From positions 1 through 64,000 of the forward strand of contig DASXVV010000012.1 of assembly GCA_036504035.1 (NCBI GenBank): a DNA stretch of 64,000 bases. Direction: 5' to 3'. Position numbers and translations under genes: made by a program. Positions within the stretch are counted from its first letter, which is position 1; every line of letters begins with the position of its first letter. Origin of the DNA: Candidatus Deferrimicrobiaceae bacterium (GTDB lineage Bacteria; Desulfobacterota; Deferrimicrobia; Deferrimicrobiales; Deferrimicrobiaceae). Of the stretch, positions 1 to 64,000 are shown piece after piece. The notes below the pieces were generated by a model. The model had not been told where the DNA came from. It worked only from the letters and a program-made list of their open reading frames with translations, and made no database searches.

Positions 1-1176
1 CGCCACCACCGCGAAGCGCCGCCCGTGCTCGCCCGCCGCCGCCGACTCGATCGCCGCGTTCAGCGCCAGCAGGTGGATCTCGCCCGCGATCTCCTTGATG
101 AGATCCATCACCTTCCCGATCTCGCCGCTCTTCTCGCCCAGGAACAGCGTCTTTTGCGCGATGTCGGTCACCCGGTCCTTGATCCGGGCCATCCCGTCGA
201 CGCTTTCCCTGACCAGTGTCGTCCCCTGCTGCGCCATTTCGACCGTCTGCTCGGCGCTGGACTTGACCGATTCGGCGTTGCCCGCGATCTGGTGCGACGT
301 GCGGGAAAGCTCCTCCATCGTCGCCGTCACCTCGGCCAGAGACGCCGCCTGCTGCGACGCGCTCGTCGCCTGCTCCTGGATCACCGTCGTAATGCCCGCG
401 GAGAATTCGCCGACCTGGCCTCCCGCATCCTGGATCTGACGGATCATCGTGCGGATGTTCTCGGCCATGGCGTTGAATGCCCGCGCCAGCGCCCGCAGCT
501 CGTTCGTGCCCTCTTCGGGGACCTGCGTCCGCAGTTCGCCTCCGGAGATTTCCTCGGCCTTGAGTACGAGCCGGTCGATCCCCCGGGTGAAGCCCCGGGC
601 GAGCGTTCGCGAGACCAGCAGGGAGCCGATGAAGATCAGCACCCCGGCGATCGTGATGTCGGTTGCGAGCCGGCGCAACCCGGATTCGACTCCCTCGTAG
701 TTCATGCCGAGCTGGATCCAGCCGAGCGATTTTCCGCCGGGCGCCACGGGAATCGTCAGCTCGAGCGCGTGCGTCTTCTTGTGGGGGACGATTCGGCGGA
801 CGATCTTCATGGACCCCTCGGCCTTGCCGGCCGGAGCCTCCCACTTTGACCCGACCCGCGTTGCATCGGAATGCGCCAGGATTGTCCGGCTTGTGTCGAC
901 GACTGCGGCGAAGGCGATGTTGGGGTCGTGCCACGCCATGTCGTCGATGTACTTGGCCAAGTAGGCCTGGTCGAAGCCGGCGCCGCCCTTGGCGAGATTT
1001 TCGGTGGCGTCGGATTCCATGGCCGTCAGCAGCGCCCCGCCATGCCGGTAGAGACTGTCGTCGAGGGCGGATTTCGCCCGATAGTAGGAGAAAAAGGAAA
1101 CCAGGAGGGTCACCGCAAGTGCGAAGGCGGCAAAGGCCATCGTCTGCCGGGCCGCCATGCTGTTCGCCGATCTCAT
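1..1176 (-). CDS. Methyl-accepting chemotaxis protein (3' end outside the window)
   Basis: Transmembrane chemoreceptor that passes ligand signals to a CheA/CheW array. It reads leftward from the ATG at 1176 and runs off the left edge, giving 392 residues. An N-terminal membrane helix (about 8-28) is followed by a roughly 160-residue periplasmic region with a Cache-like stretch (FAAVVDTSRTILAHSD), a second helix, a HAMP segment, and the start of the methylated coiled coil. The visible end has the hairpin-type core (EIHLLALNAAIESAAAGEHG, then RRFAVVA), so only the distal signalling arm is missing. The ligand cannot be inferred. Confidence 0.93.
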   Translation of the reverse strand, partial: MRSANSMAARQTMAFAAFALAVTLLVSFFSYYRAKSALDDSLYRHGGALLTAMESDATENLAKGGAGFDQAYLAKYIDDMAWHDPNIAFAAVVDTSRTILAHSDATRVGSKWEAPAGKAEGSMKIVRRIVPHKKTHALELTIPVAPGGKSLGWIQLGMNYEGVESGLRRLATDITIAGVLIFIGSLLVSRTLARGFTRGIDRLVLKAEEISGGELRTQVPEEGTNELRALARAFNAMAENIRTMIRQIQDAGGQVGEFSAGITTVIQEQATSASQQAASLAEVTATMEELSRTSHQIAGNAESVKSSAEQTVEMAQQGTTLVRESVDGMARIKDRVTDIAQKTLFLGEKSGEIGKVMDLIKEIAGEIHLLALNAAIESAAAGEHGRRFAVVA

Positions 1177-1351
1177 CTTGATCCTTTCGAATCGTGGCTT
1201 TGCGGACGCTTTATCGGATCTGTTGTCATTTGTTTGTATCGGCAAAAGCATCCGGTTTCTTGCGTGTCAAATGCCGCTGGGGTATCGTACCCTCAAGGGT
1301 AACAGGAACCGTCGAATCCAGCCGGAAAGACGCAGGCAAGGGGGTGTCCGC

Positions 1352-1756
1352 TTGAGCGGTCAACAGTTGCTGTTCGTGGCGTTGTCGTTTGCCGTGATCG
1401 TACTCTCGGGTGTTCTCGCGGTCACGCTGCTCCAGCTTCGACGCACGATCCGGCAACTCGAGTCGCGCCTCGAATCGACGCTTCGCCAGGCCGAGATGAC
1501 GGCCGAGGATCTGCGCCGGACCAATGCGACGGTACGAGAGATCCTGGTCCACGTCGAGCGGGTTGCCGCCAACGTGGCGCTCGTGAGCGAAGGAGGCAAG
1601 AAGGTTCGCCGGTCGCTCGACATGGCTTCCGCCGGCATCGCCGGCATCGTGCTTCCGGTCATCGGCGGCGTATCGGGCGTGACGGCGGGTGCGAAGGCAT
1701 TCATCGAATCGCTCGTCAATCGGCATTCCCGAAAGGAGGAAGAAGATCATGTGTGA
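1352..1756 (+). CDS. DUF948-like membrane-anchored coiled-coil protein
   Basis: A 134-residue protein with one N-terminal membrane helix, a helical coiled-coil stretch rich in Arg/Glu (about 35-85), and a small-residue hydrophobic segment near the C terminus (IAGIVLPVIGGVSGVTAG). This is the DUF948 pattern; function is unknown. I chose TTG at 1352 because a purine-rich AAGGGGG lies just upstream and family members start right before the first helix. The frame is open further upstream, but that part lacks protein-like character. The 3' end overlaps the YtxH-type gene by 8 bases, so the two are translationally coupled. Confidence 0.72.
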   Translation: MSGQQLLFVALSFAVIVLSGVLAVTLLQLRRTIRQLESRLESTLRQAEMTAEDLRRTNATVREILVHVERVAANVALVSEGGKKVRRSLDMASAGIAGIVLPVIGGVSGVTAGAKAFIESLVNRHSRKEEEDHV

Positions 1757-2045
1757 AGAGAAGGGGTTCAACGGCACGGCTCTGGTCGCGTTTCTTGCGG
1801 GAGGTCTGATCGGCGCCGGCATCGCGCTCCTGACCGCGCCGGTCTCGGGCCGCGAGGCGCGCGAGAAGATCAGCGACCTCGCCGGCGATCTGAAAGAAAA
1901 GGCCACCGGCTGGACCGGCGATGTCCGGGCCAAGGTTGGCGGGCTGCTCGAACGGGAATCCTCCGCGGTCAAGGAGGCCTACGAGGCCGGCCGCGAGGCG
2001 ATGGCGCGCGAGCGCGCCAAGTTCGGGGAGAACACGCCTGAATAG
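1749..2045 (+). CDS. YtxH domain protein
   Basis: A 98-residue protein with one N-terminal glycine-rich membrane helix (FLAGGLIGAGIALLTAP) followed by SGREAREKI, the hallmark of the YtxH (gas vesicle/stress protein) family, then an amphipathic charged helix. The family is membrane-associated with no established biochemical role; relatives are often stress-induced. A GGAGGA ribosome-binding site lies just upstream of the ATG at 1749, inside the end of the DUF948-like gene. That pairing is common and suggests joint work at the inner membrane. Confidence 0.82.
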   Translation: MCEEKGFNGTALVAFLAGGLIGAGIALLTAPVSGREAREKISDLAGDLKEKATGWTGDVRAKVGGLLERESSAVKEAYEAGREAMARERAKFGENTPE

Positions 2046-2072
2046 CCAAGGCGACATCCGGGAATAAACGGT

Positions 2073-2109
2073 GCGGGGCGGGGGAATTGATCCCCCGCCC
2101 CGCTTTCTT
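2073..2109. terminator. Strong Rho-independent terminator
   Basis: A perfect 12-bp GC stem (2073-2084 pairing with 2092-2103) with a 7-base loop is followed by a T-rich run on the + strand. It ends the DUF948/YtxH operon and lies between this operon and the convergent rubrerythrin gene. Confidence 0.85.
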
Positions 2110-2140
2110 TTTCAGGCGCGTCGGCGATCGTGCGCCGATG

Positions 2141-2710
2141 CTACCAGTTCGACTCGGCCGGCATGAACCAGCCCTGCGGGTGCGTGCAGGCCTTGCACAC
2201 CTTGGGCGCCTCGGTCCCTTCGTGGATGTGTCCGCACTTGATGCATTTCCAGCGGATCGGCGCCTCGCGCTTGAAGTAGGTGCCGTTCCGGATTCGCTCG
2301 AGAAGATTCAGATAGCGCGCCTCGTGGTGGACCTCGACGCCCGCGATGTTCCGGAACGTCACGGCCGCCTTGGTGAACCCTTCTTCTTCGGCGATCTTCC
2401 CCATGGCCGGGTAGAGGTTGCTCCACTCTTCTTTCTCGCCCGCCGCCGCCGCTTCCAGGTTGACCCGCGTGTCGCCGATCCGGCTCGGGTACGAGGCCGT
2501 AAACTCGACGTCGGTCCCTTCGAGCAGCTTGAAGTACATATTGGCGTGCTTCCGCTCGTTGTCGGCCGTCTCGAGGAAGACGTTCGCGATCGCCTCGTAC
2601 CCTTCTTTCGAGGCGATGCCGGCGTAGAACGTGTAGCGGTTGCGCGCCTGAGATTCTCCGGCGAACGCCGCCATCAGGTTTTTCTCGGTCTTCGATCCCT
2701 TCATCGTCAT
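2141..2710 (-). CDS. rbr: Rubrerythrin
   Basis: A non-haem diiron peroxidase that removes H2O2 in anaerobes, using electrons passed through a rubredoxin-like centre. The 189-residue product has the ferritin-like four-helix domain with diiron ligands in FAGESQARNRY, ETADNERKH, EEWSNLYP and EVHHEARY. The C-terminal rubredoxin-like centre is KCIKCGHIH...CKACTHP. It has the usual length and both iron sites. The start at 2710 has GGAGG five bases upstream; ATG at 2704 is also possible. It is a separate unit from the pyrophosphatase upstream (40-base gap), although cotranscription is possible. Confidence 0.96.
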   Translation of the reverse strand: MTMKGSKTEKNLMAAFAGESQARNRYTFYAGIASKEGYEAIANVFLETADNERKHANMYFKLLEGTDVEFTASYPSRIGDTRVNLEAAAAGEKEEWSNLYPAMGKIAEEEGFTKAAVTFRNIAGVEVHHEARYLNLLERIRNGTYFKREAPIRWKCIKCGHIHEGTEAPKVCKACTHPQGWFMPAESNW

Positions 2711-2750
2711 CGTTTCCTCCGGTCGTTTCCTGGAATTTCCTGCCTTGCGA

Positions 2751-4409
2751 TCACTCGCCCTCCAGCCGGGAGAGCGCCTTGAGAAGGTGGGGGACAAGCT
2801 GTTTCTTGCGGGAGAGGACCCCCTTCATCTCGTAAAGGTGCGGCTCGACCTGGGGATATTCCATCACGTGGGCGATGCGCGTGTACCCCTCGACGAGGAA
2901 CAGCGTCACCTCGGCGGCGATATCGGTCACCATGAGCCCGGCCACGAAAAGGCCGTCGCGTTTCCGGATCGAAGAAAGGGCATCGAGGAACGCCTGCTTC
3001 ATCTCGTGAAATTCGTCGAAGCCGATGACCTCGACCTGCCCCACGCCGATCTCGTGGCTGCCGTGGCGGAACCGCTTGAAGTCGGATTCGAGCGCCTTGG
3101 CGGCCGAACCGAAGTTCCGGAGGGAGCTGGAGGCGGCGAAAATCTCCCGTCCGAACTCGGATGCATCGAGGTGGGCGATCGATTCGAGCCACCTGGCGGC
3201 GGCATGGTCGGATTCCGTCGTCGTGGGTGACTTGAGCAACACCGTGTCGGAGAGGATGCCGGCCAAAAGGAGGGCGGCGATCTTTTCCTCGGGCGCGAGG
3301 CCCTGCTCCCGGTAGCGGTCGGCGACGAGGGTGCATGTGCTGCCGACGGGCGACGTGATGAAGGCGATCGGGGAAACGGTCGGCCCGTTCCCGAGCTTGT
3401 GGTGGTCGATCACCTCTTCGATCTCGACCGCTTCGGCGCCCGGGACGGCCTGCCCGATCTCGTTGTGGTCGACGAGCGCCAGGGCGTAGGGAAGGGGGGC
3501 GAGCAGCGATGACTTGGTGGCAACACCCGCCAGCGTGCCGTCGTCCTCGAGGGCGAAGACCGAGGGCTCCCGCGAGGCGAGCAGCTTTTGCCGGAGGCGG
3601 GTCAGCGGTTCCCCGACGCCGATGGTCTCGAACTTCCGTTCCGCGAAAAGGGAGACGGGGGTGGACAGGCGCGCGAGCCAGGCCGCGGTGGCCGTGTCGT
3701 GCGGCGTGACGAGGATGATGGTCCCCCGATCGGCCGCCAGCGAACGCAACGACGCATCGGGCGCGTGGCCTCCGGTCAGCACCAGGATCCGGACGCCATG
3801 CTCGACGGCGGCCTGCTGGATCGGGACCCGGTCGCCGGTCATGACGAGCAGCTCGCGCGGGGCATACCCGGAGATCCGGCCGGAGAAAGAGGCGGCTCCC
3901 ATCGCGCCGATGAAGAGCTTGAGCGTGACCGGTGCGTCGAGGGCGTCCCCGCCGTCGAGCGACGCCCCGAGCGTCCGCGCCAGAGCGCGGGGAGTGGTGA
4001 GAATCTCCCGCTGGTGCTCGGCGCTGGGCAGCAGGTATTTCTCGGACAGGCGCAGCAGGGAAAGGATGCCCCAAGGCTTCCGCTCCGCGTCGAGCACCGG
4101 CAGGGTCCGGACGCCGCTGACGTGGAACGCCTCGAGCGCCTGGTAGGCGCTGGTGTCGAGTGTCACGGCCACCGGATCGGGCTTGATCGTGTCGCGCACC
4201 TTGGGGTGGACATCGGCGAGGGTGACGGGATCGGGGAGGCCGAGGCGGTCGAGGATGAAGCGTGTCTGGGGGTTCGGGGCACCCGCCATGGCGGCGACAA
4301 CCCGGGATGAGGCGCCGGTCCGCCGCTTGAGATCGGCATAGCCGATGGCCGCCGCGACCGAATCGGTGTCGGGATTCCGGTGGCCGATGACGAACAGCGT
4401 CTTTTCCAT
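2751..4409 (-). CDS. ppaC: Manganese-type family II inorganic pyrophosphatase with CBS and DRTGG-like insert
   Basis: Cytoplasmic enzyme that hydrolyses pyrophosphate to phosphate; the family uses Mn2+ or Co2+. The 552-residue product has the split DHH architecture. The N-terminal catalytic part (HRNPDTDSV) is interrupted from about residue 65 by a CBS motif, a DRTGG-like region and a second CBS motif. The DHH motif (VIDHHKLGN), LLAGILSDT and the DHHA2 domain ending in LSRKKQLVPHL then follow. CBS-containing members are regulated by adenine nucleotides in known relatives. It starts 29 bases after znuB on the same strand, so it probably shares the metal-transporter transcript. Confidence 0.9.
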   Translation of the reverse strand: MEKTLFVIGHRNPDTDSVAAAIGYADLKRRTGASSRVVAAMAGAPNPQTRFILDRLGLPDPVTLADVHPKVRDTIKPDPVAVTLDTSAYQALEAFHVSGVRTLPVLDAERKPWGILSLLRLSEKYLLPSAEHQREILTTPRALARTLGASLDGGDALDAPVTLKLFIGAMGAASFSGRISGYAPRELLVMTGDRVPIQQAAVEHGVRILVLTGGHAPDASLRSLAADRGTIILVTPHDTATAAWLARLSTPVSLFAERKFETIGVGEPLTRLRQKLLASREPSVFALEDDGTLAGVATKSSLLAPLPYALALVDHNEIGQAVPGAEAVEIEEVIDHHKLGNGPTVSPIAFITSPVGSTCTLVADRYREQGLAPEEKIAALLLAGILSDTVLLKSPTTTESDHAAARWLESIAHLDASEFGREIFAASSSLRNFGSAAKALESDFKRFRHGSHEIGVGQVEVIGFDEFHEMKQAFLDALSSIRKRDGLFVAGLMVTDIAAEVTLFLVEGYTRIAHVMEYPQVEPHLYEMKGVLSRKKQLVPHLLKALSRLEGE

Positions 4410-4438
4410 GGGCGTGGACTCCTTCGTCGCGAAGCCGG

Positions 4439-5299
4439 TCAACGGGGAACGAACGCCCGGACCGCCAGGGTGAGGGTGAAGCAGGCCGAGGAGAAGAGGA
4501 CGACCGTGGCGCCGGTGGCGCTGTCGAGATAGAAGGAGGCGACGAGCCCGCCGATCCCGGAAAACAGGGCGACGCCGACGGCGATCGCAAAGGCCGAGGC
4601 GACGCTTCCCGCGATGTTGCGGGCGGCAGCGGCCGGCACGACGAGCAGCGCCGTGACGAGCAGGATGCCGACTGCCCGGATCGCGGTGGTGACCACAAGG
4701 GCGGTCACGAGCGCGAACGAGATCTCGAGCGCCCTGGTGCGGATGCGCATGGCCCGGGCGATCCCCTCGTGCGCGCCGAGAAGCAGCAGGCGGTTGAGCG
4801 TCAGGAACAGGTAGCCGGCGACGAGCGCCGCGAGCGCCGCCATCCAGAGGAGCTCGGTGTCGGAAACGGCGAGCAGGTCGCCGTAGAGGAAGCCCTGGAG
4901 ATTCCGCGTCAGCCCCTTCCGGACGCTGATGATGGCGATGCCGAGCGCGACCACCGTCGAAAAGAAGACGCCGATCACGGTATCGGTCGAAAGGTCGGTA
5001 CGCCCCTTGACGGTCGCGATGGCCCATGCGACGAAAAGGCCGAACGCCACCATCGTGACCAGCGGGTGGATGCCGAGCAGCACGCCGAGCGCGACCCCCG
5101 TAAAGGCCGAGTGGCCGATGGCGTCGGAGAAGAACGCCATCCGGAAGTGGACGAGCGGCACGCCGATCATGGCGGCGGTCGGCCCGACGAGCAGGACGGC
5201 CAGCAGTGCCCGCTTCATGAAATCGAGGCCGGCCATGTCGGCTGGGAGCAGGTGCCCGAGGAATCCCAGGACGGGGGCGAGCAGCGTGGCTTCGGTCAT
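4439..5299 (-). CDS. znuB: Zinc/manganese ABC transporter permease (ZnuB/MntB family)
   Basis: Inner-membrane permease of a metal-uptake ABC transporter, 286 residues and strongly hydrophobic throughout, with about eight predicted helices. Family features include HFRMAFFSDAIGHSAFTGVALG, split here as HFRMAFFSDAIGHS then AFTGVALG, and the late motif RAVGILLVTALLVVPAAAAR. The ATG at 5299 overlaps the stop of the ATPase gene (ATGA). An upstream in-frame ATG at 5311 would lie inside that gene. Whether Zn2+ or Mn2+ is the physiological substrate cannot be read from the permease; the manganese-type pyrophosphatase downstream leans towards Mn2+. Confidence 0.92.
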   Translation of the reverse strand: MTEATLLAPVLGFLGHLLPADMAGLDFMKRALLAVLLVGPTAAMIGVPLVHFRMAFFSDAIGHSAFTGVALGVLLGIHPLVTMVAFGLFVAWAIATVKGRTDLSTDTVIGVFFSTVVALGIAIISVRKGLTRNLQGFLYGDLLAVSDTELLWMAALAALVAGYLFLTLNRLLLLGAHEGIARAMRIRTRALEISFALVTALVVTTAIRAVGILLVTALLVVPAAAARNIAGSVASAFAIAVGVALFSGIGGLVASFYLDSATGATVVLFSSACFTLTLAVRAFVPR

Positions 5300-6099
5300 G
5301 GGCAGTCGCACTCCCCTTCGTGCAGGTGCCCGTGGCCGTGGGCGTGTTGGTGCCGGAACAGGTGCGCTTCGCTTCCGTACATCTCCGCCAGCGTGCCGGA
5401 CGTCAGCACCTCGGTCGTGGCGCCCTGGCAGACGATCCGGCGGTCGAGACAGATGACGCGGTCGGCGTGGCGCGTGACAACCGAGAGGTCGTGGCTGACC
5501 AGCAGCAGGCTGAAGCGGCTCTCGCTGTGGACCTCCCCCAGGAAATCGCAGAAGAGCTCCTCTCCCGCCACGTCGACGCCCGAGACCGGCTCGTCGAGCA
5601 GCAGGATGTCGGGCTGCCCGCGCAGGGCGAGGGCGAGCAGCACCCGCTGGAGCTCGCCGCCCGAAAGCCGCCCCAGCGGCTTCTTGATGAGGTGGGAGGC
5701 GCCGGCGCGCGCAAGCGCCTCCTCGGCGCCGGCGCGCGCGGCGCGGGAATGGCCGAAGACGACCGGGAAACGCTGGGCCGGCAGGCAGAAGAAGTCGAGC
5801 ACGGTCATCGGAACGTCCCGGTCGATGTCGAGCCGTTGGGGGACGTAGCCGATGCGCGGCTTGCCGCGCCCGTGCTCCTCGGAATGGCAGAAGCGGATCG
5901 AGCCGTCGTACGGGACCATCCCCAGGATTGCCTTGAGCAGCGTCGTCTTGCCGGCGCCGTTCGGGCCGATGAGTGCGGTGACCTCGCCGCAGCGGATATC
6001 GGCGTCGATGCCGGAGAGGATCTCGACGCCGCCCAGCCGGACGGTGAGCCCGCGGATCTCGAGCGTGTGGAGGTGGCCCGGGACGGGATCGGCGCTCAT
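5296..6099 (-). CDS. znuC: Zinc/manganese ABC transporter ATP-binding protein
   Basis: ATPase of the metal-uptake transporter, 267 residues. Walker A is GPNGAGKTT, the Q-loop lies in IGYVPQRLD, the ABC signature is LSGGELQRV, Walker B is DILLLDEPVSGVD, and the switch His lies in LLVSHDLSV. An unusual His/Cys-rich tail (HQHAHGHGHLHEGECDC) closes the protein and looks metal-binding. Both ends overlap neighbours by four bases (ATGA), so znuA-znuC-znuB are translationally coupled. The tail may act as a local metal sensor or store; that is inference. Confidence 0.93.
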   Translation of the reverse strand: MSADPVPGHLHTLEIRGLTVRLGGVEILSGIDADIRCGEVTALIGPNGAGKTTLLKAILGMVPYDGSIRFCHSEEHGRGKPRIGYVPQRLDIDRDVPMTVLDFFCLPAQRFPVVFGHSRAARAGAEEALARAGASHLIKKPLGRLSGGELQRVLLALALRGQPDILLLDEPVSGVDVAGEELFCDFLGEVHSESRFSLLLVSHDLSVVTRHADRVICLDRRIVCQGATTEVLTSGTLAEMYGSEAHLFRHQHAHGHGHLHEGECDCP

Positions 6100-6998
6100 T
6101 TTCCCAGCGTCTCGCCCAACACGCGCAGGTTGGCGCGCATCGCGTCTTCGTAGGCCGTGAGGGCGGCCGATCCCGTCGCCACCGGGTCGAGTGCGCGGAC
6201 CGGCACGCGCGCCTCGCGGGCGACCATCTCGGCCAGCCGCGCCGGGTATTGCGGTTCGCCGAAGACCGCCGCCGCCCGCCGGTCGTGGATGATGCGGATC
6301 AGCTTCCGGACCTCGCCTGCCGAAGGTTCCTGCCCTGGCACCGTCTCGATCTCGCCGACGATGGCGAGCCCGAGGTCGCGCGCCAGGTAGTCGAACACGT
6401 TGTGGAAGGTGACGATGTTGCGGGACCGGAAGCGCCGGGCCGCCGCGTCGCACTCGCGGGAGAGCGCCTCGAGGCGCCGGACGTATCCTTCGGCGTTGGC
6501 ATGGAAGCGGGCGGCATTGCCCGGCGACGCCGCCGACAGCGCCTTCTCGATGGCACGGACCTGCAGCACGGCGTTTTTCGGGCTCACCCAGCTATGGGGG
6601 TTGATGCCGCCATGGCCGTGACCTTCGCGCGAATCCTCCCGGATCGGGGAGACGCCCGCGCCGCTTTCGACGACCCGGATGCGGGGGTTGGCCTTCCGGA
6701 CCGGGGCACCGAGGAACTCCTCCATGCCGAGCCCGTTGACGACGAACAGGTCGGCAGCGGCGATCTTCTTCATGTCTGACGGGGTCAGGGCGTAATCGTG
6801 CGGGCAGCCGAGCGAGGGGGGCAGCATCATCTCGACGGTCACGCCCGGCGCGTCGCCCACGACGTTTTTGGTAAACAGGTACATCGGCAGGAACGAGGTC
6901 AGCACCCGGAGCGGAGGCGCGGCGACGCCGACCGCGGCCGGCGCAAGAAAAACGGCCGTCAGGGCGAGGGCGAAAAGGCGGAGGCAACGCTTGATCAT
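6096..6998 (-). CDS. znuA: Metal ABC transporter substrate-binding protein (cluster A-I)
   Basis: Periplasmic Zn2+/Mn2+-binding protein that feeds the ZnuBC-type transporter, 300 residues with a signal peptide (1-27, ending AVGVAA). Likely metal ligands are His in GCPHDYALTP, His in NPHSWVSP, His in TFHNVFDYLARDLGL, and an acidic residue near the C terminus (RALDPVATG). A short His-rich loop (REGHGHGGINPH) precedes the second ligand; zinc-type proteins usually have such a loop and manganese-type ones often do not. It is the first gene of the metal operon. Confidence 0.93.
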   Translation of the reverse strand: MIKRCLRLFALALTAVFLAPAAVGVAAPPLRVLTSFLPMYLFTKNVVGDAPGVTVEMMLPPSLGCPHDYALTPSDMKKIAAADLFVVNGLGMEEFLGAPVRKANPRIRVVESGAGVSPIREDSREGHGHGGINPHSWVSPKNAVLQVRAIEKALSAASPGNAARFHANAEGYVRRLEALSRECDAAARRFRSRNIVTFHNVFDYLARDLGLAIVGEIETVPGQEPSAGEVRKLIRIIHDRRAAAVFGEPQYPARLAEMVAREARVPVRALDPVATGSAALTAYEDAMRANLRVLGETLGK

Positions 6999-7007
6999 GG
7001 GAATTCC

Positions 7008-7036
7008 ACTATATTTCCCCCACCGTCGTAATGCAA
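7008..7036 (-). promoter_or_regulatory. Candidate promoter of the znuACB-ppaC operon
   Basis: On the minus strand TTGCAT (7031-7036) and TATAGT (7008-7013) are separated by exactly 17 bases, a good sigma-70-type match. The predicted start of transcription would lie only a few bases before the znuA ATG, so the mRNA would have almost no leader. Either the message is near-leaderless or the real promoter lies further upstream. I did not recognise a Zur or MntR operator. Confidence 0.4.
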
Positions 7037-7144
7037 CGGCCCCTCCGGCCGGGGCATCCCATGAACGTGAGGTTCATCCGCAACAAAGCCGGGTTGTGGG
7101 GGGTTGCGGCTTCCTCTACAATGGGATGGTTCCAAGGGAAGGGA

Positions 7145-7885
7145 GTGCCGTTGGCCTTTTATGAACAGTTGAGCCGGTCCTACGACGCCCTGTTCCCCGT
7201 TTCCGCGGCCCAAAGGACGTTGCTGCGTTCCTTTGCCGAGGAGCGCCCGGGGTTGCGGGTCGTCGACGCCGGCTGCGGATCAGGGGGGCAGTTGTTGCCG
7301 CTCGTCGAGCTGGGCGCCCTCTGCACCGGGTTCGACCCCGATCCGGCGATGGCCGAACTTGCCCGCAGGAAGCTTTCCCCGTTTTCGAACGCTCGCATCG
7401 AAGTGGGCGGATTCGGTGATCTTCTCCGGCTGGTTCCTCCAGGGAGCGCCGATCTCCTGCTCTGTCTCGGCAATTCGCTGGTCCATGTTCCGCAGGACGC
7501 GGCGGCGCGGTTCCTGGCCGAGGCGTTCGTGGCGCTTGCGGACGGCGGGTTGTTGCTGCTCCAGATCCTGAACTACGACCGGTTCGCCCCCGGGGGGGCG
7601 TCCGAGCTCCCGCCGCTCCGGTCGGCCGACGGCTCAGCCTCGATGACGCGGCGCTATCGGTGGGAGGGCGACCGGACGCTTCGGTTCCAGACGCAACTGA
7701 CGTTGGCCGGCGATCCGCAGGGGCCGGTCGACAACGATATCCCGCTCTACCCGATCCGTCCGGGCGAGTTGCGGGAGATGCTCGCCACGGCAGGGTTCAG
7801 GGATCCGGTGTTCCATTCCGATTTCGCCCTGTCGGCTTTTTCGAATGACTCGGAGGGGCTCGTATGCCTGGCAAGAAAAAAATAG
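7145..7885 (+). CDS. Class I SAM-dependent methyltransferase
   Basis: A 246-residue Rossmann-fold methyltransferase. Motif I is VVDAGCGSGGQ, the acidic residue that would bind the SAM ribose lies in TGFDPDPAMAELA, and motif IV is in SADLLLCLGNSLVHV. The substrate is unknown. GTG at 7145 follows a purine-rich AAGGGAAGGGA; an in-frame ATG at 7121 is an alternative. The 3' end overlaps the following transpeptidase gene by 22 bases, suggesting cotranscription. Confidence 0.8.
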   Translation: MPLAFYEQLSRSYDALFPVSAAQRTLLRSFAEERPGLRVVDAGCGSGGQLLPLVELGALCTGFDPDPAMAELARRKLSPFSNARIEVGGFGDLLRLVPPGSADLLLCLGNSLVHVPQDAAARFLAEAFVALADGGLLLLQILNYDRFAPGGASELPPLRSADGSASMTRRYRWEGDRTLRFQTQLTLAGDPQGPVDNDIPLYPIRPGELREMLATAGFRDPVFHSDFALSAFSNDSEGLVCLARKK

Positions 7886-9336
7886 AAAAGCACAAGATCC
7901 GCCGATTCGCGGCCGTGGCCGCCGTCGTGATCGCAACGGGCTGGGGGGTGACGCACGGAGTCGCCCTGGCGACAAACCGGTTCAAGGTCCCCGCGCCGTC
8001 CCGCGTCGCCAAATCGCCCAGGGACCAGGCCGCGACCATCGCGGCGCAAGGCATCGATGCCCGCAATTTGCTGACGCTTTTGGCTGCCGCCCGCTCCGAG
8101 GGGGTGACTCCCGACGGGAACAAGGTGTCGCTGTCCATCAATCCCCAGTTGCAGCAGGAGGTGTTCGACCTGTTCCGCCGATTCGACCCGCCCTACGGCG
8201 TGTTTGCCGCGGTGGAGCCGAAGACCGGCCGTGTCGTCGCGTTGGTCGGCTACCGGCGCGGCGGCGAGTCCGACCCCGGGCTCGCGCTTCGCGCGATCTA
8301 TCCGGCGGCGTCGCTGGTCAAGATGATCACCGCTTCCGCCGCCATCGAGAAGGGCGGGGTCGACCCCGAAGCCGACATCAGTTACTGCGGCAGCATCTAT
8401 TCGGTTTCCCGCAGGGCCAATCACCTGCCCCCGGGCGGCGGTCCGACCATGACCCTGAGCGACGCGATCTCCAAATCGGCCAACGTCGTCTTCGGCAAGG
8501 TGACCGTCAATCATGTCGGCCGTGAAGGGCTTGAACAGTATCTCGGTAAATACGGCTTCGGGCAGGCCGTGCCGTTCGACCTGCCGGTCGAGCCGAGCCG
8601 CAGCGAGGTTCCGTCCGACGAGCTCGAGCTCGCGCGGACCGGCGCCGGTTTCGGCGAAGTCTATGTCTCGCCGCTCCATATGGCGATGATCATGGCGTCG
8701 ATCGGCGATAACGGAGCCATGCCGCGGCCCCGGCTGATCGACCGGATCGAGGACCGGCAGGGGACCGTAATGTTCGAGGGCCGCTCCGAAAAGCTTCGCG
8801 ACTCGATCCGGCCCGAGACGGCCCAGACATTGATGAAAATGATGGTGAAGACCATCGAGAGCGGCACGTCGCGCCATGCTTTCGGCTCGCCCGCCAGCAC
8901 CCCGATGCTGCGCGACATGGAAGTGGCCGGCAAAACCGGCACGCTGTCGGGCTGGACTCCCCGGATGAATTTCGAGTGGTTCGCCGGCGTCGCACCGGTG
9001 TCCGATCCCAAACTGGCGCTTGTCGCCCTCGTGGTCAACGACGACCATTGGCGGATCAAGGGCAACTATGTCGGCAAGGAGGCGTTCTCGGCCTACTTCG
9101 GCTACCCGTCGTCGATGCCGCCGATCTATTCGGTGGCCAAGGCAAAGCGGGCCGGGAAGTTGATCACCGTTTCCCGGAAGAAGAGGGGCAAGCACGCCAA
9201 GCTCGTCCCGGGCAAGCGCGGCAAGGCCGGCCCCGGCAAGCGCTCCAAGGGGGTATCCGGGAAGCACGGCAAGAAAGCCCACGGCGCGGGCAAGGCCGGT
9301 GGGGGTCGGACCGCATCCGCCTCGACCCCGGGTTGA
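7864..9336 (+). CDS. Penicillin-binding transpeptidase
   Basis: Membrane-anchored peptidoglycan DD-transpeptidase, 490 residues. One N-terminal membrane helix (about 14-32) precedes a penicillin-binding transpeptidase domain. The active-site motifs are SxxK in YPAASLVKM (near 150), SxN in SKSANVVFG, and KTGT in VAGKTGTLSG. No transglycosylase or dimerisation domain is obvious, so it is smaller than class B enzymes such as FtsI. The last 70 residues form a very basic low-complexity tail of KRGK/GKHGK-type repeats, which may bind wall polymers or nucleic acid (inference). Confidence 0.88.
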   Translation: MPGKKKIEKHKIRRFAAVAAVVIATGWGVTHGVALATNRFKVPAPSRVAKSPRDQAATIAAQGIDARNLLTLLAAARSEGVTPDGNKVSLSINPQLQQEVFDLFRRFDPPYGVFAAVEPKTGRVVALVGYRRGGESDPGLALRAIYPAASLVKMITASAAIEKGGVDPEADISYCGSIYSVSRRANHLPPGGGPTMTLSDAISKSANVVFGKVTVNHVGREGLEQYLGKYGFGQAVPFDLPVEPSRSEVPSDELELARTGAGFGEVYVSPLHMAMIMASIGDNGAMPRPRLIDRIEDRQGTVMFEGRSEKLRDSIRPETAQTLMKMMVKTIESGTSRHAFGSPASTPMLRDMEVAGKTGTLSGWTPRMNFEWFAGVAPVSDPKLALVALVVNDDHWRIKGNYVGKEAFSAYFGYPSSMPPIYSVAKAKRAGKLITVSRKKRGKHAKLVPGKRGKAGPGKRSKGVSGKHGKKAHGAGKAGGGRTASASTPG

Positions 9337-9368
9337 TCCGCGAACTCTATCCGCAAGGGAGATCCACC

Positions 9369-10049
9369 ATGAAAAGAACCGTTTCCGCGCTTTGCCTCAT
9401 CGCCGCTTTCGCGCTTCCCGCCGCCGCCTTCGAACTTCCGGGGATCGGAAAGATCGGCGCGCCCGCCGCCTCCGGTACGTCCTCCGCGAGCGTCGACAGC
9501 CTGCTCACGCAGGTTCAGACGCTGTCTGGCAGCTATCAGGGCGCGACGAAGAACATGCTTTCCGGACGCGAGAAGGTGCTCTCCGCGTTCAGCCTCAAAG
9601 ACGAGGCCGCCAAGGTCCGCGCCCAGGCGGGCAAGGTTTCCTCGGGGCAGGTGACGGCCGAGGAGGTTACTGCGGCGTCGACGACGATGGGCAGTGCGGA
9701 CGAGGCGATCAAGAAGGCGATCTCCGACCGGAAGAAGCTGGGGAAAGACGGCAAGAAGCAGCTTTCGGCCGGCATCAAGGAAATGGCGGCGGGGCTCAAG
9801 GCCGACGCCGCGGTGTCGGGTCAGGCCAAGGAAACGGCCTCCTCGGTGGGAGGCGCGATGAAGGGAGCGGGGATGGCCGACATGCCGAAGTTGCAGGTGG
9901 CGACCGAACTGCTGACCGCCATGGGCACGAAGCTGCCGGTGGACATCTCCTCGACGAAGGACACGCTCGGCATTTGCGTCGAGGCCGCAAAGATCCTCAA
10001 CGTCAAGGTGCCTGCGGGCGTGACCGAGACGCTTTCGGCGGTCAAGTAG
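9369..10049 (+). CDS. Exported helical protein of unknown function
   Basis: A 226-residue protein with a clear signal peptide (1-20, ending PAAAF). The mature part is rich in Ala, Lys, Ser and Gly and predicted mostly helical; one Cys occurs near the C terminus (LGICVEAAK). No catalytic motif is visible and I do not recognise a family. GGGAGATCCACC precedes the ATG at 9369. It follows the transpeptidase by 32 bases in the same direction, so a periplasmic or cell-envelope role is plausible but unproven. Confidence 0.75.
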   Translation: MKRTVSALCLIAAFALPAAAFELPGIGKIGAPAASGTSSASVDSLLTQVQTLSGSYQGATKNMLSGREKVLSAFSLKDEAAKVRAQAGKVSSGQVTAEEVTAASTTMGSADEAIKKAISDRKKLGKDGKKQLSAGIKEMAAGLKADAAVSGQAKETASSVGGAMKGAGMADMPKLQVATELLTAMGTKLPVDISSTKDTLGICVEAAKILNVKVPAGVTETLSAVK

Positions 10050-10159
10050 GCCGGGTTCGGCAGTAACGGGCATCGATCGCCTCCCAGGGACCATCTCACC
10101 AAGAGCAGGGATAGGAAGGGGTGTCTCGCCGCGCAGGCGAGCGCCCGGGGAGGCGTTCG

Positions 10160-11227
10160 ATGCCCGTGATCCTCCAAGCGGCGCACGCATCTCCGCCCCA
10201 CCGTTTCCGGCAGGATTTTCTCGGGGCGGTGGTCGCGGAACGGTTCGCCGGAAAAATGCCCGGCCTGGAACCCGATCGCATCCGGGACGTGTTCGCCCAT
10301 TCCCGGATCGACGAGCGCGCCTTCCTGATGCCGCTCGACTGGTATCTTGCCCCCCACACCATCGAAGATCGCAACCGGGCATTCCTGGAACAGGGATTCG
10401 CGCTCCTGGTCGAATCCTCCCGCAATGTCCTGTCGCTGTCCGGTATCCGCCCCGATCAGGTCGGGCAGGTCGTCTTCGTCACAACCACCGGCATGTCTGC
10501 GCCTTCCCTCGACAGCTACCTGGTCAACGCGCTCGGCCTGTCGCCCTCGGTTTCCCGCCTGCCGGTCTGGGGGCTGGGATGCGCAGCGGGCTCTGCCGGC
10601 ATCGCCCGGGCGTTCGATTACTGTCTGGCCCATCCCGCCGCGATCGTGCTTGTGGCTTCCCTTGAGACGTGCAGTCTCAACTTCATCCCGGACGACCTGT
10701 CGCGCCTGAACCTGGTGGCGATGTCGCTCTTCGCCGACTGCAGCGCGGCGGTTCTCGTAGCCGGCGATGCAGCGGCGGTCCCCAACGGCCCGGGCGTGCG
10801 GATTCTGGATACCCGGTCGCACTTCTTCCCGGGGACGACGGGCCTCATGGGCTGGGATGTGACCGACGCCGGATTCCGGCTGGTGCTCACGCCGGAGCTT
10901 CCCGAAATCCTCCGGTCGGAGCTTGGCGGGGTGGTCGACGCGTTCCTCGAAGCGCATGGCCTGTCGCGAAACGATGTCGTCCACGTGCTGGCCCATCCGG
11001 GCGGCGCGAAGATCATGGACGCCGTGACCGAGGCGCTGGGGCTATCCGCGGACCGGTTGCGGATCGGGGAATCGGTGTTGAGGGATTTCGGCAACGTCTC
11101 GTCCGCCTCCGTCCTGCTCGTGCTGGAGCGGTGGCTGGCCGAGGGGGGATACCGGAACCCGGGCTATGGGCTGATCGTCTCGTTCGGGCCGGGCTTCGCG
11201 GCGGAAATGGTGCTGGTGCGGTCGTGA
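10160..11227 (+). CDS. Type III polyketide synthase (chalcone/stilbene synthase family)
   Basis: A homodimeric condensing enzyme that extends an acyl-CoA starter with malonyl-CoA to make alkylpyrones or alkylresorcinols. The 355-residue product has the catalytic triad of the family: Cys in WGLGCAAGSAG, His in LAHPGGAKI and Asn in FGNVSSASV. A conserved GFG-like loop near the C terminus reads VSFGPGF. The ATG at 10160 lies shortly before the first beta-strand. The stop overlaps the start of the next gene (GTGA), so it is coupled to an isoprenylcysteine-methyltransferase-like protein, the pairing known from BpsA/BpsB and SrsA/SrsB systems. Confidence 0.93.
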   Translation: MPVILQAAHASPPHRFRQDFLGAVVAERFAGKMPGLEPDRIRDVFAHSRIDERAFLMPLDWYLAPHTIEDRNRAFLEQGFALLVESSRNVLSLSGIRPDQVGQVVFVTTTGMSAPSLDSYLVNALGLSPSVSRLPVWGLGCAAGSAGIARAFDYCLAHPAAIVLVASLETCSLNFIPDDLSRLNLVAMSLFADCSAAVLVAGDAAAVPNGPGVRILDTRSHFFPGTTGLMGWDVTDAGFRLVLTPELPEILRSELGGVVDAFLEAHGLSRNDVVHVLAHPGGAKIMDAVTEALGLSADRLRIGESVLRDFGNVSSASVLLVLERWLAEGGYRNPGYGLIVSFGPGFAAEMVLVRS

Positions 11228-11757
11228 CCCGATCCTTCGCGTGGGTGTTCGGGGTCCTGCTGTTGCAGCGGGCTTTCGAAGTGTTCGTTTCGATACGGAA
11301 CCGGAAGGCGCTCGAACCGCTGGGGGCGAAGGAATTCCATCCGGAGTCGTTCCGGAACATCGCGGCGATGCACGCCCTATACTTCGTTTCCCTTGCCGTC
11401 GAGTCGTACCCTTGGCGGCTGCCGCTCGATGTCCGGACGATCTCCTGCCTGGTAGCCGTGGCGCTGCTCGCGGGGTTGCGCCTCTGGTGCATGGCGTCGC
11501 TCCACCCGTACTGGAACGTCCGGATCGTCGTGGTGCCCGGCGCCCATGTGAAATCTTCAGGGCCCTACCGCTTCCTGAGGCACCCGAACTATCTGGTGGT
11601 TGTCCTCGAATTCCTCTTCCTGCCGCTCCTGATGCGCGCCCCCGTCACGATGGTCGTGTTCTCGGTCGCCAACCTGTTCGCGCTGCGCCAGCGCATCCGG
11701 TTCGAGGAGGAGGCGCTCCGGTCGCTGACCGATTACGGGAAAGTGTTCGGCGGCTAG
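11224..11757 (+). CDS. Isoprenylcysteine carboxyl methyltransferase (ICMT)-family membrane protein
   Basis: A 177-residue integral membrane protein with about four to five helices. It contains the SAM-binding signature of the family, GPYRFLRHPNYLVVVLEFL, and a late RIRFEEEAL motif. In type III polyketide clusters such proteins methylate the alkylpyrone or phenolic product (known for BpsB and SrsB); that role is inferred here from coupling to the upstream synthase. GTG at 11224 overlaps the synthase stop. The stop codon is part of CTAG (11754-11757), whose other strand supplies the stop of the convergent gene. Confidence 0.88.
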   Translation: MTRSFAWVFGVLLLQRAFEVFVSIRNRKALEPLGAKEFHPESFRNIAAMHALYFVSLAVESYPWRLPLDVRTISCLVAVALLAGLRLWCMASLHPYWNVRIVVVPGAHVKSSGPYRFLRHPNYLVVVLEFLFLPLLMRAPVTMVVFSVANLFALRQRIRFEEEALRSLTDYGKVFGG

Positions 11758-14708
11758 AGCGACAGGGCGCGCAGGGCGAGATAGACCGTCGCCTGGCCGT
11801 CCTCGTCGAAGCCGTAGGCGAAGCCGAGCGCCGGCTCGATCTTGAGCCAGTAGCCGAGCGTCATGTCGAGTCGCGCCTCGATCCCCGCGCCGATCCGGGT
11901 CGGCCCGCCGGGGCCGTCGCCCCACGAACGGCCGGCGTCGACGAACAGCGCGCCGTGGACCCGATCGAAGAAGAAGGGGCTGGTGCCCGGACCGCGGTAG
12001 AGGTCGCGGATCGGCGCGCGATATTCGACGGAGCCGGCGGCGATCCGGCTGCCGGTCTGGAAGCGCGACGGGTATCCCCGCAGCGGGAAATCGACGAGGT
12101 CGGACGGTGGGCCACCCAGCTGGAACGCGCCCTGGGGCGTCCGGTCGCCCGTCGCCAGCCCGCCCCGGGCGGCGAGGACGACGACGTGGTGCTGCGTCTG
12201 CCCGAACGGCAGCGCCACGAATTCCTCCCACGCTCCGACGTATTCCTTCCCCGAAAGGTCGCTGCCCCACCGCCGGTCGTAGTCCCGGAAGGTGAAGGCG
12301 ATGCGGCGTCCCTCCTCCTCGCTGATCGAATACGGGTACCTCAGCGCATCCGTGTAGCGGAACGTCGCGAACAGGCTGTCGCGCCTTCCCTCGAACACCG
12401 GGATTCCGCGGAACAGGCCGCCGGAAAGCGGGCTCTGCGCCTCCTCCTTCCGAAGCCGGTAGCCGACCTCGAGCCGCAGGTCCGACTCGACGTGGGCGAC
12501 GACGGGAAGGATGGCCGAGAGGACGAGGCCGCTGTCCCGCTCCCAGTAGTCGCCCCGGCGCAGGAGGTCGGAATAGAGCGCCGGCAGCGAGTAGCCCTTG
12601 ACGACCAGCGTCGGGCGGAACGAATCGTTGGCATATTCCGCGGCGAAATAGCCCTGCCCGCTCGAGAGGCCGACGCCGCCCTCGACGAACCAGGTGTGGC
12701 GGGCGAGGGCGTCCTGCCCGGCGGTGAGGGCGGCGGGCGCGAGGCCGTCCCGGTCGGCAAGCAGCGCCGGGAGCCAGAAGCGGGGGGTCAGCGTCGGCAG
12801 CGGATCGTACGGGTGCGACGGGGCGGGGGACGCAAAGGCGTCCCCGGAGGCGAGTGCCGGTGCCTCCCCGGAGGCGAGCGTCGCTCTGTTATTGGCCCCG
12901 GGCGCGATCGGGCTGCCCGGCGCGGGAATTGCCGCACGAAGCGAAGGCCCCGGCGCGCCGCGCCACCGGTCGGGGAGGAAGGGTACGGTGGCGATCCGGA
13001 AGCCGGAGGCGTGGTAGCTCGAGAAGGCGACCGAACGTCCGTCGGGCGCCACGTCGGGCTGGAAGGCGCCGCCGACCAGATGCGTCACCTGTCGGGGGGC
13101 GCCGCCCGCGGCGGGGCATGCGAACAGGTTGAAGACGCCGGTCTCGCCCGAGACGTAGACGATGAACCGCCCGTCCGGCGACCAGGCGGGCGCGGCGATC
13201 GGCGCATCGGTCGCCAGCAGTCGGCGGCTTTCGCGGGTGGCGAGGTCGTAGACGAACAGCCCGGCGACGCCGTCCTCGCCCGTCGCGACGTAGGTGATCT
13301 CCTGCCCGCCGGGCGACCAGCGCGGCCCCGAGAGGCGCGTCCGGGAGAGCGCAGTCACGTTGTCGACGCGATAGCCATGCTCCTCCGGCGTCAGGATCGC
13401 CAGATTCCGGTCGCCGGCGCCGGCGACGACGGCGGCGAGCATCTGCCCCTCGGGCGCGGCGTCGACCTCGGACAGCCGGAGGCCGCGGGTCAGCCGCTTC
13501 ACGCGCCCGCGCGACGCATCGAGGACGTACAGGTCCTGGTAGAGCTTGAATGCGTCCTCGACTTCGGCCTGGCAGAAATAGATGGCGCCGCCGTCGGGGG
13601 ACCAGGCGAGCGCCTCGTCGGAAACCACGCGCCGCGCCATCTCTCTCGCGTGCGTCCCGTCCGCCTCCGCGATCACGATCGATCCGTGCCCGTGGGGATC
13701 CCGGCGGGTCCACGCGATCCGCTTCCCGTCCGGGGAGAAGCGCGGGTGGGTCAATTCCTCCCCGTCGGAGGATAGCGCGTGTTCGGCCGTCGGCGGTTCC
13801 TTCGAAAGCGCCGCAATTTTTCGTTTCTGGTCGGCATTCAGGTCGAACACCATCCCTCGATACAGCGCCTCGTAGCTTACGCGGTCGAACAGCTGCTCCG
13901 GGGCGCCGTTGAGGGCGTAAGGAACGCGGCCCGCATGGCGCAGGCTGAGCTTCCCCGGCGCATCCGTACCCCGGGTCCGGGCGATGTAGGAGACGAGCTT
14001 CGAACCGTAAAGGTACGGCATGTGGCCGTCGGGCCAGGAGGGCAGCGACTCGTTGATCCGGTCGATCGTCGGCACGCGGCCTTCGAGGACGTCCATCCGG
14101 AAGACCATGTCGAAATAGACGCTGTTGTCACGGCCGCGATTGGTGAATGTCGATTCGGCCCACGTCGCCATCCCCTCGTGCCACCAGCGGGGGAGGAAGG
14201 TGTTGGGTGGCGCGGTGGCGAGGAAGGCCACAAGCGACAGCGGGTCGGCGACGGGGACCGGCTTGCCGAAGATCTTCCGGGTGACCGTGGAATAGCCGCG
14301 CGCCGGGTCGCTGGTCAGGATGTGGGCGTACTCGTGGACGATCACCCCTTCGAGCCACGACGCGTATTCGCCGAGCGTCGAATCGAGGGTGGGCGGGACG
14401 GGGAAGATATAGATCGTGTTGTAGGGCAGGGCGCTCGCAAAGCCGTTGGGGAAGTCGAACGCGTCGACCAGAACGAGCTGCGTCTTTTCGGCCGGTTCCC
14501 AGCCGAGCGGCACGGCCATCCGGCGGTGCGCCTCCTCCGCGTAGCGGGCAGCCTGCGCGGCGACGTTGTCGAGCCCGTCGTGGAAGTGCACCGAAAAGTG
14601 TTCCGTCTCGAGCGTCCGGAAGCGGAACGGGCTGGTGATCGACCCGCCGAAGGACGCGTCGACCGCCAAGACCAGGAGGAGCATGGAAAGGATCAGGGTG
14701 TTTCGCAT
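11754..14708 (-). CDS. Exported metallopeptidase/TolB-like propeller/outer-membrane beta-barrel fusion
   Basis: A 984-residue protein with a signal peptide (about 1-21) and three regions. Residues 25-300 look like a peptidase MA (gluzincin) domain with HEYAH at 125-129 and a likely third zinc ligand in WWHEGMATWAE (E178). Residues 310-600 hold repeated TolB/WD40-like strands (FSPDGKRIAWTRR, WSPDGGAIYF, WSPGGQEITYV, WSPDGRFIVYV). An Ala/Pro-rich linker leads to a C-terminal beta-barrel of the Omp85/surface-antigen kind (GYPSRFQTGSRIAAGSVEYR, ALFVDAGRSWGDG). It is probably in the outer membrane with the protease and propeller on one side. Substrate unknown. Confidence 0.82.
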   Translation of the reverse strand: MRNTLILSMLLLVLAVDASFGGSITSPFRFRTLETEHFSVHFHDGLDNVAAQAARYAEEAHRRMAVPLGWEPAEKTQLVLVDAFDFPNGFASALPYNTIYIFPVPPTLDSTLGEYASWLEGVIVHEYAHILTSDPARGYSTVTRKIFGKPVPVADPLSLVAFLATAPPNTFLPRWWHEGMATWAESTFTNRGRDNSVYFDMVFRMDVLEGRVPTIDRINESLPSWPDGHMPYLYGSKLVSYIARTRGTDAPGKLSLRHAGRVPYALNGAPEQLFDRVSYEALYRGMVFDLNADQKRKIAALSKEPPTAEHALSSDGEELTHPRFSPDGKRIAWTRRDPHGHGSIVIAEADGTHAREMARRVVSDEALAWSPDGGAIYFCQAEVEDAFKLYQDLYVLDASRGRVKRLTRGLRLSEVDAAPEGQMLAAVVAGAGDRNLAILTPEEHGYRVDNVTALSRTRLSGPRWSPGGQEITYVATGEDGVAGLFVYDLATRESRRLLATDAPIAAPAWSPDGRFIVYVSGETGVFNLFACPAAGGAPRQVTHLVGGAFQPDVAPDGRSVAFSSYHASGFRIATVPFLPDRWRGAPGPSLRAAIPAPGSPIAPGANNRATLASGEAPALASGDAFASPAPSHPYDPLPTLTPRFWLPALLADRDGLAPAALTAGQDALARHTWFVEGGVGLSSGQGYFAAEYANDSFRPTLVVKGYSLPALYSDLLRRGDYWERDSGLVLSAILPVVAHVESDLRLEVGYRLRKEEAQSPLSGGLFRGIPVFEGRRDSLFATFRYTDALRYPYSISEEEGRRIAFTFRDYDRRWGSDLSGKEYVGAWEEFVALPFGQTQHHVVVLAARGGLATGDRTPQGAFQLGGPPSDLVDFPLRGYPSRFQTGSRIAAGSVEYRAPIRDLYRGPGTSPFFFDRVHGALFVDAGRSWGDGPGGPTRIGAGIEARLDMTLGYWLKIEPALGFAYGFDEDGQATVYLALRALSL

Positions 14709-14819
14709 GGGATCTCCCGGATGATCTTGCCGATCGTCCAAATTGGCTGGTATTCAAGGATTAATGCAAATGATAGCATCTGCACCGAAACGCATTCCAT
14801 CGAACCGGGAGACCTTGTC

Positions 14820-15560
14820 ATGGGCAGTTCAATGCGGCTATTGCGTGGAAAGAAGGTCCGTTGTTTTCTTGTGCTCCTCTGCATCCAGCTTCTGCTTTTT
14901 GCAACGGGATGTTCCCATACGCTTGAAATCAAGAATCTTGCATCGTATCAGGCCACCTGCGCGAATTCCTTCGGGAAGCGACTGTCGGTTGGGGTCGTCC
15001 CGAAGGCGCCGGATCTCGAAACCACGAAGCTGGTGAAGGCGGTCGGCGCGGAACTGTCGAAGTATGGCGCGGAAGTCCTGCTGCCCTACGAATACAATTC
15101 GAAGCCCGTGGATATCATTGCCTCGATTGCCGTGACGCCGCACTACGAGGGCTCCGGCTGGAATTTCCTGATCAACTTTCCCGGTTTCCTGATCTTCACG
15201 CCCGCTTGGCACGGCTATATCTATGACGTGACGTTCGACGTCAACGTGGACCTCTTGAAGGCGTCGGACAAGACCCCGATCGGCAATTTCAAGATTCCGT
15301 TCAAGCTGGATGTCCGGCATGCCGCGATGAACCGGACCTGGACCGAGATCAGCTGGTTCGAAGTCGGCGTCATCGCCCTGGTCAGCGGGATCGTCTTCAC
15401 GTCGTACGACGACGGCGTGACTCAGCCGACGGTCGACCGGTCGTCCGTCACCATAGGGGATTACATCGCCCAGGAGATCATCAACCGGGTCAACGGCTCG
15501 GGCAAGTTCTCCGGGGTGCGGCTGGGCCCGGCGCCGCTGATTGACCTGGCGGCGCGGTAA
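14820..15560 (+). CDS. Putative outer-membrane lipoprotein
   Basis: A 246-residue protein with a basic N region, a hydrophobic stretch and a lipobox-like end (LLFATGCS), so Cys near residue 31 is probably lipidated. The rest is a globular domain with a late hydrophobic segment (WFEVGVIALVSGIVF) that could be a membrane helix. I do not recognise a family. The ATG at 14820 has GGGAG nine bases upstream; an in-frame ATG at 14832 is an alternative. It diverges from the peptidase/barrel gene and converges, five bases apart, with the DUF4105 gene. Confidence 0.7.
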   Translation: MGSSMRLLRGKKVRCFLVLLCIQLLLFATGCSHTLEIKNLASYQATCANSFGKRLSVGVVPKAPDLETTKLVKAVGAELSKYGAEVLLPYEYNSKPVDIIASIAVTPHYEGSGWNFLINFPGFLIFTPAWHGYIYDVTFDVNVDLLKASDKTPIGNFKIPFKLDVRHAAMNRTWTEISWFEVGVIALVSGIVFTSYDDGVTQPTVDRSSVTIGDYIAQEIINRVNGSGKFSGVRLGPAPLIDLAAR

Positions 15561-15565
15561 CGCCG

Positions 15566-17470
15566 TTAGAAATACCGGTTCCAGGAGAGCCGGGCCGACG
15601 TCTCACGTCGGCCCGGCTCGAACGTCTTCTGAACGTCAAGCGTGAGCGATTGGGTCCGGGTCAGCCCGAAACCCTGGCTCAGCGCGATCTCCCGTTCCCG
15701 CCCCCCGCGAAGATCTCCCGCAACGCCCTCGATCCATCGTCCCCGCATATGGACCGGCCAGCGCTCGCCCCACGAGCCGGCGAAGCCGAGCGTGGCACCG
15801 GCGCCGACGGTCCACCCCTTGTCGTAGCCCGGCGAGAGCACCCCTTCCGCCTCGGCCATCGCGTAGGCGACGCCCGGCCCCGTTTCCCATGCGAGGCCGA
15901 TCCCGGGATTCAGGAGCGTCCTCAGGTGCTCCGAACCGTCCTCGAAGCGCCGGTCGAACAGGCCGGCGCGAAGTTTCCACGACCAAGGCTTGAACAGTGC
16001 GTCGCGGGGCGCGGCGGAAAGGATGTCGAGGACGTCGAGCCGGGAGAGGCGGACCGTCTCTTCCGCCGGGAGGATCCGGATCCGGGTGTCGAGGAAGAGG
16101 ATCTGGGCGCCCGGCGCGAAGCCCCTCCCCGGATCATCGAGGGCATGGTACGCGGGGCGATAGCCCAGCTCCGCGAAGCCGTGACGGTCGACGCCCGCCG
16201 CGAAGGACAGGCGGCCCGCAGGGTGGCCCGATTCCGGGAGTTCCGGTCCGGGCGCCGGCGGACGCGCCGCTGCGGTGTCTTCGCCGAACGCGCTCCGCGC
16301 CGAGAGGATCGCGAGAAACCGCTTCTGGTACTGATCCTTGGGAATGTCGCCCGCCGCGTACTGCAGCTGGAGCCGGGAGGCGGCGCTCTCGAGCAGCACC
16401 GCCTTCTCGTGCGCGGGGAGCTGGCCAGCGGCCAGGACGGCCGGGGACAGCGTACCGTCGACAAGGCGGGGCGCCTGCTTCCGGAGTCCTGCGGGAAGGC
16501 CGGAAAGCGCCGAGCGAATGGTCCGGACGGGGGAAAGGCGGATGGCGGCGTTGTCGACCAGACCCGCCTCGCGGACCCATTCGATAGTCTCGACGGGGAG
16601 GACCCACGGCCCTTTCCGGTCGGTCAGGCGAACGGCGGGGCGCGCCGCCTCGAGCAGGAAGAGGAGGTTGTAGGAGCAGTTCTCGTCGAAGAAATAGTAG
16701 TCGGAGGCGAAGTCGCGCATCTCGAGCACGTGCAGCGTCATCCTCCGGACTTCCGCCCGGGACAGGTTCAGCCGGTACTCCCAGAGGTCGCGACGCTCCA
16801 GATCCCCGTACTCCTTCACCTTCTCGTAGTACGGCAGGATCGAGTAATAGCCGGGATAATAGCCGGTCAACCCTTTCAGGGCGTAAACGAGGCTCGTGTC
16901 GGACGGATCGGGTTTCGCCGCGTAGTTGACGGCCCACGACAGGAGCGGGCTTTCGTGGGCTCCGTCGATCCGGAGGAAGGTGTGGCCGGCCATCGACGAC
17001 GGGGAATTGATATGGGCCGACGCGAAGACGAGCGTCGCCGACCGCGGGTCGATGATCCGCAGCGCGTTGTCGAGCTCGCCGCATGTCCCGTCCCCGGAAG
17101 GGGGCAGCGGCAGCCCGAGCTGATCAGACAGCCATTCGAAGCGGGCGGGGAAGCGGCAGCGGGCGGGAAGGACGTTGTCGGAGGGGGGAGCTTGATCGCC
17201 GAACAGCGTGGCGATCGTTGCGGCCAACTCGCTTTCCGGATTCGTCTTGCCGTCCCGGGCCAGAAAGAAGCGCGGGTCGTCGACGATGCTCTTCACCCCG
17301 TTTCCGGCAGGCTTGTAGTGGAGCAGCACGTTCCAGTAGCGCGATTCGTGGAGGCGGGCGGCGCGGGCGGCTTCCGTCAGGCGGTCCGCCTTCAAACCGG
17401 GATCGGACGCCCCGAGGGCGGCCGCAAAGGGCAGGAGCAAAAAAAGAAGGCATGCGACCGTGCGTCGCAT
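15566..17470 (-). CDS. DUF4105 (Lnb N-terminal periplasmic domain) protein
   Basis: A 634-residue exported protein with a signal peptide (1-21). The DUF4105 core is recognisable by FASAHINSPSSMAGHTFLRI, LSWAVNYAAKPD, LTGYYPGYYSILPYYEKV and YYFFDENCSYNLLFLLEAA. Conserved His and Cys in these motifs suggest a papain-like or NlpC-like fold. The C-terminal third has beta-rich repeats ending in NRYF, consistent with an outer-membrane barrel. ATG at 17470 is preceded by GGGAAGG; ATG at 17485 is possible. The DUF3015 gene lies 40 bases upstream, a pairing seen in other proteobacteria. Substrate unknown. Confidence 0.85.
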   Translation of the reverse strand: MRRTVACLLFLLLPFAAALGASDPGLKADRLTEAARAARLHESRYWNVLLHYKPAGNGVKSIVDDPRFFLARDGKTNPESELAATIATLFGDQAPPSDNVLPARCRFPARFEWLSDQLGLPLPPSGDGTCGELDNALRIIDPRSATLVFASAHINSPSSMAGHTFLRIDGAHESPLLSWAVNYAAKPDPSDTSLVYALKGLTGYYPGYYSILPYYEKVKEYGDLERRDLWEYRLNLSRAEVRRMTLHVLEMRDFASDYYFFDENCSYNLLFLLEAARPAVRLTDRKGPWVLPVETIEWVREAGLVDNAAIRLSPVRTIRSALSGLPAGLRKQAPRLVDGTLSPAVLAAGQLPAHEKAVLLESAASRLQLQYAAGDIPKDQYQKRFLAILSARSAFGEDTAAARPPAPGPELPESGHPAGRLSFAAGVDRHGFAELGYRPAYHALDDPGRGFAPGAQILFLDTRIRILPAEETVRLSRLDVLDILSAAPRDALFKPWSWKLRAGLFDRRFEDGSEHLRTLLNPGIGLAWETGPGVAYAMAEAEGVLSPGYDKGWTVGAGATLGFAGSWGERWPVHMRGRWIEGVAGDLRGGREREIALSQGFGLTRTQSLTLDVQKTFEPGRRETSARLSWNRYF

Positions 17471-17510
17471 GCCTTCCCGAACCACGGACCGGACCGGATC
17501 AGCCGTCGGA

Positions 17511-17972
17511 TCAGCCGGCCGTGACGGAAACGATCGTGTCGACGACGTGCGCCATCTCTACGTCGGCCGACGGGAAGATCTTGCCGAAGTTCGACTGAAG
17601 CGTCTTGTTGAACGCCGTCCGCTCGGCCTGCGGGACCGCCATCAGTTCGGCGAGCGTGGAGAGCGATTCGCCGCGACCGGCTGCGATGTCTTTGGCCAGT
17701 CCGTCCATGTTGGCGCGGACGAACTCGTTCAGCCGTTCGCTCTTGGCGAAGCGGCCGGGCTGGGAGCAGTTGGAGGTGCCGAAGGTGATCCCGAACGTCT
17801 GGGACGCGAAAGTCCCGTTGGTCGTCGATTCGAAAGCCTGGAACAAGGTGGTGTCGGCCTTGCCCTGCCACGCCAGCGACCCGAGCCCGCAGCCCGTGTT
17901 GCTGCTGCCCGCGTAGGCGGTGATCGGAGCAATTGCCAGCGCCAGAGCCATGATCAGAAGCATCTTTCTCAT
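17511..17972 (-). CDS. DUF3015 family exported protein
   Basis: A small periplasmic protein of 153 residues with a signal peptide ending AYA (1-21). It has the DUF3015 features GCGLGSLAWQG near the mature N terminus, FGITFGTSNCSQ in the middle, and a C-terminal helical region with RFAKSERLNEFVRANMDGL. Function is unknown. It is the promoter-proximal gene of a two-gene unit with the DUF4105 protein, and a palindrome sits in its candidate promoter. Confidence 0.88.
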   Translation of the reverse strand: MRKMLLIMALALAIAPITAYAGSSNTGCGLGSLAWQGKADTTLFQAFESTTNGTFASQTFGITFGTSNCSQPGRFAKSERLNEFVRANMDGLAKDIAAGRGESLSTLAELMAVPQAERTAFNKTLQSNFGKIFPSADVEMAHVVDTIVSVTAG

Positions 17973-18009
17973 CGGATCCTCCTTCGTCCTGCTGGGATTT
18001 GGTTAGTTC

Positions 18010-18038
18010 ATTCTATCGAATTCCGTACGGAATATCAC
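18010..18038 (-). promoter_or_regulatory. Candidate promoter with a 14-bp palindrome in the spacer
   Basis: On the minus strand GTGATA (18033-18038) and TAGAAT (18010-18015) are 17 bases apart and point at the DUF3015-DUF4105 genes. A perfect 14-bp palindrome, ATTCCGTACGGAAT (18020-18033), fills most of the spacer. This is where a repressor or spacer-distorting activator would bind. The binding protein is unknown. Confidence 0.45.
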
Positions 18039-18919
18039 TGTCCCGCTGCCAGCGGTTTTTCTTGCGCGACCCAGGCATCGAGGAATTCGATGAACTGCCT
18101 CCGGACGCCTTCTTCCGCGAAGGCGCGTACGTGCCCCCCGTCGCGGACCGTCCAGAATCCCTTCGGGTTCATGGCCTTTCCGTAAAGGATCTCCCCGTGC
18201 CGGTACGGGACGACGGCGTCGGCCGTCCCGTGGATGATGGCGACCGGGATCGGGGCGATGCCGCCGATCCATCGCTCGGCGCTGTACCGGTCGTCGAAGC
18301 ACCAGCTCGCCGGGTACGCCAGCGGCCATCCGATGACCGTGGACGTGAGCTTGTCGCGCACGATCCGTCGCCACCCGGCGAACGCCCCTTCGATGACGAG
18401 TGCCTTTACCAGCGACTTGTCGGGCGCGTGGGCTACCGTGTAGACCGCGATCGACCCGCCGAGCGACTGGCCGAGCACCGCGATCCGGTCCCGGTCGACG
18501 CCCCGCAGCGTCGGCAGCAGCGCCAGCGCGGCGCGCGCGTCCTCGTGCACCCCTTTGGCGGTCGGCGTCCCTTCGGACTTTCCATACCCGCGGTAATCGA
18601 ATGTGAATACCCGATAGCCGGATTCCGCGATCCACGCGACTGCGCCGACGTGCGTCCCGATGTTGCCCGCGTTCCCGTGGAGGAAGAGGACCGTGCCACG
18701 CGGAGGGGTGCCGCCCTTCGGCGAAAGCAGCCATCCGTGCAACTTCACGCCGTCCCCGGCCGTGAAGGCGACCTCCTCGCGGACGACCCGGTCGAGAAAC
18801 GGCGGAACGACGACGGTCTTGTCGGGATGGAAGAAAGGCGAGCCGCAGCCCGCGCAAAGGAGCAGCAGCAGGAGGATGGCGACATTCGGCAGGCGCTTGC
18901 GAAGGCGGGACGGGTTCAT
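18035..18919 (-). CDS. Alpha/beta hydrolase lipoprotein
   Basis: A serine hydrolase of the YqkD/BEM46-like peptidase S9 group, 294 residues. A lipobox (LLCAGCGS) makes it a likely lipoprotein. The oxyanion region is LFLHGNAGNIG, the nucleophile elbow is GQSLGGS, and the acid and His of the triad fall in IIHGTADAVVPYRHG and RDGGHVRAF. Substrate unknown. It lies 42 bases downstream of the DMT transporter gene on the same strand. Confidence 0.86.
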   Translation of the reverse strand: MNPSRLRKRLPNVAILLLLLLCAGCGSPFFHPDKTVVVPPFLDRVVREEVAFTAGDGVKLHGWLLSPKGGTPPRGTVLFLHGNAGNIGTHVGAVAWIAESGYRVFTFDYRGYGKSEGTPTAKGVHEDARAALALLPTLRGVDRDRIAVLGQSLGGSIAVYTVAHAPDKSLVKALVIEGAFAGWRRIVRDKLTSTVIGWPLAYPASWCFDDRYSAERWIGGIAPIPVAIIHGTADAVVPYRHGEILYGKAMNPKGFWTVRDGGHVRAFAEEGVRRQFIEFLDAWVAQEKPLAAGQ

Positions 18920-18961
18920 GCTCGTGATTCCTCCTGCGCCATGGTATCCCGATAAAGAAGC

Positions 18962-19834
18962 TCACCCCAGCCGGATGAACACGATCCCCACGGCGATCAT
19001 CCCGGCGCCGATCAGCCGGATCTTTCCGAACGGCTCCCGGAAGAAAAGAATCCCCCCCAGCACGCCGAACACCGAGCTGACCTGCCGCACCGAGACGGCG
19101 TAGGAGACCGGCGCCATCTTGAGCCCCATCCGGTAGAGGATGAACGAGGCGAACAGGACCATCCCCCCCGCCATCGCCCGCGGCCAGCGCGCCTTGATCT
19201 CGGCCGCGAAGTTGAGCCGCTTGGGCGTCAGCATCACGTTGGCGAGCAGGAAGAGGAACAGGATGACGTCGAGGTAGTAGGTGTAGACGAAGACGTCGCT
19301 CACCGTGACGCCCCGCTTGTCGGCAATCGCGCCGACCGAATAGAAGACGCCCGCCGAGAGCGCCAGCAGCACCCCCGGATTGCGCAGGTTGCGCAGCGGC
19401 AGCGACAGCCCCGTCCAGGACATCTCCCGCATCTGCAGGATGTAAGCGCCGAGGAAGGTGATCGCGATGCCCGTCATCCCGGTGGGGGAAAGCCGCTCCC
19501 CCAGCACGAGGTAGGCCCAGAGCGGGATGTAGAGCGGGCCCGTGGTGGTCAACGGGTAGGCGACCGAGACGTCGATCCGGTCGTAGGAAGCGGTCAGGCA
19601 CATGTGGTAGGCCGAGAAGAAGAAGCCGCCGGCCAGCGTCAGCGGAAGCACCGGTCCGGTCGGCAGCGGGATCCCGCCGTGCCGGATGGCCAGGAAGACC
19701 GTGAAGAGGGCGATGGCCGACCCGTGCATGAACACGTTGAAGGCGAGCTTGTGCTTGCTGGTCTTGAGGATCAGGTTCCAGCCCGCGTGCATGACGGCGG
19801 ACAGGAGGATGAGCAGCAGGGCGCGATCGGGCAT
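18962..19834 (-). CDS. EamA/DMT-superfamily transporter
   Basis: An inner-membrane protein of 290 residues made of about ten helices in two EamA-like halves (for example LLILLSAVMHAGWNLILK at the start and YAVSVRQVSSVFGVLGGILFF, split as YAVSVRQVSS plus VFGVLGGILFF, in the second half). EamA proteins export amino acids or other metabolites; the substrate here cannot be predicted. It lies 22 bases after the TPR gene and 42 bases before the hydrolase gene, suggesting one transcript. Confidence 0.86.
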   Translation of the reverse strand: MPDRALLLILLSAVMHAGWNLILKTSKHKLAFNVFMHGSAIALFTVFLAIRHGGIPLPTGPVLPLTLAGGFFFSAYHMCLTASYDRIDVSVAYPLTTTGPLYIPLWAYLVLGERLSPTGMTGIAITFLGAYILQMREMSWTGLSLPLRNLRNPGVLLALSAGVFYSVGAIADKRGVTVSDVFVYTYYLDVILFLFLLANVMLTPKRLNFAAEIKARWPRAMAGGMVLFASFILYRMGLKMAPVSYAVSVRQVSSVFGVLGGILFFREPFGKIRLIGAGMIAVGIVFIRLG

Positions 19835-19856
19835 GCGGCGAAAAGTGGGGCGCCGG

Positions 19857-21575
19857 CTAGCGCTGGGCGCCGGATTCGTCGTAGGCGACGGAGCCGTCGT
19901 GCACCGCCGCGCCCGGCGGGTGCCCCGGCTTGAAGTGGACGATCAGCCGTGCCAGCCGGCGCGACAGGCCGGGGGCGCGCTTTTCGAGGAAGTCGCGTTC
20001 GAAAAGGGCGGAGCCGCGGTCGCCTGCGATGACGTGGTAGAGGCCGAAGTTGAAATGCGTCTCGACATCTTCCGGATCGAGCGCAGCCGCCTTCCGGTAC
20101 GCCTCGTATGCCTCCTGCCGGCGATCGAGCTCGGTGCAGGCCGCGCCGAGGTTGTTCCACGCCTCGGCATAGTCGGGCCGCAGCGCGACCGCGCGCTGGA
20201 AGGCGTCTAACGCCTCCCGGAAGCGGCCCAGCCGGTAGAGGCACAGCCCCAGGTTGTAGTGGTTCTTCGCATCGCCGGGAGCGCCTGCGGCCGCCGTCTC
20301 GAACGCCATCGCCGCCTCGCCGTAATGTTCGCCCGCGGCGAGGGCGACGCCGAGGTTGTAGTTCGCCTCGGTGTAGTCGGGCCGCGCCAGCACCGCCTGG
20401 CGATAGGCCTGCACGGCTTCGTCGTGGCGTCCCAGCGCCGATAGCGCGACGCCCAGATTGTAATGGGCGCGGGCATAGCCCGGCTGCAGGCGGATCGCCT
20501 CCCGGTAGGCGTCGACCGCCCCCTGGTGGTGCCCCAGCCGCGACCAGGTCACGCCCAGGTTGTAGTGCGCCTCGGCATAGGCGGGCCGCAACGCGATCGA
20601 CTGCTGGAATGCCTTCGACGCCTCGGGGTAGCGCGCAAGCTCGGCGCAGGCGGTCCCCAGGTTGTAGTGCGCTTCGGGATCGACGGGGGAGAGCTCGACC
20701 GCGCGCCGGAACGCCTCCATCGACCCCTGCGGGTTCGACAGCTCGGCGTCGGCGACGCCCAGGTTGAACCAGGCCTCGGGGTAATCGGGGTGGTGGACGA
20801 TGGCCTGGCGGTAGGCCTCGGCGGCTTCCTCGTGCCGCCCGACCTTGGCGTAGGCGGCGCCCAGCGAGTTGTGCGCCTCGGCGTTGCCGGGCGCGCGGCG
20901 GATCGCCTCGCTGAAGGCGTGGATCGCCTCCTGGTGCCGTCCGATCCGGCCAAGGGCCATGCCGAGCAGGAAGTGGATGTCCTGGATATCCGGTCGTAGC
21001 CGGATCGCCTTGCGGAACGACTCGACGGCCTCGGCGAAACGGGTCATCCGGTAGAAGTTTTCGCCCAGGTGGAACAGCGCCTCGGCATCCTCGGGGTGGA
21101 GCTGGACCACCTTGAGGAACGCATCGACCGCCTCGGCGTAACGCCCCTGCTTCGCGCACGCCTCGCCCAGGTTGAAATGGGCTTCGAGCAGGTCGGGCTT
21201 GAGGGCGAGGGCGCTGCGGAACGATTCGATCGACTCGGCGAAGCGGCCGACCTTTTCGAAGGCGACGCCCAAGTTGTTGTGGGCCAGCGCGAAATCGGGC
21301 TTGAGGGCGACGGCCCGGCGGTAGGCGTCGACCGCCTCGTCGTGGGCCGACAGGCGACCGCAAACCGCGCCGAGGTTGTTCCATGCCTCGGCGTAGCGCG
21401 GGTTGAGCGCGACCGCCTTGCGGAACGCGGCGGCCGCATCGGCGTACCGCTTCGCCCGACCGTACGCCAGGCCGAGGTTGTAGTGCGCCTCGGGCGCGTC
21501 GGGTCGGAGCGCCACGGCGGCGCGGCACGTCTCGATGGGGTCCTGCGTCCGGCGAGCGTCGCCGATTTCCGTCAT
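19857..21575 (-). CDS. Large tetratricopeptide-repeat protein
   Basis: A 572-residue protein built almost wholly of about fifteen 34-residue TPR units of the pattern A-x-YRxAxxLxPxxxxAHYNLG (examples: AHYNLGVALSALGRHDEAV and AWNNLGAVCGRLSAHDEAV). It has no signal peptide or membrane helix, so it is probably a cytoplasmic scaffold. The partner is unknown. GGAGAG lies ten bases before the ATG at 21575. The 56-base gap to feoA upstream is compatible with read-through from the iron operon, but a functional link is not shown. Confidence 0.88.
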   Translation of the reverse strand: MTEIGDARRTQDPIETCRAAVALRPDAPEAHYNLGLAYGRAKRYADAAAAFRKAVALNPRYAEAWNNLGAVCGRLSAHDEAVDAYRRAVALKPDFALAHNNLGVAFEKVGRFAESIESFRSALALKPDLLEAHFNLGEACAKQGRYAEAVDAFLKVVQLHPEDAEALFHLGENFYRMTRFAEAVESFRKAIRLRPDIQDIHFLLGMALGRIGRHQEAIHAFSEAIRRAPGNAEAHNSLGAAYAKVGRHEEAAEAYRQAIVHHPDYPEAWFNLGVADAELSNPQGSMEAFRRAVELSPVDPEAHYNLGTACAELARYPEASKAFQQSIALRPAYAEAHYNLGVTWSRLGHHQGAVDAYREAIRLQPGYARAHYNLGVALSALGRHDEAVQAYRQAVLARPDYTEANYNLGVALAAGEHYGEAAMAFETAAAGAPGDAKNHYNLGLCLYRLGRFREALDAFQRAVALRPDYAEAWNNLGAACTELDRRQEAYEAYRKAAALDPEDVETHFNFGLYHVIAGDRGSALFERDFLEKRAPGLSRRLARLIVHFKPGHPPGAAVHDGSVAYDESGAQR

Positions 21576-21631
21576 TGGGCTTCACTCTCCTGCAGAAAGT
21601 GGCACCATCTTATCACCGGAAGCGGGGTGAC

Positions 21632-21886
21632 TCATGAACTTTGCCGGACCCGGATGGCGCGCGCGATCCGGCCATCGACCGCCACCTGCGTGTGGCCGAT
21701 CCGGAACAGGTACGACGGGAAGCGCTGGACCATTTCGACCCGGCATCCGGGCAGGATGCCGAGCGCCAGCAGCTTGGGAAGCGTTCCGTCCCCTTTCTCC
21801 GCGTGAAGATCCGCGACTGTTCCCCGCTCTCCGGGCAAAAGCTCGGTCAGCGGCCTGGGTTCCCCGACGATCGATTCACGCAGCAT
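21632..21886 (-). CDS. feoA: Ferrous iron transport protein A
   Basis: A small cytoplasmic SH3-like protein of 84 residues that supports FeoB in Fe2+ uptake. FeoA features are LTELLPGERGTVADL at the start, LGILPGCRVEMVQRFP in the middle, and HTQVAVDGRIARAIRV at the end. It overlaps the Cys-rich small gene by 11 bases. It is last in the unit feoB / Cys-rich protein / feoA, the reverse of the common feoA-feoB order. Confidence 0.92.
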   Translation of the reverse strand: MLRESIVGEPRPLTELLPGERGTVADLHAEKGDGTLPKLLALGILPGCRVEMVQRFPSYLFRIGHTQVAVDGRIARAIRVRQSS

Positions 21887-22058
21887 CTCTCTTCCTCCTC
21901 CAGCCCTTGATGATTTTCGTCAGCCCGGATTCACCCGGCGTTTCGTACCCGCAGTTGGGGCAGCGCAGCTTCCCGCAACCCCCCGCCATCGGGCACCCGC
22001 GGCAAGACCGCTTCGCATCGCTTTCCTCGAACGCCAGTCCGCACAGTTCGCATTTCAC
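21876..22058 (-). CDS. Small Cys-rich protein between feoB and feoA
   Basis: A 60-residue soluble protein with seven cysteines in the arrangement CxxC...CxxC...C...CxxC (CELCG, CRGCPMAGGC, CPNCGYETPG), followed by a basic tail (KIIKGWRRKRDA). The outer CxxC pairs look like a zinc ribbon or a small Fe-S site. The GTG start at 22058 overlaps the feoB stop (GTGA) and the 3' end overlaps feoA, so it is part of the Feo operon. It may play a FeoC-like accessory or iron-sensing role; it is not a recognisable FeoC. Confidence 0.8.
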   Translation of the reverse strand: MKCELCGLAFEESDAKRSCRGCPMAGGCGKLRCPNCGYETPGESGLTKIIKGWRRKRDAA

Positions 22059-24052
22059 AGCGTCACCCCCAGTGCCGGCAGCGCCTTGCCAACGAGGAAG
22101 GACACCAGGAAGGCATAGGGGAAGATGAAGGCGGCCATGCCGACCGCGGTCTTCCATCCGCGTTCCTTGACCGTGATGGTGAACTGCGCGATGCAGGGGA
22201 GAAACAGCGTCATCGCGACGACCGCGACGACCAGCGGAATGCCGTGCAGCACGCCGCTCTGCTTGAGGTCGTAGAGGCCGGCCGCCCCGTAGTCGCGCCG
22301 GAAGAAGCCGAACAGGAAGGAGACGGCCGTCTCGACGGGTAGGCCGACGAAGGACACGGCGGGCTTGAGCGCCGCGACCGCCCGGTCGAACAGCCCCGTG
22401 AGCCGCCCGAGCCAGATGACGACGCTCGCCCAGAGGAACATCGGCAGGATTTCCCGGAAGTACCACTCGACGCGCGTGTAGGTCTTGGTGAGGACGTTGC
22501 GCCAGCGGGGCAGGCGAAGGGGCGGCACCTCCATGTAGAACAGCGGCGCGGCCCCGGGCAGCACTTTCGCCGCGAGATATCCGACCAGCAGGAAATTGAG
22601 CGCCATCACGACGCCCCAGACGAGGAGCGACTTCGGGCTGCCGGCCAGCAGCGCGAAGATCACGCCGAGCTGCGCCGAGCAGGGGATGGCCAGCGACAGA
22701 AGCAGCGTCGCCAGCAGCCGCTCCCGCTTCGTCTCCAGCGTCCGCGTCACCATCGTCGCCATCGTGTCGCATCCGAAGCCGAGCACCATCGGGATCACGG
22801 CGCGTCCCGAGAGGCCGATCGTCTTGAAGAGCCGGTCGATCAGCATCGCGAGGCGGGGCAGGTACCCCGTGTCCTCGATCACCGAAAAGGCGATGAAAAA
22901 GGTCGCGACGATCGGCAGGATGAGCGCCACTGCGTAGCGGACCCCGAGCGTCACGACGCCGTACTCCCCGACGAAAAGGTCCCGGAGCACGGCCCATGGG
23001 ATGATGGCGGCCGCGGCCTTGATGACGTACGGGTTGATCCGCTGCTCGAAGATCGTATGCTCGAGGAAATCGACCGACGTCTGCGCGCCGAACACCCCCA
23101 CGAATTCGTAGAGCGCGTAGAGCGACGCCAGCAGGATCGGGATGCCGTACAGCGGGTGCATCATCCAATGGCTCAGCCGTTCGCCGAAACGAAGCCCGTT
23201 TTCCTTCTTCGAGCGGTACACCCGTCCGCAGAGCTGATCCGTCTTCTCCTGCCGGGCGACCGCCAGGACGTAATCGAGCCCAAGTTGCGCCTTCTCCCGG
23301 ACAGGGCGCGCGATCCGTTCGATCGCTTCCCCGTCCGTGTCCGGATCGTCCGCCAGCATCCCGTTCAACTCGAGGTCCCCCTGCAGCAGCAGAAGCGCCG
23401 CAGCCCTCCGCCCCATCGCGAGCGAATCGCCGACCATCAGGCCGATCGCCGCCGCGGCCCGCTCGATGTCGGACGGATAGGCGATCGTTGCAGCGCCTTC
23501 ACCTTGCCGGTTCAGCAGGATCGTTTCCCGAAGCGCGTCCAGCCCTTCCCCCGTCACCGTCGAGGTGACCACGACCGGGACGCCCAGCGATTCCGACAGG
23601 GCGGGGACGTCGATCGAGACGCCCGTCCGCGACATCTCGTCGGCCATGTTGAGCACCAGCACGAGGGGGAGCGCCGCCTCGATCAGCTGCAACGTCATCG
23701 GGAGCATGCGAGGCAGGTTTTTCGCATCGATGACATGAAGGACGGTATCCGCCGTTTCCCGCAGGAGGATGGAACGGGCGACGCGCTCTTCATCGGTCAG
23801 CGACCGGAGCGAATACATGCCCGGCGTGTCGATCACCTCGAACTCGCGTTCGCCCCAGCGCGCTTTTCCGCGGCTGACTTCGACGGTGGTCCCGGGATAA
23901 TTGGAAACGGCGACGTAGGCTCCGGTCAGCCGGTTGAACAGGGCGCTTTTCCCCACGTTGGGGCAGCCGACCAGCACCAGTTTCGGCAGTCCCTCCGCCG
24001 GCGCTTCGGGAAGCTGGCGGCAGCAGGCGGCATTCGTGCTTGAACGACTCAT
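22055..24052 (-). CDS. feoB: Ferrous iron transport protein B
   Basis: Inner-membrane Fe2+ transporter with an N-terminal G protein, 665 residues. G motifs are GCPNVGKS (29-36), the G2 Thr in YPGTTVE, DTPGMYSL, and NMADE in the place of NxxD. The G domain is followed by the helical GDI region and two gate-type membrane repeats containing conserved Cys (GFGCDTMATMV and IPCSAQLGVIFALLAG). The ATG at 24052 has GGAGGA eight bases upstream; in-frame starts exist upstream but lack such a site. The OM channel gene lies 47 bases upstream. Confidence 0.96.
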   Translation of the reverse strand: MSRSSTNAACCRQLPEAPAEGLPKLVLVGCPNVGKSALFNRLTGAYVAVSNYPGTTVEVSRGKARWGEREFEVIDTPGMYSLRSLTDEERVARSILLRETADTVLHVIDAKNLPRMLPMTLQLIEAALPLVLVLNMADEMSRTGVSIDVPALSESLGVPVVVTSTVTGEGLDALRETILLNRQGEGAATIAYPSDIERAAAAIGLMVGDSLAMGRRAAALLLLQGDLELNGMLADDPDTDGEAIERIARPVREKAQLGLDYVLAVARQEKTDQLCGRVYRSKKENGLRFGERLSHWMMHPLYGIPILLASLYALYEFVGVFGAQTSVDFLEHTIFEQRINPYVIKAAAAIIPWAVLRDLFVGEYGVVTLGVRYAVALILPIVATFFIAFSVIEDTGYLPRLAMLIDRLFKTIGLSGRAVIPMVLGFGCDTMATMVTRTLETKRERLLATLLLSLAIPCSAQLGVIFALLAGSPKSLLVWGVVMALNFLLVGYLAAKVLPGAAPLFYMEVPPLRLPRWRNVLTKTYTRVEWYFREILPMFLWASVVIWLGRLTGLFDRAVAALKPAVSFVGLPVETAVSFLFGFFRRDYGAAGLYDLKQSGVLHGIPLVVAVVAMTLFLPCIAQFTITVKERGWKTAVGMAAFIFPYAFLVSFLVGKALPALGVTL

Positions 24053-24099
24053 ATCGATTCTCCTCCGTGATCTCGTGTCCATAGGTTTGTCTTGACGGT

Positions 24100-25404
24100 T
24101 CAGATGGCCGCCTGGAGCTGCAGGTAGCCGTAGTCGATGTCCTTCTCGCGGCCGGTGGCGTCCCGAAAGAAGCCGCCGGTGAAGAAGCGGTCGGCGCCGA
24201 GCGTTACGCAAAGCCCGTCACGCACCGTCCAGGCGAGGGCGAGATCGGCCTCGACGCCGAGTGCTTTCGAGAAGCCGGCTGGAACCTGATCGGCCCGCAC
24301 GGCATGGCCGGTCAGCGAAAGATTGACTGCCGGCGACAGGTCGGCCGCGCCACCGAGCGTGAGGATCCGCAGGCCGCTGGCGGCATGACCGGCCACGGTC
24401 AGTCCGCTCAGGTCGCCGATCACGTTCATGTCGCCGACCTGCGGCGTGTCGTTGTTCGGGTTGTGGAATTCCCGGAAGTGGTGGTCCCCCGGATTCCCGT
24501 CGCCGCTGCCCCAGGCGAATCCGCCGAACAGCTTTCCGGGGAAGCGGGCGGGCGCCGGGCGAAAGGTCAGGTCGACGTGCCCTCCGAAGGCGGCGATCGG
24601 GTCGTACCCGCCGGCACCGTCGGCTTTCCGCCCGAACTGCCAGACGGGCTCGGCTTCGAGGTCGAGCCGTTCCCCGAAGCGGGCCGCAGCCCGGGCGCCG
24701 ACAGACCAGGTGACCTCGTGCGCCCCGCCGGCGTGGGTCGCCCCGACGCCGCCGGTGTCGCGCAGGCCGTAGAGGTCGAGCGTGAAATCCTTCTGCGGCA
24801 GGATCGTCCCGTATATTCCGTAAAGCGTGCCTTCGATCCCGCCCGAATTCCGCTTCACGTAACGCCCGCCGAACAGGTCGACCGACAGGCGATCGGCGGG
24901 GCGGAGGGTCAGCCTGGCCGCGTCCCACGACTGGCCGTCATAGAAGGTGTCGGCTCCGAGCAGGAAGGTGCTGCCGTAAACCAGCTCCTGTCGCCCGACC
25001 TTGGCGGTCAATCCGGGCGTGCCGGGAAGCGACCCTTCGAGATACGCCTGGTAGACCATGACGGCCGAGAGATCCTGCCGGCCCGCGAGGCCGTACCATT
25101 GCCCTTCGATCCGCCCCCGCCAGCTGTTGTCCTGCCCTGTCTCGAAGGAAGGGCGCAGTCGGACCAGCCCCCGGGTGTCGTCTTCGCCCTCCGCGACGGC
25201 GGCGGTTCCCAGGTCGAAGTGGCGGGCGGCTTCCCCCCGCATCATGGCGTCGAGGCCGAACCGGCTTCCGGCTAATCCCGGTGTGCCGCTTCCGTCCGCC
25301 GCGAACGCTGCGCCTGGCGCCAGAAACAGGGCGACCGTAACTACAAACATAAGCCTGAACAGTCGTTTCATTCCGTAAGCAAAATTATCGATCGCCTTGG
25401 CCAC
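24100..25404 (-). CDS. Outer-membrane beta-barrel channel (alginate-export-like)
   Basis: A 434-residue protein with a signal peptide ending AAFA and a mature part of alternating beta-strand sequence, including GLTAKVGRQELVYGSTFLLG, RLSVDLFGGRYVKRN and a C-terminal barrel ending in an aromatic/hydrophobic strand (YGYLQLQAAI). This resembles the alginate-export/porin family. I chose GTG at 25404 because AAAGGA lies six bases upstream; ATG at 25371 (right at the signal peptide) and ATG at 25428 are alternatives. The position between arsR and feoB suggests passage of metal or a metal complex across the outer membrane, which is inference. Confidence 0.78.
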   Translation of the reverse strand: MAKAIDNFAYGMKRLFRLMFVVTVALFLAPGAAFAADGSGTPGLAGSRFGLDAMMRGEAARHFDLGTAAVAEGEDDTRGLVRLRPSFETGQDNSWRGRIEGQWYGLAGRQDLSAVMVYQAYLEGSLPGTPGLTAKVGRQELVYGSTFLLGADTFYDGQSWDAARLTLRPADRLSVDLFGGRYVKRNSGGIEGTLYGIYGTILPQKDFTLDLYGLRDTGGVGATHAGGAHEVTWSVGARAAARFGERLDLEAEPVWQFGRKADGAGGYDPIAAFGGHVDLTFRPAPARFPGKLFGGFAWGSGDGNPGDHHFREFHNPNNDTPQVGDMNVIGDLSGLTVAGHAASGLRILTLGGAADLSPAVNLSLTGHAVRADQVPAGFSKALGVEADLALAWTVRDGLCVTLGADRFFTGGFFRDATGREKDIDYGYLQLQAAI

Positions 25405-25433
25405 CTGGATTCCTTTCGGTCGCGCCATGTTAT

Positions 25434-25454
25434 ATATGAGCACTCGTTTCATCA
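25434..25454. promoter_or_regulatory. Second ArsR-type operator candidate, upstream of the channel gene
   Basis: TGAG-N7-TTCA (25437-25451) lies in an AT-rich stretch just upstream of the outer-membrane channel gene and repeats the geometry of the element before arsR. If it binds the same regulator, channel and feoB would be under direct metal control. Confidence 0.4.
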
Positions 25455-25470
25455 ATGGTTCAAAAAAAAC

Positions 25471-25842
25471 CTACCCCACCGAAACGTGGTGGACGCACTC
25501 CTCGATGAGGTTGCTGATGTGCTCGTCGTCGAGGGAATAGAAGGCGATCTTGCCTTCCTTTCGATACTTGACCAGCCGCTGCCCCCGCAGCAGCCGGAGC
25601 TGGTGCGAGATCGCGGAACCGGTCAGGCCAAGCAGCCGCGACAGGTCGATGACGCAGAGTTCCTGCCCGGACAAGGCGGAAATGATGCGAACCCGGGTGG
25701 GGTCGCTCAAGGCGGCGAACGTCTCGGCCAGCGCCCGGACCATCCGGTCGCCCGGCATGGCGGCCTTCGCCGAGCGCACGCTGGCAGGATCCACGAACGG
25801 GACCGGGCTGTCCTGCGCTTTCCCTGTCTTCGATTGAGGCAA
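25471..25842 (-). CDS. ArsR/SmtB-family metal-sensing repressor
   Basis: A winged-helix homodimeric repressor of 123 residues. The fold is seen in ALAETFAALSDPTRVRIISAL, ELCVIDLSRLLGLTGSAISH (recognition helix) and GQRLVKYRKEGKIAFYSL. The C-terminal helix carries DEHISNLIEECVHH, which matches the alpha-5 zinc-site spacing D-x-H-(10)-H of SmtB/CzrA, though the fourth ligand is not obvious. A Cys in ELCV offers an alternative site. I chose TTG at 25842, with AGGAG five bases upstream, over GTG at 25884, which would place the operator candidate inside the gene. Confidence 0.88.
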   Translation of the reverse strand: MPQSKTGKAQDSPVPFVDPASVRSAKAAMPGDRMVRALAETFAALSDPTRVRIISALSGQELCVIDLSRLLGLTGSAISHQLRLLRGQRLVKYRKEGKIAFYSLDDEHISNLIEECVHHVSVG

Positions 25843-25863
25843 CCGGTCTCCTGCGGGGTTTTG

Positions 25864-25889
25864 TATTATGAAATGACTGTTCACTTATA
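25864..25889. promoter_or_regulatory. ArsR-type operator candidate before arsR
   Basis: An AT-rich imperfect dyad with core TGAA-N7-TTCA (25869-25883) and flanks TATTA/CTTATA. ArsR/SmtB operators have TGAA and TTCA half-sites of similar layout, usually with a six-base spacer. It lies 22 bases before the TTG start chosen for arsR, where autoregulation would be expected. Confidence 0.5.
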
Positions 25890-25965
25890 GCAAGATGCCG
25901 CGTGCACGTCAAGCGGGTTTTTCCCGGACCGCCCCAGCGTCGTGATCCGCCCCCGTCCGCGCGTG

Positions 25966-25971
25966 TATAAT
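25966..25971 (+). promoter_or_regulatory. Possible -10 element (TATAAT) just before hsdR
   Basis: A perfect TATAAT lies six bases before the hsdR ATG, with no convincing -35 at the usual distance. If used, the mRNA would be leaderless. A chance match is possible. Confidence 0.25.
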
Positions 25972-25977
25972 CGGCGG

Positions 25978-28431
25978 ATGGTCGGGCTCAGCGAACGCGA
26001 CATCTGCACGAAATTCATTTCTCCCGCCATCAATCGATCGGGATGGGACATCGATACACAAGTCCGAGAGGAAGTCTCGTTCACCAAGGGACGGATCATC
26101 GTCCGCGGCAAGCTCGTCACCCGCGGCAAGGCCAAACGCGCCGATTACGTTCTCTACTACAAGCCGAACATCCCGATCGCACTCATCGAAGCCAAGGACG
26201 GCAGCCACGCCGTCGGCGACGGCATGCAGCAGGCGCTGGAATATGCCGCCACTCTAGACATTCCCTTCGTGTTCTCGTCCAACGGTTCTGCCTTCATGTT
26301 CCACGATCGCACCGGCAATGGCGGAGAAATGGAAACCGAGCTTCCACTCCACGCCTTCCCGACGCCCGAGGCGCTTTGGATCAAATACCGCACATGGAAG
26401 GGGATGGATCCCGCGCAGGAAGCGCTCGCGCTTCAGCCCTATTACGAAGATGGCGGCGAAAAGGAACCGCGATACTACCAGCGCATCGCCATCAACAACG
26501 CCATTGAGGCCATAGCCAAGGGGAAGAATCGTATCCTCCTCGTCATGGCGACGGGCACCGGCAAGACCTATACCGCATTCCAGATCCTCTGGCGCCTGTG
26601 GAAGTCCGGCCGGAAGAAGCGGATTCTTTACCTCGCCGACCGTAACGTGCTCATCGACCAGACGATGGTGAACGATTTCCGACCCTTCGGAAAAACCATG
26701 GCGAAGCTCAGCACCCACTCGAAGACGATCGAGCGCGAAGACGGCACCGAAGTGCAACTGCCGACCGCGATCGACCGGAAGCATCGCCGCATCGACACTT
26801 CTTACGAAATCTATCTCGCCCTTTATCAGGCCATAACCGGCCCCGACGATAGCCAGAAGCTCTACCGCGAACTGTCGCCCGATTTTTTCGACCTCATCGT
26901 GATCGACGAATGCCACCGCGGAAGTGCGGCGGCCGATTCCGCCTGGCGGGAGATTCTCGACCACTTCTCCTCGGCCACCCAAATCGGCATGACCGCGACG
27001 CCGAAGGAGACCGAATACGTCTCCAACATCGACTATTTCGGCGAGCCGGTTTATTCCTACTCGCTCAAGGCCGGTATCCGTGACGGCTTCCTCGCCCCGT
27101 ACAAGGTGGTCAAGGTCCATCTCGATGTCGATGTCGAGGGCTATCGGCCCGCGCGGGGTGAGATCGACCGATACGGCTACGAGATTGAAGACCGGATCTA
27201 CAATCCGAAGGATTTCGACCGCAACCTGGTGATCGACGAGCGCACCCGGCGCGTCGCACACAAGATCAGCGAATTTCTCAAGGAAATCGGCGACCGCCTC
27301 CAGAAGACCATCGTTTTCTGCGTCGATACCGAGCACGCGGCGCGGATGCGGCAGGCGTTGATCAACGAAAACGCGGATCTCGTCCTGAAGAACCCGCGCT
27401 ATGTCATGCGCATCACCGGCGACGATACGGAAGGGTGCGACCAGATCGGCAACTTCATCGACCCGGAAGCGAAATACCCGGTGATCGTCACCACCTCTCG
27501 GCTGCTCTCGACCGGCGTCGATGCCCAGACGTGTCGCCTCATCGTCCTCGACCGGGAAGTGGGTTCCATGACGGAGTTCAAGCAGATCGTCGGCCGCGGC
27601 ACGCGCGTCCACGAGGACACGAAAAAGTTCTACTTCACCCTGATCGATTTCCGGAAGGCGACGAATCATTTCGCCGACCCCGATTTCGACGGCGAACCGG
27701 TGCAGATCTACGTGCCGGGCGAGGATGACCCGGTCGCACCGCCTGATGATGTTCCGCCCGCGGACGATGGGGAGGCAGCTCTCCCGCCGGAACCGGGCGA
27801 CGATGAAGTAGTGATTGTCGATCCCGACCGGCCGGATATCGACATCGAGGCGGGCTCCGACAGGCCCCGGAAATATTACATCGAGGGACGCGAGGTCATG
27901 ATTGTGGCCGAGCGCGTCGAATATCTCGACGAAGAGGGCAAGCTGGTTACCGAGACGTTGCGCGACTATTCGAAGATGGTGCTGAAAAAACGGTTCGCCA
28001 GTCTCGACGAGTTCCTGCGGCGCTGGAGCGACGCCGACCGCAAGCAGGTCATCATCGAGGAACTTGAAAACGAAGGGGTGCTGCTTGCTCCGCTGGCCGA
28101 GGAGGTGGGAAAGAACCTCGATCCCTTCGACCTGATCTGCCACGTCGCCTTCGACCAGCCGACGCTCACCCGGCGCGAACGCGCCGACCAGGTTCGCAAG
28201 CGCGACGTCTTTACAAAGTACGGAGAGCAGGCGCGCGCCGTGCTCGAAGCGTTGCTGCTGAAATACCAGGACGAGGGCGTCACCGGGCTCGACGACCTGC
28301 ACATTCTCAAGGTTGCGCCCTTCGATGCCATGGGCACCCCGATCGAACTCATCAACACTTTCGGTGGACGGGACGGCTTCGAGAAAGCCGTCCATGAACT
28401 CCAGTCCGCCCTCTACGGAAAGGTTGCCTGA
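25978..28431 (+). CDS. hsdR: Type I restriction enzyme, R (motor/endonuclease) subunit
   Basis: An ATP-driven translocase and nuclease of the restriction complex, 817 residues. The N-terminal nuclease domain (HSDR_N) has the PD-(D/E)xK-type core with ALIEAKDG. It is followed by a helicase with Walker A ATGTGKTYTAF, DEAD-box-like IDECHRG and TATP (motif III), then the C-terminal RecA half (STGVDAQTCR, QIVGRGTRVH) and an EcoEI-type C-terminal domain. An acidic, proline-rich linker lies near residues 580-630. No strong ribosome-binding site precedes ATG 25978. The gene ends five bases before hsdM. Confidence 0.95.
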   Translation: MVGLSERDICTKFISPAINRSGWDIDTQVREEVSFTKGRIIVRGKLVTRGKAKRADYVLYYKPNIPIALIEAKDGSHAVGDGMQQALEYAATLDIPFVFSSNGSAFMFHDRTGNGGEMETELPLHAFPTPEALWIKYRTWKGMDPAQEALALQPYYEDGGEKEPRYYQRIAINNAIEAIAKGKNRILLVMATGTGKTYTAFQILWRLWKSGRKKRILYLADRNVLIDQTMVNDFRPFGKTMAKLSTHSKTIEREDGTEVQLPTAIDRKHRRIDTSYEIYLALYQAITGPDDSQKLYRELSPDFFDLIVIDECHRGSAAADSAWREILDHFSSATQIGMTATPKETEYVSNIDYFGEPVYSYSLKAGIRDGFLAPYKVVKVHLDVDVEGYRPARGEIDRYGYEIEDRIYNPKDFDRNLVIDERTRRVAHKISEFLKEIGDRLQKTIVFCVDTEHAARMRQALINENADLVLKNPRYVMRITGDDTEGCDQIGNFIDPEAKYPVIVTTSRLLSTGVDAQTCRLIVLDREVGSMTEFKQIVGRGTRVHEDTKKFYFTLIDFRKATNHFADPDFDGEPVQIYVPGEDDPVAPPDDVPPADDGEAALPPEPGDDEVVIVDPDRPDIDIEAGSDRPRKYYIEGREVMIVAERVEYLDEEGKLVTETLRDYSKMVLKKRFASLDEFLRRWSDADRKQVIIEELENEGVLLAPLAEEVGKNLDPFDLICHVAFDQPTLTRRERADQVRKRDVFTKYGEQARAVLEALLLKYQDEGVTGLDDLHILKVAPFDAMGTPIELINTFGGRDGFEKAVHELQSALYGKVA

Positions 28432-28436
28432 TCCTC

Positions 28437-29840
28437 ATGAACGTGCGCACGACCGTGAAATCGATCCAGGACATCATGCGGCAGGACAGCGGCGTCGACG
28501 GCGATGCCCAGCGCATATCCCAGCTCTGTTGGATGTTCTTCCTCAAGATCATCGACGACCAGGATCGCGAGCTTGAACTGATGGACGACGGCTACCGATC
28601 GCCCATTCCCGAAAAGTTCCAGTGGCGCGCCTGGGCGGCAGACCCCGAAGGAATCACCGGCGAGGCGCTGCAGGCGTTCGTCAACGACGCGTTGTTCCCG
28701 GCGTTAAAAGAATTGTCCAGTGCCGCGCAGGATGGCCGCCACCGCGTCGTGCGCGACGTGTTCGAAGATGCCTACAACTACATGAAGTCGGGCCAGCTCA
28801 TGCGTCAGGTGGTCAACAAGATCACCGCCATCGACTTCAACAACCTGGCTGAGCGGCGCCATTTCGGCGACATCTACGAGCAGATCCTGAACGATCTGCA
28901 AAGCGCCGGTAACGCAGGCGAGTACTACACCCCCCGCGCCGTCACCGCCTTCATGGCCGACCGCATCGATCCCCAACCCGGCCAGATTCTCTTCGACCCT
29001 GCCTGCGGCACCGGCGGATTCCTCACATGCGCGATCCGCCACATGCGCGACCGCTACGTGAAGACGCCGGCCGACGAAAAGCGGATGCAGCAAGGTCTGC
29101 GCGCCACCGAGAAAAAGCAGCTCCCGCACATGCTCTGCGTTACCAACCTGTTGCTCCATGGAATCGACGACCCTTCGTTCATCCGGCACGACAACACGCT
29201 GGCGCGCCCTTACATCAGCTACACCAGTTCCGATCGGGTCGACATCGTCCTCACGAATCCGCCCTTCGGCGGACGCGAGGAAGACGGCATCGAGAGCAAC
29301 TTCCCCAAACATTTCCAGACGCGCGAGACGGCCGACCTTTTCCTCGCGCTGATCGTCCGCCTGCTCAGAAACGGCGGCCGCGCCGCCGTGGTGCTGCCCG
29401 ACGGCACGCTGTTCGGCGAAGGCGTCAAGACGCGCCTCAAGGAACATCTGCTCGAGGAGTGCAACCTCCACACGATCGTCCGACTGCCGAACAGCGTCTT
29501 CAAGCCGTACGCCAACATCGGCACCAACCTGCTCTTCTTCGAAAAGGGAACGCCGACCCAAGAAATCTGGTTCTACGAACATCGCGTGCCCGAAGGCCAG
29601 AAGGCGTATTCGATGACGCGGCCGATCCGCTTCGAGCATCTGCAATCGTGCATCGACTGGTGGGACAGGCGAGAGGTAACCGAGGTCGCCTGGAAGGTCG
29701 GCATCGATGAGATCAAGTCACGCAACTTCAACCTCGACATCAAGAACCCGCACACGGTCGATGAGGAGTATGGCGACCCCGCCGAACTGCTCGCGAAGCT
29801 GGAACAAAGCGAAGCCGAAACCGCCAACCTGCGCGACTAG
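28437..29840 (+). CDS. hsdM: Type I restriction-modification DNA methyltransferase (M subunit)
   Basis: N6-adenine methyltransferase subunit, 467 residues as read. It has the N-terminal HsdM helical domain (MRQDSGVDGDAQRISQLCWM), then the SAM-binding FDPACGTGGF and the catalytic NPPF. The reading frame stops at TAG (29838-29840). The same frame continues without another stop as LKAILEEALRR and ends at a TGA (29874-29876), a typical C-terminal end for this family. The TAG therefore looks like a recent nonsense change that removes the last dozen residues. The catalytic core is intact and the enzyme may still work. Confidence 0.93.
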   Translation: MNVRTTVKSIQDIMRQDSGVDGDAQRISQLCWMFFLKIIDDQDRELELMDDGYRSPIPEKFQWRAWAADPEGITGEALQAFVNDALFPALKELSSAAQDGRHRVVRDVFEDAYNYMKSGQLMRQVVNKITAIDFNNLAERRHFGDIYEQILNDLQSAGNAGEYYTPRAVTAFMADRIDPQPGQILFDPACGTGGFLTCAIRHMRDRYVKTPADEKRMQQGLRATEKKQLPHMLCVTNLLLHGIDDPSFIRHDNTLARPYISYTSSDRVDIVLTNPPFGGREEDGIESNFPKHFQTRETADLFLALIVRLLRNGGRAAVVLPDGTLFGEGVKTRLKEHLLEECNLHTIVRLPNSVFKPYANIGTNLLFFEKGTPTQEIWFYEHRVPEGQKAYSMTRPIRFEHLQSCIDWWDRREVTEVAWKVGIDEIKSRNFNLDIKNPHTVDEEYGDPAELLAKLEQSEAETANLRD

Positions 29841-29881
29841 CTGAAAGCGATCCTGGAAGAGGCGCTGCGGAGGTGAAAAAA

Positions 29882-29952
29882 ATCGGCAGGTATAGGACTC
29901 AAGACCCGAGGTCGAGAGCCACACGGCATGGAGCCGACTTTTACCTGCCGAT
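29882..29952. repeat. 11-bp perfect inverted repeat between hsdM and hsdS
   Basis: ATCGGCAGGTA (29882-29892) and TACCTGCCGAT (29942-29952) form an exact inverted repeat with a 49-base interior that holds a smaller CGGC/GCCG hairpin. It could be an RNA structure between the two genes, a small terminal-repeat element or a chance palindrome. Confidence 0.5.
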
Positions 29953-29970
29953 ATATGGAAAGCGTGACCC

Positions 29971-31743
29971 ATGACAAACGGTTCGTCAACATCGTTATTG
30001 AACCACTTCGACCGGATCGCCGAAGCGCCCGACGCTGTGCCGCGCCTGCGCCGCTTCATCCTCGACCTGGCGGTGCGCGGAAAACTCGTCCCGCAGGATC
30101 CGAACGACGAACCGGCGTCGGAGTTGTTGAAGCGGATCAAGGCGGAGAAGGTGCGGCTGGCCAATGCCGGTAAGGCCAAGACACGGCAGATCTCACCTTC
30201 TGATGACAGAGCAATGTTGTCATTTGACGTCCCCAAACATTGGGCTTGTTTGCCGCTAAATGCAATTGGCACGCTTTCGGGCGGTATGACGCCATCGAAG
30301 AACCGGCTTGATTATTGGGATGGCGAAGTGAATTGGTTTTCTCCGAAAGACATCAAGTCGGAAGAATTGATTGTCTCAGGAATGAAGATTACCCCTGCTG
30401 GCGTGTCTGAGACCGGTCTGCAACTCTATCGCCCTGGATGCCTGTTCATGGTCGCCCGAAGCGGCATCCTCAAACGCACATTTCCGGTTTCAATTAATCG
30501 TGTTGCGGCAACGGTCAATCAGGATTTGAAGGTTCTGGCCCCATTTATCAAAGGCATGGAGAGATATCTCCAGATTGCGCTGAAGGGGATGACGGATTTT
30601 ATCTTGGGCAATCATGTGAAAACGGGGACCACGGTTCAGAGCCTTAAATTCGAGGGGTTTGAGTATTTACCTCTCCCACTTCCTCCGAATGAGGAGCAGC
30701 ATCGGATTGTGGCGAAGGTGGATGAACTGATGGCGCTGTGTGACCAACTCGAGGCGGCGCAGACGAAACGCGAGCGGCGGCGCGACCGACTGGTGGCAGC
30801 GACGCTCCACGGGCTTAACGACGGCGCTGCGATATCGGTCGTTGACGAGGCGGGAAACGTTGCCGGTGGTGGCGAGATTCCGGCGTCCGACGTTTGCTCG
30901 AATTTTGAGAATAACGCCCGCTTCCTCTTCAACCACCTCCCGAATCTCATCACCCGCCCAGAACAGATCAAGCAACTCCGCCAAACCATCCTCAACCTCG
31001 CCGTTCGCGGCAAACTCGTCCCGCAAGACCCGAACGACGAACCGGCCTCGGTGCTGCTGAAGAGAATCGAAGTGGAGAAGAAAAATCTAATTAAGGCGGG
31101 AGAAATCAGAAAGGGAGGCGATCTCCCACAAATAGGGGATGCCGATATTTCGCTTAGGCCGCCGTCCTCTTGGGAATGGGTTCGTTTGGGGAGCATTGGG
31201 GATTGGGGTTCAGGGAGCACCCCGCCGCGCGGTAATAGCGAATACTATGATGGCGGTATTCCATGGCTGAAAAGTGGGGAATTGGAGGACAGGACCGACC
31301 TGAAAGGCTCAGAAGAGACGGTATCCGAAATCGCCATCAGCAAATGTTCGTTCCGAAAGAATAAGCCCGGCGATGTTTTGATCGCGATGTATGGCGCCAC
31401 GATCGGAAAACTGGCAATTCTTGGCGAATCTGCCGTTACAAATCAGGCCGTGTGCGGTTGCACCCCTTTTGATGGAGTTTATAACCGCTACCTGTTTTTA
31501 TATCTGCTCTCACGGAGATCAAATTTTCACGCGCAGAGCGAAGGCGGGGCACAACCGAATATTTCAAAAATAAAGATCATCAATTCTCCTTTTCCCCTGC
31601 CTCCTCTCGCCGAGCAACACCGGATCGTGGTGAAGGTTGATGAACTGATGGCGTTGTGCGATGAATTGGAGGTGCGAATCACGTCATCCTCGACCACCCG
31701 TTACCAACTCTTGGACGCAGCCCTTGCCGAAGTTCTTGCCTGA
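29971..31743 (+). CDS. hsdS: Type I restriction-modification specificity subunit
   Basis: DNA-recognition subunit, 590 residues, with two target-recognition domains in tandem. Each half starts with a conserved helical region (LDLAVRGKLVPQDPNDEPAS and LNLAVRGKLVPQDPNDEPAS) and ends with a second conserved region (EEQHRIVAKVDELMALCDQL and AEQHRIVVKVDELMALCDEL). The variable regions between them (about 75-225 and 370-535) set the two halves of the bipartite target. Codon use is GC-rich in the conserved parts and clearly AT-richer in the variable parts, a sign of exchange of recognition domains. GGAAAG precedes the ATG. Confidence 0.94.
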   Translation: MTNGSSTSLLNHFDRIAEAPDAVPRLRRFILDLAVRGKLVPQDPNDEPASELLKRIKAEKVRLANAGKAKTRQISPSDDRAMLSFDVPKHWACLPLNAIGTLSGGMTPSKNRLDYWDGEVNWFSPKDIKSEELIVSGMKITPAGVSETGLQLYRPGCLFMVARSGILKRTFPVSINRVAATVNQDLKVLAPFIKGMERYLQIALKGMTDFILGNHVKTGTTVQSLKFEGFEYLPLPLPPNEEQHRIVAKVDELMALCDQLEAAQTKRERRRDRLVAATLHGLNDGAAISVVDEAGNVAGGGEIPASDVCSNFENNARFLFNHLPNLITRPEQIKQLRQTILNLAVRGKLVPQDPNDEPASVLLKRIEVEKKNLIKAGEIRKGGDLPQIGDADISLRPPSSWEWVRLGSIGDWGSGSTPPRGNSEYYDGGIPWLKSGELEDRTDLKGSEETVSEIAISKCSFRKNKPGDVLIAMYGATIGKLAILGESAVTNQAVCGCTPFDGVYNRYLFLYLLSRRSNFHAQSEGGAQPNISKIKIINSPFPLPPLAEQHRIVVKVDELMALCDELEVRITSSSTTRYQLLDAALAEVLA

Positions 31744-31862
31744 TGCGGTTGATCCAAAGAATAACCCGTGTAAGCGCAATCGACAGAAAATATCGCCAAC
31801 GAAGTAATTCTAGGTGGGCTAAATGCTATGAGAACGAAATAAAAGAGGAGGAGTTATAAGTC

Positions 31863-34800
31863 ATGGTGCTTCATCCAAAAGAAGCTCTGATTTCTGCCAT
31901 TGATGTAACTCGCAAGCCCGTTGCGTTCTTAGTGGGGGCTCCATTTTCTGCGGATAATAACGGCAAAGGGGTCCCTGATGTTATACGAATGCTAGATATT
32001 GTTCGTGAGGTTATTCTGGAAACGATTCCTTCGGAAATAGCGCGATATGACAAAGAGATAGAAGGGAAGATAGGGCCTATTGCTTATCAGGCTGCAATGA
32101 GTTGGTTGCAAGCCAATGTCCATCAAGATGCTGTTAACGCGGTTGTTCGCAGGGCGGTACTACGATCTTGCCTTGATATTGCATCTATCGGCGGGCCAAA
32201 TGAACCGACGACTGATGGCGATCCAGCGAATTGGTTTATTCCGCAGGGGACTAAAAACCTAGCGGCTCTCGTTTGCAACTCAAATCCTCGATACCAAGGA
32301 CCGATCCTTACGCCAAATTTCGACCCATTATTGTCCCTAGCAATCCGAGAATATGGAAAGCGGCCCAGTCGGAGAGTGCTTGATACTGATGGATCTTTGC
32401 CGCGGGAAATTGAAGAAGAGCCTGATGTAAGAAGTGTGGTGCATCTGCATGGGTACTGGCGTGGATCGGACACCCTGCACACTCCCACTCAACTGCACAG
32501 CCCACGACCAAAATTGAAGGCGGCCCTACAACATTTGTTGCGCAAACATCTTTTGGTCGTAGTTGCATATGGTGGTTGGGACGATGTTTTTACAACTGCG
32601 CTTTCTGAATTGCTTCATGATGATCAAGCAGAAATTGATGTTCTCTGGTGTTTTCGAGAAACTGATTCGGAAATTGTAAGAAGTAAATATAAGCGTTTTC
32701 TCGACAGTGTTGCGCCAGCCATTGTTAGGGGTCGCTTCCGCGGATACGGGGGAATCGACTGTCATTCTATCTTTGCGGAAATTAATACCTCGGGCGGCGG
32801 TTCGACTGTTGCCTCCCCCTCAATGCCCTTGCCAATGCCCGCAGAGGGACCCATCCTCTTAGATTCGCCGGTAACAACGGAAAAAAGAAAAAAGGATAAT
32901 TTGAATTCCGCGGATCGTATTTTCACTAAACGGTTGGATGAAGCACTTGTGTCGTTTTCTTCTCAGCCGAAAGTGTGGGTTGAGCCAATCCTTTGCAAGA
33001 GTCCAGAGGTTGCGAATGATGCGGAAGCTGCGACCAAGATTAATTTATCAGATATGCTATCTGCTCCTAAATCAACAATAATTAAAGCTCCTCCACAGTT
33101 TGGACTGACCTGTTTAGCTCATTATTTAGTGAGAGAGGCATGGCGGAGCCAAGATGCTCCATTGTGGATTTATTTGGATTCAAAGAGTACTGGCCCTCAC
33201 AAGGGGGCTATAGAAAAAGGAATGGAGGGGGAACTTGCGCTCATAGGATGTGTAGAGCAGGACATAAAATGCATTGTATTGGACTCCTGGACAAGCAGTG
33301 AGAAAGACGCGTATAAGCTACTCAGAAATATATGTTCCAGATTCGCAAATGTACCAATAATAGTAATGCAAACGATGGATAGTAATAAGTTTTTGAATTA
33401 TTCTGACAAAGTTGAACTTGACCGGGAGTTCGAGGTGTTATTTCTATGGGCGCTTCCTCTTGGACATGTCCGAAAAGTTGTTTCGGATTATAATGAAATT
33501 AGACATATCGGGGATGAGGATAAGATAACAAAAAAAGTAGTATCTGATCTCGAAGTACTAAATGTCCACAGAACACCATTTAATTGTCTAACATTGTTAA
33601 AGGTTTCTGAGATTGATTTTGACGAAAGTCCAGTTAATCGATCAGAAATGATAAAAAGAGTGCTATTTCTTCTTTTTAATGTTGATGATATCCCTACCTA
33701 TAAAGTGCGCCCAGATCTTAAAGATAGTGAATACGTACTGGGATACTTTTGTGAGCAAATGCTTAGGGATGGCACATATTCGTTTACTAGAGATTATTTC
33801 TTAAGTGTTCTAGAAAGATGCTGCAAAGAAAGATTCATTGACCTTGAGGTGCAGGTTGTATTTGATGTGTTATATAGTAACAACATTCTGATCAAGCGTG
33901 GCGATCTTTTCAGTTTTAGATTCGCCTTCTGGATATACTATTTCGCTGCCCAAAGGATGCTTCATAGCAAGGAATTCGCCAATTTTATTTACGAAGATAT
34001 GCGGTATACCAAGTATCCAGAAATAATGGAGTTCTATACTGGAATTGATCGGCAGCGCGAAGACGCTCTCAATGTGTTGATAAGGGATATAGGGGCCACT
34101 TGCGATAAAATACAGGATAAATGCGGCCTTCCAGATGGACTTAATCCTTATCGTTTTGCTCAGTGGACACCTTCTGACGCGTTACTTGAGCAAATGCAAG
34201 ACGAAATAAGCAACGGCGTAAGTGGTTCGAATCTGCCCGCATCAGTTAAAGATCATTATGCCGACAGCAAGTATGACCGAAAGCGACCCTATGACCAGGA
34301 TATCCGAGATTTCTTAGCCGAATATTCTTACGTTTACATGGTGCAGGCAATGAGGGCCGGAGCGAGAGCGCTTCGAAATAGCGATTATGTTGAGCCGGAG
34401 ACTAAGCGTCAATTGTTGAGTGGAATTATGCGTTGCTGGGAACAGGTTTCAAAGGTTCTGATGATATTGACACCGTTATTGGCAGAAAGGGGTCGCGCTT
34501 CATTCGATGGCCAAGGATATTTGTTGATTGGAGATTTTGGGGATACTACAGAAGAAAGGATTTTGCGTATATTGGGTGAGTTGCCAAATAATGTGGTGAA
34601 TTGGTTCCAGGATGATCTTTTCTCGCAAAAAATGGGGCCTTTACTTATAGACCAATACGTGCATGATTCAAATGATATCACAAAGCATGAATTAATATTA
34701 ATGCTCACAAATCAAAGGCCGCGCGGGTGGAAAATACAGGTACAGCACTACATTGCTTCGATAGCAAAAAACTCTTTTTACCTGTGGGATGTTTCTCGGA

Positions 34801-34985
34801 CACTCCGCCATCAGTATAGTTATAGCTATGCATCATCTAAGACTTTGAGCGATATCGAGTATCTAATAAAAATGGCAGCAGCCAAACATTTAACCGGGAG
34901 CAAAAATCCAGGAATAAAGCTTATTAATAAGATTGTTGATGCAATCCCTTCTCGTGGAGTAAAAACAGACGGGAAGGCAATATAA
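31863..34985 (+). CDS. SIR2-domain protein with NTPase-like core, candidate antiphage effector
   Basis: A 1040-residue protein with no signal peptide. The N-terminal SIR2-like domain (about 1-310) holds GAPFS (25-29), TPNFD (150-154), HLHG (194-197, the probable catalytic His) and AYGGWDD (235-241), so NAD binding or hydrolysis is likely. From about 385 a STAND/AAA-like core appears: a degenerate P-loop (KAPPQFGLT, 408-416, with no Lys in the usual place) and a Walker B-like CIVLD (470-474). The last 450 residues are helical, with no repeats I could name. SIR2-NTPase fusions (Avs5- and DSR-like) deplete NAD during phage infection. The gene is AT-rich, unlike its neighbours, and follows GAGGAGGAG. 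Confidence 0.75.
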   Translation: MVLHPKEALISAIDVTRKPVAFLVGAPFSADNNGKGVPDVIRMLDIVREVILETIPSEIARYDKEIEGKIGPIAYQAAMSWLQANVHQDAVNAVVRRAVLRSCLDIASIGGPNEPTTDGDPANWFIPQGTKNLAALVCNSNPRYQGPILTPNFDPLLSLAIREYGKRPSRRVLDTDGSLPREIEEEPDVRSVVHLHGYWRGSDTLHTPTQLHSPRPKLKAALQHLLRKHLLVVVAYGGWDDVFTTALSELLHDDQAEIDVLWCFRETDSEIVRSKYKRFLDSVAPAIVRGRFRGYGGIDCHSIFAEINTSGGGSTVASPSMPLPMPAEGPILLDSPVTTEKRKKDNLNSADRIFTKRLDEALVSFSSQPKVWVEPILCKSPEVANDAEAATKINLSDMLSAPKSTIIKAPPQFGLTCLAHYLVREAWRSQDAPLWIYLDSKSTGPHKGAIEKGMEGELALIGCVEQDIKCIVLDSWTSSEKDAYKLLRNICSRFANVPIIVMQTMDSNKFLNYSDKVELDREFEVLFLWALPLGHVRKVVSDYNEIRHIGDEDKITKKVVSDLEVLNVHRTPFNCLTLLKVSEIDFDESPVNRSEMIKRVLFLLFNVDDIPTYKVRPDLKDSEYVLGYFCEQMLRDGTYSFTRDYFLSVLERCCKERFIDLEVQVVFDVLYSNNILIKRGDLFSFRFAFWIYYFAAQRMLHSKEFANFIYEDMRYTKYPEIMEFYTGIDRQREDALNVLIRDIGATCDKIQDKCGLPDGLNPYRFAQWTPSDALLEQMQDEISNGVSGSNLPASVKDHYADSKYDRKRPYDQDIRDFLAEYSYVYMVQAMRAGARALRNSDYVEPETKRQLLSGIMRCWEQVSKVLMILTPLLAERGRASFDGQGYLLIGDFGDTTEERILRILGELPNNVVNWFQDDLFSQKMGPLLIDQYVHDSNDITKHELILMLTNQRPRGWKIQVQHYIASIAKNSFYLWDVSRTLRHQYSYSYASSKTLSDIEYLIKMAAAKHLTGSKNPGIKLINKIVDAIPSRGVKTDGKAI

Positions 34986-35114
34986 TGAATATGTTTATTG
35001 TGAATTAGTATTATTTCTCAAACAAAAGATGTGTTGATAGGCGATTCGATGTAAGGCGCATTCCGACCAAGTATTGGCATCTTTAGGGGTATTGTTCAAG
35101 GAAAGGTGGCCTTT

Positions 35115-36371
35115 ATGGTGACGAGAAAAAAATCATTGAACAAAGTTCCGGCTGGGCGGGGGACGGCGCGCATCGAGTATCTGCGCGTCCAGAATTACCG
35201 CGCGATCAAGGCGGTCGAATTCAAGAACATCACGCCGATGACCGTGTTATTGGGGCCGAACGGGAGCGGGAAGTCGACGGTCTTTGACGTATTCAACTTC
35301 CTCTCCGAGTGTTTCCAATTCGGGCTACGTCATGCCTGGGATCGGCGGGGGCGTGCTAAGGAGCTGAAAACGCGTGGCCAGGACGGGCCCATCGTCATCG
35401 AGATCAAATACCGGGAGCGTCCCGGGTCCCCGATCATCACCTATCACCTGGCGGTGGATGAGGAAAAAGGGAAGGTTCTCGTCACGGAAGAGTGGCTGTC
35501 GTGGCGACGGGGGCCGAAAGGGCAGCCGTTTCATTTTCTCGACTACAAACGCGGGCAGGGCGCGGCAGTCAGCGGAGAAGAGCCGGATGAGAGCGGTAAA
35601 CGGGTCGACACGCCGTTGCGCGCACCGGATCTGATCGCAGCGAACACGCTGGGGCAGTTCGCCGATCATCCCCGCGTCGCCGCATTGCGGGAGTTCATCA
35701 CCGACTGGTACGTTTCCTATCTCTCGATCGACGAAACCCGGGGGCAGCCCGAAGCCGGACCGCAGGAACGCCTGAACAAGTCGGGCGACAATCTGCCCAA
35801 CGTCATCCAGTTCCTAAAGGAACAGGACGAGCCGCGTCTGCTTCACATCTTCGAAGTGCTGCGCCAGAGGATCCCGCGCCTTGAGCAGGTGATTGCGGAA
35901 CCCATGCCGGATGGCCGTCTGTTGATGCAGATCAAGGATGCTCCGTTCGACCGGCCGATCCTGTCCCGCTTCGCTTCGGATGGAACGCTCAAGATGCTGG
36001 CGTATCTGACGGTGCTGTACGCTCCCGAGCCGCCCCGGTTTATCGGCATCGAGGAGCCAGAAAATTTCCTGCACCCGCGTGTGCTGCCCGAGTTGGCGGA
36101 GGAATGTCGCAAAGCATCAGAGCGATCCCAACTGTTCGTGACGACGCACTCGCCGTTCTTCCTGAATGCGTTGCGTCCGGAGGAAGTTCGGGTGCTTTAT
36201 CGCGATGAGCAGGGGTATACCCAGGCCGTTCGCGCAATGGACATCCAGGGCGTTCGCGAATTCATGGCCGCCGGGGCATCGATGGGGCATCTGTGGATGG
36301 AAGGGCGCTTCGGGGTGGGCGATCCCCTGGTCAATGCCGGTGCGCCTCGGGGCAAGAGGCGTTCCCGATGA
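35115..36371 (+). CDS. AAA15/AAA_21-family ATPase, partner of the DUF4276 protein
   Basis: An ABC-type, RecF/SMC-like ATPase of 418 residues. Walker A is [11 protein letters not shown], an ABC signature-like [12 protein letters not shown] lies in the last third, and Walker B reads [13 protein letters not shown], followed by the switch His in [12 protein letters not shown]. This single-chain layout resembles COG4637/AAA15 ATPases. ATG at 35115 is preceded by GGTGG; GTG at 35106 is possible. The ATGA overlap shows it is coupled to the next gene. Such ATPases pair with Toprim-type effectors in PARIS and OLD-like defence systems. Confidence 0.85.
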
Positions 36372-36985
36372 GCGTTGAACATGTCGAGGTGCTGGTCGAA
36401 GAGCCGTCGATGGAGGCGGCGCTTCGTGCCCTGCTTCCGAAGGTTCTCGGGGCGGTATCGTTCGATATCTACCCTTACCAGTGCAAAAATGAGTTGCTCG
36501 CACGGCTTCCCACGCGGCTATCTGGCTATTCGAGGTGGATCAAGGATTCATGGAGAATTCTCGTGGTCGTTGATCGGGATGACGACGATTGCGCGCAGTT
36601 GAAGCGGACGCTTGAAGATATGGCCCGTGCCTCAGGCTTAAAAACACGCATCGGCGTGGAGGGAAAGCCTTGGACCGTTGTCAACCGTCTTGCCATTGAA
36701 GAGCTGGAATCCTGGTATTTCGGCGATTGGCAGGCGGTCCGTAAAGCGTATCCACGAGTTCCCGCGACGATTCCGATGCAGGCGAAATACCGCGATCCGG
36801 ACGCTATCGCAGGCGGAACTTGGGAAGCCTTCGAGCGGGTTCTGCAGCGGGCGGGATATTTCAAGGGAGGCCTTGCCAAGATCGAGGCCGCCCGGACGAT
36901 TGCTCCGCACATGATCCCGACAGGCAACTCGTCCAGAAGTTTTCAGGTGTTGAATGCCGTTTTGTCGGAAATGACTGCGGCTTAA
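36368..36985 (+). CDS. DUF4276 family protein (Toprim-like effector candidate)
   Basis: A 205-residue soluble protein of the DUF4276 family. An N-terminal acidic motif ([19 protein letters not shown]), a VVDRDDDDC cluster and a middle motif ([20 protein letters not shown]) have the spacing of a Toprim metal site, so nuclease activity is plausible. The family's usual late motif [18 protein letters not shown] and the ending AARTIAPHM are present. The start overlaps the ATPase stop (ATGA), so the two are made together. Action on tRNA or DNA after ATPase triggering would match PARIS-like systems; that is inference. Confidence 0.82.
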
Positions 36986-37018
36986 TGCGTCCCCACCGCC
37001 GAACCCGCCCGCTGGAAA

Positions 37019-37050
37019 TTGTAAGATAAACATGCTACTTTTTCTTACAA
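37019..37050. promoter_or_regulatory. Inverted-repeat operator candidate for the abiE pair
   Basis: TTGTAAGA (37019-37026) and TCTTACAA (37043-37050) are an exact inverted repeat with a 16-base spacer, 20 to 51 bases before the AbiEi start. AbiEi antitoxins repress their own operons by binding inverted repeats. AATAAT just after it could serve as the -10 element. Confidence 0.55.
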
Positions 37051-37069
37051 ATAATCTGGTCGGTAATTA

Positions 37070-37678
37070 ATGCAATCAATTGATTCCAAAATATTAAATC
37101 GTATTTATGGGGGCGGTAGGGGTTGCGTGGTGACCCCGAACGACTTTCTCGATTTGGGAAGCCGTCAGGCGGTGGATGTGGCGTTGCACCGTCTTGTGAA
37201 AAAAGGAACATTGCGCCGGGTGGCTCGAGGGCTTTACGATTATCCCAAAATCGATCCGGAACTTGGCCCACTTTCGCCCACGATCGATGCGCTCGTCAAG
37301 GCGTTGAAGGGGCACGACAATATTCGACTGCAGCCATCCGGTGGATATGCTGCCAATCTTCTGGGGTTATCCGAGCAGGTGCCGATGAAAGTCGTGTTCC
37401 TTACGGACGGGCCGACCCGGAAGGTCCAACTCGGCAGACAGATCATCCAGCTAAAGCGGACGACCCCCCGAGCGATGGCAACCGCCGGACGGGTGAGCGG
37501 TCTGGTTATCCAGGCGCTCCGGCACATTGGCATGCGGCAGGTAGATGATTCGATCGTCAAGCGATTGCGCAACCGTCTTTCCGTCGAGGATAAAAAGCAG
37601 CTGGTCCGGGATGTCCGGTATGCGCCTGCGTGGGTTGCCTCGTGGATGCGGCGAGTCGCGGAAGGGAATGAGGGCTGA
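37070..37678 (+). CDS. AbiEi-type antitoxin (DUF6088 family)
   Basis: Antitoxin of a type IV toxin-antitoxin pair, 202 residues. The N-terminal winged-helix part (VVTPNDFLDLGSRQAVDVALHRLVKKG, read as VVTPNDFLDLGSRQ plus AVDVALHRLVKKG) carries TLRRVARGLYDYPKIDPELG, the conserved start of the family, and the rest is the AbiEi C-terminal domain with SGGYAANLLGLSEQVP. In known systems it represses the operon and counteracts AbiEii without direct complex formation. It starts a few dozen bases after the inverted repeat and is followed after four bases by the toxin gene. Confidence 0.88.
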   Translation: MQSIDSKILNRIYGGGRGCVVTPNDFLDLGSRQAVDVALHRLVKKGTLRRVARGLYDYPKIDPELGPLSPTIDALVKALKGHDNIRLQPSGGYAANLLGLSEQVPMKVVFLTDGPTRKVQLGRQIIQLKRTTPRAMATAGRVSGLVIQALRHIGMRQVDDSIVKRLRNRLSVEDKKQLVRDVRYAPAWVASWMRRVAEGNEG

Positions 37679-37682
37679 GGGC

Positions 37683-38675
37683 ATGAATTCATTCATCCGC
37701 CTTTCGGCGGAGCGGCGTCGCCTCCTCTGCGAAGAAGGATTCCAGCGGCTGGGTCTGGTGCCCGCCAGCATCGAAAAGGATTTCTGGGTCTGCTGGACCT
37801 TGAGGGAGCTGTTCGGCCTGCCCGAATGGGGCCCGCATCTGACTTTCAAGGGTGGGACTTCCCTTTCCAAGGGGTGGCAGTTGATCTCCCGCTTTTCGGA
37901 AGATATCGATGTGGTCATAGACCGGGAATTTCTCGGCTTCGGCGGGGAACTCAGTCGCAATAAACGGAAGCAACTCATCGCCGAATGCAGTCGACGAATT
38001 CGCGCAACATTATTGCCTGACCTTGAACGGCGTTGTAGGGAAGTCCTCTCCACCGACTTGAAGTGGGAACTGGTTCCGGATGCGGAGGATCCCGATGATC
38101 AAACCTTGCTATTCCGTTATCCCTCGGTGTTTGAAGGGAGCATCGCTTACATACGGCCGGTGGTCAAAATAGAAATGGGCGCTCGATCGGAACCGGAACC
38201 GGTCGAGTCGCCGTCGATCCAACCCTATCTGGCGAAGGCTTTCCCCGACGTGATGCCCGACAGCCTCTGTTCAATACAAACCGTGGTGGCTCGCCGGACT
38301 TTTTGGGAAAAGGCGATGCTGCTTCACGAGGCCAATTTTCTTCCCCCCGACAAAAAGCTTCCGCCGAGATTGTCCCGGCACTATTACGACCTCTGGTGTC
38401 TAATTGGCCACGGGATTGCGAGAGAGGCCATGGGGGACCTCGATCTGTTCGACCGCGCCGCACGCCACCGGGAGATTTTCTTCAAGCGAACCGGTGTGGA
38501 TTACGGCACGCTTCGAAAAGGGACATTGCAGGTTTCCCCGAGGGAGGAACGGTTGGGAGGCTGGCGGAAGGATTACGAAGCGATGCGTTCCGAGATGTTT
38601 TTCGAAGAGCCTCCTTCCTTCGCGGAGGTCTTAATGGCCATCAGGGGATTTGAAGATGATTTCAATCGGTCGTAA
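37683..38675 (+). CDS. AbiEii-type nucleotidyltransferase toxin
   Basis: The toxin of the pair, 330 residues. It belongs to the DNA polymerase beta-like nucleotidyltransferases: FKGGTSLSKGW is the signature and FSEDIDVVI holds the catalytic acids. A family motif (IEKDFWVCWTL) lies near the N terminus. A related M. tuberculosis enzyme (MenT) transfers nucleotides to tRNA acceptor ends; that could apply here. I chose ATG 37683 (family-like N terminus MNSF); ATG 37668 is upstream, overlaps abiEi and also has a purine-rich site before it. Confidence 0.88.
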   Translation: MNSFIRLSAERRRLLCEEGFQRLGLVPASIEKDFWVCWTLRELFGLPEWGPHLTFKGGTSLSKGWQLISRFSEDIDVVIDREFLGFGGELSRNKRKQLIAECSRRIRATLLPDLERRCREVLSTDLKWELVPDAEDPDDQTLLFRYPSVFEGSIAYIRPVVKIEMGARSEPEPVESPSIQPYLAKAFPDVMPDSLCSIQTVVARRTFWEKAMLLHEANFLPPDKKLPPRLSRHYYDLWCLIGHGIAREAMGDLDLFDRAARHREIFFKRTGVDYGTLRKGTLQVSPREERLGGWRKDYEAMRSEMFFEEPPSFAEVLMAIRGFEDDFNRS

Positions 38676-38687
38676 CCTGGTTCTGTG

Positions 38688-39611
38688 ATGCGCTCCCTTC
38701 GCCGTTTCTTCCTCTGGGGTTTTCTCCTCGTCGCCGCGTACTTCGGCTACATCGCCGTGTCGCTTGCACTGATGCCGTCCGTCTCGATCCTCAAGGACCC
38801 GCGCGTCTCGATGGTGATCACGGTCAAGGACTGGAACGGCGACGAGCACCCGTTCGTCGTCGGGCCGAAGAACCGCAACTGGACGCCGGCCCGCGCGATT
38901 CCGGCTGCGATGAAGCGGGCGGTCGTCGCCTCCGAGGACGGCAACTTCTACAAGCACGAGGGGGTCGACTTCGACGCGATGAAGAAGGCGATCCAGGACG
39001 ACATCAAGAAGGGGAAGTTCGCCCGCGGCGGCAGCACCATCACGCAGCAGGTGGCGAAGAACCTGTTCCTGTCGCGGGAGAAGACGATCACGCGCAAGCT
39101 GAAGGAGCTCTACCTCGCCCGGCGGCTCGACAGCGAGCTGAGCAAGGGGCGCGTCCTCGAGCTGTACCTGAACGTGGTCGAGCTGGGGCCGATGGTCTAC
39201 GGCATCGGGCACGGCGCCCGTTATTACTTCGGCAAGCCGGCGTCCGCGCTGACGGTGCGCGAGTGCGCCTTCTTCGCCGCGATGTTGCCGGGCCCGAAGG
39301 CGCTCAACCCCTACAAGAAGATGGACAAGGTCATGGCGCGCTCGACCCGGATCGTGCGGCGGATGTACGCGGCGCGGATGATCTCGGGCGGGCAGTACGC
39401 CGCCGCGATGGCCGAGCGGCCCAACCTGTCGGGCCTGGCGCGCAAGGTCGAGCAGACGCTCGCCGCTCCGCCGCCGGTCGAGCCGCTGCCGCCCGGCCTG
39501 TCGGCCGACAACGCGATTGTGGCGCCGTCGGGGCCTGCCCCGCCGGAGGAAGCGCCGGCCGTCGCCCCCGACGGCGCTGTGCCTGCCGCGGCCGACAACG
39601 AGGTGATCTGA
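38688..39611 (+). CDS. mtgA: Monofunctional peptidoglycan glycosyltransferase
   Basis: A GT51-family enzyme that polymerises lipid II into glycan strands in the periplasm, 307 residues. An N-terminal membrane helix (about 8-28) is followed by the GT51 motifs EDGNFYKHEGVDF (catalytic Glu), RGGSTITQQVAKNLFLS and KLKELYLARRLD. There is no transpeptidase domain. A Pro/Ala-rich tail of about 60 residues is unusual for the family. It lies 12 bases after the toxin gene; whether they share a transcript is unclear, and the composition returns to the GC-rich background. Confidence 0.92.
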   Translation: MRSLRRFFLWGFLLVAAYFGYIAVSLALMPSVSILKDPRVSMVITVKDWNGDEHPFVVGPKNRNWTPARAIPAAMKRAVVASEDGNFYKHEGVDFDAMKKAIQDDIKKGKFARGGSTITQQVAKNLFLSREKTITRKLKELYLARRLDSELSKGRVLELYLNVVELGPMVYGIGHGARYYFGKPASALTVRECAFFAAMLPGPKALNPYKKMDKVMARSTRIVRRMYAARMISGGQYAAAMAERPNLSGLARKVEQTLAAPPPVEPLPPGLSADNAIVAPSGPAPPEEAPAVAPDGAVPAAADNEVI

Positions 39612-39631
39612 AGCCCGGTGGTCCGGCGCTG

Positions 39632-40690
39632 CTAGGGATGCGCGAGCGTTTTCGCCTGCCGGTAGGCGTCGGCCAGGTCGGGCAGCGGGATGGAAGTGTT
39701 CCAGTGGCCGGTCAGCCGGGCGACCGCCCAAAGCAGCAGGATGATGCCGAGCCCCGCGGCGGGCAGCCACCAGGGCGACCAGCCGGCCTGACCCTTTCGA
39801 CCTACCGTCAGGCAATCGTTCACCGGACAGGCTGCGACGCACGAGAGACAGCCGGTGCAATCGGGCGTCAGCGCCGCGTCCTTCTCGTGCACCCGGATCT
39901 CGACCGGGCAGGCGCGCGTGCAGGCGCGGCAGTCGATGCATGTCGAGGCGTCGCGGACGACCTTCTGCGGCGACCCCCACGAGAACAGGCCGAGCAGCGC
40001 GCCGTACGGGCACAGGTATCGGCACCAGAAGTGCTTGACGACGAACGACAGGGCGGCCAGCGCGAGAAGCGTCACCGCCACGGTGCGCGACATCTCCGTG
40101 AAGAAGAGCAGCATCTTGGCGTCGACCGCCACGTTGTACTGCCCGAACATGAACGCCTCGATCGCGGGAACGTCCATCTGCCAGAGCACGATATATCCGA
40201 AGAACGCCAGCAGCAGGTATTTGAGCGACAGGAGCGCCCGGTCGAGCCCCGTCGGGATGAGCGTCTCGGCCTTCCGCTTCCGCCACAATATCTTCTTCCC
40301 CAGCCACTCGACTGCGCGCGAAAGCGTGCCGACCGGGCAGACCCACGAGCAGAACACCTTCCGGGCGAAGAAGGCCGAGAGAAGCGCGGCGATGAAGATC
40401 GTCAGCCCCGCCGGGTGGATGGCGTCGTATTGCCCGGTAAGCAGCAAACGCTTGAGCCCCATCAGCGCGCTGATGGGCAGGAACGCCTCGATCGCGCCCG
40501 ATCGGTGCGCAGTGACCGGGCCGCCCGCGACGAGCTGCGCCTGGAAGCGCGCGAACCCGATTCCGATCAGCAGGCAGAAAAGCAGGAAGGCGACCTGGAC
40601 GACCCAGCGGACCAGCGGCAGGCGGCGATAGGGGTTGGCGCGATGCGGCGACGCGATGCCGGGCTGCGGCCCGGCGTTCGGCTGGCTCAT
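39632..40690 (-). CDS. NapH/NosR-like membrane ferredoxin
   Basis: An inner-membrane electron carrier, 352 residues. About five membrane helices hold paired Cys motifs (CSWVCPVG and CRYLCPYG) typical of the NapH/NosR/CcoG group. Two C-terminal 4Fe-4S sites follow (CIDCRACTRACPV and CTGCLSCVAACPV). It could take electrons from quinol and pass them to a periplasmic or cytoplasmic partner. No napG, nosR or similar partner gene is next to it, so its acceptor is unknown. It converges with mtgA, 20 bases away. Confidence 0.88.
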   Translation of the reverse strand: MSQPNAGPQPGIASPHRANPYRRLPLVRWVVQVAFLLFCLLIGIGFARFQAQLVAGGPVTAHRSGAIEAFLPISALMGLKRLLLTGQYDAIHPAGLTIFIAALLSAFFARKVFCSWVCPVGTLSRAVEWLGKKILWRKRKAETLIPTGLDRALLSLKYLLLAFFGYIVLWQMDVPAIEAFMFGQYNVAVDAKMLLFFTEMSRTVAVTLLALAALSFVVKHFWCRYLCPYGALLGLFSWGSPQKVVRDASTCIDCRACTRACPVEIRVHEKDAALTPDCTGCLSCVAACPVNDCLTVGRKGQAGWSPWWLPAAGLGIILLLWAVARLTGHWNTSIPLPDLADAYRQAKTLAHP

Positions 40691-40762
40691 GTTCGGTGCT
40701 GCTCCTTGGATGAATTCTCTCTGTTCAATCTAGCATCATCCCTCGACCGGATGCGCCGTTCC

Positions 40763-40791
40763 TTGACCTCGCTCAAGCGGCTCCGTAGAGT
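40763..40791 (+). promoter_or_regulatory. Candidate promoter of the PRC/MgtE-N/CBS gene
   Basis: TTGACC (40763-40768) and TAGAGT (40786-40791) are 17 bases apart, giving a leader of about 33 bases before the ATG at 40831, which has a GGGGGGCGGC ribosome-binding stretch. No Mg2+ riboswitch is recognisable in this short leader. Confidence 0.5.
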
Positions 40792-40830
40792 AGACCTGAT
40801 GCAGGAAACAGGCAGCACAGGGGGGGCGGC

Positions 40831-42090
40831 ATGTCGCTGATCGGTGAGGTGTTCGTCGGGGACGTGCTCGGAAAGTCGGTGCTCGATCCGGCGGGCGACG
40901 AGGTGGGCAAAGTTCGCGACATCGCTGTCGAGGGCGGGGGGCCGTTTCCGCGCGCGGTCGGTCTCGTCCTCGAGCGAAACAAGACGCAGCGCTTCCTTCC
41001 ATGGGAGGAGCTGGCCATCTTCAACCGGCGCATCATCTCGTCGCGCAAGACCGAGGTCGATCTTCCCGAATATGTTCCCTCGCCCGACCGGCTGCTGATC
41101 GCCAAGGACATCCTCGACAAGCAGATCGTCGACATCAACGGCGCCAAGGTCGTCCGGGTCAACGACGTCAAGCTGACCGAGGAAGGCGGGAACGCTCTTC
41201 TGACCGACGTCGATGTCGGCATGCGGGGCATCCTCCGGCGGCTGGGCATCGAGCGGCGGGGCGACGGCTTCTTCCGGGCGATCCGCCATCCGCTGCGCCA
41301 CCAGCTCATTCCCTGGTCGGTGATCCAGCCGCTCGAGTCGAAGCTCGACCGGCTGACGCTGTCGGTCACGCGCGACGCGATGTCCGACCTGCACCCATCC
41401 GATATCGCCCAGATCATCTCCGACCTGGCGCCCGACGAGCGCACCGAGTTCTTCGAGAAGCTCGACCTCGAGACGGCGGCCGAGGCGCTGCACGAGCTCG
41501 AGCCCGAGGTGCAGGCCGACATCATCGCCGACATGGACCGCGAGCAGGCGGCCGACGTCATCGAGCGGATGCCTCCCGACGAGGCGGCCGACGTCATCGC
41601 CGACCTCTCCGCCGAAAAGGCGCAGGAGATCCTGGGGCTGATGGAGAAGGACGAGGCGCAGGACGTCCACGAGCTCCTGCACCACGAGGACGACACCGCG
41701 GGCGGCCTGATGACCAACGAGTATCTCGAATTCCCGCCCGAGACCACCGTGGGCGGCGCGATGGACCGCTTCCGGGAATACGCGCACGAGATCGAGGCGG
41801 TCTATTACATGTACGTCATCCAGGACGAGAAGCTGCTGGGGGTGGTGAGCCTCAAGGACGCGATCCTGGCCGATCCGTCGAAGCGGCTCGACGAGGTGAT
41901 GCACCGGAAGCTGATCACGGTGCGCGCTGAATCCGACCACCAGTCGGTGGCCGAGCTGATCTCGAAATACAACCTGCTGGCGCTGCCGGTCGTCGACGAC
42001 GAGAACTGCCTGCTCGGCGTCATCACGGTCGACGACGTCGTCGACCTGCTGCTGCCCCCCGCCTCCCGGAAACGTCGAAGGAAGATGTAG
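40831..42090 (+). CDS. Soluble PRC-barrel/MgtE-N/CBS protein
   Basis: A 419-residue cytoplasmic protein with no membrane helices. Two PRC-barrel-like halves (about 1-165; VGDVLGKSVLDPAGDEVGK and AKDILDKQIVDINGAKVV) are followed by the MgtE N-terminal helical domain (ADVIERMPPDEAADVIADL) and a CBS pair (about 285-410). This is the regulatory half of an MgtE Mg2+ channel without the pore. Together with the NRAMP-related transporter nearby it suggests a separate Mg2+ sensor or gate working on that transporter (inference). Confidence 0.87.
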   Translation: MSLIGEVFVGDVLGKSVLDPAGDEVGKVRDIAVEGGGPFPRAVGLVLERNKTQRFLPWEELAIFNRRIISSRKTEVDLPEYVPSPDRLLIAKDILDKQIVDINGAKVVRVNDVKLTEEGGNALLTDVDVGMRGILRRLGIERRGDGFFRAIRHPLRHQLIPWSVIQPLESKLDRLTLSVTRDAMSDLHPSDIAQIISDLAPDERTEFFEKLDLETAAEALHELEPEVQADIIADMDREQAADVIERMPPDEAADVIADLSAEKAQEILGLMEKDEAQDVHELLHHEDDTAGGLMTNEYLEFPPETTVGGAMDRFREYAHEIEAVYYMYVIQDEKLLGVVSLKDAILADPSKRLDEVMHRKLITVRAESDHQSVAELISKYNLLALPVVDDENCLLGVITVDDVVDLLLPPASRKRRRKM

Positions 42091-42105
42091 TCGCGGCTAG
42101 CGGCG

Positions 42106-42795
42106 TCAGGCCTTTTTCCCGAACAGGAGGAAGCTCAGGTTGTCGGCGTGCTCCGGCGTCATTCCGTCGAACTGCACGCCGATGCTGCGGGCGTGATACG
42201 GGACGCCCCACGGGATGACATGCCGGACCTCGGCCCGGACGGGATCCTGCCAGGGCAGCTCCAGAAACGACAGGTAGAGCGTGTCGCCGACGTGCCATTC
42301 CAGGGACGAATGCAGGCGGGCGCCGCCGATGGAGAGGTTGAGCGAGAACGTCTGCTCGGCGTCTTCCATCCCGGTGTCGGAGAAAAGCAGCACGTTCAGC
42401 GTCTTGTCACTCCGCTCGTACCGGCGGATCCGGCGGGCGGGGAAGGCGGCGCAGGCGGCCAGGAAATCCGGCAGCGTCCGCACCACCGGCCCGTGGGTGC
42501 CCATGACGGAGAGCGATCGGTCGGAGTCCTTCCACTTGGCTCGGGCGACCGGGTAGACCTGCTCCAGCGTCCGGAGCAGTGCCTTGCCGGCGGCGTCGAT
42601 GCGGATCGTGGACGGGATGCTGTAGAGGAGACCGTTGCATCCGTTCTCGATCAGGACTTCCCGCAGTTGGGCCGCCGTGCAGGCGACGCGGCAATCGGCC
42701 CCGAAGGCGCGGACCGATTCGGCGATCGCCTCCGCTTCCTCCGGGATCAGCGAGAACACGGTGACGAGACAGAAGCTTTTCAAGTTGTGCGGCAT
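42106..42795 (-). CDS. PilZ-domain protein
   Basis: A 229-residue soluble protein with a degenerate N-terminal response-regulator-like part (about 1-90) and a C-terminal PilZ domain. The cyclic-di-GMP-binding motifs are RRIRRYERSD (an RxxxR type) and NLSIGGARL (a [D/N]xSxxG type). It probably binds c-di-GMP. The ATG at 42795 lies seven bases after the stop of the NRAMP-related gene; TTG at 42816 is a weaker choice. It converges with the MgtE-N protein gene. Confidence 0.8.
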   Translation of the reverse strand: MPHNLKSFCLVTVFSLIPEEAEAIAESVRAFGADCRVACTAAQLREVLIENGCNGLLYSIPSTIRIDAAGKALLRTLEQVYPVARAKWKDSDRSLSVMGTHGPVVRTLPDFLAACAAFPARRIRRYERSDKTLNVLLFSDTGMEDAEQTFSLNLSIGGARLHSSLEWHVGDTLYLSFLELPWQDPVRAEVRHVIPWGVPYHARSIGVQFDGMTPEHADNLSFLLFGKKA

Positions 42796-42802
42796 GGCGG
42801 CG

Positions 42803-44065
42803 TTATAACCCCACAAGCCCGGGCAGCCCCGGGAAGATCGTGACGACGACGAGCAGGACGGTCAGGACAATCATGATCCAGGTGGTTGCCCAGGCGATGA
42901 GGTTGAATCCCCTCGAGTTGACGTAGATTCCCATCAGTTCCGGGTCGTTGATCAGCTTGAGCATGAAGATGAGGACCGCCGGCAGCAGCATGCCGTTGAC
43001 GACCTGCGAGGCGTACATGATGACGACGAGAGGGGCGCCGGGAACCATGACGCAGAGCGCCCCGAGCACGATCAGTCCGGTGTAGAGCCAGAAGAACTGC
43101 GGCGCCGTCCGGAAGTTCTTGTCGATCCCCGATTCCCAGCCCATCCCTTCGCACACGGAGTAGGCCGTCGCCAGCGGCAGGATCGACGCCGCGAACAGCG
43201 ACGCGTTGGCCAGGCCGATGGCGAAGAGGTGCGAGGCGTAATCCCCGGCGAGCGGGGCGAGCGCCCGGGCGGCATCGCCGGCCGTCTCGATCGTGATGCC
43301 CTGGACATAGAGCGTCGCGCCGCACGCCACGATAATCGCGAGCGCCACCGCGTCGGTGACGAAGCAGCCGAAGATCACGTCGATCCGCGTGAGGGGATAG
43401 TTCTCGACCTGGACGCGCTTCTCGACGACCGCGGACTGCAGGTAGAACTGCATCCACGGGGCGATGGTGGTCCCGACCATGCCGATCAGCATGGTCAGGT
43501 AGGCGCCGTCGAAGCGGGCTACGGGGCGAATCAGGTTGACGCCGACCTTCATCCAGTCGGGCTTGCCCATCACCGCCGCGATCGGGTAGGTGAGGAAGAT
43601 GAGGCAGGCGATCAGGAAGATCTTTTCGACGATCCGGTAGGAGCCCTTGACGACGAGGAACCAGACGGCGGCCGCACCGACAGGAACGGAGAGGGCAGGT
43701 GGGACGCCGGCGATCTCCCAGGCGGAGGCCCACCCGGCGAACTCGGCGACGACGTTCCCGAAATTGGCGACGATGAGTGCGAGCAACAGCAGGAAGGTCG
43801 GCTTGACGCCGAACTTCTCGCGGATCAGGTCGGAAAGCGTCTTGCCGGTGACGACGCCCATGCGGGCCACCATCTCCTGGACGACGACCAGGGCGATGGT
43901 GATGGGGATCAGCGTCCAGAGGAGATCGTATCCGAAGTGGGCGCCGGCGATCGAATAGGTGGTGATTCCGCCGGCGTCGTTGTCGACCGATGCCGTGATG
44001 ATCCCCGGGCCCAGGATGGAAAGGAAGAGGAGGATGCCTTTCCACGTGGGCAACCGTTTTTTCAA
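42803..44065 (-). CDS. NRAMP-related transporter, probably Mg2+ (NRMT-like)
   Basis: A LeuT-fold inner-membrane transporter of 420 residues with about eleven helices. The first helix reads GIITASVDNDAGGITTYS, where classical NRAMPs have DPGN, and the sixth reads MVGTTIAPWMQFYLQSA, where they have MPHN. Losing the metal-site Met and altering the DPGN site is the mark of the NRAMP-related Mg2+ transporters (NRMT). The MgtE-N/CBS protein 0.7 kb away, on the opposite strand, supports this. It is divergent from the DUF3365 gene and is followed by a PilZ gene. Confidence 0.85.
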   Translation of the reverse strand: MKKRLPTWKGILLFLSILGPGIITASVDNDAGGITTYSIAGAHFGYDLLWTLIPITIALVVVQEMVARMGVVTGKTLSDLIREKFGVKPTFLLLLALIVANFGNVVAEFAGWASAWEIAGVPPALSVPVGAAAVWFLVVKGSYRIVEKIFLIACLIFLTYPIAAVMGKPDWMKVGVNLIRPVARFDGAYLTMLIGMVGTTIAPWMQFYLQSAVVEKRVQVENYPLTRIDVIFGCFVTDAVALAIIVACGATLYVQGITIETAGDAARALAPLAGDYASHLFAIGLANASLFAASILPLATAYSVCEGMGWESGIDKNFRTAPQFFWLYTGLIVLGALCVMVPGAPLVVIMYASQVVNGMLLPAVLIFMLKLINDPELMGIYVNSRGFNLIAWATTWIMIVLTVLLVVVTIFPGLPGLVGL

Positions 44066-44178
44066 GGTGGATCCTCCGATTCGGGATATCCATTGGAAAA
44101 TAGCACAGCAATGCGTGCGTGGTCTCGGGAAATGGCCGAAAATGCGCTAGAATGCGCGTATACAGTCCACAAATGAAT

Positions 44179-44194
44179 GCCGGCACGAGCCGGC
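44179..44194 (+). other. Small hairpin before the DUF3365 ribosome-binding site
   Basis: GCCGGC-ACGA-GCCGGC forms a six-base-pair hairpin just upstream of the GGGGGAGGG ribosome-binding site of the DUF3365 gene. It could affect translation; this is weak evidence. Confidence 0.3.
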
Positions 44195-44206
44195 GGGGGA
44201 GGGCGC

Positions 44207-44785
44207 ATGTCCGTACAGAGGGTTGTCACGGTCGTCGCAGCGATGTCGTTCGTGTTCGGCGGGGCCGTGGGGGCGGCGACCACCGAGGAAGAGGCGCTGG
44301 CCAAGGGGCGCCGCGTCGCCAACGTGTTGAGCGATACGCTTCGCGATCAGCTGGCGTCGAACATCCAGGAGAAAGGCGTGGCCGAGGCGCTGCCCCAGTG
44401 CTACTACCAGGCGCTGACGGTCGGCAAGGAGATCGAGACCACGACCGGCGTCAAGGTGAAACGGATTTCCTCCCGGCTCCGCAATCAGCGGAACACGCCC
44501 GATGCCTTCGAGCAGGAGGCGCTGGCACGGTTCGAGCGCTTCGCGAAGGAGGGCAGCATGCCTACCGACGAGCTCCGGCGCGAGGCGATTGGCGGAAAGC
44601 CGGTCTTCCGCTACGTCAAGCCGATCATGGTCGGATCCTCCTGTCTCCGGTGCCATGGCGATGCGAAGGCGATTCCGCAGGACGTTCGCCATGTGCTCGA
44701 CGAAAAGTACCCGGAAGACAAGGCGATCGGCTACAAGGAAGGCGACTTCCGGGGGCTCGTCAGCGAGGTCATTCCGGTCGAATAG
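44207..44785 (+). CDS. DUF3365 (Tll0287-like) c-type haem protein
   Basis: A 192-residue exported protein with an N-terminal signal or anchor ending VGAAT. The DUF3365 features are the acidic helical start (EEEALAKGRRVANVLSDTLR), RISSRLRNQRNTPDAFE, and one CLRCH haem site in the last third (SSCLRCHGDAKAIP). Known relatives are haem-based or redox sensors. It precedes the NtrC regulator by 18 bases, so it may be the periplasmic sensor of that pathway. Confidence 0.86.
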   Translation: MSVQRVVTVVAAMSFVFGGAVGAATTEEEALAKGRRVANVLSDTLRDQLASNIQEKGVAEALPQCYYQALTVGKEIETTTGVKVKRISSRLRNQRNTPDAFEQEALARFERFAKEGSMPTDELRREAIGGKPVFRYVKPIMVGSSCLRCHGDAKAIPQDVRHVLDEKYPEDKAIGYKEGDFRGLVSEVIPVE

Positions 44786-44803
44786 CCGGAAAGGCGGGCT
44801 GAG

Positions 44804-46183
44804 GTGGCAGGGCGGATCCTCTTCATCGACGACGACCTCGCAGGGCGGGAGGTCGCGCTCTTCAACCTGCGCAAGGCGGGCTACGAGGTGCGCGCCGCTG
44901 CCGACGGGAGCGAGGGGCTTGCGGCGTTCTCGCCCGAGTCGTTCGACCTGGTCGTCACCGACCTGAAGATGCCGGGCGTCACGGGGCTCGAGGTGCTGCG
45001 GGCCGTCCGCGGGCGGGCGCCCGAGGTGCCGGTGCTCGTGATCACGGCCTTCGGCAACGTCGAGACGGCCGTCGAGGCGATGCGCGAGGGGGCGTACGAC
45101 TTCATCGGCAAGCCGTTCCACCGCGACCAGCTGCTGCTCTCGGTCGGCAAGGCGCTCGAGCGCCGGCGGCTGACCGACGAGGTGCGCGCGCTCCGGATCC
45201 GCGCCTCCGGGGTCGAGCGCGAGATCGTCTCCGCATCGCCCGCGATGGCCCGGCTCATCGAGATGGTCGATCGCGTGGCGCGTTCCGAGGCGACGGTGCT
45301 CGTCACGGGCGAAAGCGGCACGGGCAAGGAGGCGGTGGCGCGCCGCATCCATGTCCGGTCGCCGCGGGCCCAGGGGCCGTTCGTGGCGGTCAACTGCGCG
45401 GCGGTTCCGGGCGAGCTGCTCGAGTCCGAGCTGTTCGGGCATGCGCGCGGGGCGTTCACGGGCGCCGTGCGCAGCCGGCCCGGGCGCTTTCGGCAGGCCG
45501 AGAAGGGCACGCTGTTCCTCGACGAGGTGAGCGAGATCCCGCTGCCGCTCCAGGGGAAGCTGCTGCGGGCGCTCCAGGAAAAGATGGTCGACGTCGTCGG
45601 TTCCGACGTGCCGGTCGCCGTCGATGTCCGCATCGTGGCCGCCACCAATCGCGATCTCGAGCAGCAGATCCGCGAAGGGGCTTTCCGCGAAGACCTCTAT
45701 TACCGGCTCAACGTCGTCGCACTGCGGGTGCCGCCGTTGCGGGAACGGCCCGAAGACATCCCGCCGTTGGTCGAGCATTTTCTGGCCGCGTTCAAGGCCG
45801 AGCGTGACTTTTCGGCGCCGCCGGCCGTGCTGGCCGAACTCGCGCGGCGGTCTTGGCCGGGCAACGTGCGCGAGCTCAAGAACGCGTGCGAGCGAATGGC
45901 CATCCTGTGCCGAGGCGACGAGCTGTCGCTCGACGACCTTCCGCCCCTTCCATCGGGCGCCTTGGCCGCGGGCGCGGCCGAAGCGGAAGCCGTCGGCGAC
46001 GAATGGCCGCCGTTGCCGCCGGGCGGCCTGTCGCTCGTCGACCTCGAGACGCGGGTCATCGAACGGGCGCTCCGGTTCAACGGCGGCAACATCACCCGGA
46101 CGGCGGCGTTCCTGCGGGTTCCGCGTCACGTTCTCGTCTACCGCATCGAAAAGCACGGCATCCGGCGGAACGGGGATGTCTGA
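44804..46183 (+). CDS. NtrC-family sigma-54 response regulator
   Basis: A transcriptional activator of sigma-54 promoters, 459 residues. The receiver domain has phosphoacceptor Asp in VTDLKMPG. The AAA+ domain has Walker A GESGTGKE, the sigma-54 contact GAFTGA and LFLDEV. The C-terminal helix-turn-helix reads NITRTAAFLRVPRHVLVYRI, split NITRTAAFLRVP then RHVLVYRI. The start is GTG 44804. The 3' end overlaps the kinase gene by eight bases. Its likely targets are unknown, and no clear -24/-12 promoter was seen here. Confidence 0.94.
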   Translation: MAGRILFIDDDLAGREVALFNLRKAGYEVRAAADGSEGLAAFSPESFDLVVTDLKMPGVTGLEVLRAVRGRAPEVPVLVITAFGNVETAVEAMREGAYDFIGKPFHRDQLLLSVGKALERRRLTDEVRALRIRASGVEREIVSASPAMARLIEMVDRVARSEATVLVTGESGTGKEAVARRIHVRSPRAQGPFVAVNCAAVPGELLESELFGHARGAFTGAVRSRPGRFRQAEKGTLFLDEVSEIPLPLQGKLLRALQEKMVDVVGSDVPVAVDVRIVAATNRDLEQQIREGAFREDLYYRLNVVALRVPPLRERPEDIPPLVEHFLAAFKAERDFSAPPAVLAELARRSWPGNVRELKNACERMAILCRGDELSLDDLPPLPSGALAAGAAEAEAVGDEWPPLPPGGLSLVDLETRVIERALRFNGGNITRTAAFLRVPRHVLVYRIEKHGIRRNGDV

Positions 46184-47345
46184 CCCTCAGCGGTCCGGCG
46201 GCCCGCATCCCGGGTTGGCCGACGACCTCCGGCCGCTGTTCTCGCCCCGCATTCTGCTGGCCGCCTGGCTGCCCTGTCTCGCCATCACCGTCTGCCACTA
46301 TGCGACCGGGCCCGAGTATCCCTGGGTCCACGACGTCCTCCGGCGCCTCTACTACCTGCCGATCCTGTTCGCCGCCTTCATCGCCGGATCCCGGGGCGCC
46401 ATCGCGCTGTCGGTCTTCGCCTCGCTCGTCTATCTGCCGCACGCCTTCGGCAGCCTCGTCGCCCGGGACCCCGGCGGCGCGCTCGAGAAGGGGCTCGAGA
46501 TCTTCCTGTACAACGCCATCGCGTTGGTCGCCGGCCTCCTGGTCGACCGGGAACGGCGGGAGCGCGATAAAGCGCAGCGGCTGGCCGCAGAGCTGTCGCA
46601 GGCGCTCGAGGAGCAGCGCCGGGTCGAACAGCAGCTCATCCGGGCCGGAAAGCTGGGGGCGCTCGGCGAGATGACCGCCGGCATCGCCCACGAGATCAAG
46701 AACCCGCTGCACGCGATGAAGGGGACCGCCGAGATCCTGCGCGACGTGGTCCCCGAGGAAACGCCCGAGCGCCGGATGCTCGATCTTCACATGGCCGAGA
46801 TCGACCGGCTGTCGCAGGTGGCCGAGCGGTTCCTGCGGTTCGCCCGGCCGATGACGCCCGACCGGCGCCCGACCGACCTGCGCGAAGTCGTCTCGCGGGT
46901 CGTCGCGCTGGTCGAGCCGCAGGCGCGCCGCCACGGCGTCACGGTCTCGCAGTCGCCGTGCCTCGCCGATCCCGCTCCGATCGTCTCGGGCGATCCCGAC
47001 CAGCTCCTCCAGTTGCTGCTCAACGTCGCGCTCAACGGGATCCAGGCGATGACGCCCGCCGGAAGCGGGACGCTCTCGCTGGCGATCGGCCGCCTGAGAC
47101 ACGGGGAGGCCGACCACGTCTTCGTCCGGGTGGCCAACACGGGCCCCCCGATCCCCGAAGACGCGCTCGAGCGCATCTTCGACCCGTTCTACACGACGCG
47201 CGACGAAGGAACGGGGCTCGGCCTCTCGATCTGCTCGCGTATCGCCGACCAGCACGACGGCGAGCTTTCCGTCGCCAACCTCCCCGCCGGCGGCGTGGCT
47301 TTCACGCTGCAGCTTCCGGCGACCCAGGCCGACGACGGTGACTGA
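46176..47345 (+). CDS. Sensor histidine kinase
   Basis: The partner of the NtrC regulator, 389 residues. The N terminus has about four to five membrane helices with no large periplasmic domain, then a coiled-coil linker. The DHp His is in TAGIAHEIKNPLHAM, the N box is LLNVALNGIQAM, and the catalytic domain ends in GTGLGLSIC. Lacking its own extracellular domain, it may sense through its helices or through the DUF3365 protein. It overlaps both neighbours, and the MntH-UspA fusion starts inside its end (GTG 47338). Confidence 0.93.
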   Translation: MSDPQRSGGPHPGLADDLRPLFSPRILLAAWLPCLAITVCHYATGPEYPWVHDVLRRLYYLPILFAAFIAGSRGAIALSVFASLVYLPHAFGSLVARDPGGALEKGLEIFLYNAIALVAGLLVDRERRERDKAQRLAAELSQALEEQRRVEQQLIRAGKLGALGEMTAGIAHEIKNPLHAMKGTAEILRDVVPEETPERRMLDLHMAEIDRLSQVAERFLRFARPMTPDRRPTDLREVVSRVVALVEPQARRHGVTVSQSPCLADPAPIVSGDPDQLLQLLLNVALNGIQAMTPAGSGTLSLAIGRLRHGEADHVFVRVANTGPPIPEDALERIFDPFYTTRDEGTGLGLSICSRIADQHDGELSVANLPAGGVAFTLQLPATQADDGD

Positions 47346-49236
47346 CAAGTCGCTCTCCGAGGTGCACGAGTCGGTCGTCATCCCCCAACGGCAGGGGGGC
47401 CTTCGGCGGCTGCTCGCCTTCGCCGGTCCCGCCTATCTCGTCTCCGTCGGGTACATGGACCCGGGCAACTGGGCCACCGACATCGCTGCCGGTTCCCGCT
47501 ACGGCTACGCGCTGCTTTGGGTGCTGCTCATGTCCAACGCCATGGCGGTGCTGCTCCAGGGGCTCTCCGCGCGGCTCGGGATGGTCGCGGGGCAGGACTT
47601 GGCGCAGGCGTGCCGCCGCCGCTACGCCCGCCCGGTCAACATCGTCCTCTGGCTTTTGTGCGAGGCGGCCATCGCGGCGTGCGATCTTGCCGAGGTGGTC
47701 GGTTCCGCGGTTGGGCTCCAATTGCTGTTCGGGTTGCCGCTCGTCGTCGGGGTGCTGCTCACCGCATTCGACACCTTCCTGCTGCTCTTCCTGCACCAGA
47801 AGGGAATGCGACGGATGGAGGCGTTCATCCTCGTGATGATCGCGACGATCGGCGGCTGCTTCCTGTTCGAGATCGTGATCGCGAAGCCCGACCTGCCGGG
47901 CATCGCGCGGGGGTTCCTGCCCGGCCTTCCCGATGCCGATGCGCTCTACTTCGCCGTCGGCATCATCGGCGCCACCGTGATGCCGCACAACCTCTACCTC
48001 CATTCCGCGCTGGTGCAGTCGCGCAAGGTGGTCAAGACCGCGCGGGGGCTGCGCCAGGCGCTCGGCTTCAACGTGATCGATTCCGTCGTGGCGCTCAATA
48101 TCGCGTTCTTCATCAACGCGGCGATCCTCGTGATGGCGGCGGCCGTGTTCTACCGGAACGGGCACTTTGCCGTGGCCGAAATCCAGGACGCATATCGGCT
48201 GCTGGCGCCGCTCGTCGGCAACGGCGTCGCGCCGATCCTGTTCGCCCTTGCGCTGATCTGCGCGGGGCAGAGCTCCACCATCACCGGGACGCTGGCCGGC
48301 CAGATCGTCATGGAAGGGTTTCTCGACGTCCGCATGCGTCCCTGGCTTCGCCGCCTGGTGACGCGCGCGATCGCGATCATTCCCGCCGTCGCGGTCATCG
48401 TACTCATGGGCGAGCAGGCGACCGGGCGGCTGATGGTGCTCAGCCAGGTGATCCTGAGCCTCCAGCTTCCCTTCGCCGTGGTCCCGCTCATCCGGATGGT
48501 GAGCGACCGGAAGCTGATGGGGGCGTTCGTCATCCCTCCCTGGGAGAAGGCGCTTGCCTGGGCGGTTGCGGGGCTGATCGCCGTGCTCAACGCCAAGCTG
48601 CTTTCCGACACGATGTCGGGCTGGTTGGCGGGAAGCGGCCCCGGCGCGGCCGCAGCGCGTTACGCGGCATTGCCGGTCGTCATCGCGCTCGGCGCCTTGC
48701 TCCTCTTCCTTCTCGGGGAGCCGCTGATCGAGAAGCGGCGACGCAAGGGAAAACCGGCCGCGGGCGGCGTCCACGGGGAAGCGGGCGGGGAACCGCTGGA
48801 GCCGGCGCCGCAGTTCCGGAAGATCGGCGCCGCGCTCGATTTCGGGACGGCCGATCCCGAGGTGTTGGCGCGGGCGGCTGCGATGGCGTCGGCGGCGGGA
48901 TGTCGGCTCGTGCTGATCCACGTCGTCGAGAGCGCCGCGTCACGCGCGTTGGGTCTCGATGCGGCCGACCGGGAAAGCGTCGAGGACCTCGCCCGGCTGC
49001 AGCGCCATGCCGTTGCGCTCGGGAAGTTCGACGTCGATGCCGAGACCGTGCTCGGTTACGGCAGCCCGGTGCGGGCGCTGCCCGAGATCGTCCGGGCGCA
49101 GGAGATCGACCTGCTGGTCGTAGGCGCCCACGGTCATCACGGGCTCGCCGACGTGGTGCACGGCGCCACCATCGACGAGCTGCGCCACCGGCTTGACATC
49201 GCCGTCCTCGTTGTAGGGCGTCCGCGGACCCCATGA
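47338..49236 (+). CDS. mntH: Manganese/iron NRAMP transporter fused to a UspA domain
   Basis: An inner-membrane divalent-metal/H+ symporter of 632 residues with about eleven helices. It has the canonical metal-site motifs SVGYMDPGNW in helix 1 and VMPHNLYLHS in helix 6, so Mn2+ or Fe2+ is the expected substrate. From about residue 490 a UspA-like domain of about 140 residues follows (LVLIHVVESAASRALG and DLLVVGAHGHHGLADVVHG, the latter an ATP-binding type motif). The fusion is uncommon and suggests nucleotide-dependent control of transport. GTG 47338 overlaps the kinase end. Confidence 0.93.
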   Translation: MTDKSLSEVHESVVIPQRQGGLRRLLAFAGPAYLVSVGYMDPGNWATDIAAGSRYGYALLWVLLMSNAMAVLLQGLSARLGMVAGQDLAQACRRRYARPVNIVLWLLCEAAIAACDLAEVVGSAVGLQLLFGLPLVVGVLLTAFDTFLLLFLHQKGMRRMEAFILVMIATIGGCFLFEIVIAKPDLPGIARGFLPGLPDADALYFAVGIIGATVMPHNLYLHSALVQSRKVVKTARGLRQALGFNVIDSVVALNIAFFINAAILVMAAAVFYRNGHFAVAEIQDAYRLLAPLVGNGVAPILFALALICAGQSSTITGTLAGQIVMEGFLDVRMRPWLRRLVTRAIAIIPAVAVIVLMGEQATGRLMVLSQVILSLQLPFAVVPLIRMVSDRKLMGAFVIPPWEKALAWAVAGLIAVLNAKLLSDTMSGWLAGSGPGAAAARYAALPVVIALGALLLFLLGEPLIEKRRRKGKPAAGGVHGEAGGEPLEPAPQFRKIGAALDFGTADPEVLARAAAMASAAGCRLVLIHVVESAASRALGLDAADRESVEDLARLQRHAVALGKFDVDAETVLGYGSPVRALPEIVRAQEIDLLVVGAHGHHGLADVVHGATIDELRHRLDIAVLVVGRPRTP

Positions 49237-49340
49237 CCGAACCGGCTTGTTTTTGCAGGAATTTATACTATGAAGCAATTTGCCGGGATGGATTCCGGGG
49301 GTGGCAGCATCCCTCCTGCGGGCTTATGATTGGGACACTG

Positions 49341-50306
49341 ATGCGAGCCGCCGTTAAGACATCGTCCCGGATCATTCTGGTGCTGGCCCTTTGCCTTGCC
49401 GGCACCCTGACCGCGTGCGGGGGCGGGGAGCGGACCGCGGTCGACCTGTCCGACCGGGTCGACGAGCGGGCGTTGCGGGAAACGACGGTTTCACCCGAAC
49501 CGGGCGTCCTCCGGTTCGGATTCGAGCCGCGCAACAACGTCCAGGAAGATGCTCGCCAGTATGCATCTTTCCTTGCATGGCTCTCCAAGGCGACCGGTCG
49601 TCGATTCGAGCTGCGCTTTCTCCCCAGGAACGGGAACATCGTCGACGGGATCGGCGGCGGACGGGTTCAATTCGCCGCGGTCGGGGCCGGCACATTCCTG
49701 CGGATGCAGGCGCGATACGGCGCGATTCCGCTGGTTCGCGGGCGCGATGCCGCCGGCAAGACGGATTACCGGTCGGCGATCGTGACACCCCTCCGAAGTT
49801 CCGTCCGGAAGATCGGGGACCTTCGCGGCAAGTCCTTCGCCTTCGGCGCCTTCAACTCGACCCAGGGACACCTGATCCCCCGGATCCTGCTGGGCGGGGA
49901 GGGAGTCGTCCTGCGCGACCTGTCCCGCTACGAGTACACGGGCTCGCATCGCAACTGCGCGGCCGCCGTCGCGGCCGGCCGATTCGACGCGGGGGGGCTG
50001 CAAGATCTCCTTGCCCGGCGTTTCGAAAAAGACGGCATGCTCCGAATCCTGGAAGTCTCTCCCGACTTTCCGTCCTCCGGGATCGTCTCGGCCCGGGAAG
50101 TCCCCGAGGATGTCCGGGAGCGCGTGACTGCCGCCCTCCTCGACTTCCAGCCGAACGGCCGGGATGCGGCAGGCCTCTATCATTGGGACCGGACCGAAAT
50201 GGCCGGCGGGTTCGTCCGTGCCTCGGAATCCGACTACGCCGGGCTCAGGAAATGGGCGCGTGCATTCGGCCTGCTCGACCCGACGCCGGGCGGGGCGAAA
50301 CGATGA
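49341..50306 (+). CDS. PhnD-like substrate-binding lipoprotein
   Basis: A 321-residue phosphate/phosphonate-binding-like periplasmic protein with a lipobox (LAGTLTACGG). PhnD-type features include LRFGFEPRNN, FAAVGAGTFLRM and GKSFAFGAFNSTQGHLIPR. No ABC permease or ATPase gene is next to it. It overlaps the hybrid kinase (ATGA), so it probably presents a ligand to the kinase, a known pattern for PhnD-like sensors. ATG at 49326 is an alternative start. Confidence 0.86.
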   Translation: MRAAVKTSSRIILVLALCLAGTLTACGGGERTAVDLSDRVDERALRETTVSPEPGVLRFGFEPRNNVQEDARQYASFLAWLSKATGRRFELRFLPRNGNIVDGIGGGRVQFAAVGAGTFLRMQARYGAIPLVRGRDAAGKTDYRSAIVTPLRSSVRKIGDLRGKSFAFGAFNSTQGHLIPRILLGGEGVVLRDLSRYEYTGSHRNCAAAVAAGRFDAGGLQDLLARRFEKDGMLRILEVSPDFPSSGIVSAREVPEDVRERVTAALLDFQPNGRDAAGLYHWDRTEMAGGFVRASESDYAGLRKWARAFGLLDPTPGGAKR

Positions 50307-52198
50307 GGCTGACCACGCGGCTGCTCGCTCTGGTGTTCTTCGTGGCTTCTGCCATCGGCCTCCTTTCGCTCCTTGCGACCCGCGCCGTCATGGTCGAATC
50401 GCTCAACCGGGAGATCGAGGCGCGGGGGATGGTCACCGCGCAGGCGATCGCCGACCGCGTTGCGGTGCAGGTCATCGAGGGGGATGTGGTTCCTGTCCAC
50501 GAGGCGCTGGTCGATACGACCACGCGGTCGCCCGACGTCCTGTTTGCCTACGTCACCGGGTTCGACGGGGAAATCGTCGCCCACACGTTCGAGGGCGGCT
50601 TCCCGCGGGGGCTGCTGCCGTCTGCGCCCGTGACCGGGGGCGGGCGCGCCTTCATCCGCCTTTCCACCGGTCTCGGCCCCATCCTCTTATCCCGTCAGCC
50701 GCTCGTGCCCGGGCTCCGAGGAGCGGTCCACGTCGGTCTCAGCGAGAAGCCGATCCAGGCGCGGCTTCGCGCCGTCCGCGACCGCGTGGTGGGCATCGTC
50801 CTGGCCGTCATGGCGCTCAGTCTCTTCGTGGCGGTCCTGATCGGCCGCCGGATCGTGGCGCCCCTCGCGGAGCTTTCGGAATCGATGCGCGCATTCGGCG
50901 AGGAGGGGGCGCACGAGGGGGAGGTCCATCCGAACGGGGGAGGGCGGGAAGTCCTCGACCTGGCCGCCGCATTCAACCGGATGATCGCCGATCGTCGCCA
51001 CGCCGAAGAGGCGCTTCGGAAGACCGAGGCGCAGCTCCGGCAGTCCCAAAAGATGGAGGCGATCGGCCGCCTGGCCGGAGGCGTGGCGCACGACTTCAAC
51101 AACCTGCTCACCGCGATCACCGGCTACAGCGAGATGATGCTCGACGACCTGGCCGAGCACGACCCGCACCGGCACGGGCTGGAAGAGATCCGGAAAGCCG
51201 CCGAGCGGGCGGCCGCCCTGACCAGCCAACTGCTCTCCTTCAGCCGCCGCCAGATCCTTGCACCCCGGGTGCTCGACCTCAACCGGGTCGTCGGAGAGAT
51301 GGATCCGATGCTCCGGCGGCTGATCGGGGAGGACATCGTCCTCGAAAGTTCGCTCGCCCCGGGGCTAGGGATGACGATGGCGGATCCCCATCACGTGGAG
51401 CAGGTGCTCGTCAACCTCGTCGTCAACTCCCGGGATGCGATGCCGGAAGGCGGCCATCTCACGCTCGAGACCGCGAACGTGGACCTCGACGAGGAATACG
51501 TCGGTCATCGGCTCGGCGCGAAACCGGGGCCGTACGTGATGCTGGCCGTCAGCGACACGGGCTGCGGCATCGATCCCAAGGTCCTTCCCCACATCTTCGA
51601 CCCGTTTTTCACGACCAAGGAAAAGGGAAAGGGGACCGGCCTGGGGCTGGCGACCGTGTTCGGGATCGTCAGCCAGAGCGGAGGGCACGTCACGGCCTAC
51701 AGCGAGCCGGGCAAAGGCACTTCGTTCAAGGTCTACCTTCCGCGCCTGTCCGGCGACGTGCTTCGCATGAAAGTCGATGTGCCCGCGACCTCCGGGACGA
51801 CGACGGGTGGAGGCGAGACGTTGCTGCTGGTCGAGGACGAAAGGACGGTCCGGGAGCTTGCGGCCCGGATGCTTCGACGCTACGGGTACAAGGTGATCGA
51901 GGCGTCCGGCGGCGGCGAGGCGCTTGAACTGATGGCTGTCGGCACCGAGCCGGTTCACCTGCTCGTCACCGACGTCGTCATGCCGGGGATGAGCGGCCGG
52001 CAGCTTTCGGAGCGGCTGCTTTCCCGTTTTCCCGCCCTTCGCGTCATGTATATCTCCGGCTATACCGACAACGCGATCGTTCACCACGGCGTAATCGACC
52101 CGGGCGTGGCATTTCTCCAGAAGCCCTTCACCCAGGATGCGCTTGCCCGGAAAGTTCGAGAGACGCTCGACGCCCGCCCTTCGGTCGCGAAAACGTAG
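50303..52198 (+). CDS. Hybrid sensor histidine kinase with C-terminal receiver
   Basis: A 631-residue protein with a first membrane helix (about 5-27), a periplasmic region of about 140 residues with no recognisable fold, a second helix, a HAMP segment, a DHp domain with His in AGGVAHDFNNLLTAI, an ATPase domain (GTGLGLATVFGIV) and a receiver domain with Asp in LLVTDVVMPGMSG. It lacks a DNA-binding output, so the phosphoryl group probably passes to another protein. It starts within the lipoprotein stop codon and is probably regulated by it. Confidence 0.93.
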   Translation: MRLTTRLLALVFFVASAIGLLSLLATRAVMVESLNREIEARGMVTAQAIADRVAVQVIEGDVVPVHEALVDTTTRSPDVLFAYVTGFDGEIVAHTFEGGFPRGLLPSAPVTGGGRAFIRLSTGLGPILLSRQPLVPGLRGAVHVGLSEKPIQARLRAVRDRVVGIVLAVMALSLFVAVLIGRRIVAPLAELSESMRAFGEEGAHEGEVHPNGGGREVLDLAAAFNRMIADRRHAEEALRKTEAQLRQSQKMEAIGRLAGGVAHDFNNLLTAITGYSEMMLDDLAEHDPHRHGLEEIRKAAERAAALTSQLLSFSRRQILAPRVLDLNRVVGEMDPMLRRLIGEDIVLESSLAPGLGMTMADPHHVEQVLVNLVVNSRDAMPEGGHLTLETANVDLDEEYVGHRLGAKPGPYVMLAVSDTGCGIDPKVLPHIFDPFFTTKEKGKGTGLGLATVFGIVSQSGGHVTAYSEPGKGTSFKVYLPRLSGDVLRMKVDVPATSGTTTGGGETLLLVEDERTVRELAARMLRRYGYKVIEASGGGEALELMAVGTEPVHLLVTDVVMPGMSGRQLSERLLSRFPALRVMYISGYTDNAIVHHGVIDPGVAFLQKPFTQDALARKVRETLDARPSVAKT

Positions 52199-52286
52199 TC
52201 TCCCCGAAGCCCGGGGTGAAGTAGTTGGCAAACCGGGGCGGGGGCGTGTATCCTTCTCAAAGATATTCCCGAAGGGAGACCGACGC

Positions 52287-52802
52287 ATGAAGAAGGGAAC
52301 GGCCATCACGCTGGCACTGGCGTGCCTGCTGTCGGCAGGCGTCGCGACAGCGGCGCAAAAGAAGGACAAGACGCTCATCGACCTCAAGGCGATCCAGTCC
52401 GACAATGTCGCTCCCGACAGGGGGCACCAGACCATGGACGCATTGGGCGAGCGAGTCCACGGCGGAGAATTCGGCCCCTGGCGCTGCCAGATCAAGATTC
52501 TCGACCGGCGCGAGCAGGTGGCCAAGATGAAGTCGTCGGGAAAGTCCGAAGGGACTCCGACCTCCCATTTCCTTTCGCTCTCGATCATGGACCCCGCGAC
52601 CGGGAAGAGCCTTTCCTCCGGGAAAGGGACCGTGACGATGGTCGGGCCCGACAAGAAGAAGGTCAAGACCGACCTCAAGCAGATCGGCGGGCCTTACAGC
52701 GCCGACATCGCGATGTCCAAGGCGGGAAGCTACGCATTCCAGATCGACTTTGTCTCGGGAAAGCAGACCGCGACCGTGAAATTTTCGTATAAGGTGAAGT
52801 AA
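52287..52802 (+). CDS. Small exported protein of unknown function
   Basis: A 171-residue protein with a signal peptide (1-22, ending ATAA). The mature part is lysine-rich and beta-rich, with a single Cys (WRCQIKI) and the ending AFQIDFVSGKQTATVKFSYK, which looks like an immunoglobulin-type fold. No family recognised. GAAGGGAG precedes the ATG. A promoter-like TTGGCA-N16-TGTATC lies at 52225-52252. It converges with the dehydrogenase gene. Confidence 0.72.
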   Translation: MKKGTAITLALACLLSAGVATAAQKKDKTLIDLKAIQSDNVAPDRGHQTMDALGERVHGGEFGPWRCQIKILDRREQVAKMKSSGKSEGTPTSHFLSLSIMDPATGKSLSSGKGTVTMVGPDKKKVKTDLKQIGGPYSADIAMSKAGSYAFQIDFVSGKQTATVKFSYKVK

Positions 52803-52804
52803 CG

Positions 52805-52836
52805 CCGGGGGAGGGGGCGCCGCCTCCCTCCCCGCA
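52805..52836. terminator. Weak GC-rich hairpin between convergent genes
   Basis: A G-rich arm followed by a C-rich arm forms a near-perfect stem with one bulge, and there is no T-run after it. It may act as a transcription barrier between the exported protein and the dehydrogenase. Confidence 0.35.
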
Positions 52837-52850
52837 TCCTGTCCTTTCCG

Positions 52851-53720
52851 CTAGTTCCCCGTCAATCCCCGCACCACCGCCGAGAAGTCCTGATCCCCGA
52901 ATCCCCGCTCGCGGGCGACGGCGAAAAGCTGTTGCACCGCGGCCGTCACCGGGGTCGGCACCCCCATCGCATCCCCTGCAAGCACCGCGAGCTTCATATC
53001 CTTCAGTGCGTGCCGCAGAGGGAAGTGCGTCTCGAACCTCCGGGCGCCCAGCATGTCGGGCCCTTTAAGGCCGACGACCGGCGAGGCCGCCCCGGACGCC
53101 ATCACGACCTCGATGATCTTCTCCGCCTGCAGCCCGGCCGCGAGCCCGGTCAGCGCCGCTTCCCCGAAGACGCACAGGATCGTCCCCATCATCTGGTTGA
53201 CGATCAGCTTCATGTGCGCCGCGGCCCCGATCCCGCCCATGTGCACGACCTTCGACCCCATGGCGAGCAGGAGCGGCCGAAGCATTTCCGCGAGCGCCTC
53301 GTCCCCCCCGGTCAGGATGGTGAGCGTGCCGTCGGTCGCGGGCTTCTTGCTGCCGAGCACCGGCGCCTCGAGGAAGTCGCCCCCCGCACCCGCGACTGAG
53401 GCCGCCGTCTGGCGGGAGCATTCGGGCGAGACCGTGCTCATGTCGATGCACACTTTCTCTGCCAGCGAGACCGAGGCGATTCCGCCGGGCCCGTCGTAGA
53501 TCCGGCGGACGGCGTCGGGGTCCGCCAGCATGGTGATCACGACGTCCGACCGGAGGGCGACGTCGGCCGGGGAGGTCGCGGAACGGGCCCCTTCCGCTTC
53601 CAGCGCAGCGGTTTTTCCCGGGGTCCGGTTGAAGACGACCGCGGCATGCCCCTTGCGAATCAAGTTCCTGCACATCGCCTCGCCCATGATCCCGAGCCCG
53701 ATGAATCCCACGTTTGTCAT
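52851..53720 (-). CDS. Beta-hydroxyacid dehydrogenase (3-hydroxyisobutyrate dehydrogenase family)
   Basis: An NAD(P)-dependent oxidoreductase of 289 residues. It has the Rossmann GFIGLGIMG, FNRTPGKT (probably NADPH-preferring), the substrate-binding DFLEAPVLGSKKPATDG and the catalytic Lys in AHMKLIVNQMMG. Related enzymes reduce succinic semialdehyde or glyoxylate. Substrate unknown. It diverges from the Crp/Fnr gene with only 33 bases between starts. Confidence 0.92.
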   Translation of the reverse strand: MTNVGFIGLGIMGEAMCRNLIRKGHAAVVFNRTPGKTAALEAEGARSATSPADVALRSDVVITMLADPDAVRRIYDGPGGIASVSLAEKVCIDMSTVSPECSRQTAASVAGAGGDFLEAPVLGSKKPATDGTLTILTGGDEALAEMLRPLLLAMGSKVVHMGGIGAAAHMKLIVNQMMGTILCVFGEAALTGLAAGLQAEKIIEVVMASGAASPVVGLKGPDMLGARRFETHFPLRHALKDMKLAVLAGDAMGVPTPVTAAVQQLFAVARERGFGDQDFSAVVRGLTGN

Positions 53721-53745
53721 TGACGCGCCTCCAGTCGGTGACAAA
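53713..53745. promoter_or_regulatory. Inverted repeat between the dehydrogenase and Crp/Fnr starts
   Basis: TTTGTCA (53713-53719) and TGACAAA (53739-53745) are an exact repeat with a 19-base spacer. They bracket the short divergent gap, and the left arm reaches the dehydrogenase start codon. A binding site is possible, but the match to a Crp/Fnr consensus (TTGAT-N4-ATCAA) is poor. Confidence 0.35.
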
Positions 53746-53753
53746 ATACCAGC

Positions 53754-54452
53754 ATGACGCATTCGATGACCGATCTTCCCCGGGCGCTTCGCGCCGCGCC
53801 GCTCTTTTCGGGCCTCCCGCCAGACGACCTCGCCCAGGTGGCCGCCGTCGCCTCGCTGCGCCGCTTCGATCGCAACGAGACGATCTTCCGGGAAGGAGAC
53901 CGCGCCGACGGGTTTTACGTGGTGGCGGCGGGCAAGGCGAAGGTCTTCAAGATGTCCGCCGAGGGGAAGGAACAGGTGCTCCACCTGCTCGAGACGGGCC
54001 AATCGTTCGCCGAGGGGGTCATCTTCGAGGGGGGCGCCTATCCCGCGCACGCATCGGCGGTCACCGACGTGACGCTGGTCTTCCTGCCACGGCTCGGAAT
54101 CATCTCGCTGCTCGAAAAAAGCCCGCGCCTCGCCATCCGGATGCTGGCGTCCCTTTCCAAATGGCTGCGCCGGATGACCGACATGGTCGACGACCTGGCG
54201 CTCAAGGACGTCGAGACGCGCTTCACCTGGTTCGTATCAGAAGAGCTGCGATCGCGGGGCATCCCGGTGGCCGACGGCGCAGTCTACGAGCTCTCCTTCA
54301 GCAAGTCGCTTCTCTCCGCGCGGCTGGGGACGGTCCCGGAGACTTTTTCCCGCACGCTCAAGAAACTGCAGGACGACGGCGCGATCGACGTCGAGGGCAA
54401 GCGCATCCTGATCCGCGACGCCGTCCGGTTCCTCTCGCCGCTCGAGCGCTGA
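53754..54452 (+). CDS. Crp/Fnr-family transcriptional regulator
   Basis: A 232-residue regulator with an N-terminal cyclic-nucleotide-binding-like beta-roll (FREGDRADGFYVVAAGKAKV) and a C-terminal helix-turn-helix (SFSKSLLSARLGTVPETFSRTLKKL, given as SFSKSLLSARLG then TVPETFSRTLKKL). It lacks the four N-terminal cysteines of FNR, so it is not an oxygen-sensing Fe-S protein of that kind. No clear ribosome-binding site is near ATG 53754; ATG 53766 is possible. The ACT-domain gene lies 42 bases downstream. Confidence 0.92.
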   Translation: MTHSMTDLPRALRAAPLFSGLPPDDLAQVAAVASLRRFDRNETIFREGDRADGFYVVAAGKAKVFKMSAEGKEQVLHLLETGQSFAEGVIFEGGAYPAHASAVTDVTLVFLPRLGIISLLEKSPRLAIRMLASLSKWLRRMTDMVDDLALKDVETRFTWFVSEELRSRGIPVADGAVYELSFSKSLLSARLGTVPETFSRTLKKLQDDGAIDVEGKRILIRDAVRFLSPLER

Positions 54453-54494
54453 TCTCCGCATGCTATCATCGGAAAAACACGGTAGGAGGGGGCG

Positions 54495-55040
54495 ATGGGC
54501 TTCTTTTCGGTGAGCGTGGTGGGCCGCGATCGGCCCGGGATCGTGGCCGGCATCAGCCGGGTCCTGTTCGAGCTGGGCTGCAACGTCGAGGATTCCAGCA
54601 ACACGATCCTTTCGGGGCAGTTCGCCATGCTCCTCGTCGTCGGACACCCCGGGATGACTTCCCCCGAAGCGCTCGACCGGGCTTTCGACGGGATCCGCGC
54701 CTCCCTCGGGCTCATGGTCGCGGTTCATCCGGTGAGCGCCGAGGATCTCTCCCGGGACAAGGAGCCCAAGGGCACGCCGCACATTCTCTCTGTCTACGGT
54801 TCCGATCGCCCGGGCATCGTCTACCGGGTGACGCAGGCTCTGGCGGACCGCCGCGTGAACGTGACCGACCTCAAGACGCAGGTCGTGGGCGCGAAGGATC
54901 GCCCGGTCTACGTCATGGTCATCGAGGCCGACATCCCCGACGACTTCGACATGAAGGGGCTCGAAGCCGAGCTCGAATCGCTGCGCAGGGAGCTGCACGT
55001 CTCCATCTCGATCCGTCCGATCGAAACGCTGGAACTATAG
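54495..55040 (+). CDS. Double-ACT-domain protein (GcvR-like)
   Basis: A 181-residue cytoplasmic protein made of two ACT domains (FFSVSVVGRDRPGIVAGISR and HILSVYGSDRPGIVYRVTQ), the layout of the GcvR glycine-cleavage repressor. It lacks a DNA-binding domain and probably binds an amino acid and regulates a partner. AGGAGGGGGC precedes the ATG. The next gene, peptide deformylase, starts 19 bases later. Confidence 0.85.
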   Translation: MGFFSVSVVGRDRPGIVAGISRVLFELGCNVEDSSNTILSGQFAMLLVVGHPGMTSPEALDRAFDGIRASLGLMVAVHPVSAEDLSRDKEPKGTPHILSVYGSDRPGIVYRVTQALADRRVNVTDLKTQVVGAKDRPVYVMVIEADIPDDFDMKGLEAELESLRRELHVSISIRPIETLEL

Positions 55041-55059
55041 GGGCGGCAAAGCGCGCGAG

Positions 55060-55569
55060 ATGGCGATCCTCCCCATCCTGATATTCCCGGACCCGGTGCT
55101 CAAGGAGGTCGCCCGCAAAGTCGAGCGCTTCACGCCCGAGCTGTCGCTTCGCGTCGACGACCTGGTCGAGACGATGCGCGCGATGCCGGGCGGCGTCGGC
55201 ATCGCCGCCCCGCAGGTGGGCTGGACCGAGCGCGTCGTGATCGTCGACGTCTCGCAGCACAAGAAGGGGGGGAAGCAGGAAAACCACGGGCTGCTCGAGC
55301 TCGTCAACCCCGAGATTCTAGCGATGGGGGGAAGCCAGGTCGTCCGCGAGGGATGCATGAGCGTCCCCGACTACACCGCCAACGTCGTGCGCGCCCAGTG
55401 GGTGCTCGTCGACGCCTTCGACCGGCACGGAGAGCAGGTCATCCTCGAGGCGCTCGGTTTCGAGGCGGTCGTCCTCCAGCACGAGCTCGACCACCTCGAC
55501 GGCCTCCTGTTCCTCGATCGCGTCTCCTCCCTCAAGTCAGACCTGTTCCGGCGCAAGTCATACCGTTGA
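55060..55569 (+). CDS. def: Peptide deformylase
   Basis: A metalloenzyme that removes the formyl group from nascent proteins, 169 residues. Motif I is GVGIAAPQVG, motif II EGCMSVP (usual form EGCLS) and motif III HELDHLDG, which together give the Cys and two His metal ligands. Length and motif order are normal. It is not next to fmt, its usual partner. It sits 19 bases after the ACT gene and 28 bases before the DUF218 gene. Confidence 0.95.
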   Translation: MAILPILIFPDPVLKEVARKVERFTPELSLRVDDLVETMRAMPGGVGIAAPQVGWTERVVIVDVSQHKKGGKQENHGLLELVNPEILAMGGSQVVREGCMSVPDYTANVVRAQWVLVDAFDRHGEQVILEALGFEAVVLQHELDHLDGLLFLDRVSSLKSDLFRRKSYR

Positions 55570-55597
55570 CATCCCGATCGACCGGAGAGCCCTTCCC

Positions 55598-56383
55598 GTG
55601 ATCAAGTTTGCCCTCACCCAGTTCCTGGTGCCGCCCGGACTCCTGGTGGCCCTCCTCCTGTTCGCGGCGCGCCGCCTGCAACGTGCGGGAAAGGGGGGCG
55701 CCGCGGCGTGCGCCGGCTTTGCCCTCCTGCTTTGGGCCTGCTCCCTCGCCCCGCTGGGAGATCGTCTGCTCGAGCGGCTCGAGGGCGGCCTTTCCATCCC
55801 CGCGAATCCCCGGGGCGACGTCATCGTCGTGCTCGGCGGCGGTCTCGACGAAGGGGTGCCCGACCTGTCCGGGGTCGGGGCGCCGACTGACGACACGATG
55901 GCGCGGATCGTCACCGGGGTGCGCCTGCAGCGAAAGCTCAAGCTGCAGGTCATCGTGTCGGGAGGGACCCTGGTCCCGGGACGGGCCCTCGAGGCCCCGG
56001 TGATGAAACGTTTCCTGGTCAACCTTGGGGTCCCGCCCGAGAAAGTGACGGTCGAATCCGACAGCCGCGACACCCTCGGGAATGCGGCCTCGGTTCGGAA
56101 GCTCATGGAGGCGAAAGGGTACCGGCGGGCGCTCCTGGTCACTTCCGCCTACCACATGAGGCGCGCCGCCTTCCTGTTCGAAAAGAAGGGGGTGGCCGTG
56201 ATCCCCTTCCCGGCGCAGTTCCGCACGCACCCGGGGCGCACCTATGTCTGGCAGGAATGTCTTCCGTCGGCCTCCGCCATGCGGTGCATCGCCGCGGCGT
56301 GCAAGGAATTCCTCGGGATCGCCTGGTACCGCATCACGCTCGGCGCGCCGGATCTCCCCGGCGCCGGAAAGGACGCGATATGA
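55598..56383 (+). CDS. DUF218 (YdcF/ElyC-like) membrane protein
   Basis: A 261-residue inner-membrane protein with two N-terminal helices (about 5-22 and 34-52) and a DUF218 domain. Motifs include DVIVVLGGGLDEGVPD, LQVIVSGGTLVPG, SRDTLGNAASVRKLM and LLVTSAYHMRRAAFLF. ElyC relatives act in envelope and lipid-carrier maintenance; the reaction is unknown. GTG 55598 is the start. It ends inside the start of the next gene. Confidence 0.85.
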   Translation: MIKFALTQFLVPPGLLVALLLFAARRLQRAGKGGAAACAGFALLLWACSLAPLGDRLLERLEGGLSIPANPRGDVIVVLGGGLDEGVPDLSGVGAPTDDTMARIVTGVRLQRKLKLQVIVSGGTLVPGRALEAPVMKRFLVNLGVPPEKVTVESDSRDTLGNAASVRKLMEAKGYRRALLVTSAYHMRRAAFLFEKKGVAVIPFPAQFRTHPGRTYVWQECLPSASAMRCIAAACKEFLGIAWYRITLGAPDLPGAGKDAI

Positions 56384-57123
56384 CCGACGGGCGCCGCTGG
56401 ACGCTGGTGCTGGGGGTGGCGCTGGCCGCCGCTGCCGCGCTGCTCTATTTCCTCCAATACGAGATGTTCGGGGATTTAGAAGGGGTCTGGCGAGGGCTGA
56501 TCTCGAACCTGGCGTTCCTGCCCGTTTATGTGCTGGTCGCCACGCTCATGCTCGACACGCTGATGCGCAAGCGGGAGAAGGCGGCGCTCCTCAAGAAGCT
56601 CAACATGGTGATCGGGGTTTTTTACACCGAGGTGGGCACCCGGCTCCTCGAGCTGTTCTCGGAATTCGACCTCGACGCGGAATCGCTACGGGGATCGCTG
56701 GCGGATGGGCGCACATGGGACGAGGACGACTTCGCCCGGCTGGCGGCAGCGCTCGGGAGGCACCCTTACCGCATCGATTGTTCCCGATCCGACATGGACC
56801 GCCTGCGTGCGTTCCTGCTCGAGGAGCGGGCTTTCCTGCTGGGCCTGCTCACCAATCCCAACCTGCTCGAGCACGACACCTTCACGGACCTGCTCTGGGC
56901 CGTCTTCCACCTGGTCGAGGAGCTCGCGCACCGCGCGCCGGGCTATCGCCCGGAGGGGGCCGATGCGGCGCACCTGGCCAACGACATCAACCGGGCCTAT
57001 TCGCGGATGGCCTCGGACTGGCTGGCCTATATGAAGCACCTGAAGGGGGACTACCCGTACCTGTTTTCGCTGGCGCTGCGGACGAGCCCGTTCGATCCCT
57101 CGGCGAAGGTCGAGGTGGGGTAG
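56380..57123 (+). CDS. Conserved membrane protein of unknown function
   Basis: A 247-residue protein with two N-terminal helices (about 7-25 and 40-60), a short basic loop (MRKREKAALLKK) and a long helical cytoplasmic region with conserved patches such as VIGVFYTEVGTRLLELFSEFD and LLWAVFHLVEELAHRAPGY. No catalytic motif was found. It is coupled to the DUF218 gene by ATGA overlap and converges with the FnIII/NHL gene 12 bases away. Confidence 0.78.
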   Translation: MTDGRRWTLVLGVALAAAAALLYFLQYEMFGDLEGVWRGLISNLAFLPVYVLVATLMLDTLMRKREKAALLKKLNMVIGVFYTEVGTRLLELFSEFDLDAESLRGSLADGRTWDEDDFARLAAALGRHPYRIDCSRSDMDRLRAFLLEERAFLLGLLTNPNLLEHDTFTDLLWAVFHLVEELAHRAPGYRPEGADAAHLANDINRAYSRMASDWLAYMKHLKGDYPYLFSLALRTSPFDPSAKVEVG

Positions 57124-57135
57124 AAAGGCGCGGGG

Positions 57136-58815
57136 CTACTTCTTCCCCGGCTTCGGGACGGGCATTCCGGGCTGGATCGCCGCCGGCCGGCTGGTGGGCA
57201 AAATATCGAACTTGTAGACCCGGTTTCCCATGACGCTGGTGATGTAGAAGCGAAGGTCGTTTTCGTCGAACGCGAAGTTGGACAGCAGGTTGCTCGACAG
57301 CTTCATCGTGTCGCGCTCGATCACGTCGACGTAGGTGGCGACGTATTTATACGCGGGGTCGAACTCCTTGATGGCCTGCATCAGGTGATCGAGGACCAGG
57401 ATGTTGCCGTTCTTGCGGAATGCCAGCCCGCCGATTCCCTGGAATTTCGCGTTGGTCGTGCCAAGCCCGCCGAACGTAGCCACGACGGCCGCCTTTTTCG
57501 GGTCGATCACCTTGATCTGGGCGGTGACCCCGAGGACGACGTAGAGCTTGCCGTCGACGGGATTGTACTGGATGCCCTTGGCGGTCGGCAGGTCGGATTC
57601 GGTCATCTCCCGCTCGTCGTAAGTGCCCGGCGGTCGCCCGACCGTTGCGATCTCGTCTCCCTTTCCGTTGATCTTGATTGCCTGAGCGCGGACGCCGTCG
57701 AGAATCCAGTAGTAGCCGGTTCCGTCGACCGCGACCTGGTTGGGGTTGTTGCGGAACCTGGGCGCCTTCTGCGCGGTGCCCTCGGGGGGCTCGACGTCGG
57801 CTGGCTCGGCCGGCCCCTTCTTCTTGTTGGGCGGCGCGATTTTCCGGTCGACATACGGGGGGTAGCGCAGCTCGCCGACGAGCTTTCCCGTGCGATCGAG
57901 GCGACGAATGACCTGTTCGGAGAAGAACGGGACGAGTAAGGTGCCGTCACCATCCTCGACGACGCTTCCCGGCAGCCCCCAGCCCTTGTCGAAGGTGATC
58001 CGGCTTTTATAGATTCCATCGGCATCGAAGAACTGGATACCGCGACGTTCGAGGACATAAAGCTCGCGATCGTGCGTGAGGCCGGCAATGGAGGGCTGGT
58101 TGAGCTCGTAGATCTCCTCCCCCCGGAAAAATCCCCGGGCGGCGAGTTTCCGGGGGATCGTTTTCTCGGCGGTGCCGGCCGATTCGGCCTGCGAACGGCG
58201 CAAGGAGGCCCGGATCGGGGCGGACCAAGGGGATTCCTTGCCGTCTTTCCCGACGGAAGCGATCCGGTAGAAGTAGGTTGTTCCCTTTTCGACCTTCCGG
58301 TCCGTGAAGGTTTCGATCTGGACCGACTCCTGGAGCATATATGCCCCGTTTTCGGACTCGGCCCGGTAGATGTTGGAGAACATCGTCCCCTGGGGAGAGG
58401 ACCAGCGAACTGTGATGGCGGTCGTAGAGCCGATGGCGCCGGTGAAGGAAGGCGGCTGCATCTGCTCGATCCCCTTGACCGTGCCCGGGGCGGAAGTCTC
58501 GGATTCGCCGTCTTTCATCATGCCGGCCACCTTGTAGGTGACGGTGTCGGGAAGGGCGACAGAGGTGTCGCTGTACGTGTTCGCAGGGCCGCTGTAGATC
58601 TCCTTGAACGGCGCATCGCCCATTTTCCGGAAGAGTCGGTACCCGGTTGCGCCCGGGATCGGCGTCCACATCAGGATGATCGAATTTCCGGCCCGGATGG
58701 GAAAGCCGGAAAGCCACTTGGGGCCGGGGGGGGCGGCTTCGAGGCGAACGGGAGCGGAGAGCGCCAGGAGGGCGAGCACCGCCAGGAAAAGGGAGGAATA
58801 TCGTCGGGTTGACAT
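57136..58815 (-). CDS. Exported FnIII and NHL/beta-propeller-like protein
   Basis: A 559-residue secreted protein with a signal peptide (about 1-28). Two fibronectin type III-like domains (about 35-205) have typical strands (SIILMWTPIPGATGYRLFRK, AITVRWSSPQGTMFSNIYRA, TYFYRIASVGKDGKESPWS). From about 220 a six-bladed NHL-like propeller follows (for example NPNQVAVDGTGYYWILDG and GIGGLAFRKNGNILVLDHL). Such proteins act as adhesins or scaffolds. It lies seven bases downstream of the nine-site cytochrome gene, so the two are probably made together at the cell surface. ATG 58815 is chosen over TTG 58818. Confidence 0.8.
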   Translation of the reverse strand: MSTRRYSSLFLAVLALLALSAPVRLEAAPPGPKWLSGFPIRAGNSIILMWTPIPGATGYRLFRKMGDAPFKEIYSGPANTYSDTSVALPDTVTYKVAGMMKDGESETSAPGTVKGIEQMQPPSFTGAIGSTTAITVRWSSPQGTMFSNIYRAESENGAYMLQESVQIETFTDRKVEKGTTYFYRIASVGKDGKESPWSAPIRASLRRSQAESAGTAEKTIPRKLAARGFFRGEEIYELNQPSIAGLTHDRELYVLERRGIQFFDADGIYKSRITFDKGWGLPGSVVEDGDGTLLVPFFSEQVIRRLDRTGKLVGELRYPPYVDRKIAPPNKKKGPAEPADVEPPEGTAQKAPRFRNNPNQVAVDGTGYYWILDGVRAQAIKINGKGDEIATVGRPPGTYDEREMTESDLPTAKGIQYNPVDGKLYVVLGVTAQIKVIDPKKAAVVATFGGLGTTNAKFQGIGGLAFRKNGNILVLDHLMQAIKEFDPAYKYVATYVDVIERDTMKLSSNLLSNFAFDENDLRFYITSVMGNRVYKFDILPTSRPAAIQPGMPVPKPGKK

Positions 58816-58822
58816 CAATTGA

Positions 58823-60373
58823 TCACCAGTTGTGGGCGGTGCCGTTGAAGATGTGGCAGTCGGGGCAGTCCATGCTGATCGCGATATCGCCGAGCCCCGT
58901 GCTGCTGTTCGCCCACGATGGCAGGCTCACCCGGAGATTCGTCGTGACCGGCTCATTGGATTTGGGGTGGGACTGAATGCTCCCTGGGGAGGACACCTTG
59001 ACCGGGCCGGTCGTCACGTGATGGGCGTTGGGCAGGTTGTGCCCGCTCGTGACGGTCCCGCCCTTGGACCAGTCGGCCTCGTTGGGGAGACCGACGCCGT
59101 TGTGGCACTTCTTGCAGATCGATTTGCCGTGCTGGCCGATGTCGACCAGTCCCTTGGAGCCCGAGACGCCGAAATGGACCCGGTGGCAGGTCGTACAGAG
59201 CAGCTCCCCGTCGGTTCCGAACTGGTTTCCGGCCTGGCGGCTGAGATAGCTGATCGGGGCGACCTTGAACTTGAAGCCGCCAACCGTCGTGGTGTATTGG
59301 CCGGCCTTGTCCAGCGTTGTCCTGGTGCCTGCGGGGTGCCCCCAGGCGGTCAAGCCGACGTTCCAGTCCTCGCGGTCGGCCTGGAGGGAGGTGGCATTCC
59401 CGTGGCAGCCTACGCAGATCGGGTTCCACCCGCTGTCGGCGTCGATCGTCTTGACGACGTTGAGGTTCCGCTCCCCGTTGATGTTGGGGCGGTGCGCCGA
59501 ATGGCAGGTATAGCAGCCCATCTGCTGGCGGCCGCCGCGCGGCGTCCAGGCGCTCATGGGTTCGGTGGGGCCTGACGTCAGGTGCCCCCCCATATTCCAC
59601 GAGACGGACTTGTCGTTCAACGATTTCGCGGCCGGGGCCGGTACGTCGAACACGTTGACCGTGCCGCTGCCGTCCTCGCGCCCGTAGCGCTGGATGAGGA
59701 TGCGCCGCGGAAAGCGCCCGTTCTCGGAGCGGGACGCGGCGATCGCGTTGTCGACGAGGAAGTCGACCGGATGGTTGCCGTCGGGGGGAGAGCTGAGGTT
59801 CCCGGTCGCCCGCTCGACGTGGCACCGGTCGCAGAAGCCGTCGAAATTAGGGTATTCGGCGGCGAGCGGCGCGAGCAGGAACGGCGGGTAGCTGTTGTCG
59901 TGGACCGCGTGGCACGAGGTGCACTCGAGCGGGGTTCCCGTGGACACCCCGGGCCAGGAGATGTTGGGGGGAGGCCAGGACGTGGGGCGCCCGCTGCCGC
60001 TCTTGAGATTGTCGGGCCAGCGGCCGTGCGAGCGCGTGAAGAACACAGCGGTATAGTCGGGCGTCTGGGAGGTGCCGTAATCCGTCATGCTGACGCTCGG
60101 GCCCGGTTCCGGGACCAGGGTGTCGGTCTCGGGGAGAATCCCCTTCCCGGAGTGGCACAGGAAGACGCACTGCCCGCCGTAAGTCCCGAGCTCGTTTTCC
60201 ATCACGCCGTAATAGTTGGTGTCCTTGCGTGCGTGGCAGACGAGGCATGCGTCCTTGTCGGGGAGGTACTGCCGGATGTCGTGATGGGAATTGTCGATGC
60301 CGGCGCCGACGGGAGCCGCTGTCAGCAACAGGACAAGGGCGGCCAGGATGCGAGATGCCGATATGTTGTTCAA
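58823..60373 (-). CDS. Multihaem c-type cytochrome with nine haem-like sites
   Basis: A 516-residue exported cytochrome with a signal peptide (about 1-24, ending GAG). It has eight CxxCH haem sites: CLVCH, CTSCH, CDRCH, CYTCH, CVGCH, CTTCH, CKKCH and CPDCH. One extra CVFLCH (Cx3CH) lies after the first. Many spare His residues may serve as second axial ligands. It belongs to the doubled-CxxCH/NapC-like group rather than any cytochrome I know by name. TTG 60373 is preceded by GGAGG. It transfers electrons across the periplasm or to the surface. Confidence 0.9.
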   Translation of the reverse strand: MNNISASRILAALVLLLTAAPVGAGIDNSHHDIRQYLPDKDACLVCHARKDTNYYGVMENELGTYGGQCVFLCHSGKGILPETDTLVPEPGPSVSMTDYGTSQTPDYTAVFFTRSHGRWPDNLKSGSGRPTSWPPPNISWPGVSTGTPLECTSCHAVHDNSYPPFLLAPLAAEYPNFDGFCDRCHVERATGNLSSPPDGNHPVDFLVDNAIAASRSENGRFPRRILIQRYGREDGSGTVNVFDVPAPAAKSLNDKSVSWNMGGHLTSGPTEPMSAWTPRGGRQQMGCYTCHSAHRPNINGERNLNVVKTIDADSGWNPICVGCHGNATSLQADREDWNVGLTAWGHPAGTRTTLDKAGQYTTTVGGFKFKVAPISYLSRQAGNQFGTDGELLCTTCHRVHFGVSGSKGLVDIGQHGKSICKKCHNGVGLPNEADWSKGGTVTSGHNLPNAHHVTTGPVKVSSPGSIQSHPKSNEPVTTNLRVSLPSWANSSTGLGDIAISMDCPDCHIFNGTAHNW

Positions 60374-60494
60374 TGATCCTCCGGATTTTCCCGCTCCCGC
60401 AAGACTACCCCGCAAGACTACACCATGCGGGACGCGCGGAAAACCGGGAAATGCAGGGTTTGAATTGATCCCCAAAAAATGTATAACGGAATCG

Positions 60495-61022
60495 ATGATC
60501 CCGGAATCCGTGCCCAAGAGGCGTTGGCCGTATCTGTTGCTGTTGACGCTCGGGGCAGCATCGGCCCTCCTTGCGGCCGTCGACAACTTTCCCCGCACGA
60601 ATCCGCACGCCTCGTTCCAGCGGAAGGAGGCGCCCCTGTGCCCCCGCTGCCACTTCTACTCCGGCGGCACCCGCTTCGAGGCCGACCGCTTCGCCGCCGA
60701 CGCCGACACGCTCTGCTACGACTGCCACGCCAAGGAGCACCTCGGTCGGACCCATCCCGTGGGATCCCGTCCCGCCGCGAAGTACGGGCACAAGATGAAC
60801 GTGCCCGACGAGTTTCCGCTGAACGACGACGGGAAGATGATGTGCCTCACCTGCCACTTCGCCCACAAGAAAGCTTATCTTTCCCAGGAAAAATCCTGGC
60901 CGACCCAGCAGCCCGAGAGCAACATCCCCGGCCGCTATTTCAAAACCTTCTACCTGCGGCGCACCGACCCGAGAACCCTCGGGATCGCGGCGCTGTGCGA
61001 CGGGTGCCACAAAAAGATATGA
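60495..61022 (+). CDS. Tetrahaem c-type cytochrome, membrane-anchored
   Basis: A 175-residue protein with an N-terminal helix (about 11-30) and four CxxCH sites: CPRCH, CYDCH, CLTCH and CDGCH. The spacing resembles small periplasmic electron carriers. It diverges from the nine-site cytochrome, with 121 bases between starts, and overlaps the first HAMP-like gene (ATGA). It may deliver electrons or redox state to the membrane pair downstream. Confidence 0.9.
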   Translation: MIPESVPKRRWPYLLLLTLGAASALLAAVDNFPRTNPHASFQRKEAPLCPRCHFYSGGTRFEADRFAADADTLCYDCHAKEHLGRTHPVGSRPAAKYGHKMNVPDEFPLNDDGKMMCLTCHFAHKKAYLSQEKSWPTQQPESNIPGRYFKTFYLRRTDPRTLGIAALCDGCHKKI

Positions 61023-61573
61023 ACACGATGCCGCAGTACAACATGCGAAGGATCGTCCTTATCAACCCGCGGTTCCAGCTCCGGGTCGCGATGCTTTTCT
61101 GCGCGATCATCCTGCTGGGGGGTGCGCTGCTGGCGTTCCAGATCTTCCGGGACGTCCAGGGCGTGCTCGTCGAGGCGACGGCCCGCGGCCATTTCGACAA
61201 CGACCTGACGCCGTTCATGCTCGTCTCGGACGTCATCGTCCGCGACCTTCTCGTGATGGCGGGGGGGCTGCTGGTCGCGACCTTCGTCCTGTTCGCCTTC
61301 CTGCTCCGGCGCATTCACGCGGGCATCCTGCGGCTGGTCGAGGTGCTGCTCAAGTCCGCGCAGGGCGACCTGTCGACGCCCACCGATGCGCCCGGCCCCG
61401 CCGAGATCGGCGCGTTCGGGGAGCGGCTCGACGGCATCCGCGGGACGACGCTCGTGCTCATCAAGGAGATCCGCGGCGACGCCGCCGCGCTCGAATCGGC
61501 GTCCCTGTCCGGGGACGATTACAAGGCGCGCTGGAACGCGCTGAAAGAGAAGCTCGGGAGGCTGGCCCCATGA
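61019..61573 (+). CDS. HAMP-like membrane protein, first of a pair
   Basis: A 184-residue protein with two membrane helices (about 18-40 and 70-92) enclosing a short periplasmic loop, followed by a HAMP-like cytoplasmic segment (LRRIHAGILRLVEVLLKSAQGDL) and a helical tail. No kinase, cyclase or methyl-accepting domain follows. The start is ATG 61019 (ATGA with the cytochrome stop); ATG 61028 is possible. The next gene starts in its stop codon. Confidence 0.78.
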   Translation: MNTMPQYNMRRIVLINPRFQLRVAMLFCAIILLGGALLAFQIFRDVQGVLVEATARGHFDNDLTPFMLVSDVIVRDLLVMAGGLLVATFVLFAFLLRRIHAGILRLVEVLLKSAQGDLSTPTDAPGPAEIGAFGERLDGIRGTTLVLIKEIRGDAAALESASLSGDDYKARWNALKEKLGRLAP

Positions 61574-62133
61574 GCGCCGACATAAGCACCGACAACGTCA
61601 GGATCACCGAAGGCCGGTACGGCACCCGCTTCCTGGTCAAGCTGGCGATCACCGTCGCCGGCGGTCTCACGCTGGTCTTCGGGTCGCTGTACCTGCTATT
61701 TTCCCGCCCGCTCCGGGGCGGCTACGGTTCCGCCTACCAGGCGCTCAACAGCCTGACCGAGCCGTGGCTGCTGCTTCCGATCGTCGGCCTTCCGGTGCTG
61801 GTCTACGCGCTCGTCGTCTGCATCGTCACGGTCGTCCTGTGCGTTTATGCCATCCACAAGGTGGCGGGCCCGCTCTACCGAATGGACCGCGTGGTCGACA
61901 ACTACGTATCCGGCGAACCGATCCGGGCCGTCTTCTTCCGGCAGGGCGACCAGGCGGCGGTGCTTGCCGACGTATTCAACGCCTTCGTCGCCCGCCTTCG
62001 CGAAGACCGCCAGGGATGCCAGGATCTGATGGCGCGCGCCGAGAGCGACTTCGCCCGCGACCCGGCCGCGGCCAGGGCCGAGATGGCCAAGGCCGCCGCC
62101 GAGATCGGGAAGCGCACGGCGAAGTACAAGTAG
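61570..62133 (+). CDS. HAMP-like membrane protein, second of a pair
   Basis: A 187-residue protein with the same layout: helices at about 22-44 and 70-95, then a HAMP-like AIHKVAGPLYRMDRVVDNYVSG and a helical end. It lacks an output domain. It probably forms a heterodimer with the first protein, possibly relaying redox state from the tetrahaem cytochrome (inference). The pair may be a split, output-free form of a chemoreceptor or sensor kinase. Confidence 0.78.
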   Translation: MSADISTDNVRITEGRYGTRFLVKLAITVAGGLTLVFGSLYLLFSRPLRGGYGSAYQALNSLTEPWLLLPIVGLPVLVYALVVCIVTVVLCVYAIHKVAGPLYRMDRVVDNYVSGEPIRAVFFRQGDQAAVLADVFNAFVARLREDRQGCQDLMARAESDFARDPAAARAEMAKAAAEIGKRTAKYK

Positions 62134-62141
62134 TTTCCCGG

Positions 62142-63080
62142 ATGCGCATCGCGATCATCGGGTCCGGCGCGGTCGGGCTCTTCTACGGCGCCGTCCTGCA
62201 GCGGGGGGGCCACGACGTCCGTTTCCTCCTTCGCACCGATTACGAGGCGGTGAGCGCATCCGGGCTGACCGTCCATTCGATCGACGGCGACTTCCGCCTC
62301 GACCGGGTCCTCGGCTTCCGCGATGCCGCCGACATGGGCGAGGTCGACCTGGTCCTCGTGGCGCTCAAGGCGTTCTCCAATGCGCACCTGGTCGAGATGG
62401 TCCGGCCGCTGATGGAGGGCGATGCCGCCGTCCTGACGCTGCAGAACGGCCTCGGCAACGAGGAGCTGCTGGCGGATGCGTTCGGGGCATCGAAGGTCCT
62501 GGGCGGGGTTGCGATGATCGGCGTCGGGCGCACGTCCCCCGGCATCGTGAACCACATGGCGCTCGGCGCCATCCGGCTGGGAGAGTTCGCGGGAGGGCTC
62601 TCCGCCCGGGCCGAGGCGATCTCGGCCGTGTTCCGCGAGGCCGGAATCCGCTGCGAGGCCGTCGCCGACCTCCGGAAGATCCGATGGGAAAAGCTGGTCT
62701 GGAACATCCCCTTCAACGGCCTTTGCACGGTGACGGGGGAAACACCCTCCGTCCTGCTCGCCCGTCCGGACATGCGTCGGTTGGTGACTGAGATCATGAG
62801 AGAGGTCGTCGCGGGCGGGAACGCGCAGGGGTTCCGCGATCCGATCCCGGAAGCGTTCGTCGCGAAAATGGTATCGACGACCGAGCGGCACACGGGGAAG
62901 CATCGCCCCAGCATGCTGGTCGACCGGCTCGCGGGTCGACCCCTCGAACTCGACGCGATCTACCGGATCCCCCTCGAGCACGCGGCGGATCGGGGCGTCG
63001 AGATGGCCCGGGTACGGATGCTCCACGCGCTGCTCGAGTTGGGCGAGAAGGGCGCGAACCGGGAAAGCCCGCCCGGCTGA
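62142..63080 (+). CDS. panE: Ketopantoate reductase family protein
   Basis: An NADPH-dependent reductase of 312 residues that makes pantoate for coenzyme A, or a related 2-keto acid. The Rossmann motif is IGSGAVGLFYGAVL; LVALKAFSNAHL and LTLQNGLGNEELLADAF are substrate-loop motifs; KIRWEKLVWNIPFNGL carries the catalytic Lys, and HRPSMLVDRLAGRPLELD lies near the end. A true PanE role is likely but other substrates are possible. It lies eight bases after the HAMP-like pair. Confidence 0.9.
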   Translation: MRIAIIGSGAVGLFYGAVLQRGGHDVRFLLRTDYEAVSASGLTVHSIDGDFRLDRVLGFRDAADMGEVDLVLVALKAFSNAHLVEMVRPLMEGDAAVLTLQNGLGNEELLADAFGASKVLGGVAMIGVGRTSPGIVNHMALGAIRLGEFAGGLSARAEAISAVFREAGIRCEAVADLRKIRWEKLVWNIPFNGLCTVTGETPSVLLARPDMRRLVTEIMREVVAGGNAQGFRDPIPEAFVAKMVSTTERHTGKHRPSMLVDRLAGRPLELDAIYRIPLEHAADRGVEMARVRMLHALLELGEKGANRESPPG

Positions 63081-63085
63081 TACAG

Positions 63086-63124
63086 GCGCAGCCTCTCCCC
63101 CGCGAAGGGGAGAGGCTGCGCTTT
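63086..63124. terminator. Strong terminator between convergent genes
   Basis: A perfect 15-bp stem (63086-63100 with 63107-63121) with a six-base loop and a short T-run on the + strand. It closes panE and may also stop the convergent gene. Confidence 0.8.
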
Positions 63125-63142
63125 CCTGAACCTGACCCTTTG

Positions 63143-64000
63143 CTACTTCTTGCCCGTCGTGAAGCTGAACGTCAGGGCGGCCGCGGTCGGGTTCCCCGCC
63201 AGGTCCTTCACCGCACCCGCGGGCACCGTCACCGTATATTTCGTCAAAGCGATAAGCTGGGCTCCCGTCGAGGCGAGCCGGACCTGCAGGACGGCCGGGT
63301 TCGTCGTGCTCACCGCTGCCGTTATGGCCACCGGGACCGTCTGGTTCTTGTTGTTGACGTAGGTCAGCGTGATTCCGCCGACGTTGTTCCCCTTCGCGAT
63401 GCTCTCGCTGAACGTGATCGCGATCGATACGCCGCGGGAAACCGCTGTCGCCAGATTTGCAGGGTCTGTGGCGACCTTCGACGGTGCCACCGTGTCGATC
63501 TTGATCGGCTGGGCGTTAAACCCGAAGTTGTACGCATAATCCATGGCGCGGTAGTAGAGCGTGGTTGCCCCCGGGATGGAGTAGACGAAGGGGTAGGCGT
63601 AGCCCGTCCAGGTGACGTTGTCCAAGGAATATCCCTTGGAAAGGATCCCGCTGATGCTGTCGGTTCCCGACAGCGTGACCGTGACGGCGGACCGGTACCA
63701 GCCGTTGTCGCCGGTCGTGCCGGTGAGGACGATCGAGGCCTGTGGCGGCGTCTGGTCGACCCTGTAAAGCCGCGTTTGCACCGTCTCGAAGTTGCCCGCC
63801 TTGTCCACGGAACGGTAACGCAGATTGCTCTCCCCCTCGTGGGGGTAGGTAAAGGGGCCGGTGTACATCGTCCAGTTGACCCCGTCCCAGCTGTACTCGG
63901 TGTAATCCACACCGGTGCCGGTCAAGGTGTTGTCGATCCCGTAATCCGTCGCGGAGAGTGTCACCGTCGGAGGCGTCGGGTACCAGCCATTGGCGGCGTG
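63143..64000 (-). CDS. Secreted Ig-like repeat protein (5' end outside the window)
   Basis: A large secreted protein, 285 residues visible, whose N-terminal part lies beyond the right edge. Repeats of about 90 residues have the pattern NGWYxxxVTVTLSATD...YSWDGVNWTxYTGPF...LRYRSVDKAGN, as in OmpL47-type beta-barrel or Ig-like surface repeats. The end is a Big_5-like domain (VATDPANLATAVSRGVSIAITFSE, given as VATDPANLATAV plus SRGVSIAITFSE, and ALTFSFTTGKK). It may be an adhesin or S-layer protein. The open frame continues to base 64000. Confidence 0.85.
   Translation of the reverse strand, partial: HAANGWYPTPPTVTLSATDYGIDNTLTGTGVDYTEYSWDGVNWTMYTGPFTYPHEGESNLRYRSVDKAGNFETVQTRLYRVDQTPPQASIVLTGTTGDNGWYRSAVTVTLSGTDSISGILSKGYSLDNVTWTGYAYPFVYSIPGATTLYYRAMDYAYNFGFNAQPIKIDTVAPSKVATDPANLATAVSRGVSIAITFSESIAKGNNVGGITLTYVNNKNQTVPVAITAAVSTTNPAVLQVRLASTGAQLIALTKYTVTVPAGAVKDLAGNPTAAALTFSFTTGKK

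Follow-up and report, generated by a model that had tools for sequence, protein, structure and literature searches.

The locus raises the question of what a single protein chain that joins a peptidase, a TolB-like propeller and an outer-membrane barrel may do, and on which side of the outer membrane its peptidase would work. The original prediction, made from the sequence of the window (the whole 64-kb stretch of DNA analysed), had proposed this three-domain order together with an outer-membrane tether, and both gain support from the models and relatives described here.

Gene structure and domain organization

The coordinates predicted for the gene are correct; no strand had been given, and the gene lies on the minus strand, where the reading frame of the 984-residue protein is intact (Table 1). 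A ribosome-binding-site-like stretch (GGGAG) was recognized by eye 5 nt upstream of the ATG. A scan of positions 11500-15100 found no sigma-70-like promoter (0.2 in shuffled sequences) and one terminator-like site (1.7 in shuffled sequences). Two long plus-strand ORFs across the gene (11241-13775 and 13779-15560) were discounted as mirror frames, with the exception that the second of these ends in a divergent gene, from about 14820 onwards. A search of the source genome gave no second full-length match to the 984-residue protein.

From the N to the C terminus the protein consists of a probable signal peptide, a gluzincin-type peptidase domain, a TolB-like propeller, a Pro/Ala-rich disordered linker and a 16-stranded barrel. 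The signal peptide has no lipobox cysteine, the only cysteines of the protein being at residues 379 and 531.

Table 1 Features of the gene and the encoded protein, in window coordinates
Feature	Residues	Position	Strand	Basis or remark
Whole gene	984 aa + stop	11754..14708	(-)	ATG 14706-14708, coding to 11757, stop 11754-11756
Probable Sec signal peptide	1 to ~21	14646..14708	(-)	Judged by eye
Gluzincin-type peptidase domain	28-303	13800..14627	(-)	AF2, Foldseek, VIA, Pfam in family
HEYAH	125-129	14322..14336	(-)	Two putative His ligands and putative catalytic Glu126, from motif
WWHEG	175-179	14172..14186	(-)	Glu178, probable third ligand
YLYG	232-235	14004..14015	(-)	Tyr232, candidate transition-state residue
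TolB-like beta-propeller	305-582	12963..13796	(-)	Pfam PD40, TolB structural match
Pro/Ala-rich disordered linker	583-631	12816..12962	(-)	pLDDT under 50 at 592-628
16-stranded Omp85-type barrel	632-984	11757..12815	(-)	Model, BamA match, family Pfam, hhalign
LRGY, loop-6 Omp85 motif	876-879	12072..12083	(-)	Between strands 11 and 12

Relatives and distribution

The same three-part architecture was found among relatives in several bacterial lineages. To define a set, reading frames in 96 loci were scored and kept if they matched by hmmsearch at E<=1e-20 from a profile position below 120 to one above 640; merging of copies that share their last 500 residues left 64 relatives besides the protein itself. 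Not all of these rows are complete (61/64 have a residue at the loop-6 glycine), and fragments, TolB-like frames and one degenerate homologue, L105, fall outside the set. For the peptidase alignment, rows more than 85% identical were thinned, leaving 51 and the protein itself; for the barrel, 42 were picked at 70%, of which 40 were used together with the protein itself and the divergent L050 and L056 were omitted.

In the thinned set the relatives' peptidase domains are 27-79% identical to that of our protein. Mean pairwise identity is 0.427 for the peptidase, 0.362 for the propeller and 0.366 for the barrel, with 19/258, 2/275 and 8/334 invariant columns, respectively; the peptidase domain is the best-conserved part. 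The existence of three-part relatives and the retention of the catalytic residues in all 64 exclude a chance fusion. An apparent second, deep branch keeps HExxH and EG in 5/5 proteins read, a sixth locus (L102) being outside this count. The L105 homologue (967 aa) retains propeller and barrel and has YELIK and WLKKG at the zinc-site positions, so that all zinc ligands are lost and the protein of that lineage must act without this catalysis.

Named Geomonas strains and Citrifermentans bremense R1 carry homologues, and the family should therefore be accessible to experiment. Among genomes of the same bacterial family the gene was found in 3/24, all of one genus; the remaining 21, some of them incomplete, gave no match at E<=1e-20. 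In a quick tree the protein groups with Geobacteraceae and further rows of the same phylum, 32 rows in all. The restriction to one genus and the placement in the tree fit either transfer or many losses.

Comparison of the ORFs of the window with other loci revealed no conserved neighbours that hint at a substrate. Apart from the gene itself and the frames that overlap it, an EamA-like permease ORF (18962-19834) has a match in 1/27 other loci and an ABC-ATPase-type ORF in 1/46; many ORF clusters in the comparison consisted of antisense frames in GC-rich genes and were left unused.

Peptidase domain and predicted zinc site

The HEYAH motif and the glutamate of WWHEGMATW, from which a protease had been proposed, hold up well in the family: H125, E126, H129, E178, Y232 and G235 are kept in 64/64 relatives spanning peptidase and propeller, and the chance expectation for HExxH in a protein of the same composition is only about 0.03. 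The distance between E178 and Y232 is 53 residues in 65/65 rows, and that between H129 and E178 is 48 residues here and 33-49 across the 65 rows. Tyr264 was also considered as the catalytic tyrosine and was dropped, having Y in only 47/66 rows.

When residues 24-312 were modelled alone with AF2, the mean pLDDT was 89.5 and the pTM 0.89. Foldseek matched this model to M1, M9 and M61 peptidases with E values of 1e-4 to 1e-3, many aminopeptidases being among the gluzincin matches. VIA gave Z 15.7 against the M30 peptidase lugdulysin (236 residues, rmsd 5.1) and Z 15.3 against IRAP, values to be read against the largely helical nature of the domain; with such domains unspecific matches can reach Z of about 13-14. 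At the sequence level, Pfam Peptidase_MA_2 matches the 984-residue protein itself with E 0.32; at E<=0.01 it matches 26/52 peptidase domains (best 5e-9), a count in which the protein itself is included and misses the threshold. The peptidase profile had no match among PDB sequences at E<=1. In the whole-chain model the peptidase part is partly of low confidence, with residues 134-168 below pLDDT 50, and the 50 VIA matches listed for that model are filled by barrels and propellers, with no peptidase chain among them.

The protein thus has HExxH with a downstream glutamate and, in the model, the Peptidase MA fold of the gluzincin clan. Membership of MEROPS M1, whose signature is HExxH-x18-E plus GxMEN, was rejected because of the 48-residue spacing and the absence, by eye, of GxMEN before HEYAH.

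Propeller and linker

The predicted TolB-like propeller with repeated blades is borne out by Pfam PD40 (E 7e-25, 5 stretches) and by the model, which matches E. coli TolB with Z 26.4 (240 residues, rmsd 2.3). The NCBIfam TolB equivalog scored 104.5 bits, below its membership cut-off of 343.15. The segment G569-P642, which contains the linker, is 72 residues long here and 46-140 residues among the 65 rows; a linker so variable and disordered is more in keeping with a tether than with rigid coupling of the POTRA kind.

An Omp85-type barrel

The C-terminal outer-membrane barrel was predicted correctly, the AF2 model having 16 long strands (two 3-residue pieces within loop 6 were left uncounted). 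The absence of a barrel or of a zinc site was looked for in models and alignments, and neither outcome appeared, the zinc site being a predicted one. The Omp85 (BamA-type) identity of the barrel, its most informative part, had escaped the original prediction.

The barrel model is structurally close to BamA (Z 24.0, 309 residues, rmsd 3.6) and Sam50. Pfam Omp85 (PF01103) matches the 984-residue protein alone weakly (E 0.08), and a Deinococcus-type BamA model does so with E 1.9e-7, yet far under its own cut-off. At the family level PF01103 is found in 34/41 barrel domains at E<=0.01 (best 5.4e-15), the protein itself being among the 41 and missing the threshold, and the barrel profile matches 7 PDB sequences at E<=0.01, BamA included. 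Omp85 proteins have a loop-6 motif (V/I/L)RG(F/Y); those of the source genome, with which the barrel was aligned by hhalign, carry IRGF or VRGF, and LRGY aligns with the IRGF of one of them (L098). Among relatives with a residue at the position, R877 is kept in 60/61, G878 in 61/61, Asp/Glu at 924 in 60/60 and Glu944 in 56/60. The barrel therefore has the 16 strands and the loop-6 motif of Omp85 proteins and, at the level of the family and with the protein itself below threshold, their sequence profile. With these signature residues kept, it may have a role beyond anchoring.

The Pfam scan found neither a POTRA nor a patatin domain at E<=10, the N-terminal 600 residues being occupied by peptidase and propeller, and the protein is thus neither a BamA/TamA protein nor a patatin-Omp85 (PlpD-like, type Vd) protein. 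Two other proteins of the source genome have strong Omp85 matches (E 3e-59 and 6e-58) and appear by eye to be of POTRA type, so that BAM function is probably covered elsewhere in the genome.

Proposed function and alternatives

The protein is probably a zinc metallopeptidase anchored in the outer membrane and facing the periplasm, with a propeller for access or docking, a barrel that is mainly an anchor, and envelope proteins or peptides as substrates; zinc binding, activity, membrane location, membrane side and substrate are all read here from the domain order, conservation and model folds that the tools provide. Once Sec has exported the protein and the signal has been cleaved, the Omp85-type barrel would be inserted in the outer membrane. 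BAM would presumably carry out this step, and the flexible linker would let propeller and peptidase reach into the periplasm. Zinc would be held by His125, His129 and Glu178, with Glu126 activating water and Tyr232 probably steadying the intermediate, as in gluzincin chemistry. In prolyl oligopeptidases a propeller limits substrate access; here it probably docks partners or restricts substrates to unfolded chains or short peptides. Its likely task would be to process or clear envelope proteins close to the outer membrane, much as BepA does.

An alternative, unlikely though it has the most to commend it, is an outer-membrane-protein assembly factor resembling a BamA-BamB fusion, with the peptidase domain either a side branch for quality control or there chiefly for binding. 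The retained Omp85 signature residues, the closeness of the barrel model to BamA and Sam50 and the lack of a catalytic site in L105 all agree with it, as does the BamA-BamB-fusion proposal made for WD40-Omp85 proteins (PMC4104836). Against it stand the missing POTRA domain, the loose linker and catalytic residues that are invariant in 64/64 relatives; moreover, a gene not found in 21/24 genomes of its own family, even if some are incomplete, can hardly belong to essential machinery.

A further variant, which we consider improbable, is outer-membrane quality control by a single chain, the barrel seam recognizing unassembled barrel proteins or C-terminal signals, the propeller handing them over and the gluzincin domain degrading them. 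If so, the WD40-Omp85 subfamily would be proteases instead of assembly factors, with L105 as a derived adaptor that is a pseudoprotease.

The prediction had left open a surface or a periplasmic location, and of these the periplasmic one is favoured. In a barrel with 16 strands both termini are periplasmic, and the two longest loops of the model, loops 4 and 6, lie on the side opposite the termini. The enzyme domain of PlpD, for which type Vd secretion was the original proposal, was itself found in the periplasm, and the authors consider it unfavourable for a folded domain to pass through a barrel of this kind (PMC11116518). A surface-displayed protease, for which the Omp85 barrel would bring peptidase and propeller to the outside of the cell in a type Vd-like manner, is accordingly doubtful: the passenger-then-barrel order is autotransporter-like and the linker, being long and disordered, could pass through the barrel, but the passenger to be translocated, peptidase plus propeller, amounts to about 550 residues.

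It is highly improbable that the barrel is an open pore at which the peptidase trims peptides entering or leaving the cell. Such a nutrient or export role would suit the many aminopeptidases among the fold matches, the patchy distribution, which is in keeping with an accessory function, and a TLC-type transporter near the gene in 6/22 Myxococcota neighbourhoods. Against it, the LRGY loop 6 is expected inside the barrel, where loop 6 folds in BamA, and the TLC protein, of an inner-membrane nucleotide-transporter type, was not seen in the window.

Comparison with known systems

No characterized protein with the order peptidase-propeller-barrel was found in the literature searched, in line with what had been predicted; its propeller and barrel half, however, is not new. 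Other gluzincins (M1, M9, M30 and M61; Peptidase_MA_2) share the model fold and HExxH with the glutamate, and differ in spacing (18 in M1, 48 here) and in that the domain is here joined to a propeller and a barrel. TolB shares the propeller type, but its N-terminal domain differs and only the present protein has a barrel. BepA, a member of family M48 that works at BAM and has a TPR part, resembles the present protein in proposed role only, being a separate soluble protein of another peptidase family. It acts as a zinc peptidase in the periplasm and is concerned with an outer-membrane protein (PMC8423444).

PlpD likewise has an enzyme domain N-terminal to an Omp85 barrel, although this is a patatin-like lipase and not a peptidase, and is followed by POTRA and not by a propeller; we know of no long loose linker in PlpD. 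The known roles of Omp85 proteins are mainly the insertion and translocation of proteins. Among those carrying an enzyme, the studied cases in the literature searched are PlpD of Pseudomonas aeruginosa, with its enzyme domain found in the periplasm, and its homologue FplA (PMC11116518).

The closest known system is the WD40-Omp85 subfamily described in 2014 by Heinz and Lithgow and likened to a BamA-BamB fusion (PMC4104836), which shares the TolB-like propeller followed by an Omp85 barrel and also lacks POTRA. Judged by its published description, the present family is likely the same set; the word 'peptidase' is absent from the main text of that paper, whereas the family described here has a peptidase domain. 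As a widespread family whose active site is invariant, peptidase-propeller-Omp85 proteins would shift the guess about WD40-Omp85 proteins from a BamA-BamB-like function towards that of an envelope protease.

Domain composition of the protein

The window carries an intact single gene at exactly the coordinates of the original prediction, which had described a peptidase MA domain, a TolB-like propeller and an outer-membrane barrel in one chain. When the protein was searched by itself against Pfam, only the propeller was clear (PD40, E 7e-25), the matches to Omp85 (E 0.08) and Peptidase_MA_2 (E 0.32) being weak, and in NCBIfam a Deinococcus-type BamA model matched residues 837-970 with E 1.9e-7 and 29.4 bits, where the cut-off is 1050. 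Both assignments are settled by the relatives, since Peptidase_MA_2 is reached at E<=0.01 by 26 of 52 peptidase domains (best 5e-9) and Omp85 by 34 of 41 barrels (best 5.4e-15), the window's own domain and barrel being counted in these sets and lying below threshold.

When the entire chain was modelled with AlphaFold (24 rows; mean pLDDT 76.7, pTM 0.75), the propeller came out at roughly residues 310-576 and the 16 long strands of the barrel between 646 and 982. Residues 134-168, directly after HEYAH, fell below pLDDT 50, and the peptidase domain was therefore modelled separately from 52 rows (pLDDT 89.5, pTM 0.89). The propeller superposes on E. coli TolB (Z 26.4, 240 residues, rmsd 2.3) and the barrel on Deinococcus BamA (Z 24.0, 309 residues, rmsd 3.6), followed by Sam50, E. 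coli BamA and TamA; Foldseek was also run for both. For the peptidase model, Foldseek gave insulin-regulated aminopeptidase (IRAP), collagenases G and T, LTA4H and an M61 peptidase at E 1e-4 to 1e-3, and VIA gave the M30 zinc peptidase lugdulysin (Z 15.7, 236 residues, rmsd 5.1) and IRAP (Z 15.3, 245 residues, rmsd 5.3). As mostly helical models can score Z 13-14 in VIA without kinship, this fold match counts jointly with the invariant site and not alone. One lugdulysin entry has a title that names an E242Q Y315F mutant, which fits Glu and Tyr as the catalytic pair; E242 and Y315 would correspond to Glu126 and Tyr232.

The barrel carries the Omp85 signature LRGY in the loop that links strand 11 to strand 12, with EYRAP and a VDAG strand next; the equivalent motif of BamA likewise lies between strands 11 and 12. 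By hhalign, the barrel profile matches the genome's two other Omp85 proteins, POTRA-type by eye (probability 93.8%, E 1.7e-7 and 93.3%, E 2.7e-7), with LRGY aligned on IRGF. Among relatives having a residue there, Arg877 is conserved in 60 of 61 and Gly878 in all 61; position 924 is acidic in 60/60 and Glu944 is kept in 56/60. The two longest inter-strand gaps of the model follow strand 7 (20 residues) and strand 11 (35 residues); they are loops 4 and 6, presumably on the outer side, as in BamA.

Genomic surroundings

The gene looks monocistronic (see table). Its divergent neighbour, a lipoprotein-like protein, has no Pfam match at E<=0.01. The genome holds one full-length match to the protein, the gene itself, and three further matches covering residues 462-575 only.

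Features around the three-domain gene in the window
Feature	Coordinates	Strand	Remarks
Peptidase-propeller-barrel protein, 984 residues	11754-14708	minus	ATG at 14708, stop at 11754
Lipoprotein-like protein, 246 aa	14820-15560	plus	Divergent, upstream of the gene; start ~14820
Type III polyketide synthase (chalcone/stilbene synthase family), then ICMT-type methyltransferase	10121-11757	plus	Downstream of the gene, convergent to it
Protein with Lnb N-terminal periplasmic domain, DUF7843 and DUF7840	15566-17485	minus	
572-aa protein, largely TPR-like repeats (by eye)	19857-21575	minus	

The nearest relatives (loci L023 and L001, 70%) have the gene adjoining a LolA-like chaperone (by eye in L001) and an ATP-grasp enzyme, with an XrtA-type polysaccharide deacetylase beside it too in L023, all below NCBIfam cut-offs. 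In the window's genome this ATP-grasp enzyme is matched only weakly and the deacetylase not at all; even among close relatives, then, the gene sits in different places. Of 22 Myxococcota neighbourhoods (L117-L138), 13 have a related alpha/beta hydrolase close to the gene and 6 have a TLC-type ATP/ADP-transporter-HEAT protein there (Pfam check on two examples of each); the window has neither.

Distribution and conservation

A scan of genome contigs yielded 28 loci, 26 of them at 39-70% identity and mostly titled Geobacter, Geomonas or Geobacteraceae, the other two being one from Myxococcota (27%) and a partial one (24%). Among sampled genomes, matches occur in 67 of 395 of the same phylum at E<=1e-20 (24, own included, exceed 270 bits, the remainder being mostly TolB-length frames), in 76 of 195 of the phylum of the Myxococcota locus at E<=1e-30, and in 20 of 117 of the class of the Geomonas locus. 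Of 24 genomes from the window's own family, 3 have the gene, and these belong to a single genus.

His125, Glu126, His129, Glu178, Glu185, Tyr232 and Gly235 are identical in all 64 relatives spanning peptidase and propeller, and conservation is highest in the peptidase domain (mean pairwise identity 0.427 versus 0.362 and 0.366 for the others). Five further proteins (L099, L100, L101, L103 and L104; 1046-1250 residues) have the same domain order, keep HEFxH and EG in every case, and look like a second, deep branch of the three-domain family; the peptidase match of one has hhalign E 1.9e-22. Both branches occur together in some genomes, e.g. G411 and G085. In L104 (348-3611, minus strand) the linker before the barrel contains several copies of a short tandem repeat of the type SIVN..LSPIVNRQS, a sign of freely drifting linker length.

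One homologue (L105; G023:C75:4300-8200, 478-3381, minus strand), intact at 967 residues and from another genome of the same phylum (a draft, 90% complete and 5% contaminated), aligns across the entire peptidase domain (hhalign E 6.7e-32) with YELIK replacing HEYAH and WLKKG replacing WWHEG. All zinc ligands are thus lost, and the propeller and an LRGF loop are retained. By its sequence it is likely a pseudopeptidase, which would speak against a purely catalytic reading of the family, as one case in one draft genome.

Relation to known proteins and possible mechanism

The available text of PMC4104836 defines a WD40-Omp85 subfamily, compared there to a BamA-BamB fusion, and a separate 'metalloprotease' class based on PF00149; the word 'peptidase' is absent from its main text. 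WD40-like Omp85 proteins are listed among those not well characterised in the part of PMC11116518 (2024) available. In the open-licence literature, no title or abstract start among the matches listed names a peptidase-propeller-Omp85 protein. The 'metalloprotease' class is ruled out as a home for the window's protein because PF00149 is the calcineurin-like phosphoesterase family. On this basis the window's protein counts as a novel variant of a subfamily that is known yet unstudied, or else as that subfamily's full form, so far unrecognised.

Propeller and barrel are joined by a disordered linker that has much Pro (0.136 of residues, all rows) and Ala (0.143) and measures 46-140 residues (72 in the window's protein, counted between G569 and P642). 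POTRA domains, by comparison, sit close on their barrel. This looseness, unlike POTRA, suggests that the barrel would serve as an anchor, loosely tethered to propeller and peptidase. The TolB propeller docks partners and that of prolyl oligopeptidases gates access, and the propeller here may do either. PlpD, an Omp85 protein with an enzyme, was once thought to be secreted, its enzyme domain later being found periplasmic, according to the available part of PMC11116518; by analogy, the peptidase domain would face the periplasm. BepA, a zinc peptidase of the periplasm that is involved in the maturation and degradation of LptD (PMC8423444), resembles the window's protein in proposed role only.

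Follow-up and report, generated by a model that had tools for sequence, protein, structure and literature searches.

A conserved operon of a tetrahaem cytochrome and two HAMP-like membrane proteins, with a possible role in extracellular electron transfer

Introduction

The locus described here raises the question of what two HAMP-like membrane proteins without an output domain do in an operon headed by a multihaem cytochrome. A few complexes (ImcH, CbcL, CbcBA and CymA) represent what is known of extracellular electron transfer on the inner-membrane side. Two questions become directly testable at such a locus: whether a HAMP module can function when it has no sensor output, and whether such modules hold a cytochrome or read it.

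Gene organization of the locus

The window, meaning the whole stretch of 64,000 nucleotides that was analysed, lies on contig C12 of a 3.17 Mb genome (G000) of a Candidatus Deferrimicrobiaceae bacterium. Genes in the window were called from open reading frames and codon usage. The features concerned are as follows.

57136-58815, minus strand: exported FnIII/beta-propeller (NHL-like) protein, 559 aa, partner of C9; domain matches below threshold; its paralogues adjoin C9 paralogues
58823-60373, minus strand: C9, exported nine-haem c-type cytochrome, 516 aa, with eight CXXCH and one CX3CH
60152-60169, minus strand: CX3CH motif (CVFLCH) of C9, the non-canonical ninth haem site; C69, C73 and H74 invariant in 9/9 homologues
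60374-60494: divergent C9/C4 intergenic region, 121 bases
60495-61022, plus strand: C4, tetrahaem cytochrome, 175 aa, with four CXXCH, a hydrophobic N-terminus (signal or anchor helix) and invariant His 38, 87 and 124
61019-61573, plus strand: H1, HAMP-like protein with two transmembrane helices (TM) and no output domain, 184 aa
61190-61192, plus strand: codon of H1 His58, in the periplasmic TM1-TM2 loop, a candidate haem ligand or contact; His in 24/24 H1
61570-62133, plus strand: H2, two-TM HAMP-like protein with no output domain, 187 aa
61855-61872, plus strand: HKVAGP motif of H2, at the inner end of TM2 and the start of the HAMP-like helix; H96, A99, G100 and P101 invariant

The gene positions given by the original prediction are borne out by these calls, and its nine-site cytochrome by the calls together with the invariant CX3CH. 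The ATGA couplings that it described are likewise present, at both the C4/H1 and the H1/H2 junctions, and they recur with the trio in 20 genomes. A PanE-like gene comes after H2.

It is apparent that the C9/FnIII-propeller pair on the minus strand and C4-H1-H2 on the plus strand are two separable units. A single complex of all five products was considered and rejected: C9 and the FnIII/propeller protein form a cassette of their own, which travels alone elsewhere (with a PPIase in genus g9), and most family genomes have C4-H1-H2 without them. Among the genomes searched, the pair was found beside the trio only in g1, the genus of the window.

A scan of the C9/C4 intergenic region for promoters gave no sigma-70 consensus promoter. 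Within this region the block AATGTATAA...TCGATG is kept in two congeners. The divergent promoter region also holds, at 60395-60430, two near-perfect copies of CGCAAGACTAC, which are not conserved in two congeners.

C9 and the FnIII/propeller protein

C9 matches the Pfam family Cytochrome_C7 (36 bits against a cutoff of 24.8). All nine of its haem sites are conserved among nine homologues and, as judged from these sequences, the CX3CH motif is a real ninth haem site. A C-terminal motif, DCxDCHxFNxTAHNW, is near-invariant in the same nine proteins. Homologues of C9 were confined to genera g1 and g9 among 40 genomes searched. In genus g9 the gene order is C9, PPIase (PF13145) and propeller protein, and peptide deformylase and ACT-domain genes flank both that cassette and the C9 pair of the window. 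An identity of C9 as an OmcE-type nanowire subunit was considered and rejected, the match to OmcE covering 28 residues only (E 0.015).

The matches of the FnIII/propeller protein to fn3 (22.5 bits against 25, E 1.3e-4), Mala_s_1-like (E 3e-5) and ScyF_NHL (E 5e-9) all fall below the curated cutoffs. Its assignment as a propeller, which is drawn from the Mala_s_1-like and ScyF-NHL matches, is therefore a weak one; a paralogue exceeds the Mala_s_1-like cutoff (39.6 against 27.5).

The genome of the window contains a second, paralogous C9-propeller pair at C11:80.8-84.1 kb. The surrounding cluster (L211, G000:C11:72000-91900) holds the C9 paralogue, the propeller protein, several TlpA-like proteins, cytochromes with 5, 7 and 8 haems, an NtrX-type regulator and a kinase-like protein of 500 aa that itself bears one CXXCH. 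Elsewhere in this genome, about 32 matches to the CXXCH pattern lie within 6 kb on one strand (G000:C2:814-6675, minus), which suggests giant multihaem cytochromes. The genome as a whole has 517 matches to the CXXCH pattern, compared with 89 to the reversed pattern.

The C4-H1-H2 operon in the family

The complete trio was found in 20 of the 24 family genomes and is absent from all four genomes of genus g8. Overlaps of 4 bases occur at 21 of 23 C4-H1 junctions and at all 23 H1-H2 junctions in the family. With 20 genomes sharing both the trio and these overlaps, chance is not the explanation: C4-H1-H2 is a real, strongly conserved operon.

The context of the operon changes from genome to genome. 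It adjoins deformylase in G012, an APC-type permease (PF13520) in several family genomes, and a divergent NtrX-type regulator/kinase pair in 3 of the 20 genomes (G003, G005 and G008). Tandem double copies are present in G004, G010 and G015; in these genomes a 658-aa APC-type permease is situated between or beside the copies (L056, L058, L059 and others). The conservation of the trio across such contexts suggests coordinated synthesis of subunits. No cytochrome b gene lies beside the trio in the window, and none was recognised beside it in the family loci. Nor, in most family genomes, is there a chaperone gene beside C4-H1-H2.

HAMP-like character of H1 and H2

H1 scores 21.5 bits against the HAMP family PF00672 (E 3e-4), below the gathering score of 25, and a Pfam search of H2 gave no PF00672 match. 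Relatives in the same profile family exceed the cutoff (40.7 bits in L115 and 32.8 bits in L121), and the H family therefore carries a HAMP-like domain. The core of this domain is accompanied by connector and AS2-like motifs, RxGDQ...FN in H2 and GDLSTP in H1. Neither protein has an output domain. The description of the two as HAMP-like proteins without output thus holds, with the HAMP match sub-threshold in H1 and passed by relatives.

AlphaFold models of H1 and H2 were computed with three sequences. Confidence was poor, with a mean pLDDT of 58 for H1 and 49 for H2; in these low-confidence models, helices are placed where a HAMP domain would be expected to have them (residues 64-114 and 127-159 of H1). 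Beyond HAMP, no curated family in Pfam or NCBIfam names H1 or H2, and no solved structure matches the H2 profile.

The H family across the phylum

A search with the H2 profile gave matches in 203 of 395 genomes of the phylum, or about half. Gene neighbourhoods were surveyed for 60 regions at strong H2 matches outside the family, with 20 regions of those genomes taken as controls. At 40 of these 60 loci, which are the best-scoring H2 relatives rather than a random sample, a cytochrome with three or more haem sites lay within 100 bp and on the same strand, vs 1 of the 20 controls (Fisher p 9e-7). A stable tie between the HAMP-like pair and a cytochrome is supported by 20 of 24 family genomes, with conserved overlaps, and by the close cytochrome neighbours at two-thirds of the surveyed loci elsewhere.

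Kinase, MCP or GGDEF motifs were present within 4 kb at 3 of the 60 H loci; in the controls they were counted over the whole 10.5 kb region and were found in 4 of 20. The original prediction had proposed a co-occurrence survey, holding that HAMP-like proteins found mostly with separate kinases would speak against it; such company is rare here, and a separate kinase was rejected as the usual partner of H1/H2.

The loci fall into the following arrangements.

A: C4-H1-H2
A2: the same three genes as A, in changed order
B: H2, 7-haem cytochrome, H1
C: H and an 11-haem cytochrome, present also in the genome of the window at C13:80.9 kb
D/E: 5-haem cytochrome, then H
F: SurA-like lipoprotein, H and a small protein (about 180 aa), adjoining genes for exopolysaccharide; most of the remaining loci

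Exopolysaccharide operons are thus a second, cytochrome-free setting of the H family. Since one branch of the family resides in operons without cytochromes, the H proteins are not electron carriers as such. The triad of SurA-like lipoprotein, two-TM HAMP-like protein and unnamed protein of about 180 aa was observed in L121, L116, L119, L126, L128, L151 and others.

The type B regions contain strong OmcE-like cytochromes at nine loci (E < 1e-50), those of L043 and L106 matching PDB 7tfs (E 2.6e-27 and 6.4e-21, respectively), as well as NHL propellers and porin-like proteins. These neighbours support a place for the module in extracellular electron transfer clusters.

C4 and the partner cytochromes

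C4 has four haem sites and three invariant distal histidines (38, 87 and 124). It was rejected as a cytochrome of the NapC/NrfH/CymA type, there being no match to NapC/NirT (PF03264) and a marginal one to NrfH in the PDB (E 0.004). The C4 profile matched the N-terminal part of both kinds of longer partner: over the full length of the C4 domain in the 11-haem proteins (E 1e-15 to 1e-33) and over its core in the 7-haem proteins (E 1e-12 to 1e-22). The 5-haem partners of arrangements D/E have only a short core in common with C4 (CxxCH, SHPV and TCxTCHxxH), and their scores (E 1e-6 to 1e-14) are near those of unrelated cytochromes (C9, 2.7e-7; a control, 1.9e-7).

Conserved histidines of the H proteins

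The TM1-TM2 loop of H1 is periplasmic, as indicated by charge distribution. The column of H1 His58 was counted in an alignment of 133 H proteins. It is histidine in 24/24 H1 proteins of arrangement A, 4/4 of A2, 13/16 H1-like proteins of B, 12/12 proteins of C, 7/7 of D and 7/7 of E. The paired H2 proteins have histidine there in 0/25 (A), 0/17 (B) and 2/5 (A2) cases, and the exopolysaccharide-linked proteins in 2/16. Within pairs it is thus H1 that has the residue and H2 as a rule that has not, and every single H protein linked to a cytochrome has it. Three H1 proteins of the B type (7-haem) have Arg or Lys at this position. When histidines anywhere in the loop were counted without an alignment, the groups were separated less sharply (14/25 for H2 of arrangement A and 7/16 for arrangement F).

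In a phylogenetic tree the exopolysaccharide-linked set forms one clade, and its lack of the histidine is therefore a single evolutionary contrast; a reading of the histidine-cytochrome correlation as a series of independent events was set aside on this ground. H1 proteins form one clade across arrangements A, A2 and B (SH-aLRT 96), which is consistent with an old H1/H2 pair.

A different histidine, that of HK(V/I)AGP at the inner end of TM2, is found in nearly all members of the H family. As the exopolysaccharide-linked branch has it too (16/16), it is a feature of the family and not of the association with cytochromes.

Proposed role of H1 and H2

We propose that H1 and H2 may be HAMP-type partners of C4 in the inner membrane, serving it as an anchor or relay in extracellular electron transfer, a reading that we regard as having about an even chance of being correct. 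H1 and H2, each with two helices and a cytoplasmic HAMP-like bundle, would pair as a heterodimer via their bundles and TM helices, and the pair would keep periplasmic C4 against the outer side of the inner membrane. C4 could then relay electrons, in one direction or the other, linking the chain of the inner membrane to cytochromes in the periplasm or outside the cell. The invariant periplasmic histidine of H1 would contact C4, and may serve as the further ligand of the one C4 haem for which no invariant distal histidine is seen. If H1 gave such a ligand, this would account for the presence of the histidine in H1 but usually not in its paired H2, and for the count of three invariant distal histidines against four haems in C4. 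The anchor is the preferred reading because no partner in trans is conserved and the cytochrome is always kept in these arrangements.

The same observations bear on a role in redox sensing, by which C4 would report the electron load of the periplasm and the H1/H2 bundle would shift and act in trans, its target being a soluble kinase, cyclase or transporter whose gene lies elsewhere. The HAMP-like core with its connector and AS2-like motifs would suit such a role, as would the NtrX-type regulator/kinase pair divergent from the trio in three genomes, the APC-type permease adjoining it in several others, and the service of the H family in a cytochrome-free type of operon. However, 57 of the 60 surveyed loci have no kinase, MCP or GGDEF gene nearby, and no trans partner gene is conserved across contexts. 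Sensing appears somewhat unlikely, and is retained because a HAMP-like core would be unusual in proteins that did nothing but anchor. A more specific form, in which H1 His58 ligates a C4 haem across the subunit border, the H1/H2 bundle moves with the redox or ligation state of this haem, and the output is in trans, would amount to a HAMP-type receptor wired to electron flow. This we consider improbable; if true, it would give the cell a direct reading of how loaded with electrons its periplasmic cytochromes are.

The H proteins might instead belong to a general envelope-assembly family, serving exopolysaccharide as well, with H1/H2 helping partner cytochromes to be exported, loaded with haem or put in place. 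The SurA/PPIase-type proteins that adjoin H in exopolysaccharide and type D loci point in this direction, together with the TlpA-like thioredoxins that follow the 11-haem version in the genome of the window and the C9-PPIase-FnIII/propeller cassette of genus g9. The trio has no chaperone neighbour in most family genomes, however, and the invariant periplasmic histidine suggests a lasting contact with the cytochrome, although transient haem chaperones also use histidine; such an assembly role is regarded as unlikely. Finally, the three genes might share no more than their regulation, their products never coming into contact. Gene order and 4-base overlaps, however, have been kept in 20 genomes in differing contexts, and the association recurs in several arrangements with different cytochromes, so that mere co-transcription seems very unlikely.

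Comparison with known systems

Our search of the literature found no paper describing HAMP-like/cytochrome operons of this kind, the nearest being the annotation of Cbc5. In Geobacter sulfurreducens the Cbc5 cluster is cbcEDCBA (PMC11434368), and CbcD of this menaquinol oxidoreductase is annotated as HAMP-domain-containing (PMC7894505). The likeness of H1/H2 to CbcD (GSU0591) is one of annotation; CbcD has two haem sites of its own and a cytochrome b alongside it, whereas H1 and H2 have no haem site and the C4-H1-H2 trio is without cytochrome b.

Other likenesses are to single parts of the module. Af1503 of Archaeoglobus fulgidus is a membrane protein that ends in HAMP without a recognisable effector, as H1 and H2 do; we know of no link between it and a cytochrome, whereas H1 and H2 are paralogues of one another and share an operon with a cytochrome. 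NapC, NrfH and CymA resemble C4 in being small four-haem periplasmic cytochromes with an N-terminal helix, and in NrfHA a partner subunit supplies a ligand to a NrfH haem. C4 differs in having no NapC/NirT match and in being accompanied by two two-TM HAMP-like proteins.

This phylum is known to have OetABI conduits (PMC10553843). Relatives of the module adjoin OmcE-like cytochromes, NHL propellers and porin-like proteins, in likeness to the OmcE/OmcS nanowire and Oet/Ext porin-cytochrome clusters, whereas in the window no OmcE-like gene or porin lies beside the trio. What the present locus adds is a multihaem cytochrome module with HAMP-type membrane partners. These partners come from an unnamed protein family in which the members linked to cytochromes share a single conserved periplasmic histidine and a single kind of haem partner.
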